A stretch of DNA of 64,000 nucleotides, from assembly GCA_930990665.1 (NCBI GenBank), contig CAKNQN010000003.1, positions 62,001 through 126,000 on the forward strand, read 5' to 3'. Source of the stretch: an uncultured Clostridia bacterium. Lineage in GTDB: Bacteria > Bacillota > Clostridia > Christensenellales > Borkfalkiaceae. This document shows positions 1 to 64,000 of this stretch, piece by piece. The notes under the pieces are model-generated. The model had not been told where the DNA came from and made no database searches. It was given only the letters and a program-made list of their open reading frames with translations. How positions within the stretch are numbered: the stretch's first letter is position 1; the number at the start of each line of letters is the position of its first letter. The translations under genes and the position numbers were made by a program.

Positions 1-766
1 TCTTTATTCCTTCCGGCAAAGCGGTTTTTTTCAGAGAATAACACCCGTAAAAGGCCGCGTCTCCGAGCGTTTCCGCATACTTCGGCAGAACAATTTCTTC
101 CGCCGCCGATTTTGCAAAAGCCTGACGACCGATCTTTCGGACACTGTCCGGCAGAACGATCTTTTTCGCCTGTACTTTCTGCAGGGCATAGTCCCCCACC
201 TCCGTGACAGGCAATCCCTGATAAGCGGCGGGAACAATCAGGACTTCTCCCGTAAAATTCCCCGCACCCGTGAGGCGATATTCGTCTTTCCCCTCGACCT
301 TTTCATATTCGAGTCCCTGCGTATAATCGCACACATAGCCGCATTCGTCGCAGGAAAGATCGGCGCCAAAAACGTGCTCACGTATATCATATTTTTCGCC
401 GCACCGCGAGCAGATGCGGAAGTGCACGGACTGATCGTATTCCTGCTCTTCAGAATTGTGCCCAAGCGCGGGAATCGCCTCCGCCTTTGTCGCGCCGCAC
501 TGCGTACAATGGCAGATCTTCAGTCCGTTCGTAATACAGTTCGGTGAAAATATTGTTTCCCAGTTGCCCCAACGATGCAAAATTTCTTTGTCACGTTCGT
601 CCGATAATGTTTCGTCCTCTTGCTTGCCCTCGTCCGCATTGTCGAACTCGCCCGTTTGCGCTCCTTGTCCTTCGGAAGAATCATTTTCGCCCTCCGCACA
701 TGCCGCAAACATTCCGACAGAAAAAAACAACAATACAAACAGCAGAACTCCAAAAACTTTTTTCAT
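1..766 (-). CDS. Partial lipoprotein with CxxC-type repeats and BspA-like leucine-rich repeat (LRR_5) segment; runs off left edge
   Basis: Reverse-strand reading from ATG at 766 is open to base 1: MKKVFGVLLFVLLFFSVGMFAACAEGEND... (lipobox FAAC), then CHCTQCG / CSRCG / CDECG motifs and VIPAAYQGLPVTEVGDYALQKVQAKKIVLPDSVRKIGRQAFAKS. RBS-like ggaggg upstream. The ORF track only shows out-of-frame fragments here. Confidence 0.85.
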   Translation of the reverse strand, partial: MKKVFGVLLFVLLFFSVGMFAACAEGENDSSEGQGAQTGEFDNADEGKQEDETLSDERDKEILHRWGNWETIFSPNCITNGLKICHCTQCGATKAEAIPALGHNSEEQEYDQSVHFRICSRCGEKYDIREHVFGADLSCDECGYVCDYTQGLEYEKVEGKDEYRLTGAGNFTGEVLIVPAAYQGLPVTEVGDYALQKVQAKKIVLPDSVRKIGRQAFAKSAAEEIVLPKYAETLGDAAFYGCYSLKKTALPEGIK

Positions 767-1032
767 CCTTCCCTCCTTCTCCATAATTCGCTTTTCATGA
801 TTTTAACGACAGAATCACGTTCGGCCCTCTCTCTCAACATTATAAATCGACCGCTGCTTCATGAGCAGTATAACATACCAAATCTGTAAAATCAACCTTT
901 TGTAAAAATCTTTTTCATTGAATATTTGACATCACGACCGTTTTAATCTTTATTTCCGATTGAAAAAAATACGATATAACTCAGAAAATGATTGACTCTT
1001 TTATCGTATGCTGCTGTAAGTCCGAATGACAA

Positions 1033-1074
1033 AAAACCCCGCGCAGTGCGCCAAAGCGCGCCGCACGGGGTTTT
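1033..1074. terminator. Imperfect GC-rich hairpin flanked by A/T tracts (possible bidirectional terminator)
   Basis: aaaaccccgcgcagtgcgccaaagcgcgccgcacggggtttt; lies downstream of minus-strand gene 1182-2267. Confidence 0.45.
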
Positions 1075-1081
1075 GGCCCTT

Positions 1082-1175
1082 CCGCACCGAAAGGGCGCGG
1101 ACGGGAATCAGATTGCACGTTCATCCGAGCCGCGCCGAAAGGGCGAGGCTCGGGATCAGACTGCACGTTTATCCG
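1082..1175. repeat. Two imperfect direct repeats of ~46 bp (1082-1127 and 1130-1175)
   Basis: ccgcaccgaaagggcgcggacgggaatcagattgcacgttcatccg versus ccgcgccgaaagggcgaggctcgggatcagactgcacgtttatccg. Confidence 0.85.
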
Positions 1176-1181
1176 TTTTTA

Positions 1182-2267
1182 TCAGTCAAAATAATAGGGT
1201 TTGCCCGTCTTTTCCGACTCGTAGATGCCTTCGAGGATGCGAGTGACGACGGCGGCCTGGTCGGCCGTGACGTACAGTTTGCCCTTGCCGAGGATGGCGT
1301 TGGTGAAGCAGGCGGACTCGAGATCTTCGGGTGCGCCGCCCGCGGCGCCGTCAAAGAAGGCGACGGAAGCGCCTGCAAGGTCGGGGGTGATCATGACCTG
1401 CTTGCCGCCGAGGACCGTGTTGATGCGGAGGCCGTTGAGCATATCCGCTCCGCCCTTGTCGCCGCAGATCGTCGTGATCGCTTCTTTCGGGTCGGCAATA
1501 TTCAGCGCCCAGCTGGATTTGAGGTAGATGACCGCACCGTTCTTCATGACGACGAAACCGAAAGCGCTGTCTTCGGCGGTGAACTTTTCGACATCCCAGT
1601 CGCCCCAGGCGTTGCCGGTATTCGTCTGCTTGTTGAGTTTGTGGAAGGTCTTGCCGACGCAGTAAGCGGGTTCATAGTTGTTCATCATGAACAGCGTCAG
1701 GTCGAGCGCGTGCGTGCCGATGTCGATCAGCGGGCCGCCTCCCTGCTTTTCCTGGTCGATGAACACGCCCCAGGTAGGAACGGCACGGCGGCGGATGGCG
1801 ATGGCTTCGGCGTAGTACACTTCGCCGAACATGCCTTCATCCGCGCGCGCCTTCATGTACAGCGCATCCGGACGGAAACGGTTCTGGTAGCCGATCGTGA
1901 GCACCTTGCCCGATTTGTCGCGCGCTTCCAGCATCTTTTTCGCCTCGGCATAGTTCATAGCCATCGGCTTCTCGCACAGAACGTGCTTACCCGCGTTGAG
2001 TGCCGCTACCGTGATCTCACAGTGCGCGCAGTTGGGGGTGAGAACGAGCACCGCGTCAATGCTCTTGTCTTTGAGAAGTTCTTTGTAATCGGTGTATACC
2101 GCGCTGTCGGGCGTGCCGAAATCTTCGCGCGCTTTGATCGCGCGCTCTTCGATGATGTCGCAGAATGCGACCATCTCCGACGCGGGGTTCCTCTTCTCTG
2201 CGGGCATGTGCTTGCCGTTGGCGATGCCGCCGCAGCCGATGACGCCGATCCTGATCTTTTTATCCAT
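1182..2267 (-). CDS. Gfo/Idh/MocA family oxidoreductase
   Basis: N-terminal Rossmann IRIGVIGCGGIANGKHMPA, central CEKPMAMNYAEAKKM, and GGGPLIDIGTHALDL motif typical of the family. Confidence 0.93.
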   Translation of the reverse strand: MDKKIRIGVIGCGGIANGKHMPAEKRNPASEMVAFCDIIEERAIKAREDFGTPDSAVYTDYKELLKDKSIDAVLVLTPNCAHCEITVAALNAGKHVLCEKPMAMNYAEAKKMLEARDKSGKVLTIGYQNRFRPDALYMKARADEGMFGEVYYAEAIAIRRRAVPTWGVFIDQEKQGGGPLIDIGTHALDLTLFMMNNYEPAYCVGKTFHKLNKQTNTGNAWGDWDVEKFTAEDSAFGFVVMKNGAVIYLKSSWALNIADPKEAITTICGDKGGADMLNGLRINTVLGGKQVMITPDLAGASVAFFDGAAGGAPEDLESACFTNAILGKGKLYVTADQAAVVTRILEGIYESEKTGKPYYFD

Positions 2268-2341
2268 TTTTTTATCCTCGCTTTTTATTTTTTGAATTTT
2301 TTCGCCGAAAGATTTTGCGCGATTTTATCGCATACGTACGG

Positions 2342-3070
2342 CTATTTTGCGAACCTGCGCATATTCTGCAGGCTCTTTTTCAGATACTCTTTTTCGCCGC
2401 AGGGGAACTTTTCCACCTCCAGCACCGCAAGCTCCACGCCCTGCGCCTTGGCCTGCGCAAACACGGCGGGCATGTCGATGACGCCCTCGCCGACAACGGG
2501 CTGATCGAGCGCCGCCGCGTCTCCTGCGGCCGCCTCCTTGATGTGTACCGCCTTCAGCTTTTCGCCCATCCCCTTCATGTACGAAACGGGATCTTTGCCG
2601 CCCACGTGCAGCCAGAAAACGTCCGTTTCCGCCGCGATGTGCGCATCTTCCACAAACTGTTTCATATAGTCGCCGCCGCCCGCAAATTCGTGCGCATGGT
2701 TGTGATAGCCGAGCACGATGCCGCGCTTTTCCAGAAGCGCCTTCGCTTCGGCCGTACTCGCAAGCAGCTCCGCATATTTCTCTTTGTCCGCAAAGGTCTC
2801 CGTCGCGACCCAGGGGATAAACACATATCGGATGCCGAGTTCATCGATGTACGGAAGATTTTCCGCGATCGCTGCCGCACCGATGTGCGCCGAAAGCGCC
2901 TGCAAATGGTATTTTTCCAGAAGCTTCTTCATCTCCGCGGGCGCCTTGCCGTAAAACCCCGCAAACTCGACGCCGTCGTATCCCGCTTCCGAGACGAGCT
3001 TCAGCATCTCTTCCGGGCCGTTCTTCTCCGCAAATACGCGGAGGCTGTAAAGCTGTACCGCAAGTTTCAT
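2342..3070 (-). CDS. Sugar phosphate isomerase/epimerase (AP endonuclease 2-like TIM barrel)
   Basis: MKLAVQLYSLRVFAEKNGPEEMLKLVSEAGYDGVEFAGFYG..., YHNHAHEF, WLHVGGKDPVSYMKGMGEKLKAVHIKE. Confidence 0.92.
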   Translation of the reverse strand: MKLAVQLYSLRVFAEKNGPEEMLKLVSEAGYDGVEFAGFYGKAPAEMKKLLEKYHLQALSAHIGAAAIAENLPYIDELGIRYVFIPWVATETFADKEKYAELLASTAEAKALLEKRGIVLGYHNHAHEFAGGGDYMKQFVEDAHIAAETDVFWLHVGGKDPVSYMKGMGEKLKAVHIKEAAAGDAAALDQPVVGEGVIDMPAVFAQAKAQGVELAVLEVEKFPCGEKEYLKKSLQNMRRFAK

Positions 3071-3086
3071 CGCTCTTTCCTCCCCG

Positions 3087-4058
3087 TCATGCCCACCACA
3101 TGTTCGTGTTGCCCTGGCGGATGATGCTTTCCTGCACGAGCTTGACCGCCTTTTCCAGCCCCTCTTTCGGGGACATCAGCCCGTCTTCATGCTCGATGGA
3201 GATGGAATCGTCGTAGCCGGCAATGAAAAGTTCGGAAAAGATCTGCTTCCACAGCGTCGCGTCATGCCCGTAACCGAGGGTGCGGAAAGACCAGGAACGC
3301 GCGGGGAAATCGGTGAAAGATGTGGGGTCCAGCACGCCGTTTTTGCGCACGTTGTGCCCGAAAAGCTGGGTGTCCTTGGCGTGGAAATAATAGATCGCCT
3401 TGTGCGCGCCCAGCTCGCGGATGACTTCGGGTATGTCCATCCCCTGCCAGAAAAGGTGGGAAGGGTCGATGTTTGCGCCGATCATGTCGCCCACCGCGTC
3501 GCGAAGGCGCAGGCAGGTGGCGGGATTGTATACGCAGAAGCCGGGGTGCATTTCGAGCGCGATGCGCTTTACGCCGTTATCCGCCGCAAACTTCACCGCC
3601 TTTTTCCAGTACGGAATGAGCACTTCGTTCCACTGCCATTCGAGCGATTTCGGATACTCCGGCGGCCACGCCGCGATGTTCCACGAAGGAGTTTTCGCAT
3701 ACGGGTCGGCGCCCGGACAGCCGGAAAAGGTCACGATGCGGTCGATGCCGATCTGCCCCGCGAGCACGCAGGCGGCTTCAAAATCCGCCTCGTAGCGGGC
3801 GGCTTCCGCTTTGTCCGGATGCACGCAGTTGCCGTGCACCGAGAGCGCGGATATGCCCATGTTGTGGCGCTTGAATGTCTCCAGAAGCTGTTCGCGCGCC
3901 TTCTTGTCCTTGCTCAGCACGAGCGCATCGGCGTGCGCCTTGCCGGGATACCCCCCGACGCCCAGCTCGAACTCGTCCACTCCCAGCCCGGAAAGATATT
4001 CCAGGCTTTCGTCCAGGCTGTATCCGCCCAGAATACCGCTGACTACGCTGATTTTCAT
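3087..4058 (-). CDS. Sugar phosphate isomerase/epimerase (AP endonuclease 2-like TIM barrel)
   Basis: LEYLSGLGVDEFELGVGGYPGKAH..., ALEMHPGFCVYNPATCLRLRDAVGDMIGANIDPSHLFWQGMD, YFHAKDTQ, SIEHEDGLMSPKEGLEKA. Confidence 0.93.
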   Translation of the reverse strand: MKISVVSGILGGYSLDESLEYLSGLGVDEFELGVGGYPGKAHADALVLSKDKKAREQLLETFKRHNMGISALSVHGNCVHPDKAEAARYEADFEAACVLAGQIGIDRIVTFSGCPGADPYAKTPSWNIAAWPPEYPKSLEWQWNEVLIPYWKKAVKFAADNGVKRIALEMHPGFCVYNPATCLRLRDAVGDMIGANIDPSHLFWQGMDIPEVIRELGAHKAIYYFHAKDTQLFGHNVRKNGVLDPTSFTDFPARSWSFRTLGYGHDATLWKQIFSELFIAGYDDSISIEHEDGLMSPKEGLEKAVKLVQESIIRQGNTNMWWA

Positions 4059-4157
4059 TCTTTTCTCCCTTTGCCGCCGCGGCGGCGTTTTGATCGTCGG
4101 CGCCCCGCCCTTTCCATGGGCGCGGCGCCCTTCTTATGGCGCTCTTTTCCGCGCCTT

Positions 4158-4186
4158 ATCCGCCCTGCGCGCCGCGCAGGGCGGAT
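4158..4186. other. Perfect GC-rich inverted repeat (intergenic hairpin)
   Basis: atccgccctgcgcgccgcgcagggcggat; just downstream of the stop of the minus-strand gene at 4191. No clear U-tract, so not called a terminator. Confidence 0.6.
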
Positions 4187-4190
4187 GATT

Positions 4191-5249
4191 TCAGAGTTTT
4201 TCTTTGATGACTTCGTTCTCGTGTGCGGAACGCGCCGCCGCTTCCATCAGGCGCATGACGCGCACGACCTCTTCGCGGCGGATGGTCCTCGGCTCCTCGC
4301 CGGCGCAGGCCGCGGCAAAATTCTTGTAAAACGCCCACGGCTCGGCATGCACCACGGGCAGCGGAAGCTGCTGAACGGAATCGTCCGCGCGCGGCGCCAT
4401 CGTGCGGGTGAAACCGTTGCCCGCCTTGATCCCGCGAAGGGAGGCGTCCTTTTTCACAAGCACGCGCGTCATGCCGCCGGAAAGATCCCAGTCGGCGACG
4501 GTGGCGGTGCCTTCGGTGCCGTATACCTGCCAGCGCGGCAGATTGCGGAAGCAGTCCGTCGCGACGACGATGCGGTATTTGATACCGTTTTCAAAATCCA
4601 CGGTGAGGTTGAACCCGTCGTCCACCTCTTCCCCGTAAATATAGCTGTATTCGCAGTACAGGCTGCGCACGGGCGAAGGGATCATCAGCAGCATCTGGTC
4701 GATGAGGTGTACGCCCCAGTCCAGCATCATGCCGCCCCCCTGCGCCGCCTTCTTGCGCCAGTCGCCCGGAATGCCGTTGCCCCCCATCACGCGCGATTCG
4801 ATGCAGTACACCGCACCCACCGCCTCGGTGTCGAAGATCTTCCTGACCGTCAGAAAATCGTCGTCCCAGCGACGGTTCTGGTGCACTTCAAACACGACGC
4901 CCGCCTTTTCCGCCGCGTCGTACATCTGTTCCGCCATGGCGGAAGTGAGCGTGATCGGCTTTTCGCAGATAATATTCTTGCCCGCCGCAGCCGCCGCCTG
5001 CACATACGGCAGATGAAAATCGTTGGGAGTGGCGATGAGCACCGCCCCGACCGATTTGTCCGCAAAGACCTCTTCGGCGCTCGCATAGGCACGCAGTCCC
5101 TGCTGCTCGGCAGCGCGGCCGCGCGCGGGGTCGATGTCGTATACGCCCGCAACCCGCAGCGGATGAGCAGGGTTCGTTTTACAGTATGCGGCGAGATTTT
5201 GCGCATGGTATCCGCCCATGCCGCCGAATCCGATGATGACAATGTCCAT
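4191..5249 (-). CDS. Gfo/Idh/MocA family oxidoreductase
   Basis: MDIVIIGFGGMGGYHAQNLAAY..., CEKPITLTSAMAEQMY, GGGMMLDWGVHLIDQML. Start placed at the internal Met that begins the Rossmann motif. Confidence 0.92.
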   Translation of the reverse strand: MDIVIIGFGGMGGYHAQNLAAYCKTNPAHPLRVAGVYDIDPARGRAAEQQGLRAYASAEEVFADKSVGAVLIATPNDFHLPYVQAAAAAGKNIICEKPITLTSAMAEQMYDAAEKAGVVFEVHQNRRWDDDFLTVRKIFDTEAVGAVYCIESRVMGGNGIPGDWRKKAAQGGGMMLDWGVHLIDQMLLMIPSPVRSLYCEYSYIYGEEVDDGFNLTVDFENGIKYRIVVATDCFRNLPRWQVYGTEGTATVADWDLSGGMTRVLVKKDASLRGIKAGNGFTRTMAPRADDSVQQLPLPVVHAEPWAFYKNFAAACAGEEPRTIRREEVVRVMRLMEAAARSAHENEVIKEKL

Positions 5250-5360
5250 AATAATTACTCCGTTTACGTTGACATTATTCCTGTGCAATGATATAATACC
5301 ATTAAATATTGCGCTTTTCTACTCATTTTTCCAAATAAATCTACCGAAAATTGACCTATT

Positions 5361-6164
5361 ATGAAAACTTCTTACTATTACGAATCCACGCACGACAAAA
5401 ACGACACGGTGGAATTTCACATCGGGCTCAGCGGCACGACGCTACCCCATTTTCACCGCAGCTTCGAGATGCTCTACGTCTGCCGCGGCAAGGCGCATTT
5501 TACCGTGAACGGGCAGTCCTTCGAAGCGGGCAGCGACGAGATCGCCTTTGTGCACAAGTGCTGCGTGCACGAGCTGGTGCCCGACGTCGATTTTACCGAC
5601 TTCGTCCTCATTATCGGGCCGCGCTTTTCGGAAGATTTTTCCAAGATCTTTCAGGCGCAGACACTGCAGCCACACCTCGCCGACCGGCAGTTCAACCGCA
5701 CCGTCCGCCCCTATTTCGAGACGCTTCACACCCTCGCCGGCCGTAAATCCCCCGCCGAACAGCTGGTCAAAAAGGGTCTCGTAAACGCGATCGTGGGCAG
5801 CCTCGTCGCACACTACCCCGCCGTACCCGTTTCCACCACTCCCAACATCGGCATCATCGTGCAGACGCTCAACTACATCGACGATCACTTCGCCGAACCC
5901 ATCACCCTCGACTCCATCTCTTCGGAATTCGGATACAATAAATACTATTTTTCCCGCCTTTTCAACTCCTACATCGGCGATACCCTGCACAGCTACATCA
6001 ACATGGTGCGCGTGCGGAAAGTCGTTTCCGCCGCCCGCAAAGACAGCGCCGCCAACCTCTCCTCCCTCGTGTTCGAAAACGGGTTCGACTCGATGACCAC
6101 CTTCTACCGCAACTTCTCCAAATATTACGACCGCCCGCCCAAAGAAGTTTTCCGCCGCCAGTGA
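5361..6164 (+). CDS. AraC family transcriptional regulator (cupin-type sensor plus HTH)
   Basis: N-terminal LPHFHRSFEMLYVCRGKAHFTVNGQSF; C-terminal ITLDSISSEFGYNKYYFSRLFNSYIGDTLHSYINMVRVRKV ... FENGFDSMTTFYRNFSKYYDRPPKEVFRRQ. Confidence 0.94.
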   Translation: MKTSYYYESTHDKNDTVEFHIGLSGTTLPHFHRSFEMLYVCRGKAHFTVNGQSFEAGSDEIAFVHKCCVHELVPDVDFTDFVLIIGPRFSEDFSKIFQAQTLQPHLADRQFNRTVRPYFETLHTLAGRKSPAEQLVKKGLVNAIVGSLVAHYPAVPVSTTPNIGIIVQTLNYIDDHFAEPITLDSISSEFGYNKYYFSRLFNSYIGDTLHSYINMVRVRKVVSAARKDSAANLSSLVFENGFDSMTTFYRNFSKYYDRPPKEVFRRQ

Positions 6165-6390
6165 CCCCCTCCCGCAGGGGCCGCGGCCGCGCAGCTGCAA
6201 ACGTGCCTCCATTGGCGTCTGAAAAACAGTTTGCCTGCGGGCGCAGGCTTCACACAAACTCTCGCCCGACCATTTCATCACGGCTTCGGGTCGATTTCCC
6301 GATCACAGGAATCGGGTTCTGAAAAAAAAGTCAGTTATCTACAAATAAACACGCATGCGGGGCCTGATGAGCCCCGCACGGAAAAAGAGA

Positions 6391-6429
6391 ACGCCCGCGC
6401 CGCAATTTTGCGGCGCGGGCGCTTTTTAT
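6391..6429. terminator. Bidirectional Rho-independent terminator between convergent genes
   Basis: acgcccgcgccgcaattttgcggcgcgggcgctttttatc; convergent araC-type gene (left) and thuA-like gene (right). Confidence 0.8.
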
Positions 6430-6530
6430 CAGTCTTTGACGCTGAATTCGGTAAGTCCCGGGCAGCCGAGCCCGTCAGGCACTCAGTCTTTGACGCTGAA
6501 CTCGGTAAGTCCCGGGCAGCCGAGCCCGTC
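6429..6530. repeat. Direct duplication of the 3' end of the ThuA-like gene (6429-6476 and 6483-6530)
   Basis: tcagtctttgacgctgaa(t/c)tcggtaagtcccgggcagccgagcccgtc occurs twice, 54 bp apart, with one mismatch. Confidence 0.95.
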
Positions 6531-7205
6531 GAGTACGGGGATCTGCGGCGCAACGTATTCCGCCGCCTGCGTGAGCAGTTTCTGCACCTCGGGGATGAGA
6601 TAGGTCGGGTAGGTCTCGTGGCCGGGATTGAAATAGAAAAATTTGCCGTTCCCGCGCTTGAAGACACAGCCGCCGCGCATCACTTCTCCGCCGCGGAACC
6701 AGCCGATGTATACGAGTTCGTCCGGCGCAGGGATGCCGAACGGCTCCCCGTACATCTCTTCCTGCGGAATATCGATGTATTCGCCCAGTCCGCGCGCGAT
6801 GGGATGGGTCATATCCACACACCAAAGGCGCTCATGCTCACCGTCTTCCCGCCATTTCAGCGTGCCCGGCGCGCCGGTCAGGCGCATGAACGGTTTGGAC
6901 TTGTGCGCCGAATGCAGAAAGACCATGCCCATGCCGCGATGCGCGCGATCCACGACCTTCTGCACCACCGCATCGGCTACGGCGTCGTGGTAGATGTGCC
7001 CCCACCAGAACATGACGTCCGTCCCTTCGATGATCTCGTCGGTCAGCGCGTCCGCACCCTTTTCATCGATGCGCACCGTCTGCACCTCGTTCCCCGCCTT
7101 GCGCAGAAAAGCGGCTATGCTCTCCGCCATCCCCGCAGGGTATGCCTTTTTCCCTTCCTCCGAGTCCATCGCAGCATTGTGTTCACACACGACCGTGATC
7201 TTCAT
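6483..7205 (-). CDS. ThuA domain-containing protein (trehalose utilization/GATase-like)
   Basis: MKITVVCEHNAAM..., TDEIIEGTDVMFWWGHIYHDAVADAVVQKVVDRAHRGMGMVFLHSAHKSKPFMRLTG, MTHPIARGLGEYIDIPQEEMYGEPFGIP. Confidence 0.92.
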   Translation of the reverse strand: MKITVVCEHNAAMDSEEGKKAYPAGMAESIAAFLRKAGNEVQTVRIDEKGADALTDEIIEGTDVMFWWGHIYHDAVADAVVQKVVDRAHRGMGMVFLHSAHKSKPFMRLTGAPGTLKWREDGEHERLWCVDMTHPIARGLGEYIDIPQEEMYGEPFGIPAPDELVYIGWFRGGEVMRGGCVFKRGNGKFFYFNPGHETYPTYLIPEVQKLLTQAAEYVAPQIPVLDGLGCPGLTEFSVKD

Positions 7206-7343
7206 TCCGAATCCTCCCCCGCCCGCGTTCGTGAAAGATCCTTCTTCAATTTCCCGCCGGGCGTTTTTTTGTTTCTATAGTATCATAAAAAATTGACTTT
7301 TTCCACGCAATTTTGGCTTTCTTTCTACCAAAAATTGTCTTAT

Positions 7344-8876
7344 TTAGTAGAGCAGTCGCGCCGTTTCGGGAAGAGTGAGCACGGGATTGTTGTCGCCGCG
7401 CACGGTAAAATATTCCTCATGATAGGTCTTGTGCGGAATCATGTAGACGCGCTTTTCCCGCCATTCCCCCCGCACGCAAGCGGAAAAGCGGCGGCTGGAA
7501 AGAATATAGGCGAAGATCCCCGCATTCAGCTCAACGACGGCATTTTCATACCCCTGCGCGAAGCAGCTTTTGATGGCGATCTTGATGCGGAAACTGATAT
7601 AATCGTCGGTCAGCATCACGCCCGACCCCTTGCAGTGCGGACAGGCGCGGGTGAGCATGGCGATGTTATCGCTCTTGAATTTCTTGCGGGTGAACTGCAC
7701 CAGTCCGAACTCGGTCATCGCGGACATGTTGCATTTGGCCCTGTCCTGGGCGAGCCCCTCCTGCAAGGCCGCCGCCACCGCTTCGCGGTGCGCCGGGTCG
7801 ACCATGTCGATAAAGTCGACGACGACGATGCCCCCGATGTTGCGCAGCCGCACCTGCCGCGCGATCTCTCTGGCCGCGAGCAGGTTGGTGGCAAAGACGG
7901 TGTCTTCCAGTGCGGCCGTGTCGCCCGTAAAGCGCCCGGTGTTCACGTCGATCGCGGTGAGCGCCTCCGTCTTGTCAAAGATGAGATAGGCGCCGTTTTC
8001 CAGCTCGACGCGCTTGCGAATGGAGTCGAGCACCTGCTCTTCCAGCCCGAAAAACTCGAACATCTCCCGCTCGCCCGTGTAGCGCACCAGCTTGGAACGG
8101 TAACGTGTGCGTCGGAGCGCCGCCTCCACGTGCGTAAAGGCGCCCCCCTCCCCGATGTAGATCTTGTTCACGTCGGCCAGATCGAAATCGCGCAGGAGCC
8201 TTACATGCACGTCCGCATCGCGGTAGATCAGATCTCCCACCGAGGCGTGTTCAAAATTTTCCCGCGTCTGTTCATACAGGCCGCGCAGATACTTCGCTTC
8301 CTCCCGCAGATCGCGAAGGGCGGCGTCCCGCGCATTGGTGCGCATGATGAACCCGCCTCCGCCCGCACTCAGCTTCTGCGCCGCGGAAAGAAGCTGCGCC
8401 CGCTCCCCCTCGTCCGTGATCTTGCGCGAAACGGCGCAAAAATCCGCCGTCGGAAGAAAGATGAGCCGCTTTCCCACGAACGAAAGGCACATGCTCAGCC
8501 GCGCGCCCTTGTTGCCGATGGGCGATTTGGAAACCTGCACCATCACCTCGTCTCCTGCGCGCACATGCAAACCGGAAGCCGCCGTTGCCTTCCCCTCTTC
8601 GGAGCTTTCTGCATGATCCCCCGCCGCCGGTACCTTGTCCGCATCGGCCGCGGCGGGAATGTCGCCCGCATACAGATACCCGTTCTTTGCCTGCCCGAAG
8701 TTCACGAACGCAGCCTGCATGCCCTCGAGTACGTTGACGACCCTGCCCTTGTACACGTTCCCGGAAATTTCAGACGTACTGCCCGCGTCGAGATGAAACT
8801 CGATCAACTTTCCGTTTTCCGTCACAGCGGCAAAGCAGTCTTCCCCGAAGTAGTCGAAAAACATATCTTTTTTCAT
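7344..8876 (-). CDS. rng: Ribonuclease E/G family protein (RNase G type)
   Basis: GNVYKGRVVNVLEGMQAAFVNFGQAKNGYLYAGDI (S1-like), ALTAIDVNTGRFTG, IGGIVVVDFIDM, LVQFTRKK, CPHCKGSGVM. Confidence 0.94.
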   Translation of the reverse strand: MKKDMFFDYFGEDCFAAVTENGKLIEFHLDAGSTSEISGNVYKGRVVNVLEGMQAAFVNFGQAKNGYLYAGDIPAAADADKVPAAGDHAESSEEGKATAASGLHVRAGDEVMVQVSKSPIGNKGARLSMCLSFVGKRLIFLPTADFCAVSRKITDEGERAQLLSAAQKLSAGGGGFIMRTNARDAALRDLREEAKYLRGLYEQTRENFEHASVGDLIYRDADVHVRLLRDFDLADVNKIYIGEGGAFTHVEAALRRTRYRSKLVRYTGEREMFEFFGLEEQVLDSIRKRVELENGAYLIFDKTEALTAIDVNTGRFTGDTAALEDTVFATNLLAAREIARQVRLRNIGGIVVVDFIDMVDPAHREAVAAALQEGLAQDRAKCNMSAMTEFGLVQFTRKKFKSDNIAMLTRACPHCKGSGVMLTDDYISFRIKIAIKSCFAQGYENAVVELNAGIFAYILSSRRFSACVRGEWREKRVYMIPHKTYHEEYFTVRGDNNPVLTLPETARLLY

Positions 8877-9054
8877 TTATGACAAACCTTCTGGCCCCTC
8901 TGCCGCGCAGAAAAGCCGAAATTTGATTCCTTTTGTCCCGTTTATCTGCCGTTATTCATTATTTTATCACAAAAAACCGCATTTTGCAAGTGCGATCAGA
9001 AAATTCCGCACCCCCACAATAAAAATTTTTCCGCCTTGACCTGCCGACCGTCCT

Positions 9055-9094
9055 CCTTGCCCCGCCGCCCCGAGAAAGGGGCGGCGGGGCAAGG
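9055..9094. terminator. Strong GC-rich inverted repeat
   Basis: ccttgccccgccgcccc gagaaa ggggcggcggggcaagg, downstream of the minus-strand M50 gene. Confidence 0.5.
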
Positions 9095-9283
9095 CTTTTG
9101 TCGACAGCGCCTGTTTCCGGTGCGGATCGGGGCGTCCGCCGCTTTTGCGGCGCGGATTGAAACCGTCGTTTTTTCGGGAGCGGGGGTCTTTCGCCGACTT
9201 TGCGGTACGGACCCTGCCCCGCCCCACGCCTGCCACTCGGCGCGGGGGCGCAAATTTTATTGTCCCCCACTTTACGGCAAATT

Positions 9284-10360
9284 TCATTGCGGCTTTGCTG
9301 TCTTTTGCAAGAGGAGTGCTCCCTGCATTGCGGGATCGTCTGCAATTTCTGCGCCGTCTGCATCTTCTGCACCGTCTGCATCTTCGTCAGCCATACCCTT
9401 CGGACTGTTTTCTTCCGTCTCCCCCGCACCTTCCGAGCCGGATGCGGCGGGGCGGCAGAGGGAGGAGCCGAGGCAGGCGCCGAGCGGAGCGCCGATATAG
9501 GCGCCGAGCGGGGCGGAGAGGTCTGCCCTGTCAAAAATCTCAAAGCATTCCTCCTCGCCGAGCTCGCACACAAATTCGCCGCAGGCGTCGTAGACGGAGA
9601 CCTCGAGGTATTTGCCCCGTTCCGCAAGGCGCAGAAGGCGCCCGACGGGGCAAGATTCGGAGACGGCGACGCGCCGTATTTCCAGGCCGCGAGCGAGGTC
9701 GGCGGAGCGATCGAAGCGGATGCGGCGGTAGCTGCCCCCCTTTCCGAACGCGCCCGCGAGGATGAAGAGCCCGAAAAAGAGGAGGGAGAAGTTGACGCGC
9801 ACGGAAAAGCTGTAGACGAACAGCGAAAAGAAGGCCGCGGCGAAGAGGATGCTGACGGCGCGCGCAGCGCGGCGCGCCCTCCCTTCGCCGAATTTTTTTT
9901 CGAGGATGCAAAAGAGGACGCGGCCGCCGTCCAGCGGCCAGGCGGGCAGGAGGTTGACCGCCGCCAGCCATGCCGACGTATAGGCGGCCATGTCGGTGTA
10001 CGGGTACAGATCGGGAAAGAGCCACCACAGCGCGACGAAAAAAAGGGCGCATGCCGCGTTGACGGCGGGACCGGCAAGGGCGAGGCGGATCTCCCCCGCA
10101 AGGGATATGCCCTCGATGTCGCCGCTGACCACCGCCCCGCAGGGCAGAAGGACGAGCCGGTCCAGACGGCGGCCCAGCCGCGCCGCGGCCAGGGCGTGGC
10201 CGAATTCGTGGATGACCGCCGTGACCGTGCAGGATAAAAACAAAAAGATCTCTCCGCGCACAAAAAAGAAAAGCCCGAACAAAAGAAAGAGCGGATGCAC
10301 CCGTACCGTGAACCGCTCTTTAGACTTTCTGTTTTTGCGCCGATCGCCGCGCTTATGCAT
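9284..10360 (-). CDS. M50 family metalloprotease, SpoIVFB-like (site-2 protease)
   Basis: HEFGH zinc motif (VTAVIHEFGHALAAARLG), NLLPAWPLDGGRVLFCIL motif, multiple TM segments; start placed at MHKRGDRRKN. Confidence 0.88.
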   Translation of the reverse strand: MHKRGDRRKNRKSKERFTVRVHPLFLLFGLFFFVRGEIFLFLSCTVTAVIHEFGHALAAARLGRRLDRLVLLPCGAVVSGDIEGISLAGEIRLALAGPAVNAACALFFVALWWLFPDLYPYTDMAAYTSAWLAAVNLLPAWPLDGGRVLFCILEKKFGEGRARRAARAVSILFAAAFFSLFVYSFSVRVNFSLLFFGLFILAGAFGKGGSYRRIRFDRSADLARGLEIRRVAVSESCPVGRLLRLAERGKYLEVSVYDACGEFVCELGEEECFEIFDRADLSAPLGAYIGAPLGACLGSSLCRPAASGSEGAGETEENSPKGMADEDADGAEDADGAEIADDPAMQGALLLQKTAKPQ

Positions 10361-11117
10361 TCCAGACGATGTCGTTCTGCTCGTTGACCGTGTATGCCGA
10401 GATGAGAGATCCGTTGTCGTACATGGACACGGAAACTTCCCCGCCCGCACAGTAACCCACGGGAATGGTCGCATACACCCTGTCTCCCGCCGCAAGATAG
10501 GCGCTCGTCAGCCCCGATACGACGGTGGAAAAAGAGGTGGTGTGTTCGATTTCCATGGTATACGTACCCTCGTTTTCGGTGACACTCTGCACGATGCCGC
10601 CGTACGGGGCGTATACGCTGCACTCGCCCGTGAAGGTCAGTACGCCCGTCTCGCTCACCGAACAGACGATCCCGTCATCGGAAACGACGGAGCCGAGCGT
10701 AAGTTCGGAATAGGTTCGCTCGTCCGGCGCTGCGGAGGCGGGCTGCCCCTCGATCAGGCCGCGGAAAAAGGTGTTGATGGCGCTCGACGGCCAGAAAATA
10801 TTCGTCAGAAGTATGGCCGCGCAGAGCGCGACGACCGCCACAAACTCCGCCATGAGGAGTCTGCTCTCGAGAAATCTTTTATGGACGCGCGCCGGCTTTT
10901 CTTCCGCGCGGTCGAATTCGCCGTAGTCGATGACGTTCTCCCCGCTCGCGACCGGCGGCTCTTCGGGCTCCGGGCTCACACGCTCGTTGACCGACTCGAC
11001 GACGCGGTCTTTCAGTTCTGCCTCACTCTCTTTTTTCTTCTTGCTGCGTTTCTTGGTGACGTTCAGCGTGCTGACGGGGATCTCAAGCATCTCCGCATAA
11101 TCGATGGTTTCGCTCAT
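10353..11117 (-). CDS. Membrane protein with degenerate M23/LytM domain, SpoIVFA/SpoIIQ-like
   Basis: N-terminal cytoplasmic region, single TM (LLMAEFVAVVALCAAILLTNIFW), C-terminal segment resembling M23 (SVYAPYGGIVQSVTENEGTYTMEIEHTTSFSTVVSGLTSAYLAAGDRVYATIPVG) directly upstream of and overlapping the M50 gene. Confidence 0.72.
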   Translation of the reverse strand: MSETIDYAEMLEIPVSTLNVTKKRSKKKKESEAELKDRVVESVNERVSPEPEEPPVASGENVIDYGEFDRAEEKPARVHKRFLESRLLMAEFVAVVALCAAILLTNIFWPSSAINTFFRGLIEGQPASAAPDERTYSELTLGSVVSDDGIVCSVSETGVLTFTGECSVYAPYGGIVQSVTENEGTYTMEIEHTTSFSTVVSGLTSAYLAAGDRVYATIPVGYCAGGEVSVSMYDNGSLISAYTVNEQNDIVWNA

Positions 11118-11340
11118 GGAAATTTCCTCCGAACGGTTGTTTTTGTATCTCTATTGTATGCCCCGAAAAAGTTTTTCAGAACAGATTTCGCAAAAAAATC
11201 CGCAAACATTTGCACCTTTTTGCTTTTTGTTGTAATATAATGATAGGCTTCTTTCCGGACGGAAGGGGCGGACCTCTTACAAAATCTTTCGCCCTCCCGA
11301 CCCTATGCCTGTCTATTTTATTCCATCAAAGGATCCTTTT

Positions 11341-12219
11341 ATGCGCATTTCGGATATTTTTCAGCAGAAAAAAGCTGTCTTTTCCTTCGAGATCTTTCCG
11401 CCCAAACCCACCGCCGACGTGGCCGCCGTGCGCGGGACCATCGAGGAGCTTTCCGCCCTCGGGCCCGACTACATTTCCGTGACGTGCAGCGCGGGCGGTT
11501 CGGGCAACGCGCGCACCGCGGAGATCGCCGCCCTCGTGCGCAGCTGCGGCGTGGAGCCGCTTGCACACGTGACCTGCATCAATTCCGACCGCGAAGCCGT
11601 TTCCGCCACCCTGCGGGAACTGGATTCCCTCGGCATACGCAACGTCCTGGCGCTGCGCGGCGACCGCGTGCAGGGCGCCGCCGAGAGCAGGGACTTTTCC
11701 CACGCCTCCGACCTCGTTGCATTCATCCGCGCGAGCGGACTCGATTTCGACATCGCGGGCGCGTGCTACCCCGAAGGCCATCCCGAGAGCCCCGACCTGC
11801 TCACGGACATCCGCAACCTGAAAAAGAAGGTGGACGCGGGCGTTTCGCACCTGAACACGCAGCTCTTTTACGACAACGAAGATTTTTACCGCTTCCGCGA
11901 CAGCATCGCGCTGGCGGGCATCGACGTGCCCGTGCAGGCGGGCATCATGCCGCTGGTGAAAAAGAGCCATATCGACCGCACCATCTCCCTTTCGGGCGCC
12001 AAGATCCCCGCCAAGATCTCCCGCATGATCGCGCGCTTTTACGATCGTCCGGAAGCGCTCATGGAGGCGGGCATCGCCTATGCCGTCGACCAGATCGTCG
12101 ACCTGCTCTCCGCCGGGGCGCAGGGAGTGCACCTGTACGTCATGAACAACCCCTATGTGGCGCGGCGCATCGCCGAGAGCGTAAAACCCATCCTGGACGA
12201 GCTGAACGGGGCCGTATAA
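11341..12219 (+). CDS. metF: Methylenetetrahydrofolate reductase
   Basis: FSFEIFPPKPTADVAAVRGTIEELSALGPDYISVTCSAGGSG, VEPLAHVTCINSDREAV, NVLALRGD, FDIAGACYPEGHPESPDLLTDIRNLKKKVDAGVSHLNTQLFYDN, VPVQAGIMPL. Confidence 0.95.
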   Translation: MRISDIFQQKKAVFSFEIFPPKPTADVAAVRGTIEELSALGPDYISVTCSAGGSGNARTAEIAALVRSCGVEPLAHVTCINSDREAVSATLRELDSLGIRNVLALRGDRVQGAAESRDFSHASDLVAFIRASGLDFDIAGACYPEGHPESPDLLTDIRNLKKKVDAGVSHLNTQLFYDNEDFYRFRDSIALAGIDVPVQAGIMPLVKKSHIDRTISLSGAKIPAKISRMIARFYDRPEALMEAGIAYAVDQIVDLLSAGAQGVHLYVMNNPYVARRIAESVKPILDELNGAV

Positions 12220-12902
12220 TGCAGGTGGACAGAGAGGAATTTTTGCGCTACCTGGGCTGGAAAGGACAGGAAACGGACGATACGGTATCCGAAAAACTCG
12301 ACCGCGCCGCCGAGCGGGCGCTCGAACTTTCGCGGCCGCGCTCCGTTGTCAGGCGGTTCGGCCTCGACGGCATGCGGCTGGAAGGCACCGACTTTTTTTT
12401 CGAGGGCGAGGATATCCGAAAGCACCTTTCCGGGTGCGGGGCCGTGTTCCTGCTGGCGGCGACGCTCGGCGCACAGCCCGAACGCGAGCTCATGCGGCTG
12501 AGCGAAAAGAGCGCCTGCGAGGCGCTGCTCTTTGACACCGCCTGCTCGTGCGCCGTCGAGTGCTATTGCGACGAGATCTGCGAAGATCTGCAAAGGGACT
12601 GCCCCACGGCGCTGACCGCCCGCTTTTCCTGCGGATACGGGGATTTTCCCCTCGGTGCGCAGCGGGAGATCTGCCGCCTCCTGCGCACGGACACGCAGAT
12701 CGGGCTCTGCTGCGATGAAAGCCTGCTCCTGACCCCGCGCAAGTCGGTGACGGCCGTCGTCGGCATCACCGCCCGCCCCGCCCCTGCAAACGCGAGGGAG
12801 GGCCGCGGCTGCGGAAAGAAAAGCCACAGCCAATGCGGCGGGTGCGGCAAGACAGATTGCGCGTTCCGAAGGGAACCGAGAGGCAAGGAGAGTGACAGAT
12901 GA
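12219..12902 (+). CDS. Stand-alone vitamin B12-dependent methionine synthase activation-domain protein
   Basis: MQVDREEFLRYLGWKGQETDDTVSEKLDRA..., FLLAATLGAQPERELMRLSEKSACEALLFDTACSCAVE, ARFSCGYGDFPLGAQREICRLL, LLLTPRKSVTAVVGI; TAATG overlap with metF; sits immediately before metH. Confidence 0.88.
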   Translation: MQVDREEFLRYLGWKGQETDDTVSEKLDRAAERALELSRPRSVVRRFGLDGMRLEGTDFFFEGEDIRKHLSGCGAVFLLAATLGAQPERELMRLSEKSACEALLFDTACSCAVECYCDEICEDLQRDCPTALTARFSCGYGDFPLGAQREICRLLRTDTQIGLCCDESLLLTPRKSVTAVVGITARPAPANAREGRGCGKKSHSQCGGCGKTDCAFRREPRGKESDR

Positions 12903-15310
12903 AGGATTTCCGAAGTTTTCTGCGCGAACGCGTCGTCGTATTCGACGGCGCGTTCGGGACGCTGCTGCAGGCGCGCGCCGCGCGCATTCCCGCCCTGCCC
13001 GAACGGCTCAACCTCGAAGATCCCGCGCTGATCGCGGGGATCCACCGCGACTACGCCGCGGCGGGGGCGGACGTGATCACCGCCAACACCTTCGGCGCGA
13101 ACGAGGCCAAGACGGGCGACGCGGCTTTGACGGAAGAGCTCGTGCGCGCCGCCGTGCGCCTTGCGCGCGAAGCGGCGCCGGGAAAGTTCGTGGCGCTGGA
13201 TATCGGCCCCACCGGGCATATGCTCGAACCGATGGGAAGCATGACCTTCGAACAGGCTTACGGCGTCTTTGCGCGCATGGTCGAGGCGGGAAAGGAGGCG
13301 GACGTCATACTCATCGAGACGATGTCCGACCTGCAGGAGCTGCGCGCGGCGCTGTTGGCGGCGCGCGAACACAGCGACCTGCCCGTGCTCTGTTCGATGA
13401 CCTTTGAGGAGAGCGGGCGCACCTTTACCGGCTGCGACCCCGTATGCTACGCGCTGACCGCCTCTCCCCTGGCGGACGCGGTGGGCGTGAACTGTTCGCT
13501 CGGCCCCAAGGCGCTCCTGCCCGCCGTGCAGAAGATCCTGCAAAACACCGACAAACCCGTCCTGGTGCAGGCGAACGCGGGCCTGCCCGACGCAGACCTG
13601 CATTACAGCGTGGGCGCGGAAGAGTTTGCACAAGTCTATCAGGAATTTCTCCGCCTGGGCGTGCGCATCGTCGGCGGGTGCTGCGGCACCACGCCCGACT
13701 ACATCCGACGCCTGCGCGATCTCGCCGACAAGGCAAAGCCCGCGCCCCTCGGCAAGGACGGCACCCTGCCCGCACCGCCCGCGCGCCGCGCCGCCGTCTG
13801 TTCGGCGACGAAGGCAATCTTCATCGACGGCGTGCGCGTCATCGGTGAACGCATCAACCCCACCGGGAAAAAGGCGATGAAACAGGCGCTCCTCGCGCGC
13901 GATTACGGCTATGTACGCAGCCAGGCCATCCAGCAGCAGGAGGCGGGCGCGGACATCCTCGACGTGAACGCGGGGCTGCCCGAACTGGACGAAAAGGAGA
14001 TCCTCCCCCGCCTCGTGCGCGAAGTGCAGGCGGTGAGCGACCTGCCCATACAGATCGACTGCGGCAAGCCGGAAGCCATCGAGGCGGCCCTGCGCGTGTG
14101 CTGCGGCAAGGCGATCGTCAATTCCGTGAACGGGGAGGAAAGGTCGCTGCGCTCCATTTTGCCCCTCGTCAAGAAATACGGCGCGGCCGTGGTCGGGCTG
14201 ACCGTGGACGAGAAGGGGGTGCCGAAGACGGCCGAAGAGCGGGTGCGCATTGCCGACCGCATCGTACAGACAGCGAAGGAATACGGCATCGCCGAAGAGG
14301 ATATCTACATCGACTGCCTCACGCTGACCGTGAGCGCCGAACAGGCGCAGGCCAAAGAGACGCTCAGGGCCATCCGCACGGTCAAGGAAAAGTACCGCGT
14401 GAAGACGGTGCTCGGCGTGAGCAACATCTCTTTCGGGCTTCCCAATCGGCCGATCATCAACTCCGCCTTCCTCACCGCCGCGCTGTTTGCGGGGCTGGAT
14501 CTGCCTATTCTCAACCCCAATGTGCCCGAAAACGCACAGACGTTGGCCGCTTTTCGCGCCCTTTCGGGCGAAGACGAAAACTGTGCGGAATACGTCGCCC
14601 GCTATGCGCAGGCGCCTGCGGCCGCGGCGGAAAAGCCCGTCCCGCCCGCAAAAGGCAAGGCGGAAGAAAATGCGGGCGATATCTTTTCCGCCATCCGCAA
14701 GGGCGCACCCGAAGCCGAACAGATCTGCGCCGAGCTTCTGAAAGAGCACCCGCCCCTCGAGGTGATCGACAAATATCTGATCCCCGCCCTCAACGCGGTG
14801 GGCGACGAATACGAAAAGGGGACGCTGTTCCTGCCCCAGCTGATCGGCGCGGCGGAGAGCGCCAAAGGCTGCTTTGCCCGCGTGAAGGCCATGCTGCCCG
14901 CAGGCGCGGCGGAGCGGGGAGAGATCGTGCTGGCGACCGTGCGCGGAGACGTGCACGACATCGGCAAGAACATCGCCAAGACGGTGCTGGAAAATTACGG
15001 ATACAGGGTGTATGACCTGGGCAAAAACGTGCCGCCCGAAGAGGTGGTGCGCGCGGTGAGGGAAAGGGACATCCGCCTTTGCGGGCTTTCGGCGCTCATG
15101 ACGACGACGGTGCCCTCCATGGAAGAGACCATTCGCCTTCTTCGCCGCGAATGTCCACACTGCCGCGTGATGGTGGGCGGAGCGGTGCTCAACCCCGATT
15201 ACGCCCGCAAGATCGGCGCCGACTGGTACTGCAAGGACGCCAACGCCGACGTGAAGATCGCCCAGTATCTCTTTGAGCAGGGCGAAAAAGTGCCCACTTT
15301 ACAGGAATAA
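12899..15310 (+). CDS. metH: Methionine synthase (Hcy-methyltransferase, pterin-binding, cap and B12-binding domains; no fused activation domain)
   Basis: FDGAFGTLLQ, ITANTFGANEAKTG, VNCSLGPKALLP, VGGCCGTTPDYIR, VIGERINPTGKKAMKQAL, DVNAGLPELDEKE, and B12 motif VRGDVHDIGKNIAKTVLENYGYRVYDLGKNVPPEEVV, GLSALMTTTVPSMEETI. Confidence 0.95.
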   Translation: MKDFRSFLRERVVVFDGAFGTLLQARAARIPALPERLNLEDPALIAGIHRDYAAAGADVITANTFGANEAKTGDAALTEELVRAAVRLAREAAPGKFVALDIGPTGHMLEPMGSMTFEQAYGVFARMVEAGKEADVILIETMSDLQELRAALLAAREHSDLPVLCSMTFEESGRTFTGCDPVCYALTASPLADAVGVNCSLGPKALLPAVQKILQNTDKPVLVQANAGLPDADLHYSVGAEEFAQVYQEFLRLGVRIVGGCCGTTPDYIRRLRDLADKAKPAPLGKDGTLPAPPARRAAVCSATKAIFIDGVRVIGERINPTGKKAMKQALLARDYGYVRSQAIQQQEAGADILDVNAGLPELDEKEILPRLVREVQAVSDLPIQIDCGKPEAIEAALRVCCGKAIVNSVNGEERSLRSILPLVKKYGAAVVGLTVDEKGVPKTAEERVRIADRIVQTAKEYGIAEEDIYIDCLTLTVSAEQAQAKETLRAIRTVKEKYRVKTVLGVSNISFGLPNRPIINSAFLTAALFAGLDLPILNPNVPENAQTLAAFRALSGEDENCAEYVARYAQAPAAAAEKPVPPAKGKAEENAGDIFSAIRKGAPEAEQICAELLKEHPPLEVIDKYLIPALNAVGDEYEKGTLFLPQLIGAAESAKGCFARVKAMLPAGAAERGEIVLATVRGDVHDIGKNIAKTVLENYGYRVYDLGKNVPPEEVVRAVRERDIRLCGLSALMTTTVPSMEETIRLLRRECPHCRVMVGGAVLNPDYARKIGADWYCKDANADVKIAQYLFEQGEKVPTLQE

Positions 15311-15370
15311 AGATGAATTGTCAAATTAAGCGCAACATTTCATAGTATAATTCACCATAAATCCAAAGAG

Positions 15371-15405
15371 GCGGGAAGGCTTTTCAGCCTTCCCGCCCCC
15401 TTTTT
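15371..15405 (+). terminator. Rho-independent terminator after metH
   Basis: ggcgggaaggcttttcagccttcccgccccctttttg. Confidence 0.85.
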
Positions 15406-15486
15406 GCCGATCGGAATCGCCCCTGTTTTCTGCGGCGGAGTATTTTTCCGACCGAGGCGGACGGGGGCGCAACGCATCTGCCCTGC

Positions 15487-15546
15487 GGCGGAGACGGATT
15501 ATAAGCGGAGCATCTTTGCGGCCGCCCGTGGCGGAGACGGATTACA
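15487..15546. repeat. Short direct repeat in the metH/DUF4838 convergent intergenic region
   Basis: ggcggagacggatta occurs at 15487-15501 and 15530-15544, each followed by taag/caaa. Confidence 0.7.
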
Positions 15547-15670
15547 AAAAGACGCGTTGCAATCGGCGCAAAGACAAAGGGCGCGGCGGGAGTTACGTTC
15601 CGCCGCGCCTTGTTTTTATGAAATATTTTTCATCCGCAGAGGGGGATCTGCAAAGATCCCTTCCCCTCTT

Positions 15671-17518
15671 TTACGTTTCGGTACAGCCGATCTCTTTGAG
15701 GTACTGCCGCATGGACCAGCGTTCGCCGGAGGTATCCACCTTGCCGTCCACAACGCACTTATAATATTTGTGGAAATATTTTTCTTTGCGCGTCGTGTCG
15801 CCGGGATAATACTCGTCGAAATGGTCGACAAGGAGCATCAGCGGCGTGGCCTTGACCTGCTCCAATCTTTCAAAGAGCTCGTTTTTGTGCTTTTGCGAGA
15901 GGTCGGAACAGAGCGCCTCGTCCTCCGCGCGCTCGAGTACCGCGATGCACTCTTCGAGCATCTCCTTGGGGTTATACTTCGCGTCCGTGTGCGTGCCGCG
16001 CGTGATGAAGGTGACCTTCTCCCCTTTTTCCAGGAAAGAAAGATAGTTGTTGTGGAAAATTTCCATCACGCGGCGCACCGCGCCCGCCGCCATGCCGTAA
16101 TAGAGGTCGATGTACTCGTTCATGAGCGCGTCGGCGTTCAGCGTGCAATCCCAGAGCATCTTGCGGTAGACGTACGCGCGCATGTTCGCCTGCCAGTTGT
16201 TGTGCGAATCGTGCGGGCCCTGCATGCTCAGATACTCGATGCCGTAATCGTGGAAGCCCTCCACGTTCTTCTGGATGCACCCGAAGGAATCAAAATACCC
16301 GAGATAACGGAAAAAGTTGATGTCGTATGCCCAGAACCAGAACCGATTGGCGATGTACCGCCATTCGCGCATGCTGCGCTTGACCGCCTCGATCTGCTTG
16401 TCGGAAAAATAGTCGTAGATGCCGTCGGAAAAGAGGGCGAACTGGATGATCAGGTTTTCGTCCGCGACGACCGTGTCGTCGATCGGGCAGATCTTGCCGT
16501 CCCGCTCCACGACGGGGGCTTCGCTCGCGTAGTCGTAGGCGAAGGTCATGATGCGCACGACCCGCCCGTTCATGTGTTCGCGCGCGTAGGCGTTGAGCGC
16601 CCGCACGACGACGTTGCAGAAGCGGACCAGCATGCCGCTGCGCTTGTATTTCTTTGCCTGCGCGAGGTTGTTTTCGTCCTCGAAATAGTGCGGGCCGTCT
16701 TCCTGGGTGAGCATGAAGATCTCCACGTCGGGGAATTTGATCATGTCCTTGATCATCTCGTCGATGACGATCTTCGCCACGCTCAGATCCATGCTCTCGT
16801 CCAGCTTGCCGTCCTCGGTGATGCCGTTGGTGATGTCGATCGTAGGCAAGATCTGCTCGTTCTCGTAAAAGAAACGGTAAAACTCCGGGTGGTCGTTTCC
16901 GTACACTTCAAAGGGCACGTAAAAGTGGAAATTGTGCGAAACATTCCTGCCGTACACCTTGACGGGCCCGCCGTACATTTCGGGAATGGCGGTGTACACG
17001 TCTTTGGTGCGCGTGCGCGCGAGGTGCTTCAGATCGGCCAGATCCTGAAAGACGTCCGCCGTGAGGTAGGTGCGCATCTCGAAGGAAGGCTCCGATACGA
17101 TCGCCTCGTCCGGGATGGGAAGGGTGTCCGCCTTGGGGACGTATTCGCTCTTCGCCGTCAGAAAGCGCACGCCCAGAAACCTTTCGATGTACTCGTATAC
17201 GGCATACATCCTTCCGCGTGCCGTGGCGGCGTCGAAAAAGACGTTCCCTTCAAAGGGAAAGATGACGAATCCGTCGCTTTTGAGCGTCTTTACCGGAACG
17301 GGGCAGGCTGCCGCCGCGCGCAGCGCCGTTTCCCCGATGGAGAAACAGCGCGGCTTTGCGGCGGGATCGGCTGTGACGGCGAGCCGTACGCGCAGACATT
17401 TCAGGATATACTGCTGCAGCTCCGAGGCGGCAAACTTCTCACACTCCGATGCGTTTTTCGGGATCAATATGCAAAACTTTTCTCTGCAGTCTTTTCTGCT
17501 CATTCTCTCCATCGTCAA
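15671..17518 (-). CDS. DUF4838 domain-containing protein
   Basis: KFCILIPKNASECEKFAASELQQYILKCLRVRL (deacetylase/DUF4838-type N-terminus), ARGRMYAVYEYIERFLGVRFLTAKSEYVPK, NHAEF-like GNDHPEFYRF, FMLTQEDGPHYF. Annotated start is a TTG; ATGs lie at 17512 and 17503. Confidence 0.82.
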   Translation of the reverse strand: MTMERMSRKDCREKFCILIPKNASECEKFAASELQQYILKCLRVRLAVTADPAAKPRCFSIGETALRAAAACPVPVKTLKSDGFVIFPFEGNVFFDAATARGRMYAVYEYIERFLGVRFLTAKSEYVPKADTLPIPDEAIVSEPSFEMRTYLTADVFQDLADLKHLARTRTKDVYTAIPEMYGGPVKVYGRNVSHNFHFYVPFEVYGNDHPEFYRFFYENEQILPTIDITNGITEDGKLDESMDLSVAKIVIDEMIKDMIKFPDVEIFMLTQEDGPHYFEDENNLAQAKKYKRSGMLVRFCNVVVRALNAYAREHMNGRVVRIMTFAYDYASEAPVVERDGKICPIDDTVVADENLIIQFALFSDGIYDYFSDKQIEAVKRSMREWRYIANRFWFWAYDINFFRYLGYFDSFGCIQKNVEGFHDYGIEYLSMQGPHDSHNNWQANMRAYVYRKMLWDCTLNADALMNEYIDLYYGMAAGAVRRVMEIFHNNYLSFLEKGEKVTFITRGTHTDAKYNPKEMLEECIAVLERAEDEALCSDLSQKHKNELFERLEQVKATPLMLLVDHFDEYYPGDTTRKEKYFHKYYKCVVDGKVDTSGERWSMRQYLKEIGCTET

Positions 17519-19035
17519 GCGAGCACGATCAGTGCCCCCTCCCCGCGATCCAGGCGCAGCGTCACCGCATTGCCGACCACCTTGGTCGACTGCGCGCGCT
17601 GAATCACTTCATACAGATAATTGTCGCCGTCGAAATCCAGGCGGATGTCCGCCTTTTCGGTACGGCTGTAATTGACGACATACAGCGCCGTGCCGCCCTT
17701 GTAGTTGAAGCACCCGACGATGCAGTCGTCCCCGTATACGCCCGTCAGCTGGCGGTAGGCGCCGGAAGAAATGATCTCCTCCCCCGGTTCCCCGTCGGTG
17801 ATGAATGCCTTGGTCGCCGCGTCGCCGTGCACGATGATGCCGTCGTTCGTCGATTTCATCAGCACGTGGTCGATCGCCTGGATCTGCTCGTTGGCGCGCT
17901 TTGCATAGTAGTACCAGCGCGTGAGGTTGCCGTCCGCGCCGATCAGACCGTTGCGGTTGACAAAGTCGTACGTTCCGCCCGTCGCATACGCAAAGTGCAG
18001 AGGCTGGATGAGCGGGAAGTACTGGATCGCCTTCGCCCCGTACGCCAGCGCGAGGTTGACGTCGTAGAGCATCTCCCCTTCGGACGGGAAGGGATCGACC
18101 GAATCTTTCCAGATCATCTCGTCGTTCCACTGTCCGCCCGCCTGCAGCATGCGCCAGAAGGGCACTTTGTACTTTTCGGCATAGCTGCGGTAGATGGAAA
18201 GCTGGTTGTACATGAGAGAAGTGAGGGTGGTTTCGGGCGTTTCGGGTTCCGTATAGGGATACTGCGTGACCGAGAGCATGCGGGGTTTAGAGACCTCAAA
18301 GAGTTCCGTCATGTATTCGTCGAACGCCATGGGGTCGGAATAGCCCCAGAAGTTGTCTTCCCCTGCCCAGTAGCCGCGGGCGTTCAGGAATACGTCCAGC
18401 CCCTCCGTGTTGGGAAGGGAATAGAATTTTTCGGTCAGAACGCCGATGTTGTCCAGCTGCGCCGTGAAGGGTTCGTCGAAGGAATGCACGCCGATGAAAC
18501 TTTCATACTGCGAAAGCTCGTCGATGAGCGATTCCAGTTCGCGCACGCCCGCTTCGGTGTTGAGCGCGATCTCGTCCAGCGGCACGTCCTCCGTGTGGGT
18601 GCCCAGCTGGCCCATGATCCAGTAGGTGTCGACAAAATAGCCGATGCCGTACTTTTTGCCCAGCTCCAGCGACTTTACGATGTTCGCGTCGTTCGCGCCC
18701 CAGCGGTCGATGGAGTAGACAAACATGTTGATGCCGCAGTCGGCAAGTTTTTGGAAGATGTCGTCGGAAATGAAGTTGGGAAGGGTGTGCCCGTCCAGGC
18801 TTCCGCCCGACGTGTACGGCGCATAGAATCCGCCGATGGGCATCACTTCGTCGCCGCCCATGATGTCATAGGAGAGAGCGTAGACCTCTTCGGGGTCAAT
18901 CTTTTCCGATTCGGTGTATTCCATGCCCTCCGTGTAAAGCTGCATGTTCACGCCGTCGTTCCCGTTTTTTCCGCAGCCCATCAGGCCGAAAAAGAGAACG
19001 CCGCAGACCATGACAGAAAGTACTTTTTTGATCAT
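17515..19035 (-). CDS. Lipoprotein, putative TIM-barrel glycoside hydrolase-like protein
   Basis: MIKKVLSVMVCGVLFFGLMGCGKNG lipobox; long (b/a) repeats with VFLNARGYWAGEDNFWG, GVHSFDEPF, IQYFPLIQPLHFAYATGGTYDFVNRNG; ATGA-type overlaps with neighbours. Confidence 0.7.
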   Translation of the reverse strand: MIKKVLSVMVCGVLFFGLMGCGKNGNDGVNMQLYTEGMEYTESEKIDPEEVYALSYDIMGGDEVMPIGGFYAPYTSGGSLDGHTLPNFISDDIFQKLADCGINMFVYSIDRWGANDANIVKSLELGKKYGIGYFVDTYWIMGQLGTHTEDVPLDEIALNTEAGVRELESLIDELSQYESFIGVHSFDEPFTAQLDNIGVLTEKFYSLPNTEGLDVFLNARGYWAGEDNFWGYSDPMAFDEYMTELFEVSKPRMLSVTQYPYTEPETPETTLTSLMYNQLSIYRSYAEKYKVPFWRMLQAGGQWNDEMIWKDSVDPFPSEGEMLYDVNLALAYGAKAIQYFPLIQPLHFAYATGGTYDFVNRNGLIGADGNLTRWYYYAKRANEQIQAIDHVLMKSTNDGIIVHGDAATKAFITDGEPGEEIISSGAYRQLTGVYGDDCIVGCFNYKGGTALYVVNYSRTEKADIRLDFDGDNYLYEVIQRAQSTKVVGNAVTLRLDRGEGALIVLA

Positions 19036-20687
19036 TTTCTTTTCCTCCTGAGGCCGAAGGCCGCTGCCGCCGCCAGGACTGCCGCGCCCGCGGCGCTGCC
19101 GCCGAAGAGGACGGAAGAGCATCCGCCGCCTTCCCCTACGCGCACGGGATCGCCGTTTTCCAGACGATCGCCGATCAGATCGCCCGCGTCGGGCTTCGTA
19201 TCATAGTCGAAGTCGGGCGTATTCGCGATGACGTTGGTCTTGAATTCGGGCGCCTCGATCGACTGCTTCACGTCTTCATAATCGGCGTTGCTGATCGAGA
19301 AGTTGTCGATCGCAAAGTTGCCGATCTGGTTGTATGCGATGCCTTCGGTGCGCGTGCCCGTCTCTCCCCACTGGAAGATGCGGACATACCCGCTGGGCGT
19401 ATAGCCCATGTCGTAGGTGAGCTCGGGGGTGCCCCAGCTCTCGCCCTCGTATTTGAGATACAGCGACACGATCCCGTCAAGCACGGAAAAGCGCACGTTG
19501 ATGATCTTGCCTTCCGCCTCGCTCGACCAGGGATTGAATTTCATCCCCTGCGCGACGAGCGGGTTGTATTTGCCGGTGGACGCGAAGTCGTTGTCGTAGA
19601 GAATATACCGCGGGGAGGCGCAGGGTACCGTATGGTCGGCGCCGTCCTGCGTGCCTTCGAATTGCAGCCAGCTGCCCTGCTGGACGGTGGTGTCTGCGAT
19701 CTCGTTGTAGTCGTTGAGTCCGAACCCGATGCCGAACCAACCGGAAATGAGGGCGGTGATGTTGCCGCCCGCGTCCTTTTCGGCCGTGCGCTGCAAATCG
19801 GTGATGTCAAATTCCAGCACGAAATTGGAATACTGGTAACGGGTGGAGAAAAATGCGCCCGCCGTGTTGGAGAATACCAGCTGCCCGTCTTCCGCCGTCA
19901 GATAGGAGGGAGAAAGGGGCGAAGCCTTGCTCTCCGAATAGAACATGTTGGCGTTGTAGGCGTCGTTGTCAAAGGTTTCGAGATAGTCGGGATTTTCCGG
20001 CGTATCGTAGGTGTAGGCGGTGATGCTGTAGTTTTGGACGGAAAGTTTGTTCGTCCCTTCCGAGAAAAGGCCCACAAAGCCCGCGCCGTCGTTGCTGCGC
20101 AGCTGCGTTTCGTCCAGAAGAGTGTCGCCGTCGACGATAAACGTCACCTGTTTCTGTGTATTGACAAAAAGCTCCAGCGCGGCCGTATCTCCTTCGGCAA
20201 GCCCGCTCACCTGGCGGCGGTCGTAAAGGATACGGAATACGTCGTCGGCAAGATATTCGTACGCGGTGAAGAAAATGCGCCCGCCCTCCTCTTCAAAGAG
20301 AAGCTGGATGGTGCCCGCATCGCCGATGCCGGTGCGCAGGCTCTCCATTCCGAACAGGATGGAAAACTTGCCCCCCTCCGCCATGTCGGTGAAGGTGAGA
20401 TCGAGCGAGGCGATAAAGAGATCCTCGACGCCGTATTCGGCGAAGTTATCCACGCGGCCTGCGGCGATGAGGTCGGATTCGCTCTCCCCTCCGTTGAAGA
20501 GGATGGTCGAACCCTCCGCCGTGACGTCGCCGTGGACGCGGAAAGTACCCGTATTGATATGTCCGTCCGATACGCTCGTTTCGGTCACTACGTACGATTC
20601 CGACTGACCCGCCGATACCGCAATGCCCGAGCCCGCCGCCAGGACGGCGGCCAGCAGGACGGAAAGAAAGATCGCTGTCTTTTTCAT
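19032..20687 (-). CDS. Secreted cell-surface protein with two concanavalin/LamG-like halves and C-terminal GGGCSS-TM-RRKRK tail
   Basis: N-terminal signal peptide MKKTAIFLSVLLAAVLAAGSGIAVSAG; C-terminus VGEGGGCSSVLFGGSAAGAAVLAAAAAFGLRRKRK; ATGA overlap with the upstream SBP gene. Confidence 0.75.
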   Translation of the reverse strand: MKKTAIFLSVLLAAVLAAGSGIAVSAGQSESYVVTETSVSDGHINTGTFRVHGDVTAEGSTILFNGGESESDLIAAGRVDNFAEYGVEDLFIASLDLTFTDMAEGGKFSILFGMESLRTGIGDAGTIQLLFEEEGGRIFFTAYEYLADDVFRILYDRRQVSGLAEGDTAALELFVNTQKQVTFIVDGDTLLDETQLRSNDGAGFVGLFSEGTNKLSVQNYSITAYTYDTPENPDYLETFDNDAYNANMFYSESKASPLSPSYLTAEDGQLVFSNTAGAFFSTRYQYSNFVLEFDITDLQRTAEKDAGGNITALISGWFGIGFGLNDYNEIADTTVQQGSWLQFEGTQDGADHTVPCASPRYILYDNDFASTGKYNPLVAQGMKFNPWSSEAEGKIINVRFSVLDGIVSLYLKYEGESWGTPELTYDMGYTPSGYVRIFQWGETGTRTEGIAYNQIGNFAIDNFSISNADYEDVKQSIEAPEFKTNVIANTPDFDYDTKPDAGDLIGDRLENGDPVRVGEGGGCSSVLFGGSAAGAAVLAAAAAFGLRRKRK

Positions 20688-22195
20688 GCTGCCCATTCAC
20701 TCCAGTTTTCATTGATGCTCACGATCATCTCATCCCAAAGCTCTTTGGCGTTCCTCTTGTCGCTGTTGCTCTTGAACAGAGGCTGCGCCGTGGCGATGCC
20801 CGCATACTGGTTGAGACCGAAATCCTTGAAGAGATCTGCCCTGTCCATACGCGTCACCAGCGGGGTGAGCGAGGCGGTGAATTCAAACGCCGTCTGGTTC
20901 CAGTCGCTGAGTTTGCTCACGTCGAACTTGCTCTCGTCCGTCAGGCGGACGGAAGCGGGAAGACCGGTGCTGTTCATGTAGGCGAGGGTGCCTGCATCCG
21001 AATAGAAGTAGCGCAGAAATTCCTTGGCGCCCTCGATGCAGTTGGAATATTCGGGAATGAAGACGTACATCTCCGTGCCGTTGTTGTACATGAGATTGCG
21101 CGCCTGTTTGATGCGCATATAGTCGTTGCCCGAGCACAGCCCCGCCGCCGAAGCGGTCGCCTCGGGATTGGCGTCGATCTCCGCCACGATCGCGGAAAGC
21201 TCGCGGTCGCTCATCGACGTGTCTTCCAGCTTTTCGGTGATGGAAGAGATCACGGGGATCTTCATCATGGCGATGTCTTCGTTGACCTTGGACATCTCCT
21301 TCATGATCCAGTTGCCGCCGATGGACATCGCCGCATGGCCGCCCAGGAACAGGTTCTGCACCGTCGTGAAGTTCTGGTTGGTGCTGGAAGGATTGACCGT
21401 GTTGCTCGTGAGCATGGACTCCATCGCGAGCAGCGCCTGGTAACGCCCGTCCTTTTCATAATAGTTTGCGTCCGTGCCCTTGTCAGTGCCCAGCATCACT
21501 TCTTTGGACGGAGAGTTGCCCGCCGCGTCTTTCAGCTGCATCATCGTGTTGTTGTAGTAGTTGAGGCCGTCGTACTGCGCTTCCCAGACATAGGTGACGT
21601 AGTTCCAGTAGCCGTTGTTGTACTGGTCGTTGTAGAAGAGCCACGCCTTCTGCGAACCGATCTCGGCCGAAAGGTCGGCAAGCTCGTCCGTCGTCCTGGG
21701 CAGCTCGTCTTCGGAGATCATCGTCTTGTTGTAGAGAATGCCGCACCAGCAGTTGCCGTAGCTGAGCGTGTTGATCGTGTCGTCCGCATTGTACATCCCG
21801 TCGAGAAGGTCGGGATAGTACTTGCTCTTGATCGATGCGTTTTCGCCGGGAAGCGTTTCCTTGATAAAGTCGCTGAGGTCGAGGAAGTCTTCGTTGTACT
21901 GCATGGTGTTGAGCATGGTGAAGTACAGGTCATACTGGTTGCCAGTGCCGAGGCTGAGCGTCGAGATGATCGCGCTCGCGGCAGAGGTGTACTCCGGCAG
22001 CACGGTATAGGTATCCTGCGAGGCGTTGAAATCCTCGATGATCTCTTCCATCCAGTCGGTCCCCAGGCCGGAGTCCCACATATACAGCTGGATCGTGTAC
22101 TGGTCGCCCACGACCTGCTTATTGCAGCCGGCCGTCAGCCCCACCGAGAGGGAGAGCGCGAGAACCAGCGCGGAAAGTTTGGCAAGTTTTTTCAT
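20684..22195 (-). CDS. ABC transporter extracellular solute-binding protein (family 1), lipoprotein
   Basis: LSALVLALSLSVGLTAGCNKQ lipobox; YMWDSGLGTDWMEEIIEDFNASQDTYTVLPEYTSA; GGHAAMSIGGNWIMKEM; followed by two permease genes. Confidence 0.92.
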   Translation of the reverse strand: MKKLAKLSALVLALSLSVGLTAGCNKQVVGDQYTIQLYMWDSGLGTDWMEEIIEDFNASQDTYTVLPEYTSAASAIISTLSLGTGNQYDLYFTMLNTMQYNEDFLDLSDFIKETLPGENASIKSKYYPDLLDGMYNADDTINTLSYGNCWCGILYNKTMISEDELPRTTDELADLSAEIGSQKAWLFYNDQYNNGYWNYVTYVWEAQYDGLNYYNNTMMQLKDAAGNSPSKEVMLGTDKGTDANYYEKDGRYQALLAMESMLTSNTVNPSSTNQNFTTVQNLFLGGHAAMSIGGNWIMKEMSKVNEDIAMMKIPVISSITEKLEDTSMSDRELSAIVAEIDANPEATASAAGLCSGNDYMRIKQARNLMYNNGTEMYVFIPEYSNCIEGAKEFLRYFYSDAGTLAYMNSTGLPASVRLTDESKFDVSKLSDWNQTAFEFTASLTPLVTRMDRADLFKDFGLNQYAGIATAQPLFKSNSDKRNAKELWDEMIVSINENWSEWAA

Positions 22196-22225
22196 CGTTG
22201 TGTTATAAACCTCCGATCAAACGAT

Positions 22226-23092
22226 TTATTCTTTGATACCGCCGAGCGAGACGTTGCTCATCAGCGCATTGTTGCAGACAATGAACAGGATCAGCGGCGG
22301 CAGCATGGAAAGGAAGCATGCCGCATACAGCAGATCGCTGCGGTTGTTGTACATCATGTCGATGCCGAACTGGTAGATACCGACGGCCAGCGTGGGCATT
22401 TTCGGCAAATAGATGAGTGCCGTGCCGTACTGGTTCCAGTCGGAGATCCACAGCATCAGGAAGAGCGCTCCGAACATGGTCAGCGCCTGCGGGAACATGA
22501 CCTTGTAGTAGATCTGCCACTCGTTTGCGCCGTCCAGCTCGGCGGCCTCCGCATAGCTCCAGGACAGATTCTTGAAAAAGGCATAGAAGTACATGTAGTA
22601 GATGGAGAATCCGTTCAGGGAGGTGAGGAGCATCAGCCGCGAGTTGAGGAAGCCGATGCTGTAGAGCAGTTTGTACATGGCCGACTGCGTGCCGTAAATG
22701 GGAAGGGTGATGACGATGAGTACGATAAAGTACACGCCGCCCGCCCCGAAGAAGCGGTATTTGGAAGTGACGTAGGCAAGCTGCGAAGTGATGAAGATGC
22801 AGAGCAGCGGGCCCAGGAAGGAGAAGTACAGGCTGTTGAGGATCATCTCAAAGAAGCTGCTGCCGCTCGCCTCGAGGGTGGTGAACACTTCAATGTAGTG
22901 CGAAAAATAGATCTTGCTGAACCCGAAGGGCTTTTCGGCGATGGAATAGTAATCGCGCAGCCCCGAGTAGAAGCACCAGAAGATGAGGTAGAGATAGGTG
23001 AACGCGAAAACGCAGAAGATGACGAACACGATGGCGCGGGTGATCTGTTCTGCGACCGTCCTTCTGATGAGATGGCGATGACGGGCAAACAT
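22226..23092 (-). CDS. Carbohydrate ABC transporter permease (MalG type)
   Basis: Six-TM protein with EAA loop AEAAELDGANEWQIYYKVMFPQALTMFGALFL. Confidence 0.93.
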   Translation of the reverse strand: MFARHRHLIRRTVAEQITRAIVFVIFCVFAFTYLYLIFWCFYSGLRDYYSIAEKPFGFSKIYFSHYIEVFTTLEASGSSFFEMILNSLYFSFLGPLLCIFITSQLAYVTSKYRFFGAGGVYFIVLIVITLPIYGTQSAMYKLLYSIGFLNSRLMLLTSLNGFSIYYMYFYAFFKNLSWSYAEAAELDGANEWQIYYKVMFPQALTMFGALFLMLWISDWNQYGTALIYLPKMPTLAVGIYQFGIDMMYNNRSDLLYAACFLSMLPPLILFIVCNNALMSNVSLGGIKE

Positions 23093-24051
23093 CAGTACTG
23101 CACCTCCTCGACCCTGCTGTTGAGAAATTTACGGAAGAGCAGCGCGAGCGCACACGAGATGATCGTGAGCATCAGCCCGAGCGCCGAAACGCGGTAGATC
23201 GTGTTGGTGGCGAAGGGGTTGGAGGCCTCCTGCACGCGCATGTACATCCAGTTGGAGAGCGTCTGCGTGCCGTATTCGCCCTGCGTGAGCAGGAACACGT
23301 TGCCCGTGGCGCCGAAGATGCCCGCCACGTTGGTGGTGAGAAGGAGCACGAAGGTGGGCCAGACCATGGGAAGCACGATCTGGAACATCTCGCGCAGCCA
23401 GCTCACGCCGTCCAGCCGGGCCGATTCGACGACCGAATCGGGGATCCTCGAAAAGGAACCGCCCCACAGGATGATGTTGGCGGGGAAAGTCAGCCAGACG
23501 AGATTGAGCATGATCATCTTATTGGCAAATTGCGAATCTGCCAGCGGCGAGGCCAGGTCGTAGTCCAGCCCGTACAGCTTTTCCAGAAAATCGGGGAAGA
23601 AGTTGGTCGGGGCCATGAACTCCGTATAGAAATACCCGACGACGACCGCCGAAATGATGCTGGGCAGATAGAAGATGACGCGGAAAGCGCGGTACCCCAG
23701 GATCTTTTTGTAGATGAAATAGGATACGAACATGCCGATCGCGAACATGATGATCTGCACGCAGAAGGTCTTTAAGGTGTTCACAAGCGCCAGCTGCAGA
23801 TCGTCGCTGGGGTTGGAAGAACCGTTGATGAACCGCTCAAAGATCCATTCGAAATTCTCAAACCCCACAAAGATGACGCTGCCGTTTTCCGGACGCTGGA
23901 ATGCCATAAATATCGAGCTGATATTCACATACACATAGAACAGCAGAAACTGCACGACCGGGATGATCATGAACGAGACGATGAAGAGTATGTGGATCCA
24001 GTTGATCTTTTTCTTTTTACCGAGCGAAACGCCCGTTTGCAAATTTTTCAT
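23092..24051 (-). CDS. Sugar ABC transporter permease (MalF/UgpA type)
   Basis: Multi-TM protein with EAA loop VVESARLDGVSWLREMFQIVLPMVWPTFVLLLTTNVAG. Confidence 0.93.
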   Translation of the reverse strand: MKNLQTGVSLGKKKKINWIHILFIVSFMIIPVVQFLLFYVYVNISSIFMAFQRPENGSVIFVGFENFEWIFERFINGSSNPSDDLQLALVNTLKTFCVQIIMFAIGMFVSYFIYKKILGYRAFRVIFYLPSIISAVVVGYFYTEFMAPTNFFPDFLEKLYGLDYDLASPLADSQFANKMIMLNLVWLTFPANIILWGGSFSRIPDSVVESARLDGVSWLREMFQIVLPMVWPTFVLLLTTNVAGIFGATGNVFLLTQGEYGTQTLSNWMYMRVQEASNPFATNTIYRVSALGLMLTIISCALALLFRKFLNSRVEEVQY

Positions 24052-24086
24052 AACGTATGCCGAATTTATCCCTCTCTCCGCACGGC

Positions 24087-27000
24087 TTATGCCGCGGCGG
24101 AAGCGGAAAACGCGAGATTGATGATGAAGCTGCTCATGCTCTCTTCCGCTGCGCCGAAGTTATACTGGATGCGGATGTTGATGCCGCCCTCCGTGTTGCG
24201 GGATGCAAGGTCGACCGTGAACGGAATGGGCGCGCCGACGTAGGAAGAATCCCCTTCCACGAGGTAGGAAAAGCCGCGGTATTCTCCGTCCGGCCCGCCG
24301 AGCGTGACCGTGAGCGTATCGTAACCCTGCGCGATGAGCGTATCGACGGTTGCCTTGTCGAGGTTCAGGCGGGCGATCGCACCTTTTTCGTTGGTCATCG
24401 CGTACACCTGGTAGTCGCCGGGATTGGCGAGTTTATTCACCGTAAGCGCCGCGCCGGAAGCATTGTCGTACCCTTTGAGAACGGTCGCCGTCGCCACGTT
24501 CTGCCCGCAGAGCGTGCAGTTGCCGTCTGCGCCCCAGCTGTGCGCCGTGGGATCGGCAGGGACCTGGTCGCGCTGTTCGCTGTGACCGCAGGCGCAGGTG
24601 TACGTCGTATAGCCGCCCGCAGAGCAGGTAGGTTCCGTCTTGGCCGTCGAACTGTAAACGTGATCGGCCGCCCCCTCGATCTTCAGGGTGAACCCGGTGG
24701 GTGCCTCCCCTGCCCAGGCAATGTGACCCATATAGACCGTCTGGACGAAGAGATCGCCGCTCTCCGGACGGAGCAATGCGAATGTCAGAGCCTGGTTGCC
24801 CGCCACCGTCACCGCGCCGCTGTAGCTGATCGTGAGCCCTTCGCCGGCAAGGACGGAGAAAGTAAACTTGACGTGCGAGCCTTCCAGCGAATCGAGAAGG
24901 AGCTCGGAGACCCAGATATTGAAGAAGTCTTGTTTGGAAAGATCCAGACCGGTGAAGGTATACGTCTGCGTTGCGGCATCGTAGGTGACGTTGCTGCCGC
25001 GGAATCCGACCAGCGTTTCAGGCGCGGCCGCGGAAGGGATGCCCTTTTCAAAGGTGAAATCGATGGCAAAGCTGTCGACCGTACCGTTCAGCCCGTTGTA
25101 GGCCACATACATATCCAGCCCGTCCTCGGTGATTTTGACCGCCGTCGGCCCGGAAAGAGGAAGAACAAATTCACAAGTCGTACTGAAGCCCTTTGTCGTG
25201 TCCTGATTTACGACGTTCACCGCCTCCGTCGCGCCGTCGGGCAGCCAGTTGAATGCGCGGGCGTAGCCGTCGGGGTTGCCCAGACGCACCGTGATGCGGC
25301 CGTAGCCTTTCGCGATGAGCGCGTCGATCGCCGCTTTGTCGATGTGCAGGCGGTACTGCGTGCCGCCGTCGTTCGGGTCGGCGTACACGATGTAGCCGTA
25401 GGTTTCATCCGCCTCGATGCGGACGGGCGTGTCGTTCTGACGGTTGTAGCCCGAAAGGATGAACGCCTCGTTGACCGCCTCGCCGCAGACCGTGCAGACG
25501 CCGTCCGCGCCCCAGCTGTGCGCCGTGAGATCGATCGAATCCGCGTCTTCTCCCGTCACCGTTTCACCGCATCCGCAGATGTAAACGGGATAGCCGCCGT
25601 GCAGGCAGTCGCCCGCCGTCGTGCCCGTCTGGATACCCGGTACGTGTCCGTCCACGCCCTCGATCTTCAGAACAAAGCCGTCTGCGTCTGCGCCGGCAAG
25701 ATAGATGGTCTGCACATACAGGTCGCCGCTGTTCGGAATGAGAAGCCCGAACACGCCGTTGTCCGAAATGGTTTTTTCGTCCAGATTCGTATAGCCGAAG
25801 GTGACCTCCTGGCCGCTCTTGGCCGTGAGGGTGAATTTGACGTGATCGCCCGAAAGGGTGTCGAGAAGGAGCTTGGAGACCCAGAGATTGACAAAATCCT
25901 GTTCGGAAAGATCCATGTCCGAGAAGGTCCAGGTGCCCGCCTCGGCGTCGTAGGAGACGTTGCTGCCGCGGAACCCGACCAGCGTTTCAGAATCATCCGC
26001 CGAGGGCTCGCCCTTTTCAAAGGTAAAGTCTACCGCAAAGCAGTCGACCGTCACGCCGATCCCGTTGAACGCCACATACATGTCCAGGCCGTATTCGTCG
26101 GTGATGTTCGCGGCCGTCGGGCCGGAGATCGCCACCGTGAATTCGCAGGAATTGTTGAAGCCTTCGGTCGTAAAGTTGTTTCCTCCCTTATTGGCCGTCG
26201 CGCCGTCGGGCAGCCAGTTGAAGGTGCGGGGATTCTGATCGGGGTTGCCAAGACGCACCGTGATGCGGCCGTAACCTTCCGCGATGAGCGCGTCGATCGT
26301 CGCTTTGTCGATGTTCAGAAGATACTGCGTGCCGCCGTCATTCGGGTCGGCATACACGATATAGCCGTATTTATCATCCGTATCCGTCTCCGCATACTGG
26401 TAGGCGGCGCGATCGCCCATCTTGGCGACCGAAAGGGCAAATACGTCCGTCACATATTCGTTGCACTGGGTGCAGACGCCTTCCGCATTGTAGGTATGCG
26501 AAAGTTTGGGCGCGACGATCTCCCGCTCGACAAGATGGCAGCTGGTGCATTCGCGCACTTCGTAAGCCGCATGCGCGCAGGTGGCCGTCGCTTCGCTCTT
26601 TAACACTTCAAAGGCATGGCCGCGCGCGGGCGTCTCGTCGTCACGGTACGGCTGCCCGCAGAGGGTGCAGGTATACGTCGTGTATCCTCCCTCCGTGCAG
26701 GTGGGAGCCGTGACGACGCCGCTGTCGCCTTCCGCATGCGTATGGCCGAGCGCGTCGACATACGATTCGGGGTCGACCACCTCTTTCCCGCAGCGATCGC
26801 AGGTGTATTTTGTATAGCCGTCTTCCGTGCAGGTGGGAGCTACCGTCTGCACCGTGCCCTCCTTTGGCGTGTGCCCGAGCGGATCGGAATAACGCGTCTC
26901 CGTCTCATCGCAGCGGGAGCATTTGTACACCGCCTCACCCGGCTCCATGCAATCCGCTTCGCAGACGGTTTCAACCAGGACGGAAAAGTCATGGCCCAGC

Positions 27001-27290
27001 GCGCTGCCCTGGGGCGTGACCTCTTCATAGCCGCACTGGGTGCAGGTGCGGGTGGTATAGCCCGCTTCCGTGCAGGTGGGTGCTACCGTAACCGTTTCGC
27101 CGAACACGTGCGGCGTGCTTGCGGGAAGCACTTCCCCGCAATGAATGCAAGTGCGGTCGTGGCAGGTATAGTCGTCGGCATATTCATGCTGGCATACCGT
27201 TTCGCCCTGCTTCTCGTCGCAGGCGGCCAGGCCGAAAACACAGCATACTGCCATCAAAAGCAGACATATCGTCAATGCTGTCTTTTTCAT
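24087..27290 (-). CDS. Large lipoprotein with tandem CxxC/His repeats and two-and-a-half ~320-aa modules
   Basis: ICLLLMAVCCVFGLAACDEKQ lipobox; repeats of PTCTEAGYTTRTCTQCGYEEVTPQGSALGHDF type; modules beginning TDVFALSVAK, NEAFILSGYN, ATATVLKGYD. Confidence 0.85.
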   Translation of the reverse strand: MKKTALTICLLLMAVCCVFGLAACDEKQGETVCQHEYADDYTCHDRTCIHCGEVLPASTPHVFGETVTVAPTCTEAGYTTRTCTQCGYEEVTPQGSALGHDFSVLVETVCEADCMEPGEAVYKCSRCDETETRYSDPLGHTPKEGTVQTVAPTCTEDGYTKYTCDRCGKEVVDPESYVDALGHTHAEGDSGVVTAPTCTEGGYTTYTCTLCGQPYRDDETPARGHAFEVLKSEATATCAHAAYEVRECTSCHLVEREIVAPKLSHTYNAEGVCTQCNEYVTDVFALSVAKMGDRAAYQYAETDTDDKYGYIVYADPNDGGTQYLLNIDKATIDALIAEGYGRITVRLGNPDQNPRTFNWLPDGATANKGGNNFTTEGFNNSCEFTVAISGPTAANITDEYGLDMYVAFNGIGVTVDCFAVDFTFEKGEPSADDSETLVGFRGSNVSYDAEAGTWTFSDMDLSEQDFVNLWVSKLLLDTLSGDHVKFTLTAKSGQEVTFGYTNLDEKTISDNGVFGLLIPNSGDLYVQTIYLAGADADGFVLKIEGVDGHVPGIQTGTTAGDCLHGGYPVYICGCGETVTGEDADSIDLTAHSWGADGVCTVCGEAVNEAFILSGYNRQNDTPVRIEADETYGYIVYADPNDGGTQYRLHIDKAAIDALIAKGYGRITVRLGNPDGYARAFNWLPDGATEAVNVVNQDTTKGFSTTCEFVLPLSGPTAVKITEDGLDMYVAYNGLNGTVDSFAIDFTFEKGIPSAAAPETLVGFRGSNVTYDAATQTYTFTGLDLSKQDFFNIWVSELLLDSLEGSHVKFTFSVLAGEGLTISYSGAVTVAGNQALTFALLRPESGDLFVQTVYMGHIAWAGEAPTGFTLKIEGAADHVYSSTAKTEPTCSAGGYTTYTCACGHSEQRDQVPADPTAHSWGADGNCTLCGQNVATATVLKGYDNASGAALTVNKLANPGDYQVYAMTNEKGAIARLNLDKATVDTLIAQGYDTLTVTLGGPDGEYRGFSYLVEGDSSYVGAPIPFTVDLASRNTEGGINIRIQYNFGAAEESMSSFIINLAFSASAAA

Positions 27291-27441
27291 GACTTTCCTC
27301 CTATTCTGAAAATCATGAATATTTTAGCACCGAAATTATTCTGTAACAATATCTTATGTTAGCGTAAAAATTCTCTATATTAACTTTTCATTGGTAATTT
27401 TTTCTTTCTATTGCCTTAATTTCCCCGTATTCCGGAAAATA

Positions 27442-27471
27442 TTGACAGAAATGCACAAGATTGGGTATAAT
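27442..27471 (+). promoter_or_regulatory. Sigma-A-type promoter for AraC regulator
   Basis: TTGACA (27442-27447), 18-bp spacer, TATAAT (27466-27471). Confidence 0.75.
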
Positions 27472-27542
27472 AGAGCTGCCTTGGGCGCAAAGGGCCGCAA
27501 AGCCGTGCGCCGCGGGCGATTTTCCGCACACAGGAGGCGTTC

Positions 27543-28364
27543 ATGGAACTTTATACGATCGCTCCCTCCTCCCTGCAATTTTCCACGCGCATCACGCCCG
27601 ACCAGGACGAAACGGTGCATCGGCACGACTATTTCGAGATCTTTATCGTGTTGCAGGGACACATCACGCACATTACCCCGTTCGGGCGCGTCACGCTGCA
27701 GACGGGCGACGGATACCTCATCGCGCCCGACGCCCCGCACAATTTCAAGCGGCTGCGCGAGCCGTGCACCCACCGCGATTTCATGATCGCCCCCACCCTG
27801 ATGAAACAGGCCTGCGATTTTGTGGAACAGGGACTGTACGAGCGGCTCATCAAGACGCGCTACCTGCCCCTGCAGGTCGACCGCATCGAACTTCTGAGCC
27901 TGGAAAACAAGATCACAAAATTCCTCAATGACGGCGATACCACCCGCAGGAAAAATTTCGAGCGCTCCTATGTCGTGACCCTGCTCGGCTACATCTACAT
28001 GCAGGCGCCGCAGGAAATGTTCGTGGCGGACGCATTTTATTCCAACTGTCTGCAGGCGCTGAACGGCGTTTTTACCTCGCCCGATTACTTCGAAAAGCTG
28101 CAGCAGCAGCTTGGATACAGCAAAGTGTATCTTTGCCGGAAGTTCAAGGAAGTGTTCGGCCAGACGGTGAGCGAATACGTGAAGGAAAAACGGCTGGACT
28201 ATGCCTCCTACCTCCTTCTGACCACCGCCGACACCATCCCCGACATCTGCGCGCGGATCGGAATCGAGAGCCTGCCCTACTTCAACAAGATCTTCCGCGA
28301 AAAATACGGACGCACCCCCGCCAAATACCGCAAAGAGAAAAACTTCGGAGAGATCCAACCCTGA
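27543..28364 (+). CDS. AraC family transcriptional regulator
   Basis: DQDETVHRHDYFEIFIVLQGHITHITPFGRVTLQTGDGYLIAPDAPHNF; C-terminal LGYSKVYLCRKFKEVFGQTVSEYVKEKRLDYASYLLLTTADTIPDICARIGIESLPYFNKIFREKYGRTPAKYRKE. Confidence 0.93.
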   Translation: MELYTIAPSSLQFSTRITPDQDETVHRHDYFEIFIVLQGHITHITPFGRVTLQTGDGYLIAPDAPHNFKRLREPCTHRDFMIAPTLMKQACDFVEQGLYERLIKTRYLPLQVDRIELLSLENKITKFLNDGDTTRRKNFERSYVVTLLGYIYMQAPQEMFVADAFYSNCLQALNGVFTSPDYFEKLQQQLGYSKVYLCRKFKEVFGQTVSEYVKEKRLDYASYLLLTTADTIPDICARIGIESLPYFNKIFREKYGRTPAKYRKEKNFGEIQP

Positions 28365-28704
28365 CCCATTCAGAGCGGGCGCAGAATTTTCTGCGCCCGC
28401 TCTTTTGTTTTACCTCTGACCGCATTGTTTCTTCTCTCGCCCGATCGCCGCCCCGTTCGGTTTTTTCCGCTCTGCCCATGTTCGCCCTCTGTCCTGTTTC
28501 GTCGCCCCCCGCCCTGGTCGCCCCGCCCTGTTCATTTTTTCCCGCTCTTTGCCGTACAAAATTTTCCATATATAAATATTAAAGAAAAGTATACCGGAAA
28601 GTTTTTAAGGCCCGGCAGAATGAGACTTATCCTATGCGGAAGAAAAAACAGGAAAGACTGACGCAAAAAAGCCGTAAAAAAGAAAAAATTATGAGCAAAA
28701 TCAC

Positions 28705-28733
28705 TTGTAAAAAATTTTTGAATATGGTATAAT
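28705..28733 (+). promoter_or_regulatory. Promoter of tRNA-Glu
   Basis: TTGTAA and TATAAT (28728-28733) with 17-bp spacer, 41 bp upstream of the tRNA. Confidence 0.6.
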
Positions 28734-28774
28734 CATCAAGCTAAGCAAAAAACGCGGTCTGCGTTTTTCTTTTT

Positions 28775-28849
28775 GGCCCCATGGTCAAGCGGTTAAGACA
28801 TCGCCCTTTCACGGCGGTAACTCGGGTTCGAGTCCCGATGGGGTCACCA
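28775..28849 (+). tRNA. tRNA-Glu (anticodon TTC), CCA encoded
   Basis: GGCCCCATGGTCAAGCGGTTAAGACATCGCCCTTTCACGGCGGTAACTCGGGTTCGAGTCCCGATGGGGTCACCA; acceptor, anticodon (TCGCC-CTTTCAC-GGCGG) and T-arm fold. Confidence 0.96.
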
Positions 28850-28857
28850 GACAAATG

Positions 28858-28897
28858 AAAGGCGAACCCGTTTCCTTCAGGAGACGGGTTCGCCTTT
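28858..28897 (+). terminator. Terminator after tRNA-Glu
   Basis: aaaggcgaacccgtttccttcaggagacgggttcgccttt. Confidence 0.85.
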
Positions 28898-28924
28898 ATC
28901 ATTTATTTCAGAACATAAAATTGC

Positions 28925-28957
28925 GGCGGCCGCTTCGCAGAAAGCGGCCGCCCCTTT
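28925..28957. terminator. Second hairpin with T-rich flank
   Basis: ggcggccgcttcgcagaaagcggccgccccttttc. Confidence 0.6.
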
Positions 28958-29066
28958 TCAATACAGAGCTCATGATCCGGCGATGAGCGCGGAAAGGAAT
29001 CTCTCTGCCTTTCCGTTGAAAATACGGATAACGCCGCACCCTTTTCCCGATCCTCGTAAAATCGAC

Positions 29067-30179
29067 TCAGACTTTTAATTCCTTGACCTTGTCGGCATAA
29101 TACTGCACGAGTTCCCATTTGGTACCCGGCATCAGACGATGATCGGGGCAGGGAATAAACCCTCCCAGATCGACCAGCCTCTGCAATCTTTCCAACTCCG
29201 CATCCACAGCCGCTTTATCTTTACGAAGCGCTGTTTTATCCATCCCGCCTATACCCAATAAGCCCTTCCCGTATTTTTTGCGGGCAGGCTCAAACTGATC
29301 TCCCCATGTGCCTATTTCCAGCGGGAACATGGTATTTACCCCGTTTTCATACCAGATCGGCAGCAATTTTTCAATGACCCCGTCGCAATCTAAAGAAATG
29401 ATGTCTATTCCGTACTGACGGCATAGTTCATTTCTTTTCTTATAATGTTTCGCACACAATTCTTCAAAGATCGTCGGAGACAGCAACGGTCCGTTTTTGA
29501 AACAGATATCCTCCCAATAATGCGCATAATCAAACTGCGCGCCCGATTTGAGAGTTTCTTCGGCACAGCGGTATTGCATTTCGGCATAGGTATCGATGAT
29601 CTCCGCCAACAGCTCAAAATCATCACACATCATATACGACATACCCACCACCGATAACATGTTCCTCACACTGCCGAGAACACTGCCCAGATTCAATCCA
29701 AGCGGACGGTCATCCTTTCGGTCGGCCAATTTTTTCAGACTTTCCTGCGGCACCCGGTCCATCGAAAATCGCATCTTCGGCAAATATAACTTTTCAAATG
29801 CCTCTCTGTCTTTCAGCTGATAATCATCTTCCGCCGGGATCGATTCTACACCTTCCCGTATCCTTTCGATCAGCCCTTCCGGATTTTGAATTCTTAAAAA
29901 ACCATCCGGCAGTTTTTCCAGAACCTTCCTTTCAAACATGGGGGAAAGCCCGTTGTATGCGCCCGCCGTCACGCTCCAGCCAAAATCCCAGCCAAGCAAT
30001 CTGTTCAGTTCTGCATCCGCTTCTGCGCCGTCGCACCATGCATTGGCCAGTTCATAAGAGATATGCCCTTCGGCAGCCCATTCCAACAGCAACTCTTTCC
30101 AATATCCGAAATGTACCGCCGGCATCCTGTCCGTTTTCCGATAATGTAAAATATTGCTTACGCGTTCCCTGTTTGTCAT
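29067..30179 (-). CDS. Uroporphyrinogen decarboxylase (URO-D)-family protein, likely corrinoid methyltransferase MtaA/MtbA-like
   Basis: MTNRERVSNILHYRKTDRMPAVHFGYWKELL..., AQFDYAHYWEDICFKNGPLLSPTIFEELCAKHYKKRNELCRQYGIDIISLDCDGVIEKLLPIWYENGVNTMFPLE; start set after AAGGGG RBS. Confidence 0.85.
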   Translation of the reverse strand: MTNRERVSNILHYRKTDRMPAVHFGYWKELLLEWAAEGHISYELANAWCDGAEADAELNRLLGWDFGWSVTAGAYNGLSPMFERKVLEKLPDGFLRIQNPEGLIERIREGVESIPAEDDYQLKDREAFEKLYLPKMRFSMDRVPQESLKKLADRKDDRPLGLNLGSVLGSVRNMLSVVGMSYMMCDDFELLAEIIDTYAEMQYRCAEETLKSGAQFDYAHYWEDICFKNGPLLSPTIFEELCAKHYKKRNELCRQYGIDIISLDCDGVIEKLLPIWYENGVNTMFPLEIGTWGDQFEPARKKYGKGLLGIGGMDKTALRKDKAAVDAELERLQRLVDLGGFIPCPDHRLMPGTKWELVQYYADKVKELKV

Positions 30180-30695
30180 CTGAATTTTCCCCTTACTTTT
30201 TTGCATCCATGTATAATTATCTGAATTCATTCTTATCCTTCCATCTGAGCGTTGCTCCCGCAATCATTAATCCTCCTTCTGCCTTGATTGAGATCGACAC
30301 CGCAGCAAAGAAAATTAAGCTCTGCCGAAGATGTTCTTTCTCTGTTAAAAATTCTATGTGCCTATTATAATCTTGCAGATTCTGTTCGTCAACAGATATG
30401 AAAAAATTGATGATATTTTTTTATTTTTCTGAAAGACTGCCCGTCTTTCAGGCGATCATCCGCCTGAAAAGCGCCGCTCCACATTCGAAAAAAAACATTT
30501 CACCGATCCGAAAATCCGCCGCAGCGTAAACGCGGCCGCAGCTCCGGCCGCAAAAGACCGCGGAGAGCCTTTCCGAAAAGCGGAACAGGGAAAATTGCGG
30601 AGGCTTTTGAAATCGCACACCGGCTAAAACCGAAGCAAATGCGGAAGGCAAAAAAAGCAAAGAGAAGGGCGCATGGTGTGCCCTTCTCTTTGCTT

Positions 30696-30772
30696 TGGTA
30701 GCGGCGGTGGGATTCGAACCTACGACCTATCGGGTATGAACCGATCGCTATAACCAACTAAGCTACGCCGCC
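30696..30772 (-). tRNA. tRNA with CAT anticodon (elongator tRNA-Met, or tRNA-Ile2 if lysidinylated), CCA encoded
   Basis: Reverse complement GGCGGCGTAGCTTAGTTGGTTATAGCGATCGGTTCATACCCGATAGGTCGTAGGTTCGAATCCCACCGCCGCTACCA; lacks initiator-specific GGG/CCC anticodon stem. Confidence 0.93.
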
Positions 30773-30866
30773 GTATTCTGACTGAAAAAACCGCCGTCTG
30801 CGTGGCCTTTCCCTTTTCGGGGACCCGGAAAGGGAACTTTCCGGGACGGGCCGCCGTGCGGCGTTG

Positions 30867-30943
<77 letters not shown>

Positions 30944-31079
30944 ATATGGCTCCTCTTCAAAAGAGCTTTCTTATTTTATAGCATTGCGGTACGTTTGTCA
31001 ACTGTTTTCAGCCTTTCGCGGAATTTTTTTCGCAAAAGGCTGGAAAAAGGCACCTTTTTCCCCCGCAAAATGAAAATAC

Positions 31080-31108
31080 TTGACACTTTCTCTTTTTTTG
31101 ATTAAAAT
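31080..31108 (+). promoter_or_regulatory. Sigma-A-type promoter of the ilvB operon
   Basis: TTGACA (31080-31085), 17-bp spacer, TAAAAT (31103-31108). Confidence 0.7.
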
Positions 31109-31146
31109 AATGTGCAACTATTTGTATTTTTATGCAGGAGCTTTCT

Positions 31147-32793
31147 ATGAAACTTACCGGCGCAGACATTCTCATACGCTGTCTGAAAGAGCAGGGCGTC
31201 GACACCGTTTTCGGGTATCCGGGCGGGTGCGTTCTGGACATTTACGACGCACTTTACCGCGACGGGACACTCCGGCACATTCTCACCGCGCACGAACAGG
31301 GCGCGGCGCACGCCGCCGACGGGTATGCGCGCTCTACCGGAAAAACGGGCGTCTGCTTTGCCACTTCCGGGCCGGGCGCGACCAACCTCGTGACGGGCAT
31401 CGCCACCGCGTACATGGATTCCGTGCCCCTCGTGGCCATCACCGGCAACGTGACCGTGCCCAGCCTCGGGCGCGACAGCTTTCAGGAAGTGGACATCGCG
31501 GGGATCACCATGCCCGTGACGAAACACAACTACATCGTCAAAGACGTGAAAAAACTCGCCGCGACCGTGCGCGAGGCCTTTTACATCGCCGGCTCCGGTC
31601 GAAAGGGACCCGTCCTCATCGACATTCCCAAAAACATTCAGACGGAGGTGTGCGACTACGAAGAGCTGCCGCCCGCCGTCTATGTTCCCAAGCCCGTCGC
31701 CGCCGATCTGCGGCCTGCGGCGGACGCTCTTGCGCGCGCCGCGCGCCCGCTCATCATCGCGGGGGGCGGCTGCATCGGGGCAAACGCGACGGAGGGGCTG
31801 AAGGCGCTCGCCGAAAAATGGCAGGCACCCGTCTGCTCCACCCTGATGGGACTGGGCGGCTTTCCCGCTTCCGACCCCAGATTCCTGGGCATGATCGGCA
31901 TGCACGGCACCGAAGCCGCCGACGCGGCCTTCCGCGAAGCGGACACCGTGCTCGTGTGCGGCATGCGCTTTTCCGACCGCGTGGCGGGCGACCGCGTCAA
32001 GTTCCGCGAGGGCAAGACCATCGTGCAGTTTGACATCGACGCCGCCGAGATCGACAAAAACGTGGACGCCGACGTGCACGTGATGGGAGATCTGCAAGAG
32101 ATCTTCCGTGCCCTTCTCCCCCTGCTCCCGCAAATGGAGCACGAGGCATGGCTGCGCGAGATTTCCGCCCTGCAGAAAGCGGGAGACGCGGACATCGACA
32201 AGAACCTGCCCGCCTACAAGATCCTCACCGCCATGCAGAAATTCACCGATGCGGACACGCCCGTCGCGACGGACGTCGGACAGCACCAGATGTGGACGGC
32301 GCAGTACTGCAAATTTGAAAAGCCGCGCACCTTCCTTTCCAGCGGCGGACTTGGCACCATGGGCTTCGGCATGGGCGCAGCGATCGGCGCCTGCACGGGA
32401 ACGGGCAGAAAGACGGTGCTCGTGACGGGCGACGGCAGCTTTCACATGAACCTCAACGAGCTCTGCACCGCCGTTTCTCACCGTCTGCCCCTCGTCATCC
32501 TGCTGATGGACAACAACACGCTGGGCATGGTGCGGCAGTGGCAGGGACTCTTCTACGGCAAGCGCTATTCCCAGACCACCCTCGACCGCAAGACCGATTA
32601 CATCAAGCTCGCCGAGGCGTTCGGCGCGAAGGGCTACACCATCGCGGGCGAAAAGGATATCCTGCCCGTCCTGCAAAAGGCGTTCGCCGAAGCGGGGCCG
32701 GTGCTCGTCGACTGCAAGATCGGCATCGACGACAAAGTGCTGCCCATGATCCCGCCCGGAAAATCCTATGACTCGGTCATAACCAGGCTGTAA
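31147..32793 (+). CDS. ilvB: Acetolactate synthase, large subunit
   Basis: MKLTGADILIRCLKEQGVDTVFGYPGGCVLDIYDAL, ATSGPGATNLVTGIATAYMDSVPLVAITGNV, QEVDIAGITMPVTKHNY, VTGDGSFHMNLNEL...LLMDNNTLGMVRQWQ. Confidence 0.97.
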   Translation: MKLTGADILIRCLKEQGVDTVFGYPGGCVLDIYDALYRDGTLRHILTAHEQGAAHAADGYARSTGKTGVCFATSGPGATNLVTGIATAYMDSVPLVAITGNVTVPSLGRDSFQEVDIAGITMPVTKHNYIVKDVKKLAATVREAFYIAGSGRKGPVLIDIPKNIQTEVCDYEELPPAVYVPKPVAADLRPAADALARAARPLIIAGGGCIGANATEGLKALAEKWQAPVCSTLMGLGGFPASDPRFLGMIGMHGTEAADAAFREADTVLVCGMRFSDRVAGDRVKFREGKTIVQFDIDAAEIDKNVDADVHVMGDLQEIFRALLPLLPQMEHEAWLREISALQKAGDADIDKNLPAYKILTAMQKFTDADTPVATDVGQHQMWTAQYCKFEKPRTFLSSGGLGTMGFGMGAAIGACTGTGRKTVLVTGDGSFHMNLNELCTAVSHRLPLVILLMDNNTLGMVRQWQGLFYGKRYSQTTLDRKTDYIKLAEAFGAKGYTIAGEKDILPVLQKAFAEAGPVLVDCKIGIDDKVLPMIPPGKSYDSVITRL

Positions 32794-32802
32794 GGAGGAC
32801 TC

Positions 32803-33321
32803 ATGCAAAAATATACGATCACGGCGCTGCTCGCCAACAAGAGCGGCGTGCTTACCCGCATTTCCGGCCTGTTCGCGCGGCGCTGCTTCAACATCGAGAG
32901 CATCTGCGCCTGCACCACCGAAGACGAAAACTTTTCCCGCGTGACCATCGTGCTTTCGGGAGACGAACACGCCCTCTCGCAGGTGACGAAACAGCTGGAT
33001 AAACTCATCGACGTGAAAAAGATCACGCTCGCCGAGGAACACGATTCCATCTTCCGCGAGCTTCTGCTCGTGAAGATCCGCACCGCCGCCGAAACGCGCG
33101 GCGAACTTCTGACCCTGCGCGATATCTATAAGGCGAAGATCGTCGACCTTTCCCCCACCACCGCCATCCTCGAACTGACGGGCGAGCCGAGCAAACTGGA
33201 CGGTTTTCTGCGCGTGGTACAGCCCTACGGTATCCTCGAAATGGCGCGCACGGGTGTGACCGCCCTCTCCCGCGGGGAAAAATGCCTGAACGATCTCGTG
33301 GACTACAACGAACTGATCTGA
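32803..33321 (+). CDS. ilvN: Acetolactate synthase, small (regulatory) subunit
   Basis: ACT domain ITALLANKSGVLTRISGLFARRCFNIESICACTTEDENFSRVTIV; KITLAEEHDSIFRELLLVKI; length 172 aa. Confidence 0.95.
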   Translation: MQKYTITALLANKSGVLTRISGLFARRCFNIESICACTTEDENFSRVTIVLSGDEHALSQVTKQLDKLIDVKKITLAEEHDSIFRELLLVKIRTAAETRGELLTLRDIYKAKIVDLSPTTAILELTGEPSKLDGFLRVVQPYGILEMARTGVTALSRGEKCLNDLVDYNELI

Positions 33322-33411
33322 ATGCGGCCGCGCGGCGGAAATCGGGCAGATGGCGCGTTTTTTCGCAGACGTACGGAAAAAACTGAAATAAATAGCGGAA
33401 GGTATCTTATT

Positions 33412-35076
<1,665 letters not shown>

Positions 35077-35094
35077 TCGCTCGCGAGGATTACC

Positions 35095-36669
35095 ATGGAT
35101 AACAAAAAACTGCAGATCTTCGACTCCACCCTGCGCGACGGGGCGCAGGGCGCCAATATCTCCTTTTCCGTCGACGACAAGATCAAGGTCATCGAGACCC
35201 TCGACGCCCTCGGCATCGACTTCATCGAGGCAGGCAATCCCTTTTCCAATCCCGCCGAAATGCAGTTTTTTCAGCGCATTGCAGGCATGAAACTGCAACA
35301 CGCCAGCATCGTCGCCTTCGGGTCCACACGCCGCAAGGGCGTGTCGCCCGAAGAGGACGGGAACCTGCGCTCCCTGATCGCCGCCGGAACGGAGTACGTG
35401 GCCATCTTCGGCAAAAGCCACATCCGCCACGTGACCGACGTTCTGAAAGTGACCCCCGAAGAAAACCTTGACATGATCGCTTCCAGCGTGCGTTTTCTTA
35501 CCGAACACGGAAAAAAAGTCGTGTTCGACGCCGAACATTTCTTTGACGGTTACAAGACGGATTCCGATTACGCCTTTGCTGCGCTGCGCGCAGCTTACGA
35601 TGCGGGCGCGCACTGCCTCAGCCTCTGCGACACCAACGGCGGGATCTTCCCCGACGAGGCGTTTGAGATCACCAAAAAGGTGACCGAAGCTTTCCCCGAT
35701 ACGATCGTGGCCATCCACTGTCACAACGACGGCGGGCTGGCCGTTGCAGACTCCATCGCCGCGGTGCAGGCGGGCGCACGGCAGATCCAGGGCACATTCC
35801 TCGGCTTCGGCGAGCGGTGCGGAAACACAAACCTGTGCACCGCCATCTGCAACCTGCAGTTGAAGCGCGGCTATGAGTGCATCCCGCCCGAACACCTCAA
35901 AGACATCTACGAAAACGCGATGACCATCGCCGAGACCGCCAACGTGGCCGTGCCCCCGAACCAGCCGTACATCGGCATGAACGCGTTCGCGCACAAGGCG
36001 GGCATGCACGCGGACGGCGTGCTCAAATACTCCTCCTCCTTCGAACACGTCGACCCCGCGATCATCGGCAACAAGCGGAAATTCCTCCTTTCGGAGATCT
36101 CCGGCAAGAGCGCCATTTACGACAAGCTGAAAACTTATTTCCCCGCCCTCGACAAGAACGGCAAGGAGATGGGCGAGATCGTGAACGCGCTCAAAGAGCG
36201 CGCCCTCTCCGGCTATCAGTACGAGGCCGCAGAGGCATCCTTCGTGCTGCTCGTCGAAAAGATCCTCGGGAAATATAAAAATTCTTTCGATCTGATCAGC
36301 TACAAGATCATCAACGAACAGCCCGCCATCGAGGGAAAAGTGGCTTCGGCGATCATCAAAGTGCGCGTGAACGGCATCACCAAGATCGCCGCTTCCGACG
36401 GCGAAGGCCCCGTCCATGCGATGGACCTCGCCCTCCGCGCCGCCCTCGCGGACTTCTATCCCGAGATCGCCCACGTCTCCCTGACCGACTTCAAGGTGCG
36501 CGTGCTCGATTCGGACAAGGCCACCGCCGCCAAGGTGCGCGTGCTGATCACTTCGGCCAGCAGCAGCGATTCCTGGACGACCGTCGGCGTCTCCGAAGAC
36601 ATCATCGAGGCGAGCTGGATCGCCCTCACCGACTCCATCGACTACGCCCTCATGCGCCGCGAAAAATGA
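35095..36669 (+). CDS. cimA: (R)-citramalate synthase (CimA family, GSU1798-type)
   Basis: IFDSTLRDGAQGANISFSVDDKIKVIETLDALGIDFIEAGNP (DGAQ rather than the DGEQ of LeuA), HCHNDGGLAVADSIAAVQAGARQIQGTFLGFGERCGNTNL, FAHKAGMHADGV, C-terminal LeuA allosteric-like domain. Confidence 0.88.
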   Translation: MDNKKLQIFDSTLRDGAQGANISFSVDDKIKVIETLDALGIDFIEAGNPFSNPAEMQFFQRIAGMKLQHASIVAFGSTRRKGVSPEEDGNLRSLIAAGTEYVAIFGKSHIRHVTDVLKVTPEENLDMIASSVRFLTEHGKKVVFDAEHFFDGYKTDSDYAFAALRAAYDAGAHCLSLCDTNGGIFPDEAFEITKKVTEAFPDTIVAIHCHNDGGLAVADSIAAVQAGARQIQGTFLGFGERCGNTNLCTAICNLQLKRGYECIPPEHLKDIYENAMTIAETANVAVPPNQPYIGMNAFAHKAGMHADGVLKYSSSFEHVDPAIIGNKRKFLLSEISGKSAIYDKLKTYFPALDKNGKEMGEIVNALKERALSGYQYEAAEASFVLLVEKILGKYKNSFDLISYKIINEQPAIEGKVASAIIKVRVNGITKIAASDGEGPVHAMDLALRAALADFYPEIAHVSLTDFKVRVLDSDKATAAKVRVLITSASSSDSWTTVGVSEDIIEASWIALTDSIDYALMRREK

Positions 36670-36778
36670 TTTTTTCGTAAATGCTTACAATCTTCAATCT
36701 GCCCGAAGAAGGGCAATCCTTTGAAACAAGATGTGCGAAAAAAGTTCGCTTATCTCTCTTTCAAAAAAAATATAATTC

Positions 36779-36814
36779 CTGAGAGCGAAAAATTTTTCGC
36801 TCTTTCTGTTTTTT
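36779..36814 (+). terminator. Terminator after cimA
   Basis: ctgagagcgaaaaatttttcgctctttctgttttttg. Confidence 0.65.
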
Positions 36815-37005
36815 GTGTTTTTTTCGGAAACTTTTCTGTTTTTATCTACATACTCGATAGCAACCGGCAAAATGCATGTTTTTTGTTTGCCTTTCTGCAT
36901 TTGCTCTGCTATAATAAACGGGCTACCTGACAAAACTACTTATGAAACGGCAAACTGCAAGACATAAACAGATCTGCTGCCGGATTGACGAATGAAAGGA
37001 GAAGC

Positions 37006-38808
37006 ATGACTAACTCCAAGATCGCATTTTTTGTTTCCAGCCACAAACCGAGCGTATCGGTCGACAATAGCATTCTTCACACCGCAAAGCAAAAGGAGAT
37101 CGTAGAGTTCCTTCGCGGCGGGACCGACGAGGATAAGTTCATGGCCGAGCGGGCAAATGAGTACTGCGAACTGCTCACCCAGTATTGGGCATGGAAATAC
37201 CAGGACGCGGATATATATGCATTTGGGCATTACCGCAGGCTGTTTTCCTTCGGCGAAGAAGAGCAAACGGACGAATTCAATATTATACGAGAAAAAGATC
37301 TGAACGGAAAAACGCTGAAAAAGTACGGACTCGATGACCCGGAGCGGATCCGCAACGCTGTCTGCGATTACGACGTGATCGCACCCCTGCCCTATGAGTA
37401 TAAGGAGGGGTCTGTATACGAACAGTACAAAAACGCGGCAAAACTGCACGTGGAAGATCTGGACTTTGTACTCGGCGTCATCGACCGGGACTACCCGGAG
37501 ATGGCAGACGCTGCGCACCGGTACATTCACGGCAATAAGATGTATACGTGCAACATGTTTTTCATGAAAAAAGAACTGTTTGCCGATTACAGTTGCTGGC
37601 TGTTTGATATTTTAAGAAAATTTTACGACTACAAGGATATGGCCGCCGAACACTACAATTCCGAAGCCATGCGCACACCGGGACATTTAGGAGAAAGGCT
37701 GTTCGGAATCTATTATACATGGCTGCTTGACCAGAAAAAATACAGGACGAAGACGCTGAAAATCGTAACTTTTGAAAACACCGACCCCTTTATCAGCCTG
37801 AATCCCGCTTTTTCACGAAACAACGTACCCATCTTTCTGGCGACAAACGCATTTTATGCAAAGTTTACCGCCGCCACCCTGCAATCGATCGCAGAACACG
37901 TTTCTTCCGATCATAACTATGACATCATCGTTCTGCACAACAATCTTCCAAAGGCGGATATGGCGCGCCTGCGCTTTGTCACAAGCGAAAGAAAAAATAT
38001 TTCTCTGCGCTTTGTCAACCCCGAACCGCTGTTCGATTCGTATGCACTGTACGAGAGCAATACCATTACCAAAGAGACCTACTACCGACTGATCATTCCT
38101 GAAACATTTCCCGCCTACGACAAAGTATTGTATCTGGACAGCGACCTCGTCGTGCTCGACGATCCGGCCAAACTTTGGGGGATCGATATAGGAGAGAACT
38201 TCCTCGGCGGCGTTGTCGACATCTGCCACGCGGGAGACATCAACGGTTTTGACGAAAATATTGCGCAATATTACAGCTCTCTCGGCCTGGAAAGCTTCTC
38301 CTACATCAATGCCGGCGTGCTGATCATGAACACAGCCGCGCTGCGCAGACAGTTCACTGCCAAATATCTGCTGGATTTTGCTCAACAGGGGAATTTCCGT
38401 TTTCAGGACCAGGATCTTCTCAATCTTCTCTGCGAGAATAAAATTTTTCCGCTCGGCTTTGAATGGAATTATTTTGCCGATCCGGAAGACAGCTATCGGG
38501 GTTATTCGCGCACCTTTGCACCCAAACCGCTGTTTGACGCCTACATGCGGGAAAAGGAGAATTTCCGCATCCTGCACTTTGCAGGCAACGAAAAGCCCTG
38601 GCTTTATCCGGAAAGTGAATTTGCCCCCTATTTTTGGAAATATTTCCGCAAGACGCCCTACGATCTGTGCCAGATCCTGACCGTACACCCCCCTGCACCG
38701 AGCCGTAATAAAACCGGTCTGCTACGCAGAGTTGTGCTGCGGCTTTGTCCGAAAGGTACCCGCCGCCGCGCTCTGGCCAAAAAAATTTATCGATTGGTAA
38801 AACATTGA
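37006..38808 (+). CDS. Two-domain glycosyltransferase: N-terminal DUF4422, C-terminal GT8
   Basis: DUF4422-type ERANEYCELLTQYWAWKYQDADIYAFGHYRRLFSF; GT8-type VPIFLATNAFYAKFTAATLQSI...VLYLDSDLVVLDDPAKLWGIDIGENFLGGVVD...YINAGVLIMN. Confidence 0.88.
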   Translation: MTNSKIAFFVSSHKPSVSVDNSILHTAKQKEIVEFLRGGTDEDKFMAERANEYCELLTQYWAWKYQDADIYAFGHYRRLFSFGEEEQTDEFNIIREKDLNGKTLKKYGLDDPERIRNAVCDYDVIAPLPYEYKEGSVYEQYKNAAKLHVEDLDFVLGVIDRDYPEMADAAHRYIHGNKMYTCNMFFMKKELFADYSCWLFDILRKFYDYKDMAAEHYNSEAMRTPGHLGERLFGIYYTWLLDQKKYRTKTLKIVTFENTDPFISLNPAFSRNNVPIFLATNAFYAKFTAATLQSIAEHVSSDHNYDIIVLHNNLPKADMARLRFVTSERKNISLRFVNPEPLFDSYALYESNTITKETYYRLIIPETFPAYDKVLYLDSDLVVLDDPAKLWGIDIGENFLGGVVDICHAGDINGFDENIAQYYSSLGLESFSYINAGVLIMNTAALRRQFTAKYLLDFAQQGNFRFQDQDLLNLLCENKIFPLGFEWNYFADPEDSYRGYSRTFAPKPLFDAYMREKENFRILHFAGNEKPWLYPESEFAPYFWKYFRKTPYDLCQILTVHPPAPSRNKTGLLRRVVLRLCPKGTRRRALAKKIYRLVKH

Positions 38809-38837
38809 AAAAACCGCCCGAAAGGGCGGTTTTTTCG
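38807..38837 (+). terminator. Terminator after DUF4422-GT8 gene
   Basis: aaaaaaccgcccgaaagggcggttttttcgg. Confidence 0.88.
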
Positions 38838-38866
38838 GTTTTTCCCGCGAAACTGTTGCTTCCCTT

Positions 38867-39877
38867 TCAGGGACTGTTCCGGAGGGGAAGATTCAGATAC
38901 ATGACGATCTTTCTCCGACAAGCGGCAATATCTTTTCGAATGAGAACATCTGCAAACCAGTTGATTTTTTCCTCCGAAAAATATCGTACATTCCCCCATT
39001 CTTCCGCAGAAAACGAATCGGAAAGCGCCAGAAAAAAGTCGCGGAATTCTTTTCTTCGGCGGGTATTGCACAGATGATACATGCCGTCGCGCAATACATA
39101 AAACAGCACGCCCGCCCAGATCCTTTCGCCGCAACCCCGCGAGAGCATAAATGCACGCATCTCCTGAAGATTTTGCAGAAAATCCTTCCGATAACGGGCG
39201 TTGTCGATCTCTCGGTCGGTGATCGATGTGCCCACGTTTTTACGGTAATCATAATAGCTGTCCTGCAGAACCGAGATCTTATTCGCACAGATCTGCGCAT
39301 AAATCCCAAACGGCGCATCCTCGAAAATGCGCGGCGCAGGAAATTTTATGCCGTTTTCATCCAGAAGCGATTTGCGGTAAAATTTATCCCAACAGCCGAT
39401 ACACGTCAGAAGAAGCGGCTGCTCTTCGACCGGAAATCCGCCCATCCTGCTCCACCGATAAAAATTCAGCATGTTCCGATAGGGATGGCGGCAGTCGTCC
39501 AGCATGTCGAGGATCATCGGATTCGACATTACGAGATCAGCCCCGTCTTCCTCCAGCTTTTTTACCGCCGCCGCAAAGTATCCGGGCGCAATCCTGTCAT
39601 CGCTGTCTACAAAGGCGACGTACTCCCCGCTCGCCTGCTCCAACCCGAAATTGCGCGCCGCGCCGGGTCCGCCGTTCTTTTGTAAGAAAAACCGCATTTC
39701 CGCGTGTTCTCGGGAATATTCCTCCAAAATCTTCACGCTCGCGTCTTTCGATCCGTCGTCGATGCAAAGCACCTCGAAATTCTGCCATGTCTGCGCAAAG
39801 ATGCTGTCCAGGCACTCTTTCAGATATTTTTCCGCATTGTATACCGGCACGATAACGGAAATCTTTCCTTTCTCCAT
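38867..39877 (-). CDS. Glycosyltransferase family 2
   Basis: ISVIVPVYNAEKYLKECLDSIFAQTWQNFEVLCIDDGSKDASVKILEEY...GPGAARNFGLEQASGEYVAFVDSDDRI. Confidence 0.94.
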   Translation of the reverse strand: MEKGKISVIVPVYNAEKYLKECLDSIFAQTWQNFEVLCIDDGSKDASVKILEEYSREHAEMRFFLQKNGGPGAARNFGLEQASGEYVAFVDSDDRIAPGYFAAAVKKLEEDGADLVMSNPMILDMLDDCRHPYRNMLNFYRWSRMGGFPVEEQPLLLTCIGCWDKFYRKSLLDENGIKFPAPRIFEDAPFGIYAQICANKISVLQDSYYDYRKNVGTSITDREIDNARYRKDFLQNLQEMRAFMLSRGCGERIWAGVLFYVLRDGMYHLCNTRRRKEFRDFFLALSDSFSAEEWGNVRYFSEEKINWFADVLIRKDIAACRRKIVMYLNLPLRNSP

Positions 39878-39927
39878 CTGCCGACCTCCTTTTTTCATTG
39901 ATTATCGTCGAACATCGCTGTTGTGCG

Positions 39928-40980
39928 TCAGGCCTGCCGGCCTTCGCCTCCCGGCAAAGAACCCGCGACCAGAATCTTCCCCTCGGCAAAGGGCGGAACT
40001 TTCCGATATTCGCCGCTCCCGATCTTTGCCAGCCATTCCCCGTGCCCGCGATACCACGCGACCGTGCGCGAAAGCCCCTCACAAAGCTCCGTCTTCGGAA
40101 AAAAGCCAAGCTCGGAAGATATCTTGCCGCAGTCGAGCGCATACCGACGATCGTGCCCCGGGCGGTCGGCCACGAACACGATCTCGCTTTCCTTTCTCCC
40201 GCACAGCCGGAGGAGGGCGGAAACGATCTCCAGATTGCTGCAAGCCTTTCCGCCGACGTTGTAGATCTCGCCCTGCCGCCCCGCACGCAGGACCGCATCG
40301 ACGGCGCGGCAGTGATCGGTCACGTCCAGCCACTCGCGCACGTTTTTGCCGTCGCCATATACCGGCACCGGCTCCCCGCGCATCGCCTTGCCGATCGCGA
40401 GCGGGATCAGCTTTTCCGGAAACTGCAGGGCGCCGTAATTGTTGGCGCTGCGGGTGATCGTCAGGCGTACCCCGTAGGTGCGCGCATACGCCAGCGCGAA
40501 GAGATCCGCCGCCGCCTTGCTCGCCGCATACGGACTGGACGGCCGCAATGCCGCCCGCTCGCCGAACTTTTTCCGCGAACCGAGCGGCGTGTCGCCGTAC
40601 ACCTCGTCCGTCGAGATGAGGTGCATCCGCGCGCCGTATGCGCGGCAGGCTTCCAGCATGACCTGCGTGCCCGCGACGTTCGTGCGCAGAAATACGCCCG
40701 CATCGGCGATGGAACGGTCGACATGGCTCTCCGCCGCAAAATGCACGCAGACCTCCGGCTTCTCCTTCGCAAACAGCGAAAACACCCCCGCACGGTCGCA
40801 TACGTCGCCCTGATAAAAGCGGAAGCGCCCGCTCGCAAACGCCCCTTCCAGCGACCACAGATTCCCCGCATACGTGAGCTTGTCCAGACACACGACCTCG
40901 TCCGCCGGATGCTCCCGCAGAATGTATCCGATAAAATTCGCGCCGATAAACCCCGCGCCGCCCGTCACAAGAACTTTCAT
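39928..40980 (-). CDS. rfbB: dTDP-glucose 4,6-dehydratase
   Basis: MKVLVTGGAGFIGANFIGYILREHPADEVVCLDKLTYAGNL, HFAAESHVDRSI, STDEVYGD, SPYAASKAAAD, TRSANNYG, REWLDVTDHCRAVDAVL. Confidence 0.93.
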   Translation of the reverse strand: MKVLVTGGAGFIGANFIGYILREHPADEVVCLDKLTYAGNLWSLEGAFASGRFRFYQGDVCDRAGVFSLFAKEKPEVCVHFAAESHVDRSIADAGVFLRTNVAGTQVMLEACRAYGARMHLISTDEVYGDTPLGSRKKFGERAALRPSSPYAASKAAADLFALAYARTYGVRLTITRSANNYGALQFPEKLIPLAIGKAMRGEPVPVYGDGKNVREWLDVTDHCRAVDAVLRAGRQGEIYNVGGKACSNLEIVSALLRLCGRKESEIVFVADRPGHDRRYALDCGKISSELGFFPKTELCEGLSRTVAWYRGHGEWLAKIGSGEYRKVPPFAEGKILVAGSLPGGEGRQA

Positions 40981-41045
40981 TTATCCCCTCCGCCTTATTT
41001 CCGAGAACCGCTGACCGTGCGGCTCATTTTTGACGCCCGTGCGGC

Positions 41046-41900
41046 TCATTTCCGACCCGCCAGCAGGCTTTCCGCCAGTGCGTCGCCCGTGCGGTAGGTG
41101 CAGTAGCTGACGATCTCGGGCAGGGCGAAATCGAGGGGGCGGATGACTTCGAGTTTTCCGGCCGATATCGCCTTTTCCGCCATTTTATAGGGCAGAAAGC
41201 TGTAACCCACGCCATCGACGAGGTAGTCGATGACCTTGCCGCTGTTGTCGATCTCAAAGCGGAAGGCGTGCCGCGGCGGGAAGAGGGTGCGGATGAACTC
41301 CCCCGCGTCGCCGAAGGCGAAATTGCACATGAGGTATTCGCATTCCGAAAGGTCCGCCTTGCGGATGCCGCCGCGGTATTCGTTGCGGGCGGGCGACGCG
41401 AGCAGCACCAGCTTGTCGGTGGCAAATTTCCGGCTGGTAAAGCCCGTCTTTTTGAGGGGGAGATAACAAAATGCGACGTCGAGGATGCGGTCCTGCAGCA
41501 TCTGCAGAAGGTCGACCGAGTGCCCCAGCACGATCTTCAGGGAGACGTCCTTCCGATTCTCGAAAAAAGAGCGGAAATAGGGATACAGCCCGCTCTCGTA
41601 GGCGGCGTTGATCACCCCCGCCCGCAGTTGCTTTTCGTAGCGCGAAGAGGCGTCTACCTCCCGCACGAAGCTCTCTTCCAGCTCGATGATGCGCTGGGCG
41701 TACGAGAGAAAGATCTTGCCCTCTTCGGTCAGGTCTACCCCGCCCTGCCGCCGCAGAAACAGCTTTTTGCCCGTCTCGTTCTCCAGTTCCGCGATGCGGT
41801 TGGTCACCGTCGACTGCGCCACATACATCCGCTCGGCCGTGCGCGTGAAGTTCTTCAGCTTGGAAAGCATGATAAACGTGCGGATGGATTCGGTGTTCAT
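41046..41900 (-). CDS. LysR family transcriptional regulator
   Basis: IRTFIMLSKLKNFTRTAERMYVAQSTVTNRIAELENETGKKLFLRRQGGVDLTEEGKIFLSYA HTH; divergent from leuC. Confidence 0.95.
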   Translation of the reverse strand: MNTESIRTFIMLSKLKNFTRTAERMYVAQSTVTNRIAELENETGKKLFLRRQGGVDLTEEGKIFLSYAQRIIELEESFVREVDASSRYEKQLRAGVINAAYESGLYPYFRSFFENRKDVSLKIVLGHSVDLLQMLQDRILDVAFCYLPLKKTGFTSRKFATDKLVLLASPARNEYRGGIRKADLSECEYLMCNFAFGDAGEFIRTLFPPRHAFRFEIDNSGKVIDYLVDGVGYSFLPYKMAEKAISAGKLEVIRPLDFALPEIVSYCTYRTGDALAESLLAGRK

Positions 41901-42046
41901 TCCCTGCCCTCCCCCTCCGCCTATGGCGGAAAGCGATTTATTTTTTCGATAGAATCAATTAAAATTATCTATTTTATAAATCGTTTACAAATTATATCAC
42001 ATGTGGTATAATGGTGTCAAATGAAAATCAAGGAGTTATATGCGTT

Positions 42047-43306
42047 ATGGGAATGACAATGTCGCAGAAGATCCTCGCATACCATGCGGGTCTGCCCGCG
42101 GTGAAGGCGGGACAGCTGATCGACGCCGAGCTGGACATGGTGCTGGGCAACGACATCACTTCGCCCGTCGCGGTGAAAGAATTTGAGAAGGCGGGATTTT
42201 CCTGCATCCGCTGCCCTGCCAAAGTGAGCATGGTGATGGACCATTTTACCCCCAACAAGGACATCAAGGCGGCCGAACAGGTCAAGACGGTGCGCAATTT
42301 CGCGAACAAATACGGCGTGGACAATTTCTTCGACGTCGGGCGCATGGGCATCGAACACGCCCTTCTGCCCGAACAGGGACTGGTCGGTGCGGGCGACCTG
42401 GTGATCGGCGCGGACAGCCACACCTGCACTTACGGCGCGCTCGGCGCCTTTTCGACGGGCGTGGGCTCGACGGATATGGCCGCCGGCATGATGAGCGGGA
42501 AATGCTGGTTCAAGGTGCCTTCCGCCATTAAATTCGTTCTGAAAAACAAACCCGCCAAATACATCTGCGGCAAGGACGTGATCCTGCACATCATCGGGAT
42601 GATCGGCGTGGACGGCGCCCTGTATAAATCGATGGAGTTTGTCGGCGACGGCATTCAGTATCTTTCCATCGACGACCGCTTCACCATCTGCAACATGGCG
42701 ATCGAGGCGGGCGCGAAAAACGGGATCTTCCCCGTCGACGACGTGACCCGCGAATATCTGAGCGGCAGGTTCAAGCGGGAGATCCGCGTCTTCGAAGCGG
42801 ACCCCGACGCCGAATACGAGCGGGTGATCGAGGTGGATATGAGCAAACTCAAACCCACCGTGGCCTTCCCGCACCTGCCCGAAAACACCCGCACCCCCGA
42901 AGAGTGGGGCGACGTGAAGATCGACCAGGTCGTGATCGGTTCCTGCACCAACGGGCACATCTCCGACCTCAGAATCGCGGCGGACATCCTCAGAGGCAAA
43001 CACGTCGCCAAAGGGGTGCGCTGCATCGTCATCCCCGCGACCAACACCATCTGGAAACAGGCCATGCACGAGGGACTCTTCGACGTGTTCATCGATGCGG
43101 GCGCCGTCGTATCCACCCCGACCTGCGGGCCCTGCCTGGGCGGACACATGGGCATCCTCGCCGCCGGCGAGCGGGCCGTCGCCACGACCAACCGCAACTT
43201 CGTCGGACGCATGGGACACGTCGACAGCGAAGTGTACCTCGCTTCCCCGTACGTCGCCGCGGCCAGCGCCATCGCCGGAAAGATCGCAACCCCGGACGAG
43301 GTATAA
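42047..43306 (+). CDS. leuC: 3-isopropylmalate dehydratase, large subunit (also likely citramalate isomerase)
   Basis: [92 protein letters not shown]. Confidence 0.95.
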
Positions 43307-43387
43307 TCCCACGCCCCGTCACAGAGCAGGCGGAGCCTTTCCGAAGGGAAAAGCCCCGCACAAAATCATCAGAAAGAGGACATTACC

Positions 43388-43876
43388 ATGACTGTCAAAG
43401 GAACTGTTTTCAGATACAAGAGCGACGTGGATACCGACGTCATCATCCCCGCGCGCTACCTCAACACCACCTCCGAGGCGGAGCTCGCCTCCCACTGCAT
43501 GGAGGACATCGACAAAGATTTCGTCAAAAAGGTGAAAAAGGGCGACATCATCGTCGCCGAAGACAACTTCGGCTGCGGCTCTTCCCGCGAACACGCGCCC
43601 ATCGCCATCAAGGCGAGCGGCATTTCGCTGGTCATCGCCAACTCCTTCGCGCGCATCTTCTACCGCAACGCCATCAACATCGGCCTGCCCATCCTCGAAT
43701 GTCCCGAAGCGGTGAAAAACATCAAGGCGGGCGACGTCGTCTCCTGCGATCTCTCCAAAGGCGAGATCGTCAACGAGACCACCGGCCAGAAATTTCAGGC
43801 GGAACCCTTTCCCCCGTTCATCCAGAACATCATCGACAAGGGCGGCCTGATCGCCTCCATCAAGGCGGCGCAATAA
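43388..43876 (+). CDS. leuD: 3-isopropylmalate dehydratase, small subunit
   Basis: [76 protein letters not shown]. Confidence 0.95.
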
Positions 43877-43950
43877 GGCACGGCGCGGGCGGAACAAAGG
43901 GATCCTCCCCTCCGCCTGCCCCTTTCGCGCGGGAGCGCGCTTTCTGAATC

Positions 43951-44541
43951 ATGCCGAAAATCCGAAAATACACCCTGCGCACGGAGCGGAACATCGTCTG
44001 CGCGCTGTGCGCTGTCATTTTCCTGGCCTTTGCGGGCGCGGCCGTCGCCGCCTGGCTCGCGGCACCCTTCCCCATCGGCGCGGTGCTCACTTTTGTGGCG
44101 GCGTTCGTGCTTCTGTTCACGGGCATCCTTGCCGCTGGCTGGGTGCGGTACGCCCGCCGCTATTATGCCGCCGCGGCAGGCTCGGAATTTCCCGTCGCCA
44201 TGCTGGATAAGAACCTGTCGGTGACCTTCCTGGCCGCCGATGCGGAGGCCGCGGCAGCCTGCCTGCGCGCGTTTGCCGCGCTCTCCCGTTCAGACACGGG
44301 CGAAGACGGACAGACGCTTTCAAAGCGCAGAAAAGAGATCCGCGAAAAGACGCTGGGAAAGGCGCAAAGCCTCTTTTATCCTTCGCCTGCGCCCGCCGAT
44401 CTGGCGGCGCTGCGGAACAAGAAATGCGTGCTTTTGCGCAGTACGTACACCGAAAACCGCGCTCTTTGGGATGCGGTCGGGCTCTTTGCCCTCTCTCCGC
44501 CCATCCTCGCGGACGATCGAACGGAGACCTGCCATGAATAA
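43951..44541 (+). CDS. Unknown two-TM membrane protein A inside the leu operon
   Basis: 196-aa ORF with TM pair (IVCALCAVIFLAFAGAAVAAWLAAPFPIGAVLTFVAAFVLLFTGILAAGW) and soluble C-terminus; stop overlaps next ORF start by 8 bp. Confidence 0.7.
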   Translation: MPKIRKYTLRTERNIVCALCAVIFLAFAGAAVAAWLAAPFPIGAVLTFVAAFVLLFTGILAAGWVRYARRYYAAAAGSEFPVAMLDKNLSVTFLAADAEAAAACLRAFAALSRSDTGEDGQTLSKRRKEIREKTLGKAQSLFYPSPAPADLAALRNKKCVLLRSTYTENRALWDAVGLFALSPPILADDRTETCHE

Positions 44542-45163
44542 GACAAAGACACCGAAAAGCGAGCGCGGCCGCAAAGAGCGGTTTGTGCTCGACAACGTGC
44601 GCTACGGCGCGGCCGCCCTCCTGTTTGCGGGGCTTTCGACGGCGCTGTGGTTTGTGCAACGCCCCATCGGCATCGGAGCGGTCGTCTTCACCGCCGTCTT
44701 CTCCGCCGTCGCGATCGGAAATTTCCTGAACGGACTGCTTCTTTTGCGCTCCTTTGTAAGACTCACCGAAGACCCCGCCGTACCCTTTGCCGTCGTCAAT
44801 GAATACGGGCATCTGGAACTTTGCGGCGGAACGCGGGAACAGGTGCAGAAATACGCAGAATTTTCCGTCCGAAGCTACGCGAAAATGTATCGGCCCGTCG
44901 ACACCAGGCCGGGAAAAGAGGAGATCGCCGCCGCCCGCGCCGAACAGAAAAAACTGCTCGCCGAGGAAAAAAATCTGGCGGCCGCCCTTTCGCCCTGCCG
45001 CCAGTTCGACCGCTTCACCCCTTCCGACCTCAAAGCCCTTCACGGCAAGGTCATCTTCGTGAGCGAACGGATGCTGCGAGCCACCGGCGAAAACGCCTGG
45101 CAGAATGCCGGCAAAGACAACGAGATCGTGGTCCTGCACGCCCCTCTCTTGGGACAGCAATGA
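44534..45163 (+). CDS. Unknown two-TM membrane protein B inside the leu operon, apparently paralogous to A
   Basis: Start ATG 44534 (MNKTKTPKSERGRKERFVLDN...); TM pair YGAAALLFAGLSTALWFVQRPIGIGAVVFTAVFSAVAIGNFLNGLLLL; C-terminal half shares layout with A. Confidence 0.7.
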   Translation: MNKTKTPKSERGRKERFVLDNVRYGAAALLFAGLSTALWFVQRPIGIGAVVFTAVFSAVAIGNFLNGLLLLRSFVRLTEDPAVPFAVVNEYGHLELCGGTREQVQKYAEFSVRSYAKMYRPVDTRPGKEEIAAARAEQKKLLAEEKNLAAALSPCRQFDRFTPSDLKALHGKVIFVSERMLRATGENAWQNAGKDNEIVVLHAPLLGQQ

Positions 45164-45211
45164 TGCGCCGACAGCAATGCCGTTCAGCAAAAAAATTAAC
45201 ACATCATTTTA

Positions 45212-45314
45212 TGCGGCCGCATTTCGGGTCGGCAATGTTCTGCCGGCGAAAAGGCCGTACGGCAGTAAAAACAATGAAATCATAATTTTGTGCGGCCGCG
45301 TTTCGGGCCGGCAA
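45212..45314. repeat. Direct repeat pair upstream of leuB (45212-45235, 45291-45314)
   Basis: tgcggccgc(a/g)tttcggg(t/c)cggcaa, 24 bp, two mismatches, 79 bp apart. Confidence 0.85.
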
Positions 45315-45329
45315 ATCGGGAGGTAATTT

Positions 45330-46412
45330 ATGAAAAAGCATATCGCGGTGCTCGCGGGCGACGGGATCGGCCCCGAGATCACGAACGGCGCCATTGCCGT
45401 ATTGAACAAGGTCGGCGAAAAATTCGGCCATGAATTTGAATTTGAGCAGCTGCTGATGGGCGTCTGCGCCATCGAAAAGACGGGCGAGCCTTTGCCCCAG
45501 TATACCATCGACCGCTGTCTCGCTTCCGACAGCGTGCTTCTGGGCGCGGTGGGCGGCGCCGTCGGCGATCCGCGCATCGAGAAACTGCCGGGGCATCTGC
45601 GCCCCGAAGCGGGACTTCTGAAGATCCGTTCGGCGCTCGGGCTGTATTCCAACCTGCGCCCCGCGAAGCTCTTCCCCGCGCTCGCGGGAGCCTGCCCCCT
45701 GCGCAAAGACATCGCCGAGAAGGGCATCGACCTCGTCGTCGTGCGCGAACTGATCGGCGGCATCTATTTCGGAAAGCGCGGCAGAGGCACCGAAGAGGGC
45801 GGCGAATACGCCTATGACACCGAAAAATACAACGTATCGGAAGTGACGCGCATCGCGAAGATCGCCTTCGAGCTCGCGCGCAAACGCCGCCATCGCGTGA
45901 CTTCCATCGACAAGGCGAACGTGCTGGAATCCTCCCGCCTGTGGAGAGAGGTCGTGCACACCGTCGCCAAAGATTACCCCGACGTCGAGCTCATCGACAT
46001 GCTCGTCGACAACACCGCCATGCAGCTGGTGAAAAACCCTTCCCAGTTCGACGTGGTGCTCACTTCCAACATCTTCGGCGACATCCTCTCCGACGAGGCC
46101 GCCCAGATCACCGGCTCGATCGGCATGCTCGCCTCTTCCTCCCTCGGTGCGACCAAGCGCGGCCTGTATGAACCCATCCACGGCTCCGCGCCCGACATCG
46201 CGGGCAAAGACCTCGCCAATCCCATCGCGACCATCCTCTCCGCGGCCATGATGCTGCGCGACTCCTTCGACCTCACCGAAGAGGCCAAAGCGGTGGAAGA
46301 GGCTGTCAATAAGGTGCTCGACGAAGGCTACCGCACCGCCGACATCATGAGCGAAGGCATGAAACAGGTCAAAGGCAGCGAGATGACCAAACTCATCGTC
46401 GAAAGGATCTGA
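45330..46412 (+). CDS. leuB: 3-isopropylmalate dehydrogenase
   Basis: [100 protein letters not shown]. Confidence 0.96.
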
Positions 46413-46491
46413 AAAAGGTTTTTTCATTTTTCTGACTCGGACAAAACTCTGCAAGGTTCTGTACTGCGCAAACACAGATTGAAAATTTTTT

Positions 46492-46536
46492 CGCACGGTT
46501 TCTTTCGGATTTCCGAAAGAAACCGTGCGAATTTTT
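46492..46536. terminator. Long perfect hairpin terminator downstream of leuB
   Basis: cgcacggtttctttcggatttccgaaagaaaccgtgcgaatttttt; 18-bp perfect stem. Confidence 0.9.
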
Positions 46537-46544
46537 TGCTCCCC

Positions 46545-46585
46545 AATGAAGGCGGCGACCCCGTTTTGGGGTCGCCGCCTTCATT
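46545..46585. terminator. Second long perfect hairpin between convergent genes
   Basis: aatgaaggcggcgaccccgttttggggtcgccgccttcatt; 18-bp perfect stem, overlapping the 3' end of the minus-strand gene at 46581. Confidence 0.75.
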
Positions 46586-46835
46586 GAACTTCCATTTTTT
46601 CCACTGTCTGTAAAAGAAATAAAACGTCTTCTTCCGCTTCGTCCAGCCGCCGCAGAGATTGACTCGCCTTCGCGTCCCGCTTTTTCCACTTCTCGCACGA
46701 AAAATCCGGATTTGTTACCGTTTCCCTTTCCGTGCAGTAAAAAAATTTTTCTTTCCACATCCTGCAATAACATTTTGTGTACACCCGTTTCCATGCGCCG
46801 CACGTTTTGCAGCTTTTATTCGTCTGCGCCTTCAT
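46581..46835 (-). CDS. Small Cys-rich (putative zinc-binding) protein, copy 2
   Basis: MKAQTNKSCKTCGAWKRVYTKCYCRMWKEKFFYCTERETVTNPDFSCEKWKKRD...; in-frame ATG at 46835 preceded by GAGGA; start could be further upstream (46889). Confidence 0.65.
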   Translation of the reverse strand: MKAQTNKSCKTCGAWKRVYTKCYCRMWKEKFFYCTERETVTNPDFSCEKWKKRDAKASQSLRRLDEAEEDVLFLLQTVEKMEVQ

Positions 46836-47082
46836 CCCGATTATCCTCTGCCACTTCGCGCAGCGCATGCAATTCAAGAAGTATTTCATTCAGATAATAC
46901 CGCAACAAGCGCACACTTCTCCTTCTGAGCGGTTTTTTCACAAATTCTTTGCACCCGTCCTGCACCGTTACCTGTTCCTGCCTTTTGCGGCACAACCCCG
47001 TTTTCGTTTTATTGAACTGTTTTGCGCCTTTCGTATAATATCTTTCAAAAAAACGACAGAACGAACAACTTTTATTTTCCAT
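46816..47082 (-). CDS. Small Cys-rich (putative zinc-binding) protein, copy 1
   Basis: MENKSCSFCRFFERYYTKGAKQFNKTKTGLCRKRQEQVTVQDGCKEFVKKPLRRR...; strong RBS AAAGGAGG upstream. Confidence 0.72.
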   Translation of the reverse strand: MENKSCSFCRFFERYYTKGAKQFNKTKTGLCRKRQEQVTVQDGCKEFVKKPLRRRSVRLLRYYLNEILLELHALREVAEDNRDEGADE

Positions 47083-47208
47083 ACAGCCTCCTTTTCAAAT
47101 CATTTGCGAGGCTATTCTACCATATTCGAAAAAAACTTCGTCAAAATACACTAAATGACGTGTAAAAATTTTTTTGTTTGACAATGCGCAAACATTGCGG
47201 GGAAAACA

Positions 47209-47240
47209 CACGCCGCCGCGCAAAATTGCGCGGCGGCGTT
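47209..47240 (-). terminator. Terminator downstream of the lipoprotein gene 47245-48675
   Basis: acgccgccgcgcaaaattgcgcggcggcgt with T-rich flank on the minus strand (TGTGTTTT). Confidence 0.75.
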
Positions 47241-47244
47241 TCTT

Positions 47245-48675
47245 TCAGTTCAGCGGTTGGAGCACAAGTACCACCGCTTCGTATTCGATCGTCTGCTGTA
47301 ACGAGGCGGTCATTGCAGGCAGCCCGTTTACACTTGTTTCGGTGAGTTTGTAGATCAGCGTGCCCTTCGCTTCTTCCACATATACGTATAAATCCCCGCC
47401 TTCGCAAACCAGCGAGTTGCCCGTCATGATCAATCCCTGGTTTTCAAACGACTTGACTGAGACGTCGAAATAAGAACTGCTCACCGTTTTCTGCGACGGC
47501 AGATCGTAATACCAGATCTCTCCGTCACTCTTCTGTACCACCACCAGGCGCGGTGAAACGGGATATGCCTTGTACATATTAGGCAGATAGGCCTCTGCAG
47601 CGTATGTATTAGCCTCACCCTCCGTCAGCGTGCCGTACCAGATATAATCGGCGCCCCTTCCGTCCGCATTGATCACATACATCTCATTTCCGAGCAGCGA
47701 CACATACCCCTCTTCGGAGGAATATCGATCCGGAAACCGGATGACCGTCTCGCCCGGGAGCCATTGTTCCTCCAAAACCCCGTCGCTGCCATACCGTTTG
47801 ACCGTATAGCATTCCGGCTCATAATAAGCGGAATCCCTGATATCTCCGACATACAGCTCGTTGCGGAAAACATAGGCATACCCGTCATCTCCGATACGGA
47901 CACGGTCGGTAACGTAGACGATGTTCCCTTCTTTCTGTGCGATCGACTCATTCTGCACATAAAAATTGCCGAAATTGTCTTTGCATACGTCATCTACATC
48001 GATATTTTTATTCGGCATCAGGTCGGTGACCGTGAGCGCCCCGCCTTCCAAAGTCAGAGAATAATAATCCGGCCTTATCAGATCGCGATCGGTTTTGGAT
48101 ATGATGCCGTCTCCATGAACATAGAAAATCCCCAATTCGGCGAGAGAATACAGCTTACCTGTAGCGCGATCGATCAGAAAATTTTCTTCCCAAGAGTAAA
48201 AATTTCTGTTGTAATCCGGATCCTCAAAATAACTGGAATACAGCGTACTGTCGGAATACGCCACGAAAATGAAACTTTTCGTCGCATACAATTTGACCGG
48301 GTTCGGCTCGATCTGTTCCTGGGTCACCTCATAACTCCCGTCGCCGTATTCCTCCGTCGTCGTGTAGACGAAGGTGATCTTCTCAAACGAGCCGTCTTCG
48401 TCAAAGCGGACGATATACGTCTTTTCGATCGTCTCACTCACCGGCTCGGAAGACCCGCCCTCTTCCGCGACCAGACCTATGCTCTCCGCTCCGCCGAGAT
48501 CGACGCGCGCGTTGTCGAACATCTGCGCGCTGAGGGAAATATTTTCGCCCTCATAAGAAGGCAGCTCCGTTCCGCCCCCTCCGACTTGGCCGGGGCGAAA
48601 AGTGATCGTCCGCGTACAGGCTGCGGCCGAAAACAGCAGACACAAAATCAAAAAACTGCAGATAACTTTCTTCAT
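47245..48675 (-). CDS. Lipoprotein of unknown function (possible beta-propeller-like)
   Basis: MKKVICSFLILCLLFSAAACTRTITF lipobox; repeated YVTDRV/YVFRNELYVGD/YVSLLGNEMYVINADG-type blades. Confidence 0.72.
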   Translation of the reverse strand: MKKVICSFLILCLLFSAAACTRTITFRPGQVGGGGTELPSYEGENISLSAQMFDNARVDLGGAESIGLVAEEGGSSEPVSETIEKTYIVRFDEDGSFEKITFVYTTTEEYGDGSYEVTQEQIEPNPVKLYATKSFIFVAYSDSTLYSSYFEDPDYNRNFYSWEENFLIDRATGKLYSLAELGIFYVHGDGIISKTDRDLIRPDYYSLTLEGGALTVTDLMPNKNIDVDDVCKDNFGNFYVQNESIAQKEGNIVYVTDRVRIGDDGYAYVFRNELYVGDIRDSAYYEPECYTVKRYGSDGVLEEQWLPGETVIRFPDRYSSEEGYVSLLGNEMYVINADGRGADYIWYGTLTEGEANTYAAEAYLPNMYKAYPVSPRLVVVQKSDGEIWYYDLPSQKTVSSSYFDVSVKSFENQGLIMTGNSLVCEGGDLYVYVEEAKGTLIYKLTETSVNGLPAMTASLQQTIEYEAVVLVLQPLN

Positions 48676-48870
48676 GATTCCTCCCTGCCAATCTTTCCAT
48701 GCGCGGACGGGGCCTCTTTTCCCCGACCATGCGCAAAGACAGTATACCATAAATCTGTCTGCCCGTAAACAGAAATGAAAATATTTTCATTTGAAAAACG
48801 CAGACATTGACATTCTGCCGCAAACGTATTATAATAATCGAAAACAAAGCATTGGCGGGAGGTCGGCCGC

Positions 48871-49545
48871 ATGATCACGGAAAACGTAAAGAAAGTGCTC
48901 GCGGAGATCGCGGGCGGGAACAATTTGGGCGAAAAAATAACGCTGGTGGCCGCCACCAAAACGCGCACGCCCGAGGAAATCAACGAGGCCATCGCCGCGG
49001 GCGTTTGTGACATCGGCGAAAACAAAGTGCAGGAATTTACCGCCAAATTCGACGCCGTGCACGGCGCAAACCGCCATTTTATAGGACATTTGCAGACAAA
49101 TAAGGTGAAGTACCTTATCGGCAAAACGCACCTCATCCACTCGCTCGACCGCATGGAACTTGCCGACGAGTTGCAAAAGCGCGCCGAAAAGGCGAACTGG
49201 ACGGCCGACTGTTTGATCGAAATAAACATCGGCAGCGAACTTTCGAAAAGCGGTTTTTCGGCAGAAAACGCCTTAAAAGCGTACGAACAGTTGAAGGCAT
49301 ACCCCAACATCCGCCTGCGCGGACTGATGGCGATGCTGCCCGTTTCCGACGATTCTGCATTTTTGCGTTCATTATGCTTGTGTATGCGCGAAATTTATGA
49401 TACAATAAAGAGGACGGACGGGAATTTTACCTGGCTTTCGATGGGAATGAGCGGCGACTGGAAGCTGTGCGTGGAATGCGGAAGCAACATGATACGGCTG
49501 GGCACTTCGCTGTTCGGGCCGCGAAACTATCCCGCCGCGACGTAA
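48871..49545 (+). CDS. YggS family pyridoxal phosphate-dependent (PLP homeostasis) protein
   Basis: KITLVAATKTRTPEEINEAIAAGVCDIGENKVQEF, RHFIGHLQTNKVKYL, IHSLDRMELADEL, LIEINIGSELSKSGF, LSMGMSGDWKLCVECGSNMIRLGTSLFG. Confidence 0.95.
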   Translation: MITENVKKVLAEIAGGNNLGEKITLVAATKTRTPEEINEAIAAGVCDIGENKVQEFTAKFDAVHGANRHFIGHLQTNKVKYLIGKTHLIHSLDRMELADELQKRAEKANWTADCLIEINIGSELSKSGFSAENALKAYEQLKAYPNIRLRGLMAMLPVSDDSAFLRSLCLCMREIYDTIKRTDGNFTWLSMGMSGDWKLCVECGSNMIRLGTSLFGPRNYPAAT

Positions 49546-49556
49546 GAGGGAATCGT

Positions 49557-49889
49557 ATGGGGTTTTTTGACCACGCGCGCGAGAAAAGCGCGGCAAAAAA
49601 ACGGCATATCCCGGGCGAAGAGCTGCCCGCCCGCCGCAAATACGAAAAGCCGGAGGGCAGCCAGCCCATGCAGATCCGCCGCCCGCGCTCGTATGCGGAC
49701 GTGGAAGAGATCATCGACCGGCTCAAAGACAAACTGATCGTGATCGTGTATCTGAGCGACCTCAACACCGCTACCGCCGCCCGCGTGACCGATATCCTAA
49801 GCGGCGCTATCTACGCACTCGGCGGAGGCATGGCAAAACTGGAAAAGGATATGTTCATCTTTACCCCCGACGGCGTCGACGAAAAATAA
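49557..49889 (+). CDS. sepF: Cell division protein SepF
   Basis: MGFFDHAREK..., MQIRRPRSYADVEEIIDRLKDKLIVIVYLSDLNTATAARVTDILSGAIYALGGGMAKLEKDMFIFTPDGV. Confidence 0.93.
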   Translation: MGFFDHAREKSAAKKRHIPGEELPARRKYEKPEGSQPMQIRRPRSYADVEEIIDRLKDKLIVIVYLSDLNTATAARVTDILSGAIYALGGGMAKLEKDMFIFTPDGVDEK

Positions 49890-49946
49890 ATTTGTACCAT
49901 TTTACAGCGTTCCTATGGGAACGGATGTCAAGATACCTCAAAGGAG

Positions 49947-49980
49947 GAAGGCAGACGCATTGCGCCTGCCTTCTTTCTTT
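49947..49980 (+). terminator. Terminator after sepF
   Basis: gaaggcagacgcattgcgcctgccttctttcttt. Confidence 0.75.
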
Positions 49981-50025
49981 TCTTCCCTTTTTGCGCCTTG
50001 CCGACATCCGGCAAAAAGAAGGCAA

Positions 50026-50058
50026 AGCCCTTTGTTTTTCGGAAGAAAACAAAGGGCT
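50026..50058 (-). terminator. Terminator after the minus-strand antiporter gene
   Basis: agccctttgtttttcggaagaaaacaaagggct. Confidence 0.75.
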
Positions 50059-50064
50059 GTGCCG

Positions 50065-51783
50065 TTATTCTGCGGCGGGCTCTTCGGCGGAGAGGCGGAT
50101 GCAGACGAGAGTGTCGCCTTCCTGCAGGGCGGTGCCGCCGTACGGGATGACCGTGCCGCCTTTGCGCTTGATCATGGCGATGAGTGTGCCTTTGGGGAGT
50201 TCCAGATCGCGCACGCACTTGCCGATCCAGGCGTGGTTTTTGCCGAGGTATTCTTCGAACATGCCGAAATCTTCGCGGTTTTCGAACTCCGGCGCCGCCG
50301 TTACGAGCACGTCGCCCGCGTTTACGACGGTATCGCCGCCCGGCACCAGCGTATCTTCGCCGCGGATGATGAGCACGATCAGAAACCCGTGCGGCATGAC
50401 GCACTCTCTGAGCGGGCGCCCCGCCCACGGATGCTTTTTGCCGACCACGACTTTGACGAAACTGACGTCCGTTTCTTCCTGGTAGTCGTTGAAGGTGCGC
50501 AGAACGTCGTCCGTATCGCCGAGCATACGCATCTTTTTGGAGAGCAGGGGCAGCAGCGTACCCTGCACGGCCACGGAAATGATGACGATGCAGAACACGA
50601 TGCTGAACAGGTCGTACGGGAGATTGCTCTCCCCCAGCGTGCTGACGGCGTAGATGGCGAACACGATGGACGCCACGCCGCGCAGGCCCGCCCAACTGAT
50701 TATGCCGATCTGGTTGAGTTTGGCGCGGAACGGCACGAGCAGCGCGCTGACGACGGCGGGGCGGGCGAGCACCGTCATGAACAAGAAGATGAGCACGGCG
50801 GGCACGAGCACCTGCGGGCGGATGAGCCACTCGGGCGTGGACAAAAAGCCGAGCAGGAAAAAGATCATCATCTGCGCGACGCCCGTGAGCGCATCGAAAA
50901 AGCGGACGCAGTCGCGCTTTTGCGAAATGCGCGCGTTGCCGAGCAAAATGCCGCAGATGTACACGGAAAGGTAGCCGTTGCCCGCTAAAATATCGATGCC
51001 CGTAAAGGAGCCGAGCACCGAAGGGATAGAGTAGGCGAGCAGTGCCAGCGCCAGCACGAAGATGGTGCCGCCCTGCCCCATGTTAAAGGCAAAGCGGCGC
51101 AGGATGAAGATGCCTATCATGCCGAACGCCACGCCGAACAGCGCGCCGAACCCGACCTGCGAGGCGAGCATGCCGACGATTTCGCCCGCGCCCATCGCCT
51201 GCGCCCCGCTGACGCCGTACTTTGCGGCGAGCAGCGCCACGAACACCACGGTGAGCATGTACGACATCGGGTCGTTCGAGCCGGATTCCATTTCCAAAAG
51301 CGAAGAAGTGTGGTACTTTAAGTTCAGACGGCGCGAACGCAGGATGTTGAACACCGACGCCGCGTCGGTAGAGGCGATGACGGAACCGACGAGAAAACTT
51401 TCGATCCAGCCGATGCCTTCCGGAAAAAAGGGCAGCAACTGAAAAATAAAATACACGCCCACGCCGACGAGGCCCGCCGTGAGCGCCGTGCCCGCGAACG
51501 AGAGCAGCAGCGCGCGCCCCGCGACCGGCCGCGCCTCTTTGAAGTTGGTGCCGAACCCGCCCGAAAAGATGACGACGACCAGGCAGACGGAGCACACGAC
51601 GTTGCCGAGGTCGTAATCGGTAAAATTATCCTGCCCGGCGACGCGCAGGAGCACGCCGAACGCCATGCCGATGCCGATAAACAGCAGCAGCGAGGGCACT
51701 TTCACTTTATCCGTAACGCGGTTGACAAAAACGCACATGGCGATCACCGCGCCCACGAGCAGCATGATATATACGTAGTCCAT
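50065..51783 (-). CDS. CPA1-type K+/Na+:H+ antiporter with C-terminal TrkA-C domains (NhaP2/CvrA-like)
   Basis: Multi-TM with SFLVGSVIASTDAASVFNILRSRRLNLKYHTSSLLEMESGSNDPMSYMLT; C-terminal WAGRPLRECVMPHGFLIVLIIRGEDTLVPGGDTVVNAGDVLVTAAPE and GTLIAMIKRKGGTVIPYGGTALQEGDTLVCI. Confidence 0.92.
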   Translation of the reverse strand: MDYVYIMLLVGAVIAMCVFVNRVTDKVKVPSLLLFIGIGMAFGVLLRVAGQDNFTDYDLGNVVCSVCLVVVIFSGGFGTNFKEARPVAGRALLLSFAGTALTAGLVGVGVYFIFQLLPFFPEGIGWIESFLVGSVIASTDAASVFNILRSRRLNLKYHTSSLLEMESGSNDPMSYMLTVVFVALLAAKYGVSGAQAMGAGEIVGMLASQVGFGALFGVAFGMIGIFILRRFAFNMGQGGTIFVLALALLAYSIPSVLGSFTGIDILAGNGYLSVYICGILLGNARISQKRDCVRFFDALTGVAQMMIFFLLGFLSTPEWLIRPQVLVPAVLIFLFMTVLARPAVVSALLVPFRAKLNQIGIISWAGLRGVASIVFAIYAVSTLGESNLPYDLFSIVFCIVIISVAVQGTLLPLLSKKMRMLGDTDDVLRTFNDYQEETDVSFVKVVVGKKHPWAGRPLRECVMPHGFLIVLIIRGEDTLVPGGDTVVNAGDVLVTAAPEFENREDFGMFEEYLGKNHAWIGKCVRDLELPKGTLIAMIKRKGGTVIPYGGTALQEGDTLVCIRLSAEEPAAE

Positions 51784-51891
51784 CCGTCACCTCCTTTTTC
51801 CGCCGCGGCGCAAAGGCGCTTGCGGGTTTTGATTGCAGTATGTTTGATTAAATAAGTTATTGCCGTATTTTTATTATAAAAGCGGTATTTT

Positions 51892-52770
51892 TTATGCTTG
51901 ACCGCGGTACATGCGCAGGGTATCTTTGACGACCTCCACGGTAAAGGGCAGATCGTCGTACAGTTCGCCGTCTACCTGCACGGTGAGCGGTTTTTCGGGC
52001 ACGATCTCCGCGCGCTCGCAGCGCTCGAAATAGGTGAATTTTTCGCGCAGGATGCCGCCCTTCATCAGTTTGATAAAAGCGGCGGGCACTTTCAGTTTTT
52101 TTACGTCGTCCACCACGACCAGGTCTAAAAGCCCGTCGCCGAGTTTTGCCTCGGGGCACATGGGAATGCCGCCGCCGATGCGGCTGCCGTTGCCCACGCA
52201 GGCGATGAGCGCGTTGAAATCGCGCCCGCCCGCGGCCGTGCTCGCGTGCAGTTTGTAGTTTTTGAACTTGCACAGCGAAATGATCAGGCTGATGATGTAC
52301 TGGAACTTTCCGCGCAGTATCTTCGAGCGGCGGCAGCGCTGCAAAATTTCCACGTCGATGCCCGTGCCCGCCACGTTGATGCCGCGCACGCCCTTGGGCA
52401 GCTGCATGAATTCGGTGTACTGCGGCGTTCCGTCTAAAATGAGATCGACCGCCTTTTCCGGTTCGAGCGGGATGCCCGCGAACGAGGCGAAGTCGTTGCC
52501 CGTGCCCGCGGGGATGAGCCCGAGCGCGCACTTATCGAAATTGGTAAAGCCGCACAGCACTTCGTGCAGGGTGCCGTCGCCGCCGAGAACGACGATATCG
52601 CCCTCCCCCTCTTCGGTGAGAGAGCGGGCGAGATGCATGGCCTGGCCGGATTTTTCCGTTTCGTGCACGCAGTACGCGGCGCCGCGCTCCTCCAGCCGCG
52701 CGAACGCGCGGCGGTGGATCTTTTTCTTTTTGCCTCCGCCGGAAAGCGGATTGTAAATAATATTATACAT
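51892..52770 (-). CDS. Diacylglycerol kinase family (YegS/DagK-like) lipid kinase
   Basis: MYNIIYNPLSGGGKKKKIHRRAF, IVVLGGDGTLHEVLCGF, LGLIPAGTGNDFA, GRDFNALIACVGNGSRIGGGIPMCPEAKLGDGLLDLVVV. Start at ATG 52770. Confidence 0.93.
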   Translation of the reverse strand: MYNIIYNPLSGGGKKKKIHRRAFARLEERGAAYCVHETEKSGQAMHLARSLTEEGEGDIVVLGGDGTLHEVLCGFTNFDKCALGLIPAGTGNDFASFAGIPLEPEKAVDLILDGTPQYTEFMQLPKGVRGINVAGTGIDVEILQRCRRSKILRGKFQYIISLIISLCKFKNYKLHASTAAGGRDFNALIACVGNGSRIGGGIPMCPEAKLGDGLLDLVVVDDVKKLKVPAAFIKLMKGGILREKFTYFERCERAEIVPEKPLTVQVDGELYDDLPFTVEVVKDTLRMYRGQA

Positions 52771-52907
52771 ATTCGTTCTCCCGCGACAATTTCTCTTTTC
52801 TATTATACAATAAATGCGCCCGATTTGCAATTTATTTTGAAACCTGTTATAATGGTGGGGTGAAATTTCACGCGCGGCGTGGCTCTTTCCGCCGCAAAAA
52901 GGAATAA

Positions 52908-54260
52908 ATGCAACTGAATTTACCCGAAAAACTGCATACGTTGGCGCAAAAAGCGGACTTCCCGCTGTACGTTGTGGGCGGCGCCGTGCGCGACGCGCTG
53001 GCAAATCTTCCCGCCTCGCCCGACCTCGACCTCTGCGCGCCCGTCTCCGCCGAAAAATTTTCTTCCCTCGCCGCAGGGTGCGGACTGGAAGTGAACGGCG
53101 TGTACAAAAACACCGGCACGGTGAACCTGACGGCGGGCGATAAAAAGATCGAATTTACCTCTTTCCGCACGGATACCTACCGCCGCGGCGAGCACGCGCC
53201 GTGCGCCGTGGAGTTCACCGGCGACATAACAGCGGACGCGCGGCGGCGGGATTTTAAGTGCAACGCCGTGTATTACGACATCAAGGAGCAGACGCTGTGC
53301 GACCCGCTGGGCGGCGAGGCGGACATCCGCGCGCGCATTTTGCAAACGACGCGCCCCGCCGAGGAAGTTTTTTCGGAAGACGGACTGCGGCTGATGCGGC
53401 TGGCGCGGTTTGCGGCGCAGTTGGGATTTTCCCCCACCGCCGCGTGCAAGGCGGGCGCGAAGGCGAACGCCGGACTGATCGGCAAAATTTCCGCCGAACG
53501 CATTTTTGCCGAACTGCTGCAAATTCTGCACGCAGACGAAAAGTACGGGCGCACATACGCGCACTACGACGGACTGAAAATGCTGGACGAGACGGACGTT
53601 CTGCGGCATATCCTGCCCGAACTGGCCGCCGGCAAAGGCATGGCGCAGCGCAGCGATTTCCACGATTACGACGTGCTCGAACACAGTTTGCGCACCTGCC
53701 GCTATGCCGATAAAAGCATCCGCCTGGCGGCGCTGCTGCACGACGCGGGCAAACCCGCCGCCTTTGCGCAGACGGGAAAATTTTACGGGCACGACGTGCT
53801 GGGCGAAGAAATCGCCCGCGCCATCCTCGAGCGGCTGAAAGCGCCCAAAAAGACGACGGAACTGGTGTGCCGGCTCACCCGCCTGCATATGTACGACCTC
53901 GACGGCAAAACGCGCGAGAGCAAGATACGCGCGTTCATCGTGAACAATTACGACGTATACGAACCCCTGCTCTTATTGAAGCAGGCGGATTTTTCCGGCT
54001 GCAAAGACGACCTTTCGGTGTGCCCCACCCTCACGAAATGGGAAAGTATCCGCGAACAGATGAAAACCGAGGGTGCGCCCTTTACGCTGAAAGAACTGGC
54101 GGTGCGCGGCGGCGACCTGCGCGGCATCGTTCCGGTGCAAAAAATCGGGGACGTACTGCAGAAACTGCTGCTGTTCTGCGCGCAGGACGGGCGGCGGAAC
54201 CAAAAGGTCACGCTGCTGAAAGAGGCGGCGCGGCTGGCGGAGGGAGAACAAAATGGCTGA
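52908..54260 (+). CDS. cca: CCA tRNA nucleotidyltransferase with HD domain
   Basis: LYVVGGAVRDALANLPASPDLDLCAPV, SFRTDTYRRGEHAPCAVEFTGDITADARRRDFKCNAVYYD, VFSEDGLRLMRLARFAAQLGF, HSLRTC...RLAALLHDAGKPAAFA. Confidence 0.94.
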   Translation: MQLNLPEKLHTLAQKADFPLYVVGGAVRDALANLPASPDLDLCAPVSAEKFSSLAAGCGLEVNGVYKNTGTVNLTAGDKKIEFTSFRTDTYRRGEHAPCAVEFTGDITADARRRDFKCNAVYYDIKEQTLCDPLGGEADIRARILQTTRPAEEVFSEDGLRLMRLARFAAQLGFSPTAACKAGAKANAGLIGKISAERIFAELLQILHADEKYGRTYAHYDGLKMLDETDVLRHILPELAAGKGMAQRSDFHDYDVLEHSLRTCRYADKSIRLAALLHDAGKPAAFAQTGKFYGHDVLGEEIARAILERLKAPKKTTELVCRLTRLHMYDLDGKTRESKIRAFIVNNYDVYEPLLLLKQADFSGCKDDLSVCPTLTKWESIREQMKTEGAPFTLKELAVRGGDLRGIVPVQKIGDVLQKLLLFCAQDGRRNQKVTLLKEAARLAEGEQNG

Positions 54261-55515
54261 AATATTTTCCGCGATCGCGGCGGCGTGCGCATTGGCGGCG
54301 CTCGTCGTTTCGCTGTTCGTGCTCAAACGGCAAAAAACCGGCGGCGCAGGCACCGGCCCCGCGCCCGACACGGCGCGGCTGGAACAGATGCTGGCGCGGC
54401 AGGAATACATCGTACAGGAAAACGCCCGGGCGACGCGCGATTTTCTCGATTTTATGGCCAAACAGCAGGGCGGCAACCTGCGCGGCATACAGGAAAAACT
54501 GGAAGAACTGAACGCCGCCACCGAGCGGCGGCTTTCGGAAATACAGCGCACGGTGGCGGGCGAGATCCGCTACATGACCGAGCAGAACGCGAAAAACCTC
54601 GCCGACATCCGCGCCACGGTAGACGAAAAACTTTCCAACACTCTGGAAACGCGGCTGAGCCGCAGTTATTCCATCATCAACGAGCGGCTGGAAGCGGTGT
54701 ACAAGGGCATCGGCGAGATGCAGCGGCTGGCGGGTAGCGTGGCGGACATCAAAAAGGTGTTTTCCAACGTAAAAACGCGCGGTATGTGGGGCGAAGTGCA
54801 GCTTTCGGCTCTGCTCGAACAGATGCTCTCCCCCGCGCAGTACCGCGCCAACGTGCATATCGACCCCGCCGACAATTCCGTGGTGGAATTTGCCGTGCTG
54901 CTGCCCTCGAAAGAGGGAGAAACGGTGTGGCTGCCCATCGACAGCAAGTGCCCCACCGACGAATACGTGCGGCTGGTGGAGGCGGGCGACGCTTTGGACA
55001 AAGACGCCGCCGACCGCGCGGCGAAAAATTTGGAGCGCGCGCTGAAAACGCAGGCCGACCTGATCGCCAAAAAGTACATCCGCCCGCCGCTGACGGCGGA
55101 TTTCGCCATCATGTTTCTGCCGCTGGAAGGGCTGTACGCCGAATGCGTGAAGATGCCCGGACTCGCCGACCACCTCGCGCAGAGGCGCATCCTCGCCTGC
55201 GGGCCGACCAACCTCGGCGCGCTGCTCACCACCCTGCAGATCGGCTACAAGACGGCCGCCATCGAAAAGCGTTCGGGCGAACTCTGGGAACTGCTCTCCG
55301 CCTTCAAGCACGAGTTCCGCAATTTCGTGCAGATCCTCGAAAAGGCGCAGAAAAAATTGCAGGAGGCGCAGGACACCATCGAGAACGCCGCCAAAAAGAC
55401 GCGCACCATCGACCGCAAACTGAAAAACGTTTCCGAGATCGGCGAAACGCGCGCAAACCAACTGCTGGGCGGGGACGCGGACGGCGCGGGCGAGGACGGC
55501 GGCGACCTGCTTTGA
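54253..55515 (+). CDS. rmuC: DNA recombination protein RmuC
   Basis: N-terminal TM and coiled coil; VKTRGMWGEVQLSALLEQMLSPAQY, LPIDSKCPTDEYVRLVEAGD, KYIRPPLTADFAIMFLPLEGLYAEC, GPTNLGALLTTLQIGYKTAAIEKRSGELWELL. Confidence 0.94.
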   Translation: MAEIFSAIAAACALAALVVSLFVLKRQKTGGAGTGPAPDTARLEQMLARQEYIVQENARATRDFLDFMAKQQGGNLRGIQEKLEELNAATERRLSEIQRTVAGEIRYMTEQNAKNLADIRATVDEKLSNTLETRLSRSYSIINERLEAVYKGIGEMQRLAGSVADIKKVFSNVKTRGMWGEVQLSALLEQMLSPAQYRANVHIDPADNSVVEFAVLLPSKEGETVWLPIDSKCPTDEYVRLVEAGDALDKDAADRAAKNLERALKTQADLIAKKYIRPPLTADFAIMFLPLEGLYAECVKMPGLADHLAQRRILACGPTNLGALLTTLQIGYKTAAIEKRSGELWELLSAFKHEFRNFVQILEKAQKKLQEAQDTIENAAKKTRTIDRKLKNVSEIGETRANQLLGGDADGAGEDGGDLL

Positions 55516-55594
55516 GCCAGGTTTTTCCGTTTACGGCGGAATTTTACTGCGCAGAATCATTGCAATCATCCGCAATTTATATTATAATAAAAGC

Positions 55595-55891
55595 ATGAAA
55601 CTTATTAAAATTGCGCGGGAACAGCTGCCCGCCAGAGAGGATTTCGTTTTTTCCGACAAGACGGTACAGGGCGCAACGGTGGGCAAATGCGGCACATCGC
55701 TGTATATAATTTCGCCGCGGCGATTCAAACTGTATACGGACGGAACCGACACCGTTCACATCCTTTCCGGCGCGGGGCACTTCAAATGGGCGCGCGGCGA
55801 AACGCCTTTTGCCGCCGGCGAGAGCTTTTCCGCCGAAAACGTAGGCGAATACGAAGTGAACGGAAACTGCGAATTTATCGTGGTGCGGTGA
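55595..55891 (+). CDS. Small (98 aa) cupin-like hypothetical protein
   Basis: MKLIKIAREQLPAREDFVFSDKTVQGATVGKCGTSLYIISPRRFKLYTDGTDTVHILSGAGHFKWARGETPFAAGESFSAENVGEYEVNGNCEFIVVR; own -10-like tataat upstream. Confidence 0.6.
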   Translation: MKLIKIAREQLPAREDFVFSDKTVQGATVGKCGTSLYIISPRRFKLYTDGTDTVHILSGAGHFKWARGETPFAAGESFSAENVGEYEVNGNCEFIVVR

Positions 55892-56012
55892 ACGACGGCT
55901 GTTCCGGCCCCGTTTGCATCGTGACGGAAGTTTCGCTCCGCGGTACAGGCCGAAACGCGCGGCCGCGGCCGTGCGGCGGTACTTTTACGAAAACAAAAAG
56001 AGAGGTAAAAAT

Positions 56013-59000
56013 ATGGTAAAATCCAATTTCAGTTTGGGCACCGTGCTGCTGACGATCGTACTGACCATCGTCATTTTTATCGGCGCCATCGCGGGCACGC
56101 TCATCGCCGTGTACAAGACGGTGAAAGTGAGCACCATCACCGGACTGTTCGGCGATACCGAATGGATATCTTCCGAATACGACGGCACCATCGAAGAGGT
56201 CGTGAAAAAGGTTTCCGACGCGCTTTCGGGCGAGATCAATATCGACACGCTGACCGAGATCTCCCCCGCGGCCGGCGATTTTGCCGACCAACTCGTAGAC
56301 AACATCGAAAACAACGGCCTGTTCAAAGTGGACCGCGAACTGCTGTATTCCACCAATTTTTCGCAGCTGACCGCAAACCTGACGGAGATGCTGGTGATCA
56401 CCGCGTCGCTCAACGACCTTTCGGAGCAGTTCTCGTTTGACCTGCCCGACCTCGACATCATCACGGGCAATGCGGAAAGCCCCCTCCTCGTTTATACGCA
56501 GGTCAACGACAACGAGGCGGGCACCATCGACAAGGTGTTCGACGGCAAGTACGCCGCCCAACCCTATACCTTCTACTCGCGTGCGGAAAGTTTTGTTTCC
56601 GAATACACCGACGATGCGGGCGCTGAGCAGCCCGTCACCGCCCAAACCACCGAAACGCTGTATAAACTGGAGGGCGTAGATACGCAGAGCGGCTACCTCA
56701 AACGGAGCACCGACGGCGCGACGCTGTACCTGCAAACGGCAACAGGCAACGACAGCACGCCGTTCGTGTACACGCCCATGACGGAAAACAACGGCGCGGT
56801 GTACGCGGTGAACGAGAACGAGGTCACCTTTGCCCTCGCCGCCAACGAAAAGATCGCGACGCGCACCGGCCCCGACGGTTATACCGAACTTCCCCTCGGC
56901 GATCCCCAGGGCAACGTGACGGCGTACGAAGTGGCGGCTCCCTACCGCTATAAGCCGCTGTTTGCAGAAGAAACAGCGGCGCCCGAGGGCGGAAACCCGA
57001 TGGGCGACACCCCGAAAACGGGCGACTACTACGAGGCGAACGGCAAATATTACGTGCTGGTGACGCAGACGGACGGGAGCGGCAATTACGTGGCAGATAC
57101 CGAAAACGGCGGCTTTGCCGTTGCGAAGGACTATACCGCGGAAACGCTCTTTGCCCTCGAATACGTATATACGGAAGCGGACGCCGCGGCGGCCAACGCC
57201 GATACGGCGCTGTACGTGGAAACCGACGGCATCGGCGGCCTGCCCGTGACCTATGCGCTGACGGCTTTTTCGCGCGTGTTCGACATGGACGAAATGACGC
57301 TGGCGGACGTGGGTACTTACTTCGGCGTAGACCTCTCCAACGACATGCTCGACACGGTGCGCTACGTGCCGATGGGCTACCTCTCCGATTCGATGGGCGC
57401 GGAAATGAACGGCATTTACGTGAAGGACGTTCTGGACATAACGCCCGATTCCTCCGCCCTGCTGCGCACCCTCGCCTACGGCGAAGAGGGCGTGGATTAC
57501 CGCATCGAAGGGGACGAATTCGTGATGATCGGCAATGCGGAGCCGAAAACCATCGCCGACCTCACGTTGGGATTGGACGAACTGAAAATTTCTTCCGTCG
57601 TGGACATCGTGACCGACGAAGAGGCGGAGGATTCGGGCGGAACGCTCACCGCCTCGCACCCGCTGATGCAGGCGATCGCCGACTGGACGCTGACCGATTT
57701 TTCCGACTCGGCAAAAATCAACTCGCTGACCATCGGCGACGTAATAACCATCGTGACCAACGAAGAGGAGACCGACGACAATCCCGCCTCGCCCAAAATT
57801 TTGCAGCTTTTGGCGGACGTACCGCTCGACAAGATCAGCGGCGCCATCGACGGCTTTACCCTCGGCGAGATTCTCGGCGAAGAAGCAACGAGCGACGGCT
57901 TCCTCGCGCTTTTGAAAAATTCCACGCTCAATTCGCTGGCAGGCGACCTGAACAACCTGACCGTGCAGCAGATGTTTGCCGACAACATCTACGGCTACCA
58001 CGTTGTGGCGGAAATTGCGGTTGGGGAAAACGCGTCCGCCGAAGAAAAATTCAATGCGCTGAAAGCCCTTTACGAGCAGTACAGCGCCGACTACAACGGG
58101 CAGTTGTTCGTGTATGTGAACGGCAAAACCATGACGTTCGAGGAATATGTGGCGGACTACAAAACGGCGGATAACACGGACGGCACCATCACCGCCGTGC
58201 CCTCGCAGCTGCTATCGCCCTATATTCTGATCGACGGAACCAACCAAGACAATTACAAAAACGTTCCGCTGTATATGTACGACGCTGCGGAAAATAAATA
58301 TGTGCCCGCCACCGCGATCACCGGCTGGCAGCTGCCGAACGCGCAGGACGCGACGTATTACACCGACCGCGAAGGCAAAAACCCGGCGACACCCGGCACA
58401 GGCGGCCATTACACCGTTGACACACTGTACCGCTGGGACGTTTCTTCCGAAACGATAAAAAAGGTGAGCCTCCTCCCCGCCGCCTACGGTTTGACGGAAG
58501 AAGGCGAAAAAGCCGAACGGCTGTATTCGCGCCTGCGCTTTGCGGGAACGTACGATAGCGATTACGAGTTCAAATACGGCAACCTGTTCTATTACGATAT
58601 CCAAAAAGACGGCTGGGTGCAGGTGATGCTGGATGTTTCCGGCGACGGCTACGTTCTCGCGAACGCGGAGGACGCGGCGAAACTGATCGGCCAAAACCTG
58701 TACACCTACGGTGACCCCGCGGGCGCGTGGAAGTACCTGGTTACACAGAACGGCAAGGAAACTTCCTGCCGGGTAGAAAGCATCGGCAGCCTTATGAGCA
58801 ACGTGCAGGCAAACATCAGCGAACTCACCCTGCGCGATTTGTACGACGACGGCATGATCACCATTACCCCGCCCGACGAAAACACGACGCCGGAAGAAAT
58901 GCTGGATAAAGAAATCAAGGTCGGCGTCACTTCTTACGGCACGATCGGCGAACTCACGCTCGACGGCATGATCAACCTGATCTTCCAAATCGCCTCCGGC

Positions 59001-59033
59001 GATATCGATTTCGGTGGAACGGCAACCGCATAA
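56013..59033 (+). CDS. Large (1006 aa) membrane-anchored extracellular protein of unknown function
   Basis: RBS agagg before ATG 56013; N-terminal TM FSLGTVLLTIVLTIVIFIGAIAGTLIAVYKTVKVSTITGLFG; long extracellular part with recurring LTIGDV/FTLGEI/LTLRDLYDD/LTLDGM motifs. Confidence 0.82.
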   Translation: MVKSNFSLGTVLLTIVLTIVIFIGAIAGTLIAVYKTVKVSTITGLFGDTEWISSEYDGTIEEVVKKVSDALSGEINIDTLTEISPAAGDFADQLVDNIENNGLFKVDRELLYSTNFSQLTANLTEMLVITASLNDLSEQFSFDLPDLDIITGNAESPLLVYTQVNDNEAGTIDKVFDGKYAAQPYTFYSRAESFVSEYTDDAGAEQPVTAQTTETLYKLEGVDTQSGYLKRSTDGATLYLQTATGNDSTPFVYTPMTENNGAVYAVNENEVTFALAANEKIATRTGPDGYTELPLGDPQGNVTAYEVAAPYRYKPLFAEETAAPEGGNPMGDTPKTGDYYEANGKYYVLVTQTDGSGNYVADTENGGFAVAKDYTAETLFALEYVYTEADAAAANADTALYVETDGIGGLPVTYALTAFSRVFDMDEMTLADVGTYFGVDLSNDMLDTVRYVPMGYLSDSMGAEMNGIYVKDVLDITPDSSALLRTLAYGEEGVDYRIEGDEFVMIGNAEPKTIADLTLGLDELKISSVVDIVTDEEAEDSGGTLTASHPLMQAIADWTLTDFSDSAKINSLTIGDVITIVTNEEETDDNPASPKILQLLADVPLDKISGAIDGFTLGEILGEEATSDGFLALLKNSTLNSLAGDLNNLTVQQMFADNIYGYHVVAEIAVGENASAEEKFNALKALYEQYSADYNGQLFVYVNGKTMTFEEYVADYKTADNTDGTITAVPSQLLSPYILIDGTNQDNYKNVPLYMYDAAENKYVPATAITGWQLPNAQDATYYTDREGKNPATPGTGGHYTVDTLYRWDVSSETIKKVSLLPAAYGLTEEGEKAERLYSRLRFAGTYDSDYEFKYGNLFYYDIQKDGWVQVMLDVSGDGYVLANAEDAAKLIGQNLYTYGDPAGAWKYLVTQNGKETSCRVESIGSLMSNVQANISELTLRDLYDDGMITITPPDENTTPEEMLDKEIKVGVTSYGTIGELTLDGMINLIFQIASGDIDFGGTATA

Positions 59034-59058
59034 TCCGAACGCTGGTACCCCAGCACTT

Positions 59059-59093
59059 AAAGCGCCTTCCCCGCACAGGGATGGCGCTTTTTT
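59059..59093 (+). terminator. Terminator after the 1006-aa protein gene
   Basis: aaagcgccttccccgcacagggatggcgcttttttg. Confidence 0.8.
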
Positions 59094-59181
59094 GCGGCCG
59101 CGGACTTTTCATGAATGCGGCAAAAAATCGGCGACGCTGCCCTTTTTGCGGCAAAAAACCTTTCCGCAAGCGCAAAATCGA

Positions 59182-59210
59182 TTGACTTGCCCGCAAAATT
59201 AAGGTATAAT
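59182..59210 (+). promoter_or_regulatory. Near-consensus sigma-A promoter of the rpsF operon
   Basis: TTGACT (59182-59187), 17-bp spacer, TATAAT (59205-59210). Confidence 0.85.
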
Positions 59211-59216
59211 GTCATA

Positions 59217-59280
59217 TGCGCTGAAAAAAGGCGCAAAACCTTGCGCACCCGCACGGTGCGCCGAATAAGACCGGGAGGTG
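59217..59280 (+). ncRNA. Candidate S6:S18 ribosomal-protein leader (autoregulatory mRNA structure)
   Basis: Leader of rpsF-ssb-rpsR contains cttgcgcacccgcacggtgcgccgaataagaccgggagg: hairpin gcgcacc/ggtgcgc followed by CCG-type element adjoining the RBS. Assignment from position plus remembered S6:S18 leader features; not modelled. Confidence 0.45.
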
Positions 59281-59287
59281 AAAAATC

Positions 59288-59572
59288 ATGAAGTACGAAA
59301 TGCTGTATCTGATCGACTCTGCCGTCGCCGAAGAAGCGCGCGACGCTACGATCGCCAGGTTTGAAGACCTGGTAAAGAGTTTGGGCGGCACGGCGGTTTC
59401 TACGGACAAATGGGGCGTTAAAAAACTCGCTTATCCCATCAACTACAAGAGCGAGGCCTTTTACGCACTGCTGACCTATGAAGCCGACGGTTCTTTCAAC
59501 AAAGAACTCGACCGCGTTGCCGGGATCACGGAAGGCGTTATGCGCAGAGTGATCACGAAGTCGAACGCATAA
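59288..59572 (+). CDS. rpsF: 30S ribosomal protein S6
   Basis: MKYEMLYLIDSAVAEEARDATIARFEDLVKSLGGTAVSTDKWGVKKLAYPINYKSEAFYALLTYEADG. Confidence 0.96.
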   Translation: MKYEMLYLIDSAVAEEARDATIARFEDLVKSLGGTAVSTDKWGVKKLAYPINYKSEAFYALLTYEADGSFNKELDRVAGITEGVMRRVITKSNA

Positions 59573-59585
59573 ACGGAGGAAAAGG

Positions 59586-59999
59586 ATGAACAAGGTTTTT
59601 TTGATCGGAAACCTCACGCGCGACCCCGAACATTCGGAGACCAACAGCGGCGTATCTGTCTGCCGCTTTGCGATCGCGGTGAACCGCAGATTTTCTTCGC
59701 AGGACGCCGAACGCCAGACCGACTTTTTTAACGTGACGGCTTTCCGCGGACTGGCCGACAACGTCGCTCGTTTCTGCAAAAAGGGCAACAAAGTTGCCGT
59801 CGTCGGAAGCATTCAGATGCGCAACTACGAAGATAACTCCGGCCAGAAACGCACCTTCGTCGACGTGATCGCCGACGACGTCGAATTCCTGTCGCCGAAA
59901 AATGCGCAGGGCGACGACGATTATTCCGCGCCTGCACCTGCTCCCCGCAAAAAACCCGCCCTCGAGGCGATCGACGACGATTCGGATATTCCGTTTTAA
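59586..59999 (+). CDS. ssb: Single-stranded DNA-binding protein
   Basis: MNKVFLIGNLTRDPEHSETNSGVSVCRFAIAVNRRF...TDFFNVTAFRGLADNVARFCKKGNKVAVVGSIQ; C-terminal DDDSDIPF tip. Confidence 0.97.
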   Translation: MNKVFLIGNLTRDPEHSETNSGVSVCRFAIAVNRRFSSQDAERQTDFFNVTAFRGLADNVARFCKKGNKVAVVGSIQMRNYEDNSGQKRTFVDVIADDVEFLSPKNAQGDDDYSAPAPAPRKKPALEAIDDDSDIPF

Positions 60000-60089
60000 C
60001 AACCCTTTCTGCGGCCTTCTGACGGGATCTCGCACGCCGCAGACTCACAGGCGGATTTTCCGCCTCCATTCTAAGAAAGGAGAACGACC

Positions 60090-60338
60090 ATGGAAGAGAA
60101 TAAACCTGTCCGCAAACCCATGAAGCGCACTTCGCGCAGAAAGGTGTGCGCTTTCTGCCAGGAAAAAGTCGAATACATCGACTATAAAGACGTCAACCGT
60201 CTGAAAAAATTCATCACCGAAGGCGGCAAGATCCTTCCCCGCCGCATGACCGGTACCTGCGCCATGCACCAGAGGGAACTTTCCAACGCCATCAAAAAGG
60301 CGCGCATCGTCGCGCTGCTCCCCTTCAAAGGCGAGTAA
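60090..60338 (+). CDS. rpsR: 30S ribosomal protein S18
   Basis: [64 protein letters not shown]. Confidence 0.97.
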
Positions 60339-60342
60339 TCAC

Positions 60343-60373
60343 AAAGCCCGGGCTTTCCGCCCGGGCTTTTTTT
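60343..60373 (+). terminator. Terminator after rpsR
   Basis: aaagcccgggctttccgcccgggctttttttcg. Confidence 0.9.
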
Positions 60374-60545
60374 CGCCTCTTCTCAGGCGGTTTTTATTTT
60401 TACAGGAACACCTTTTCTCCCCCCCCGTTTGCCGAACGCCGCTTTGCCGTCCGCCGCAAACAGGCGAATTTTTTTCTTTAACTTTTAGACAACATCGCCC
60501 GTCCCCCTATATTTGTCGGCGCGTTCTTCCGCCGCAAGCAGAGAA

Positions 60546-60583
60546 AAAAGCCCTCGCCGAAAAGCGAGGGCTTTTTTGTTTGC
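60546..60583. terminator. Bidirectional terminator hairpin
   Basis: aaaaaagccctcgccgaaaagcgagggcttttttg. Confidence 0.85.
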
Positions 60584-60695
60584 TCGGAAGGCCGCGCCCG
60601 AACGGGGGCGGTCGTTTTGTTTTCTGCCGTCAGACTGAGTCCCCGAACGGGGCTTTTTGATTCTTTCAGAAACAGGCGTCCTGAGAGAAAAAAGT

Positions 60696-62006
60696 TTAAC
60701 GGTAGACGGGGAGCCAGCCTTTATGCGCCTCGAAAAGATCGTCGCAGAGGCTCTTGATGTCGTCGAGGGAGAGCTCGGCGGCGGTGTGCGGGTCGAGATA
60801 GGCTGCCATGTACACGGCCTCTTTGCTGCGCGTTCTGGCTGCTTCGATGGTCATGTTCTGAACATTGATGTTCGTGCGGTTGAGCGCGGCGCACTGTTCG
60901 GGCAGCGATCCGAAATAGCAGGGATTGACGCCGCAGCCGTCGATCATGCAGGGCACTTCCACGCAGGCGTTTTGCGGGAGATTGTCGATGAGCCCCGTAT
61001 TGAGCACGTTCCCGTGAATCTTATATGGCACGTCGTTGATGACTGCGCGGATGATGGGCATGCCGAACTCATGGCTGATCTCGTGCTTCACGTTTTCGGA
61101 AACGAGGGTCTTCTGCAATTTTTCCCATCCCGCGATCTGGTTGACACAGCGGCGCGGATACTCGTCGAGCGGGATGTTGTACCGCTCGATGAGCTCCGGA
61201 TACTTCGACTTGATATAGTAGGGATTGTATTCGGCGGTGTGTTCGCTCGATTCGGTATTGTAATAACCGAAACGGTGCATGATGTCGTGGCGGACGAGGT
61301 CATTTTTCATCTTTTCCGCATATTCGCCGCTCAGCGAACGGCGCTTGATCTCGGGATAGAGGTCGTTGCCCGCCAGATCCACGATTTCGGTAAGCCAGGC
61401 TTGGTGGTTGATGCCCGCGATCTTCCAGCGGCATTTTCCGATGTATTCTTCCATGCCCAGTTGCTCGAAAAGAATCTTTACGCAAACCTGCACGCTGTGG
61501 CACAGCCCCACCGTGCGCACGTCGAGATAGCGTTGCATATACCCCGTGAGCATCGCCATGGGGTTGGTATAATTCAGAAAGAGTGCGCGCGGGCATTCTT
61601 TATGCATGTCCTCGGCAAACTCGTCCAGAACGGGAATGGTGCGAAGTGCCCGGAAAATGCCGCCGATGCCGAGCGTATCTGCGATCGTCTGGCGCAAGCC
61701 GTACTTTTTCGGGACTTCAAAATCGGTGACCGTGCACGGCTTGTATCCGCCCACCTGGATGGCGTTGATGACAAAATCTGCACCGCGAAGCGCTGCACGC
61801 CTGTCCGTATATGCGCGGATCTTTGCCTTCCCATTATAGTTTTTGTTTATGCTCTCCAACATGCGGCGGGAATCTTCCAACCGCTTTTCGTCGATATCGT
61901 AAAGAGCAATGTCAAACTCGCCGAGTTCGGGCGAAAGAATGCAGTCGCCCAACACATTTTTCGCAAAAACGGTGCTCCCTGCGCCCATAAACGTGATCTT
62001 GAACAT
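60696..62006 (-). CDS. Glycoside hydrolase family 4 (alpha-galactosidase/alpha-glucosidase, NAD-dependent)
   Basis: MFKITFMGAGSTVFAKNVLGDCILSPELGEFDIALYDIDEKRLEDS, ADFVINAIQVGGY, GLCHSVQ, IAGINHQAWL. Confidence 0.92.
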   Translation of the reverse strand: MFKITFMGAGSTVFAKNVLGDCILSPELGEFDIALYDIDEKRLEDSRRMLESINKNYNGKAKIRAYTDRRAALRGADFVINAIQVGGYKPCTVTDFEVPKKYGLRQTIADTLGIGGIFRALRTIPVLDEFAEDMHKECPRALFLNYTNPMAMLTGYMQRYLDVRTVGLCHSVQVCVKILFEQLGMEEYIGKCRWKIAGINHQAWLTEIVDLAGNDLYPEIKRRSLSGEYAEKMKNDLVRHDIMHRFGYYNTESSEHTAEYNPYYIKSKYPELIERYNIPLDEYPRRCVNQIAGWEKLQKTLVSENVKHEISHEFGMPIIRAVINDVPYKIHGNVLNTGLIDNLPQNACVEVPCMIDGCGVNPCYFGSLPEQCAALNRTNINVQNMTIEAARTRSKEAVYMAAYLDPHTAAELSLDDIKSLCDDLFEAHKGWLPVYR

Positions 62007-62122
62007 GTGTGTCTCCTTTTTTCGGAAATTTTCGTATTTCTATTGTATCACGGCGCACTTTGTGATACAATAAAAATTGTATTGAAAACTTTCAATTTTG
62101 TTTACTCGGGGGAAGAGATCAT

Positions 62123-62971
62123 ATGGCCACGTCCTTTTACGACATACAGAAAAAACTTTTTCCGCTGGCAGATACCGATTTTCAGATCGCGATCTTCGGA
62201 TTCCAGGGTTCCGAACCGGGACACCGCCACCGGGCGATCAAGCAGGAACACGTACTGCAATATGTGATCGGCGGCCGCGGCTTTTACGAGGTGGGCGGAA
62301 AGAGCTATTCCCTGGCGGCGGGAGACATGTTCTACCTGCCGAAAAACGAGCTCGTGTATTATTATGCTGACCCGAAGGACCCCTACCGGTATTATTGGCT
62401 GGAGATCGACGGCGCTTCGGTACGGCAGCTCCTTGAAAGGGCGGGCTTTACAAAGGATACACCCGTCGCGCACATCGACGACCAGGCGATCGAAATTCTG
62501 TTCCGGCGTATCTGGCCGAAGATCCTCCAGAACACTTTTTCCGGCTACCTCGCCGCCAAAGGACTCACCTACGAACTGATCGCGCGCCTGCTCTCTTTCC
62601 GGCAGGACAACGCGGAAAAGCTCCAGCCGCCCGCCGTGCAGTATGTGGAACAGGCCATCCGCTTTATCAAGGAAAATTTCAGCGAGAACATCGGCGTAGC
62701 CGACATTGCCGCCGCCGTCGGCGTGGGCAGAACCTATCTGAGCGTGCTCTTTTCCCGCCTGACAAGCCTTTCGCCCGTGGAATACCTCCTTTCCTATCGC
62801 ATCGAACAGGCCAAAAAAATGCTCGATTTCGGCGTGTCCGTCACGGAAACCGCCACCAGCTGCGGATTCAACTCCCCCGCTTACTTCTCGACCCGTTTCA
62901 AAAACAGCACCGGCCTCTCCCCCTCCGCTTACAGGGCGGCAAGCGCCAAAACAGATGACAGCAAAGACTGA
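62123..62971 (+). CDS. AraC family transcriptional regulator
   Basis: Cupin-like GHRHRAIKQEHVLQYVIGGRGFYEVGGKSYSLAAGDMFYLPKNELVYYYADPKDPYRYYWLEIDG; HTH IGVADIAAAVGVGRTYLSVLFSRLTSLSPVEYLLSYRIEQAKKMLDFGVSVTETATSCGFNSPAYFSTRFKNSTGLSPSAYR. Confidence 0.95.
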   Translation: MATSFYDIQKKLFPLADTDFQIAIFGFQGSEPGHRHRAIKQEHVLQYVIGGRGFYEVGGKSYSLAAGDMFYLPKNELVYYYADPKDPYRYYWLEIDGASVRQLLERAGFTKDTPVAHIDDQAIEILFRRIWPKILQNTFSGYLAAKGLTYELIARLLSFRQDNAEKLQPPAVQYVEQAIRFIKENFSENIGVADIAAAVGVGRTYLSVLFSRLTSLSPVEYLLSYRIEQAKKMLDFGVSVTETATSCGFNSPAYFSTRFKNSTGLSPSAYRAASAKTDDSKD

Positions 62972-63003
62972 TACCCGAAGACAGCGACAAAGATCCAATA
63001 CCC

Positions 63004-63044
63004 AAAGGGAGCGGCCCGCGCAAATTTGCGCGGGCCGCTCCCTT
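63004..63044. terminator. Terminator-like perfect hairpin after the AraC gene
   Basis: aaagggagcggcccgcgcaaatttgcgcgggccgctccctt. Confidence 0.8.
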
Positions 63045-63061
63045 CTATAAAATCTCATTTA

Positions 63062-63106
63062 CCGATATCTTATTTGCCGATATCTTATTTGCCGATATCT
63101 TATTTG
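63062..63106. repeat. Three perfect tandem copies of a 15-bp unit
   Basis: (ccgatatcttatttg)x3 at 63062-63076, 63077-63091, 63092-63106. Confidence 0.97.
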
Positions 63107-63282
63107 CCGCCGCACGGGCGAACTCTTTCAAGCTAGGCCCGACGGGCAGCGCCTCAGAGGCGAGGCCGCATGGGCCAACTTTTCAGATATGGCCGCCCGG
63201 GTAAAATCACGCGGGCAGGACCTTGGGGCGTAGCCTTGCGGCCAACGTCGCGCAGCGCCGTTCAGGCAGAGCCGCGCAGACG

Positions 63283-64000
63283 CTACACGAGCAGGGCGTT
63301 GAGGTAACCTGTGCCCAACAGGACGGCGAGGAAAGAAAAGTTCAGCAAAAGGAATTTCGCGATGTATTTTTTTGTTTCGCCCGGCTGGACGCGGCGGAAG
63401 GTGTTGAGGGTGATGAGGCTTGCCAGCGAAGCGATGGGGGTGCCGAGGCCGCCGATGTTGACGGCGACGAGAAGGCCTGCGTAGTCGGAGGTGAATTTGG
63501 AGAGCAGGACGGCCGAGGGGACGTTGGAGATGACCTGGCAGGACAGGACGCCGAAGGCGAGAGGGTCGAGGGCGACGAGCGCGCCGAGAAAGTCGGCCAC
63601 GGCGGGGATGCGGGCGAGGTTGCCCGAAAAGACGAAAAAGGCGCAGAAGGTGAGGAGCAGCCCGTAATCGACGCGGAGCACCGCGCGGAAATCGAGGATG
63701 AGAAGGGCCGCCGCGACGGCCAGAAGCCCCCAGTAATAGGGAAAGACGCGGAAGACGATGAGAACCGACAGCACAAACAGCGCCGCGTAGGCGAGGATGC
63801 GCCACAGTTTCGGGCGGACGCGCGGCGAGGACGTGAGCGCGGCGGGCTCCGCCTTCACGAACAGACAGGTGCCGAGGATGAGCACGAACGCCACGCCGAA
63901 CGGAAGGGCCATCACCGCAAAAAATTCGCCCGTCGGGATATGAAAGTAGGAATAGAGATAGAGGTTCTGCGGGTTGCCGAAGGGGGTGAGCATGCCGCCG
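63283..64000 (-). CDS. Partial SLC13/ArsB-NhaD-type (YbiR-like) anion permease; runs off right edge
   Basis: ...GGMLTPFGNPQNLYLYSYFHIPTGEFFAVMALPFGVAFVLILG..., LSCQVISNVPSAVLLSKFTSDYAGLLVAVNIGGLGTPIASLASLITLNTFRR; reading frame open to base 64000. Confidence 0.88.
   Translation of the reverse strand, partial: GGMLTPFGNPQNLYLYSYFHIPTGEFFAVMALPFGVAFVLILGTCLFVKAEPAALTSSPRVRPKLWRILAYAALFVLSVLIVFRVFPYYWGLLAVAAALLILDFRAVLRVDYGLLLTFCAFFVFSGNLARIPAVADFLGALVALDPLAFGVLSCQVISNVPSAVLLSKFTSDYAGLLVAVNIGGLGTPIASLASLITLNTFRRVQPGETKKYIAKFLLLNFSFLAVLLGTGYLNALLV

Follow-up and report, generated by a model that had tools for sequence, protein, structure and literature searches.

The window, the whole stretch of 64,000 nucleotides analysed here, comes from a Borkfalkiaceae MAG (chicken-gut Clostridia; genome 74% complete) and contains two Gfo/Idh oxidoreductases, two isomerase-like TIM barrels, an AraC-family regulator and a ThuA-domain protein in close proximity. 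Do these six genes form a unit, and which sugars would it process? The original prediction placed them in keto-sugar or glycoside catabolism, and here it is proposed, with good confidence, that they correspond to an inducible, non-hydrolytic glucoside-degrading operon that would oxidise, eliminate, add water and reduce.

Gene layout and conservation among relatives

The six predicted open reading frames were recovered with the same coordinates and strands, all of them with strong Pfam matches, and the locus has the following features:

1182..2267, minus strand: A1, predicted DgpA-type Gfo/Idh glycoside 3-dehydrogenase, 361 aa (phmmer, Pfam, conserved residues)
2342..3070, minus strand: E, TIM barrel of the predicted 3-keto-beta-glucoside 1,2-lyase / O-glycoside beta-eliminase type, 242 aa (AP_endonuc_2, fold, profile)
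3087..4058, minus strand: H, TIM barrel of the predicted 2-hydroxy-3-keto-glucal hydratase type, 323 aa (AP_endonuc_2, fold, phmmer)
4191..5249 (open reading frame to 5288), minus strand: A2, second Gfo/Idh oxidoreductase, 352 aa from ATG (Pfam, PDB matches)
5250..5360: divergent araC/operon promoter with a conserved operator-like element (31-locus alignment, promoter scan)
5361..6164, plus strand: AraC-family regulator, 267 aa (Pfam AraC_binding and HTH_18; conserved divergent position)
6483..7205, minus strand: ThuA-domain protein, 240 aa (Pfam PF06283, PDB 1t0b match)
7279..7342, minus strand: further copy of the operon's operator/promoter, in front of ThuA (64-column matrix)

The order AraC(-)-A2-H-E-A1-ThuA is kept in relatives, as the original prediction required, and is reshuffled across Clostridia. 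The 25 closest loci of other genomes have 65% or higher identity in H, and many of them sit on short contigs; beside H, AraC occurs in 23 of these loci, E in 24, A1 in 23, A2 in 22 and ThuA in 16. This recurrence of the five genes beside H in other genomes excludes a chance grouping. Some wider loci with H have no recognisable E. In genus g3 the identity of PurA falls to 76-78% while that of H is still 83-84%; A1 does not follow this pattern, and no claim is made that the cluster moved recently from one genus to another.

Open reading frames, Pfam and a CGDB search showed neither a transporter nor a classic hydrolase nor a DgpB-like gene in the cluster, in agreement with the original prediction. 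An 828-aa neighbour (L001:13013-15499), considered by eye as a possible cluster glycosidase, has no Pfam match, and L045, the closest relative, is the only one in which it accompanies the cluster; it is therefore not counted as a member.

The four candidate pathway enzymes

In phmmer searches of the PDB, A1 matched DgpA1 (9m3d, 394.5 bits) and DgpA (7xr9, 366.6 bits), with the next structure at 87 bits. Its Gfo/Idh residues K100, D182 and H186 are invariant in 28 relatives, and it is 55% identical to the DgpA of L129, an operon with CGDB from a different Clostridia genome. By this homology A1 is classed as a predicted glycoside 3-dehydrogenase. The DgpA characterised previously is recycled in a ping-pong manner by 3-oxo-glucose and is active on O- and C-glucosides (PMC11239390).

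For E, the best fold match was the AL1 lyase (8tcd, E 6.4e-16), with AtOGE (8bvk) at rank 12; the profile score against AtOGE was 161.5 bits. The active-site residues of AtOGE, comprising the metal site and the catalytic His (set taken from PMC10628242), are kept in E at all eight positions compared, and across 45 relatives seven of these are invariant and one nearly so. E is thus most likely an AL1/AtOGE-type lyase of 3-keto-beta-glucosides. The best fold match of H was AtHYD (8ro4, E 1.0e-18; phmmer E 1.5e-10), with which it has in common E169, H171, D198, H201, H226, K228 and E289, so it is assigned as a putative 2-hydroxy-3-keto-glucal hydratase of the AtHYD type.

The A2 open reading frame reaches a TTG at 5288; however, the most likely start is the ATG at 5249, since this is preceded by GGAG, and about 5 nt separate the TTG from the predicted -10 element. 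This Gfo/Idh enzyme occupies the expected cluster position and has PDB matches to 3e18 (325.5 bits) and DgpA2 (9m37, 186.9 bits), and a homologue of it adjoins a HYD-like gene in the dgp-type operon L129. It is probably a 3-keto-glucose reductase; its nearest structures may fit either 3-keto-glucose reduction or the oxidation of a second glycoside. An A2 orthologue was not found in two 94%-complete relative genomes, both of which retain the operator together with A1, E and H, as expected if 3-keto-glucose serves a DgpA-type enzyme to reoxidise its own NADH.

In the proposed pathway, A1, holding NAD+ tightly, would oxidise a glucoside at C3 of its glucose unit, and E, as a metal-dependent TIM barrel, would take the C2 proton and eliminate the aglycone. 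H would then hydrate 2-hydroxy-3-keto-glucal to 3-keto-glucose, which could be converted to glucose by A1 itself, closing the redox cycle, or by A2. Glucose would in this way most likely be split off plant-type glucosides with no hydrolase involved. Equivalent four-step operons have been described in Agrobacterium (PMC10628242) and for levoglucosan (PMC7676230). The reactions, their order and beta-O-glucosides as substrates are predicted from sequence and structure comparisons, and the DgpA-like A1, the match of both isomerases to 3-keto-glucoside lyase and 2-hydroxy-3-keto-glucal hydratase structures and the conserved gene order bear out the keto-sugar/glycoside assignment.

The original prediction also linked the locus to C-glycosides through DgpA and DgpC. 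Only the DgpA half of that link held, and a puerarin-type C-glycoside deglycosylation cluster, in which DgpA works with a C-C bond-cleaving isomerase of the DgpC kind, is very unlikely, despite A1 being a DgpA homologue with 55% identity to its counterpart in L129. CGDB/DgpB had no match in this genome (74% complete) and none above cut-off in 201 sampled Borkfalkiaceae genomes, whereas the same search does find CGDB in three other genomes. Neither isomerase is DgpC-like: E and H gave no blastp match at 1e-4 to the DgpC homologue of L129, and no DgpB-DgpC structure was among their PDB profile matches. AtOGE, the type that E resembles, cleaves O-glycosides and not C-glycosides (PMC10628242). O-glucosides are likelier substrates than C-glucosides, because DgpB (CGDB) was found neither here nor, above its cut-off, in the sampled Borkfalkiaceae.

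Catabolism of inositol or another polyol by IolG/IolE-like enzymes, or of levoglucosan, is highly improbable. IolG and IolE models are among the top NCBIfam matches by E-value, yet the equivalog cut-offs are missed widely (IolG 104 vs 355 bits, IolE 36.5 vs 290 bits, levoglucosan dehydrogenase with A1 99 vs 650 bits), and the structure matches put keto-glucoside enzymes first. The inositol-pathway orthology that would have spoken against the glycoside reading is thus not the case. The levoglucosan operon lgdA-lgdB1-lgdB2-lgdC (PMC7676230) has the four reaction types predicted here and the same gene classes; the difference is that A1 falls short of this cut-off for a levoglucosan dehydrogenase.

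The operator-like element and ThuA

The promoter scan and the matrix gave the following elements:

5269-5297, plus strand: araC promoter, TTGACA-17-TATAAT
5321-5293, minus strand: operon promoter, TAGAAA-17-TATTAT
5295-5358 and 7279-7342: predicted operator copies, 64 columns each

The operator-like element of the araC/operon promoter is conserved in an alignment of 31 loci. A matrix of 64 columns, from which this genome had been left out, gave the site upstream of ThuA (7279-7342) 30.3 bits, against -20.3 for the best background place in the window and null maxima of -18.4 and 15.4. Genome-wide only two sites were found, the araC/operon promoter and the one upstream of ThuA; this element and its second copy at ThuA are new here. 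AraC, as the presumed binder of the element, is probably the activator of the A2-H-E-A1 operon and of the separate ThuA gene, which it would control through the two copies of one operator.

ThuA matches Pfam PF06283 with 88.2 bits (curated cut-off 33.4) and PDB 1t0b with 240.7 bits. In most relatives the operon ends with it, in this genome it lies outside the operon, and it co-occurs with the cluster in 19 of 20 cluster genomes, compared with 7 of 131 others. Because it bears the only other copy of the operon's operator genome-wide, it very likely belongs to the regulon, as a fifth component beside the four enzymes. Its place in the cluster had been predicted from the sequence, where the operator common to ThuA and the operon was not visible.

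The ThuA domain is named after trehalose utilisation. Its co-regulation could be a clue to specificity, so that the same chemistry would act on alpha-linked disaccharides (trehalose, sucrose), galactosides or glucuronides; the identity of E, H and A2 to enzymes that have been characterised is only about 20-30%, and therefore sugar and anomer preference could differ, with E and H distant enough for other sugars. These substrates are nevertheless unlikely: the best matches of E are beta-glucopyranoside lyases, the studied DgpA uses glucosides and is inactive on galactose, rhamnose and glucuronide glycosides (PMC11239390), and Pfam shows no DUF1080 3-keto-disaccharide hydrolase, the family of the 3-ketotrehalose hydrolase BT2157 (PMC9007349), among the cluster proteins.

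For the glucoside pathway, no function assigned to ThuA in keto-sugar pathways was found in the literature. Tentatively, ThuA could add a fifth enzyme to the 3-keto-glucoside pathway, acting for instance on an isomeric keto-sugar or a by-product, with the DgpA-type enzyme, lyase and hydratase forming a self-sustaining redox cycle that needs 3-keto-glucose as its sole acceptor; such a cycle would explain how two lineages manage without the reductase.

Relation to known systems

The GlycDH-AtOGE-AtHYD-Gfo operon of Agrobacterium tumefaciens (PMC10628242, 8bvk, 8ro4) similarly has AtOGE- and AtHYD-type TIM barrels and a Gfo/Idh reductase, to which A2 would correspond, with the same predicted order of oxidation, elimination, hydration and reduction. 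However, its oxidiser is the flavoenzyme GlycDH, where the present locus has a DgpA homologue of the NAD type; in fold alignments the identity of E and H to its enzymes is only about 23%, and AraC and ThuA are additions of the present cluster. The Alistipes AL1 and Bacteroides BT1 3-keto-beta-glucopyranoside-1,2-lyases (8tcd, 8tcr, 8tcs, 8tct) are the best profile and fold matches of E, at about 26% identity. The PUE-type dgp operon of Dorea, DgpA-DgpB-DgpC (PMC8563793, PMC11170127), has in common the DgpA-type first enzyme, whereas the cluster described here is without DgpB/CGDB and DgpC and has a lyase of the AtOGE/AL1 type. The CGDB-containing operon L129 also holds HYD-like and A2-like genes.

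The chemistry is thus known elsewhere, and it appears that here ThuA is controlled together with the pathway. On the proposed reading, glucoside cleavage by oxidation, elimination and hydration would extend to uncultured poultry-gut Clostridia in a six-gene form, and the part set of a DgpA-type oxidase with an AtOGE/AL1-type lyase would separate O-glucoside from C-glucoside systems. The ThuA domain, which is widespread and for which no assigned reaction was found, gains a regulon and a chemical context for its role.

Gene content and recurrence of the cluster

The window derives from a 1.5-Mb, 74%-complete MAG, and ORF and Pfam checks recovered, as described, all six genes of the original prediction:

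A1, 1182-2267, minus strand, Gfo/Idh oxidoreductase
E, 2342-3070, minus strand, TIM barrel
H, 3087-4058, minus strand, TIM barrel
A2, 4191-5249, minus strand, Gfo/Idh oxidoreductase
AraC, 5361-6164, plus strand, regulator
ThuA, 6483-7205, minus strand, ThuA-domain protein

The start of A2 was set at ATG 5249 because the predicted -10 element is about 5 nt away from TTG 5288. A 48-bp unit is present in two tandem copies immediately past the end of A1 (1082-1175). An 828-aa minus-strand protein, in which a Pfam search found no match, is encoded some 2.5 to 5 kb ahead of the window (L001:13013-15499) and adjoins the cluster here and in the closest relative, L045, only. The same genome also encodes, on another contig (L002:6312-9208, contig C13), an AraC regulator, an AP_endonuc_2 TIM barrel (277 aa) and a Gfo/Idh protein (352 aa, 38% identity to A1), possibly for another keto-sugar route.

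The closest named relatives of the H protein are from chicken-gut MAGs (Candidatus Borkfalkia, Scatosoma and Gallimonas), plus other Clostridia, and on the strength of these matches the genome probably belongs to the Borkfalkiaceae. Conservation of gene order, a point on which the original prediction depended, is found among the 25 nearest loci, which share at least 65% identity in H and in many cases sit on short contigs; there the neighbors within 6 kb of H include E (24/25), A1 (23/25), AraC (23/25), A2 (22/25) and ThuA (16/25). Gene orders are shuffled in 37 more distant Clostridia loci, with A1 in 21, A2 in 18, E in 12 and ThuA in 10. The cluster is patchy within the family, H being present in 20 of 151 genomes. 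Comparably strong single-domain ThuA matches were seen in 19 of the 20 genomes with H versus 7 of the 131 others (Fisher p ~2e-17, genomes counted without correction for shared ancestry); in one of these seven, G062, a broken contig carries E and A1 as well as ThuA.

Enzymes of the predicted glucoside pathway

The link to DgpA raised in the original prediction holds for A1, whose best PDB matches are DgpA1 (9m3d, 394.5 bits) and DgpA (7xr9, 366.6 bits), the third-ranked entry reaching 87 bits. Its Lys100, Asp182 and His186, which we take to be the catalytic residues of Gfo/Idh enzymes, do not vary across 28 relatives. By sequence and AlphaFold-modeled fold (mean pLDDT 97.9), E groups with AtOGE and the 3-keto-beta-glucopyranoside-1,2-lyases AL1 and BT1. 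All eight AtOGE site residues (PMC10628242) are conserved in the alignment: His132, Asp163, His189 and Glu233 as His123, Asp150, His176 and Glu218, the catalytic His134 as His125, and the alternative-site Glu39, His66 and Glu161 as Glu35, His62 and Glu148. Seven of the eight are invariant in 45 relatives, and Glu148 is nearly so. The top fold match of H (mean pLDDT 95.9) is the 2-hydroxy-3-keto-glucal hydratase AtHYD (8ro4, E 1.0e-18), followed by the uncharacterized SCO6571 (2zds); similarity to the AtHYD sequence is low yet significant, and the probable metal and catalytic residues are common to both.

A CGDB-containing dgp-type operon of another Clostridia genome (L129, G440:C2:124000-143900) encodes, in order, an MFS transporter, DgpA (55% identity to A1), CGDB, a DgpC-like TIM barrel, several flavin/iron-sulfur proteins, and HYD-like and A2-like proteins. 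CGDB (the C-glycosidase beta subunit, PF19906) had no match in the sequence of the 74%-complete MAG and none above the cut-off in the 201 family genomes searched, with matches in three other genomes as positive control. Neither E nor H gave a blastp match to the L129 homolog of DgpC, the alpha subunit, and the C-glycosidase reading was rejected on these two grounds.

Here it is proposed that the genes carry out four reactions, which would be oxidation by A1, elimination by E, hydration by H and reduction of 3-keto-glucose by A1 or A2, with beta-O-glucosides as the probable substrate class. A DgpA characterized in the literature oxidizes both O- and C-glucosides by a ping-pong mechanism, in which 3-oxo-glucose re-oxidizes the NADH that arises on the enzyme (PMC11239390).

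The nearest structures to A2 are 3e18 (oxidoreductase) and DgpA2 (9m37), its position corresponds to that of the reductase in published operons, and its L129 homolog adjoins the HYD-like gene; A2 is a candidate 3-keto-glucose reductase. No A2 orthologue was found in G005 or G023 (34% and 32% at best), both of them relatives with 94% completeness, which keep AraC, the operator, H, E and A1 in preserved order. In these versions (L065 in G005, L037/L139 in G023), the operator stands directly before H. Such an absence is what self-recycling of A1 would allow: the enzyme would re-oxidize its own NADH with 3-keto-glucose, making a separate reductase dispensable.

A shared operator and the ThuA gene

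Across an alignment of 31 loci, the 111 bp separating araC from A2 are strongly conserved. A promoter scan found a perfect araC-facing promoter (TTGACA-17-TATAAT), whose -10 is overlapped by an operon-facing promoter with a poor -35 within the conserved element, as expected of a promoter under an AraC-type activator. AraC is the candidate binding protein of this element (5295-5358).

With a 64-column operator matrix from which this genome and its nearest relative were excluded, the operon site scores 74.9 and the site upstream of ThuA (7279-7342) 30.3; elsewhere in the window the highest score is -20.3, and the null maxima are -18.4 (first-order model) and 15.4 (AT-rich model). Aligned in one register, the two copies agree at 49 of 75 bases, against 18-27 in others, and a pattern made from both, allowing up to three mismatches, occurs genome-wide only at the two known places (reversed control, none). 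The araC-facing promoter was not found in the ThuA copy by promoter scan.

ThuA is the last operon gene in most relatives; in this genome and in L045 it is found beyond araC, away from the operon, and is preceded by a separate copy of the element. ThuA has therefore moved, yet appears to have stayed under the same control. A 48-bp direct duplication (6429-6530, 98% identical, spacing 54) places a second copy of the ThuA 3' end immediately beyond the stop codon. Within the protein, conserved histidines and glutamates (H70, H73, H98, H101, H196, E197 and others) suggest that ThuA is an enzyme, and it may have a role in the pathway. The predicted pathway is of an established kind in a new lineage, and the regulatory finding brings ThuA in with it.
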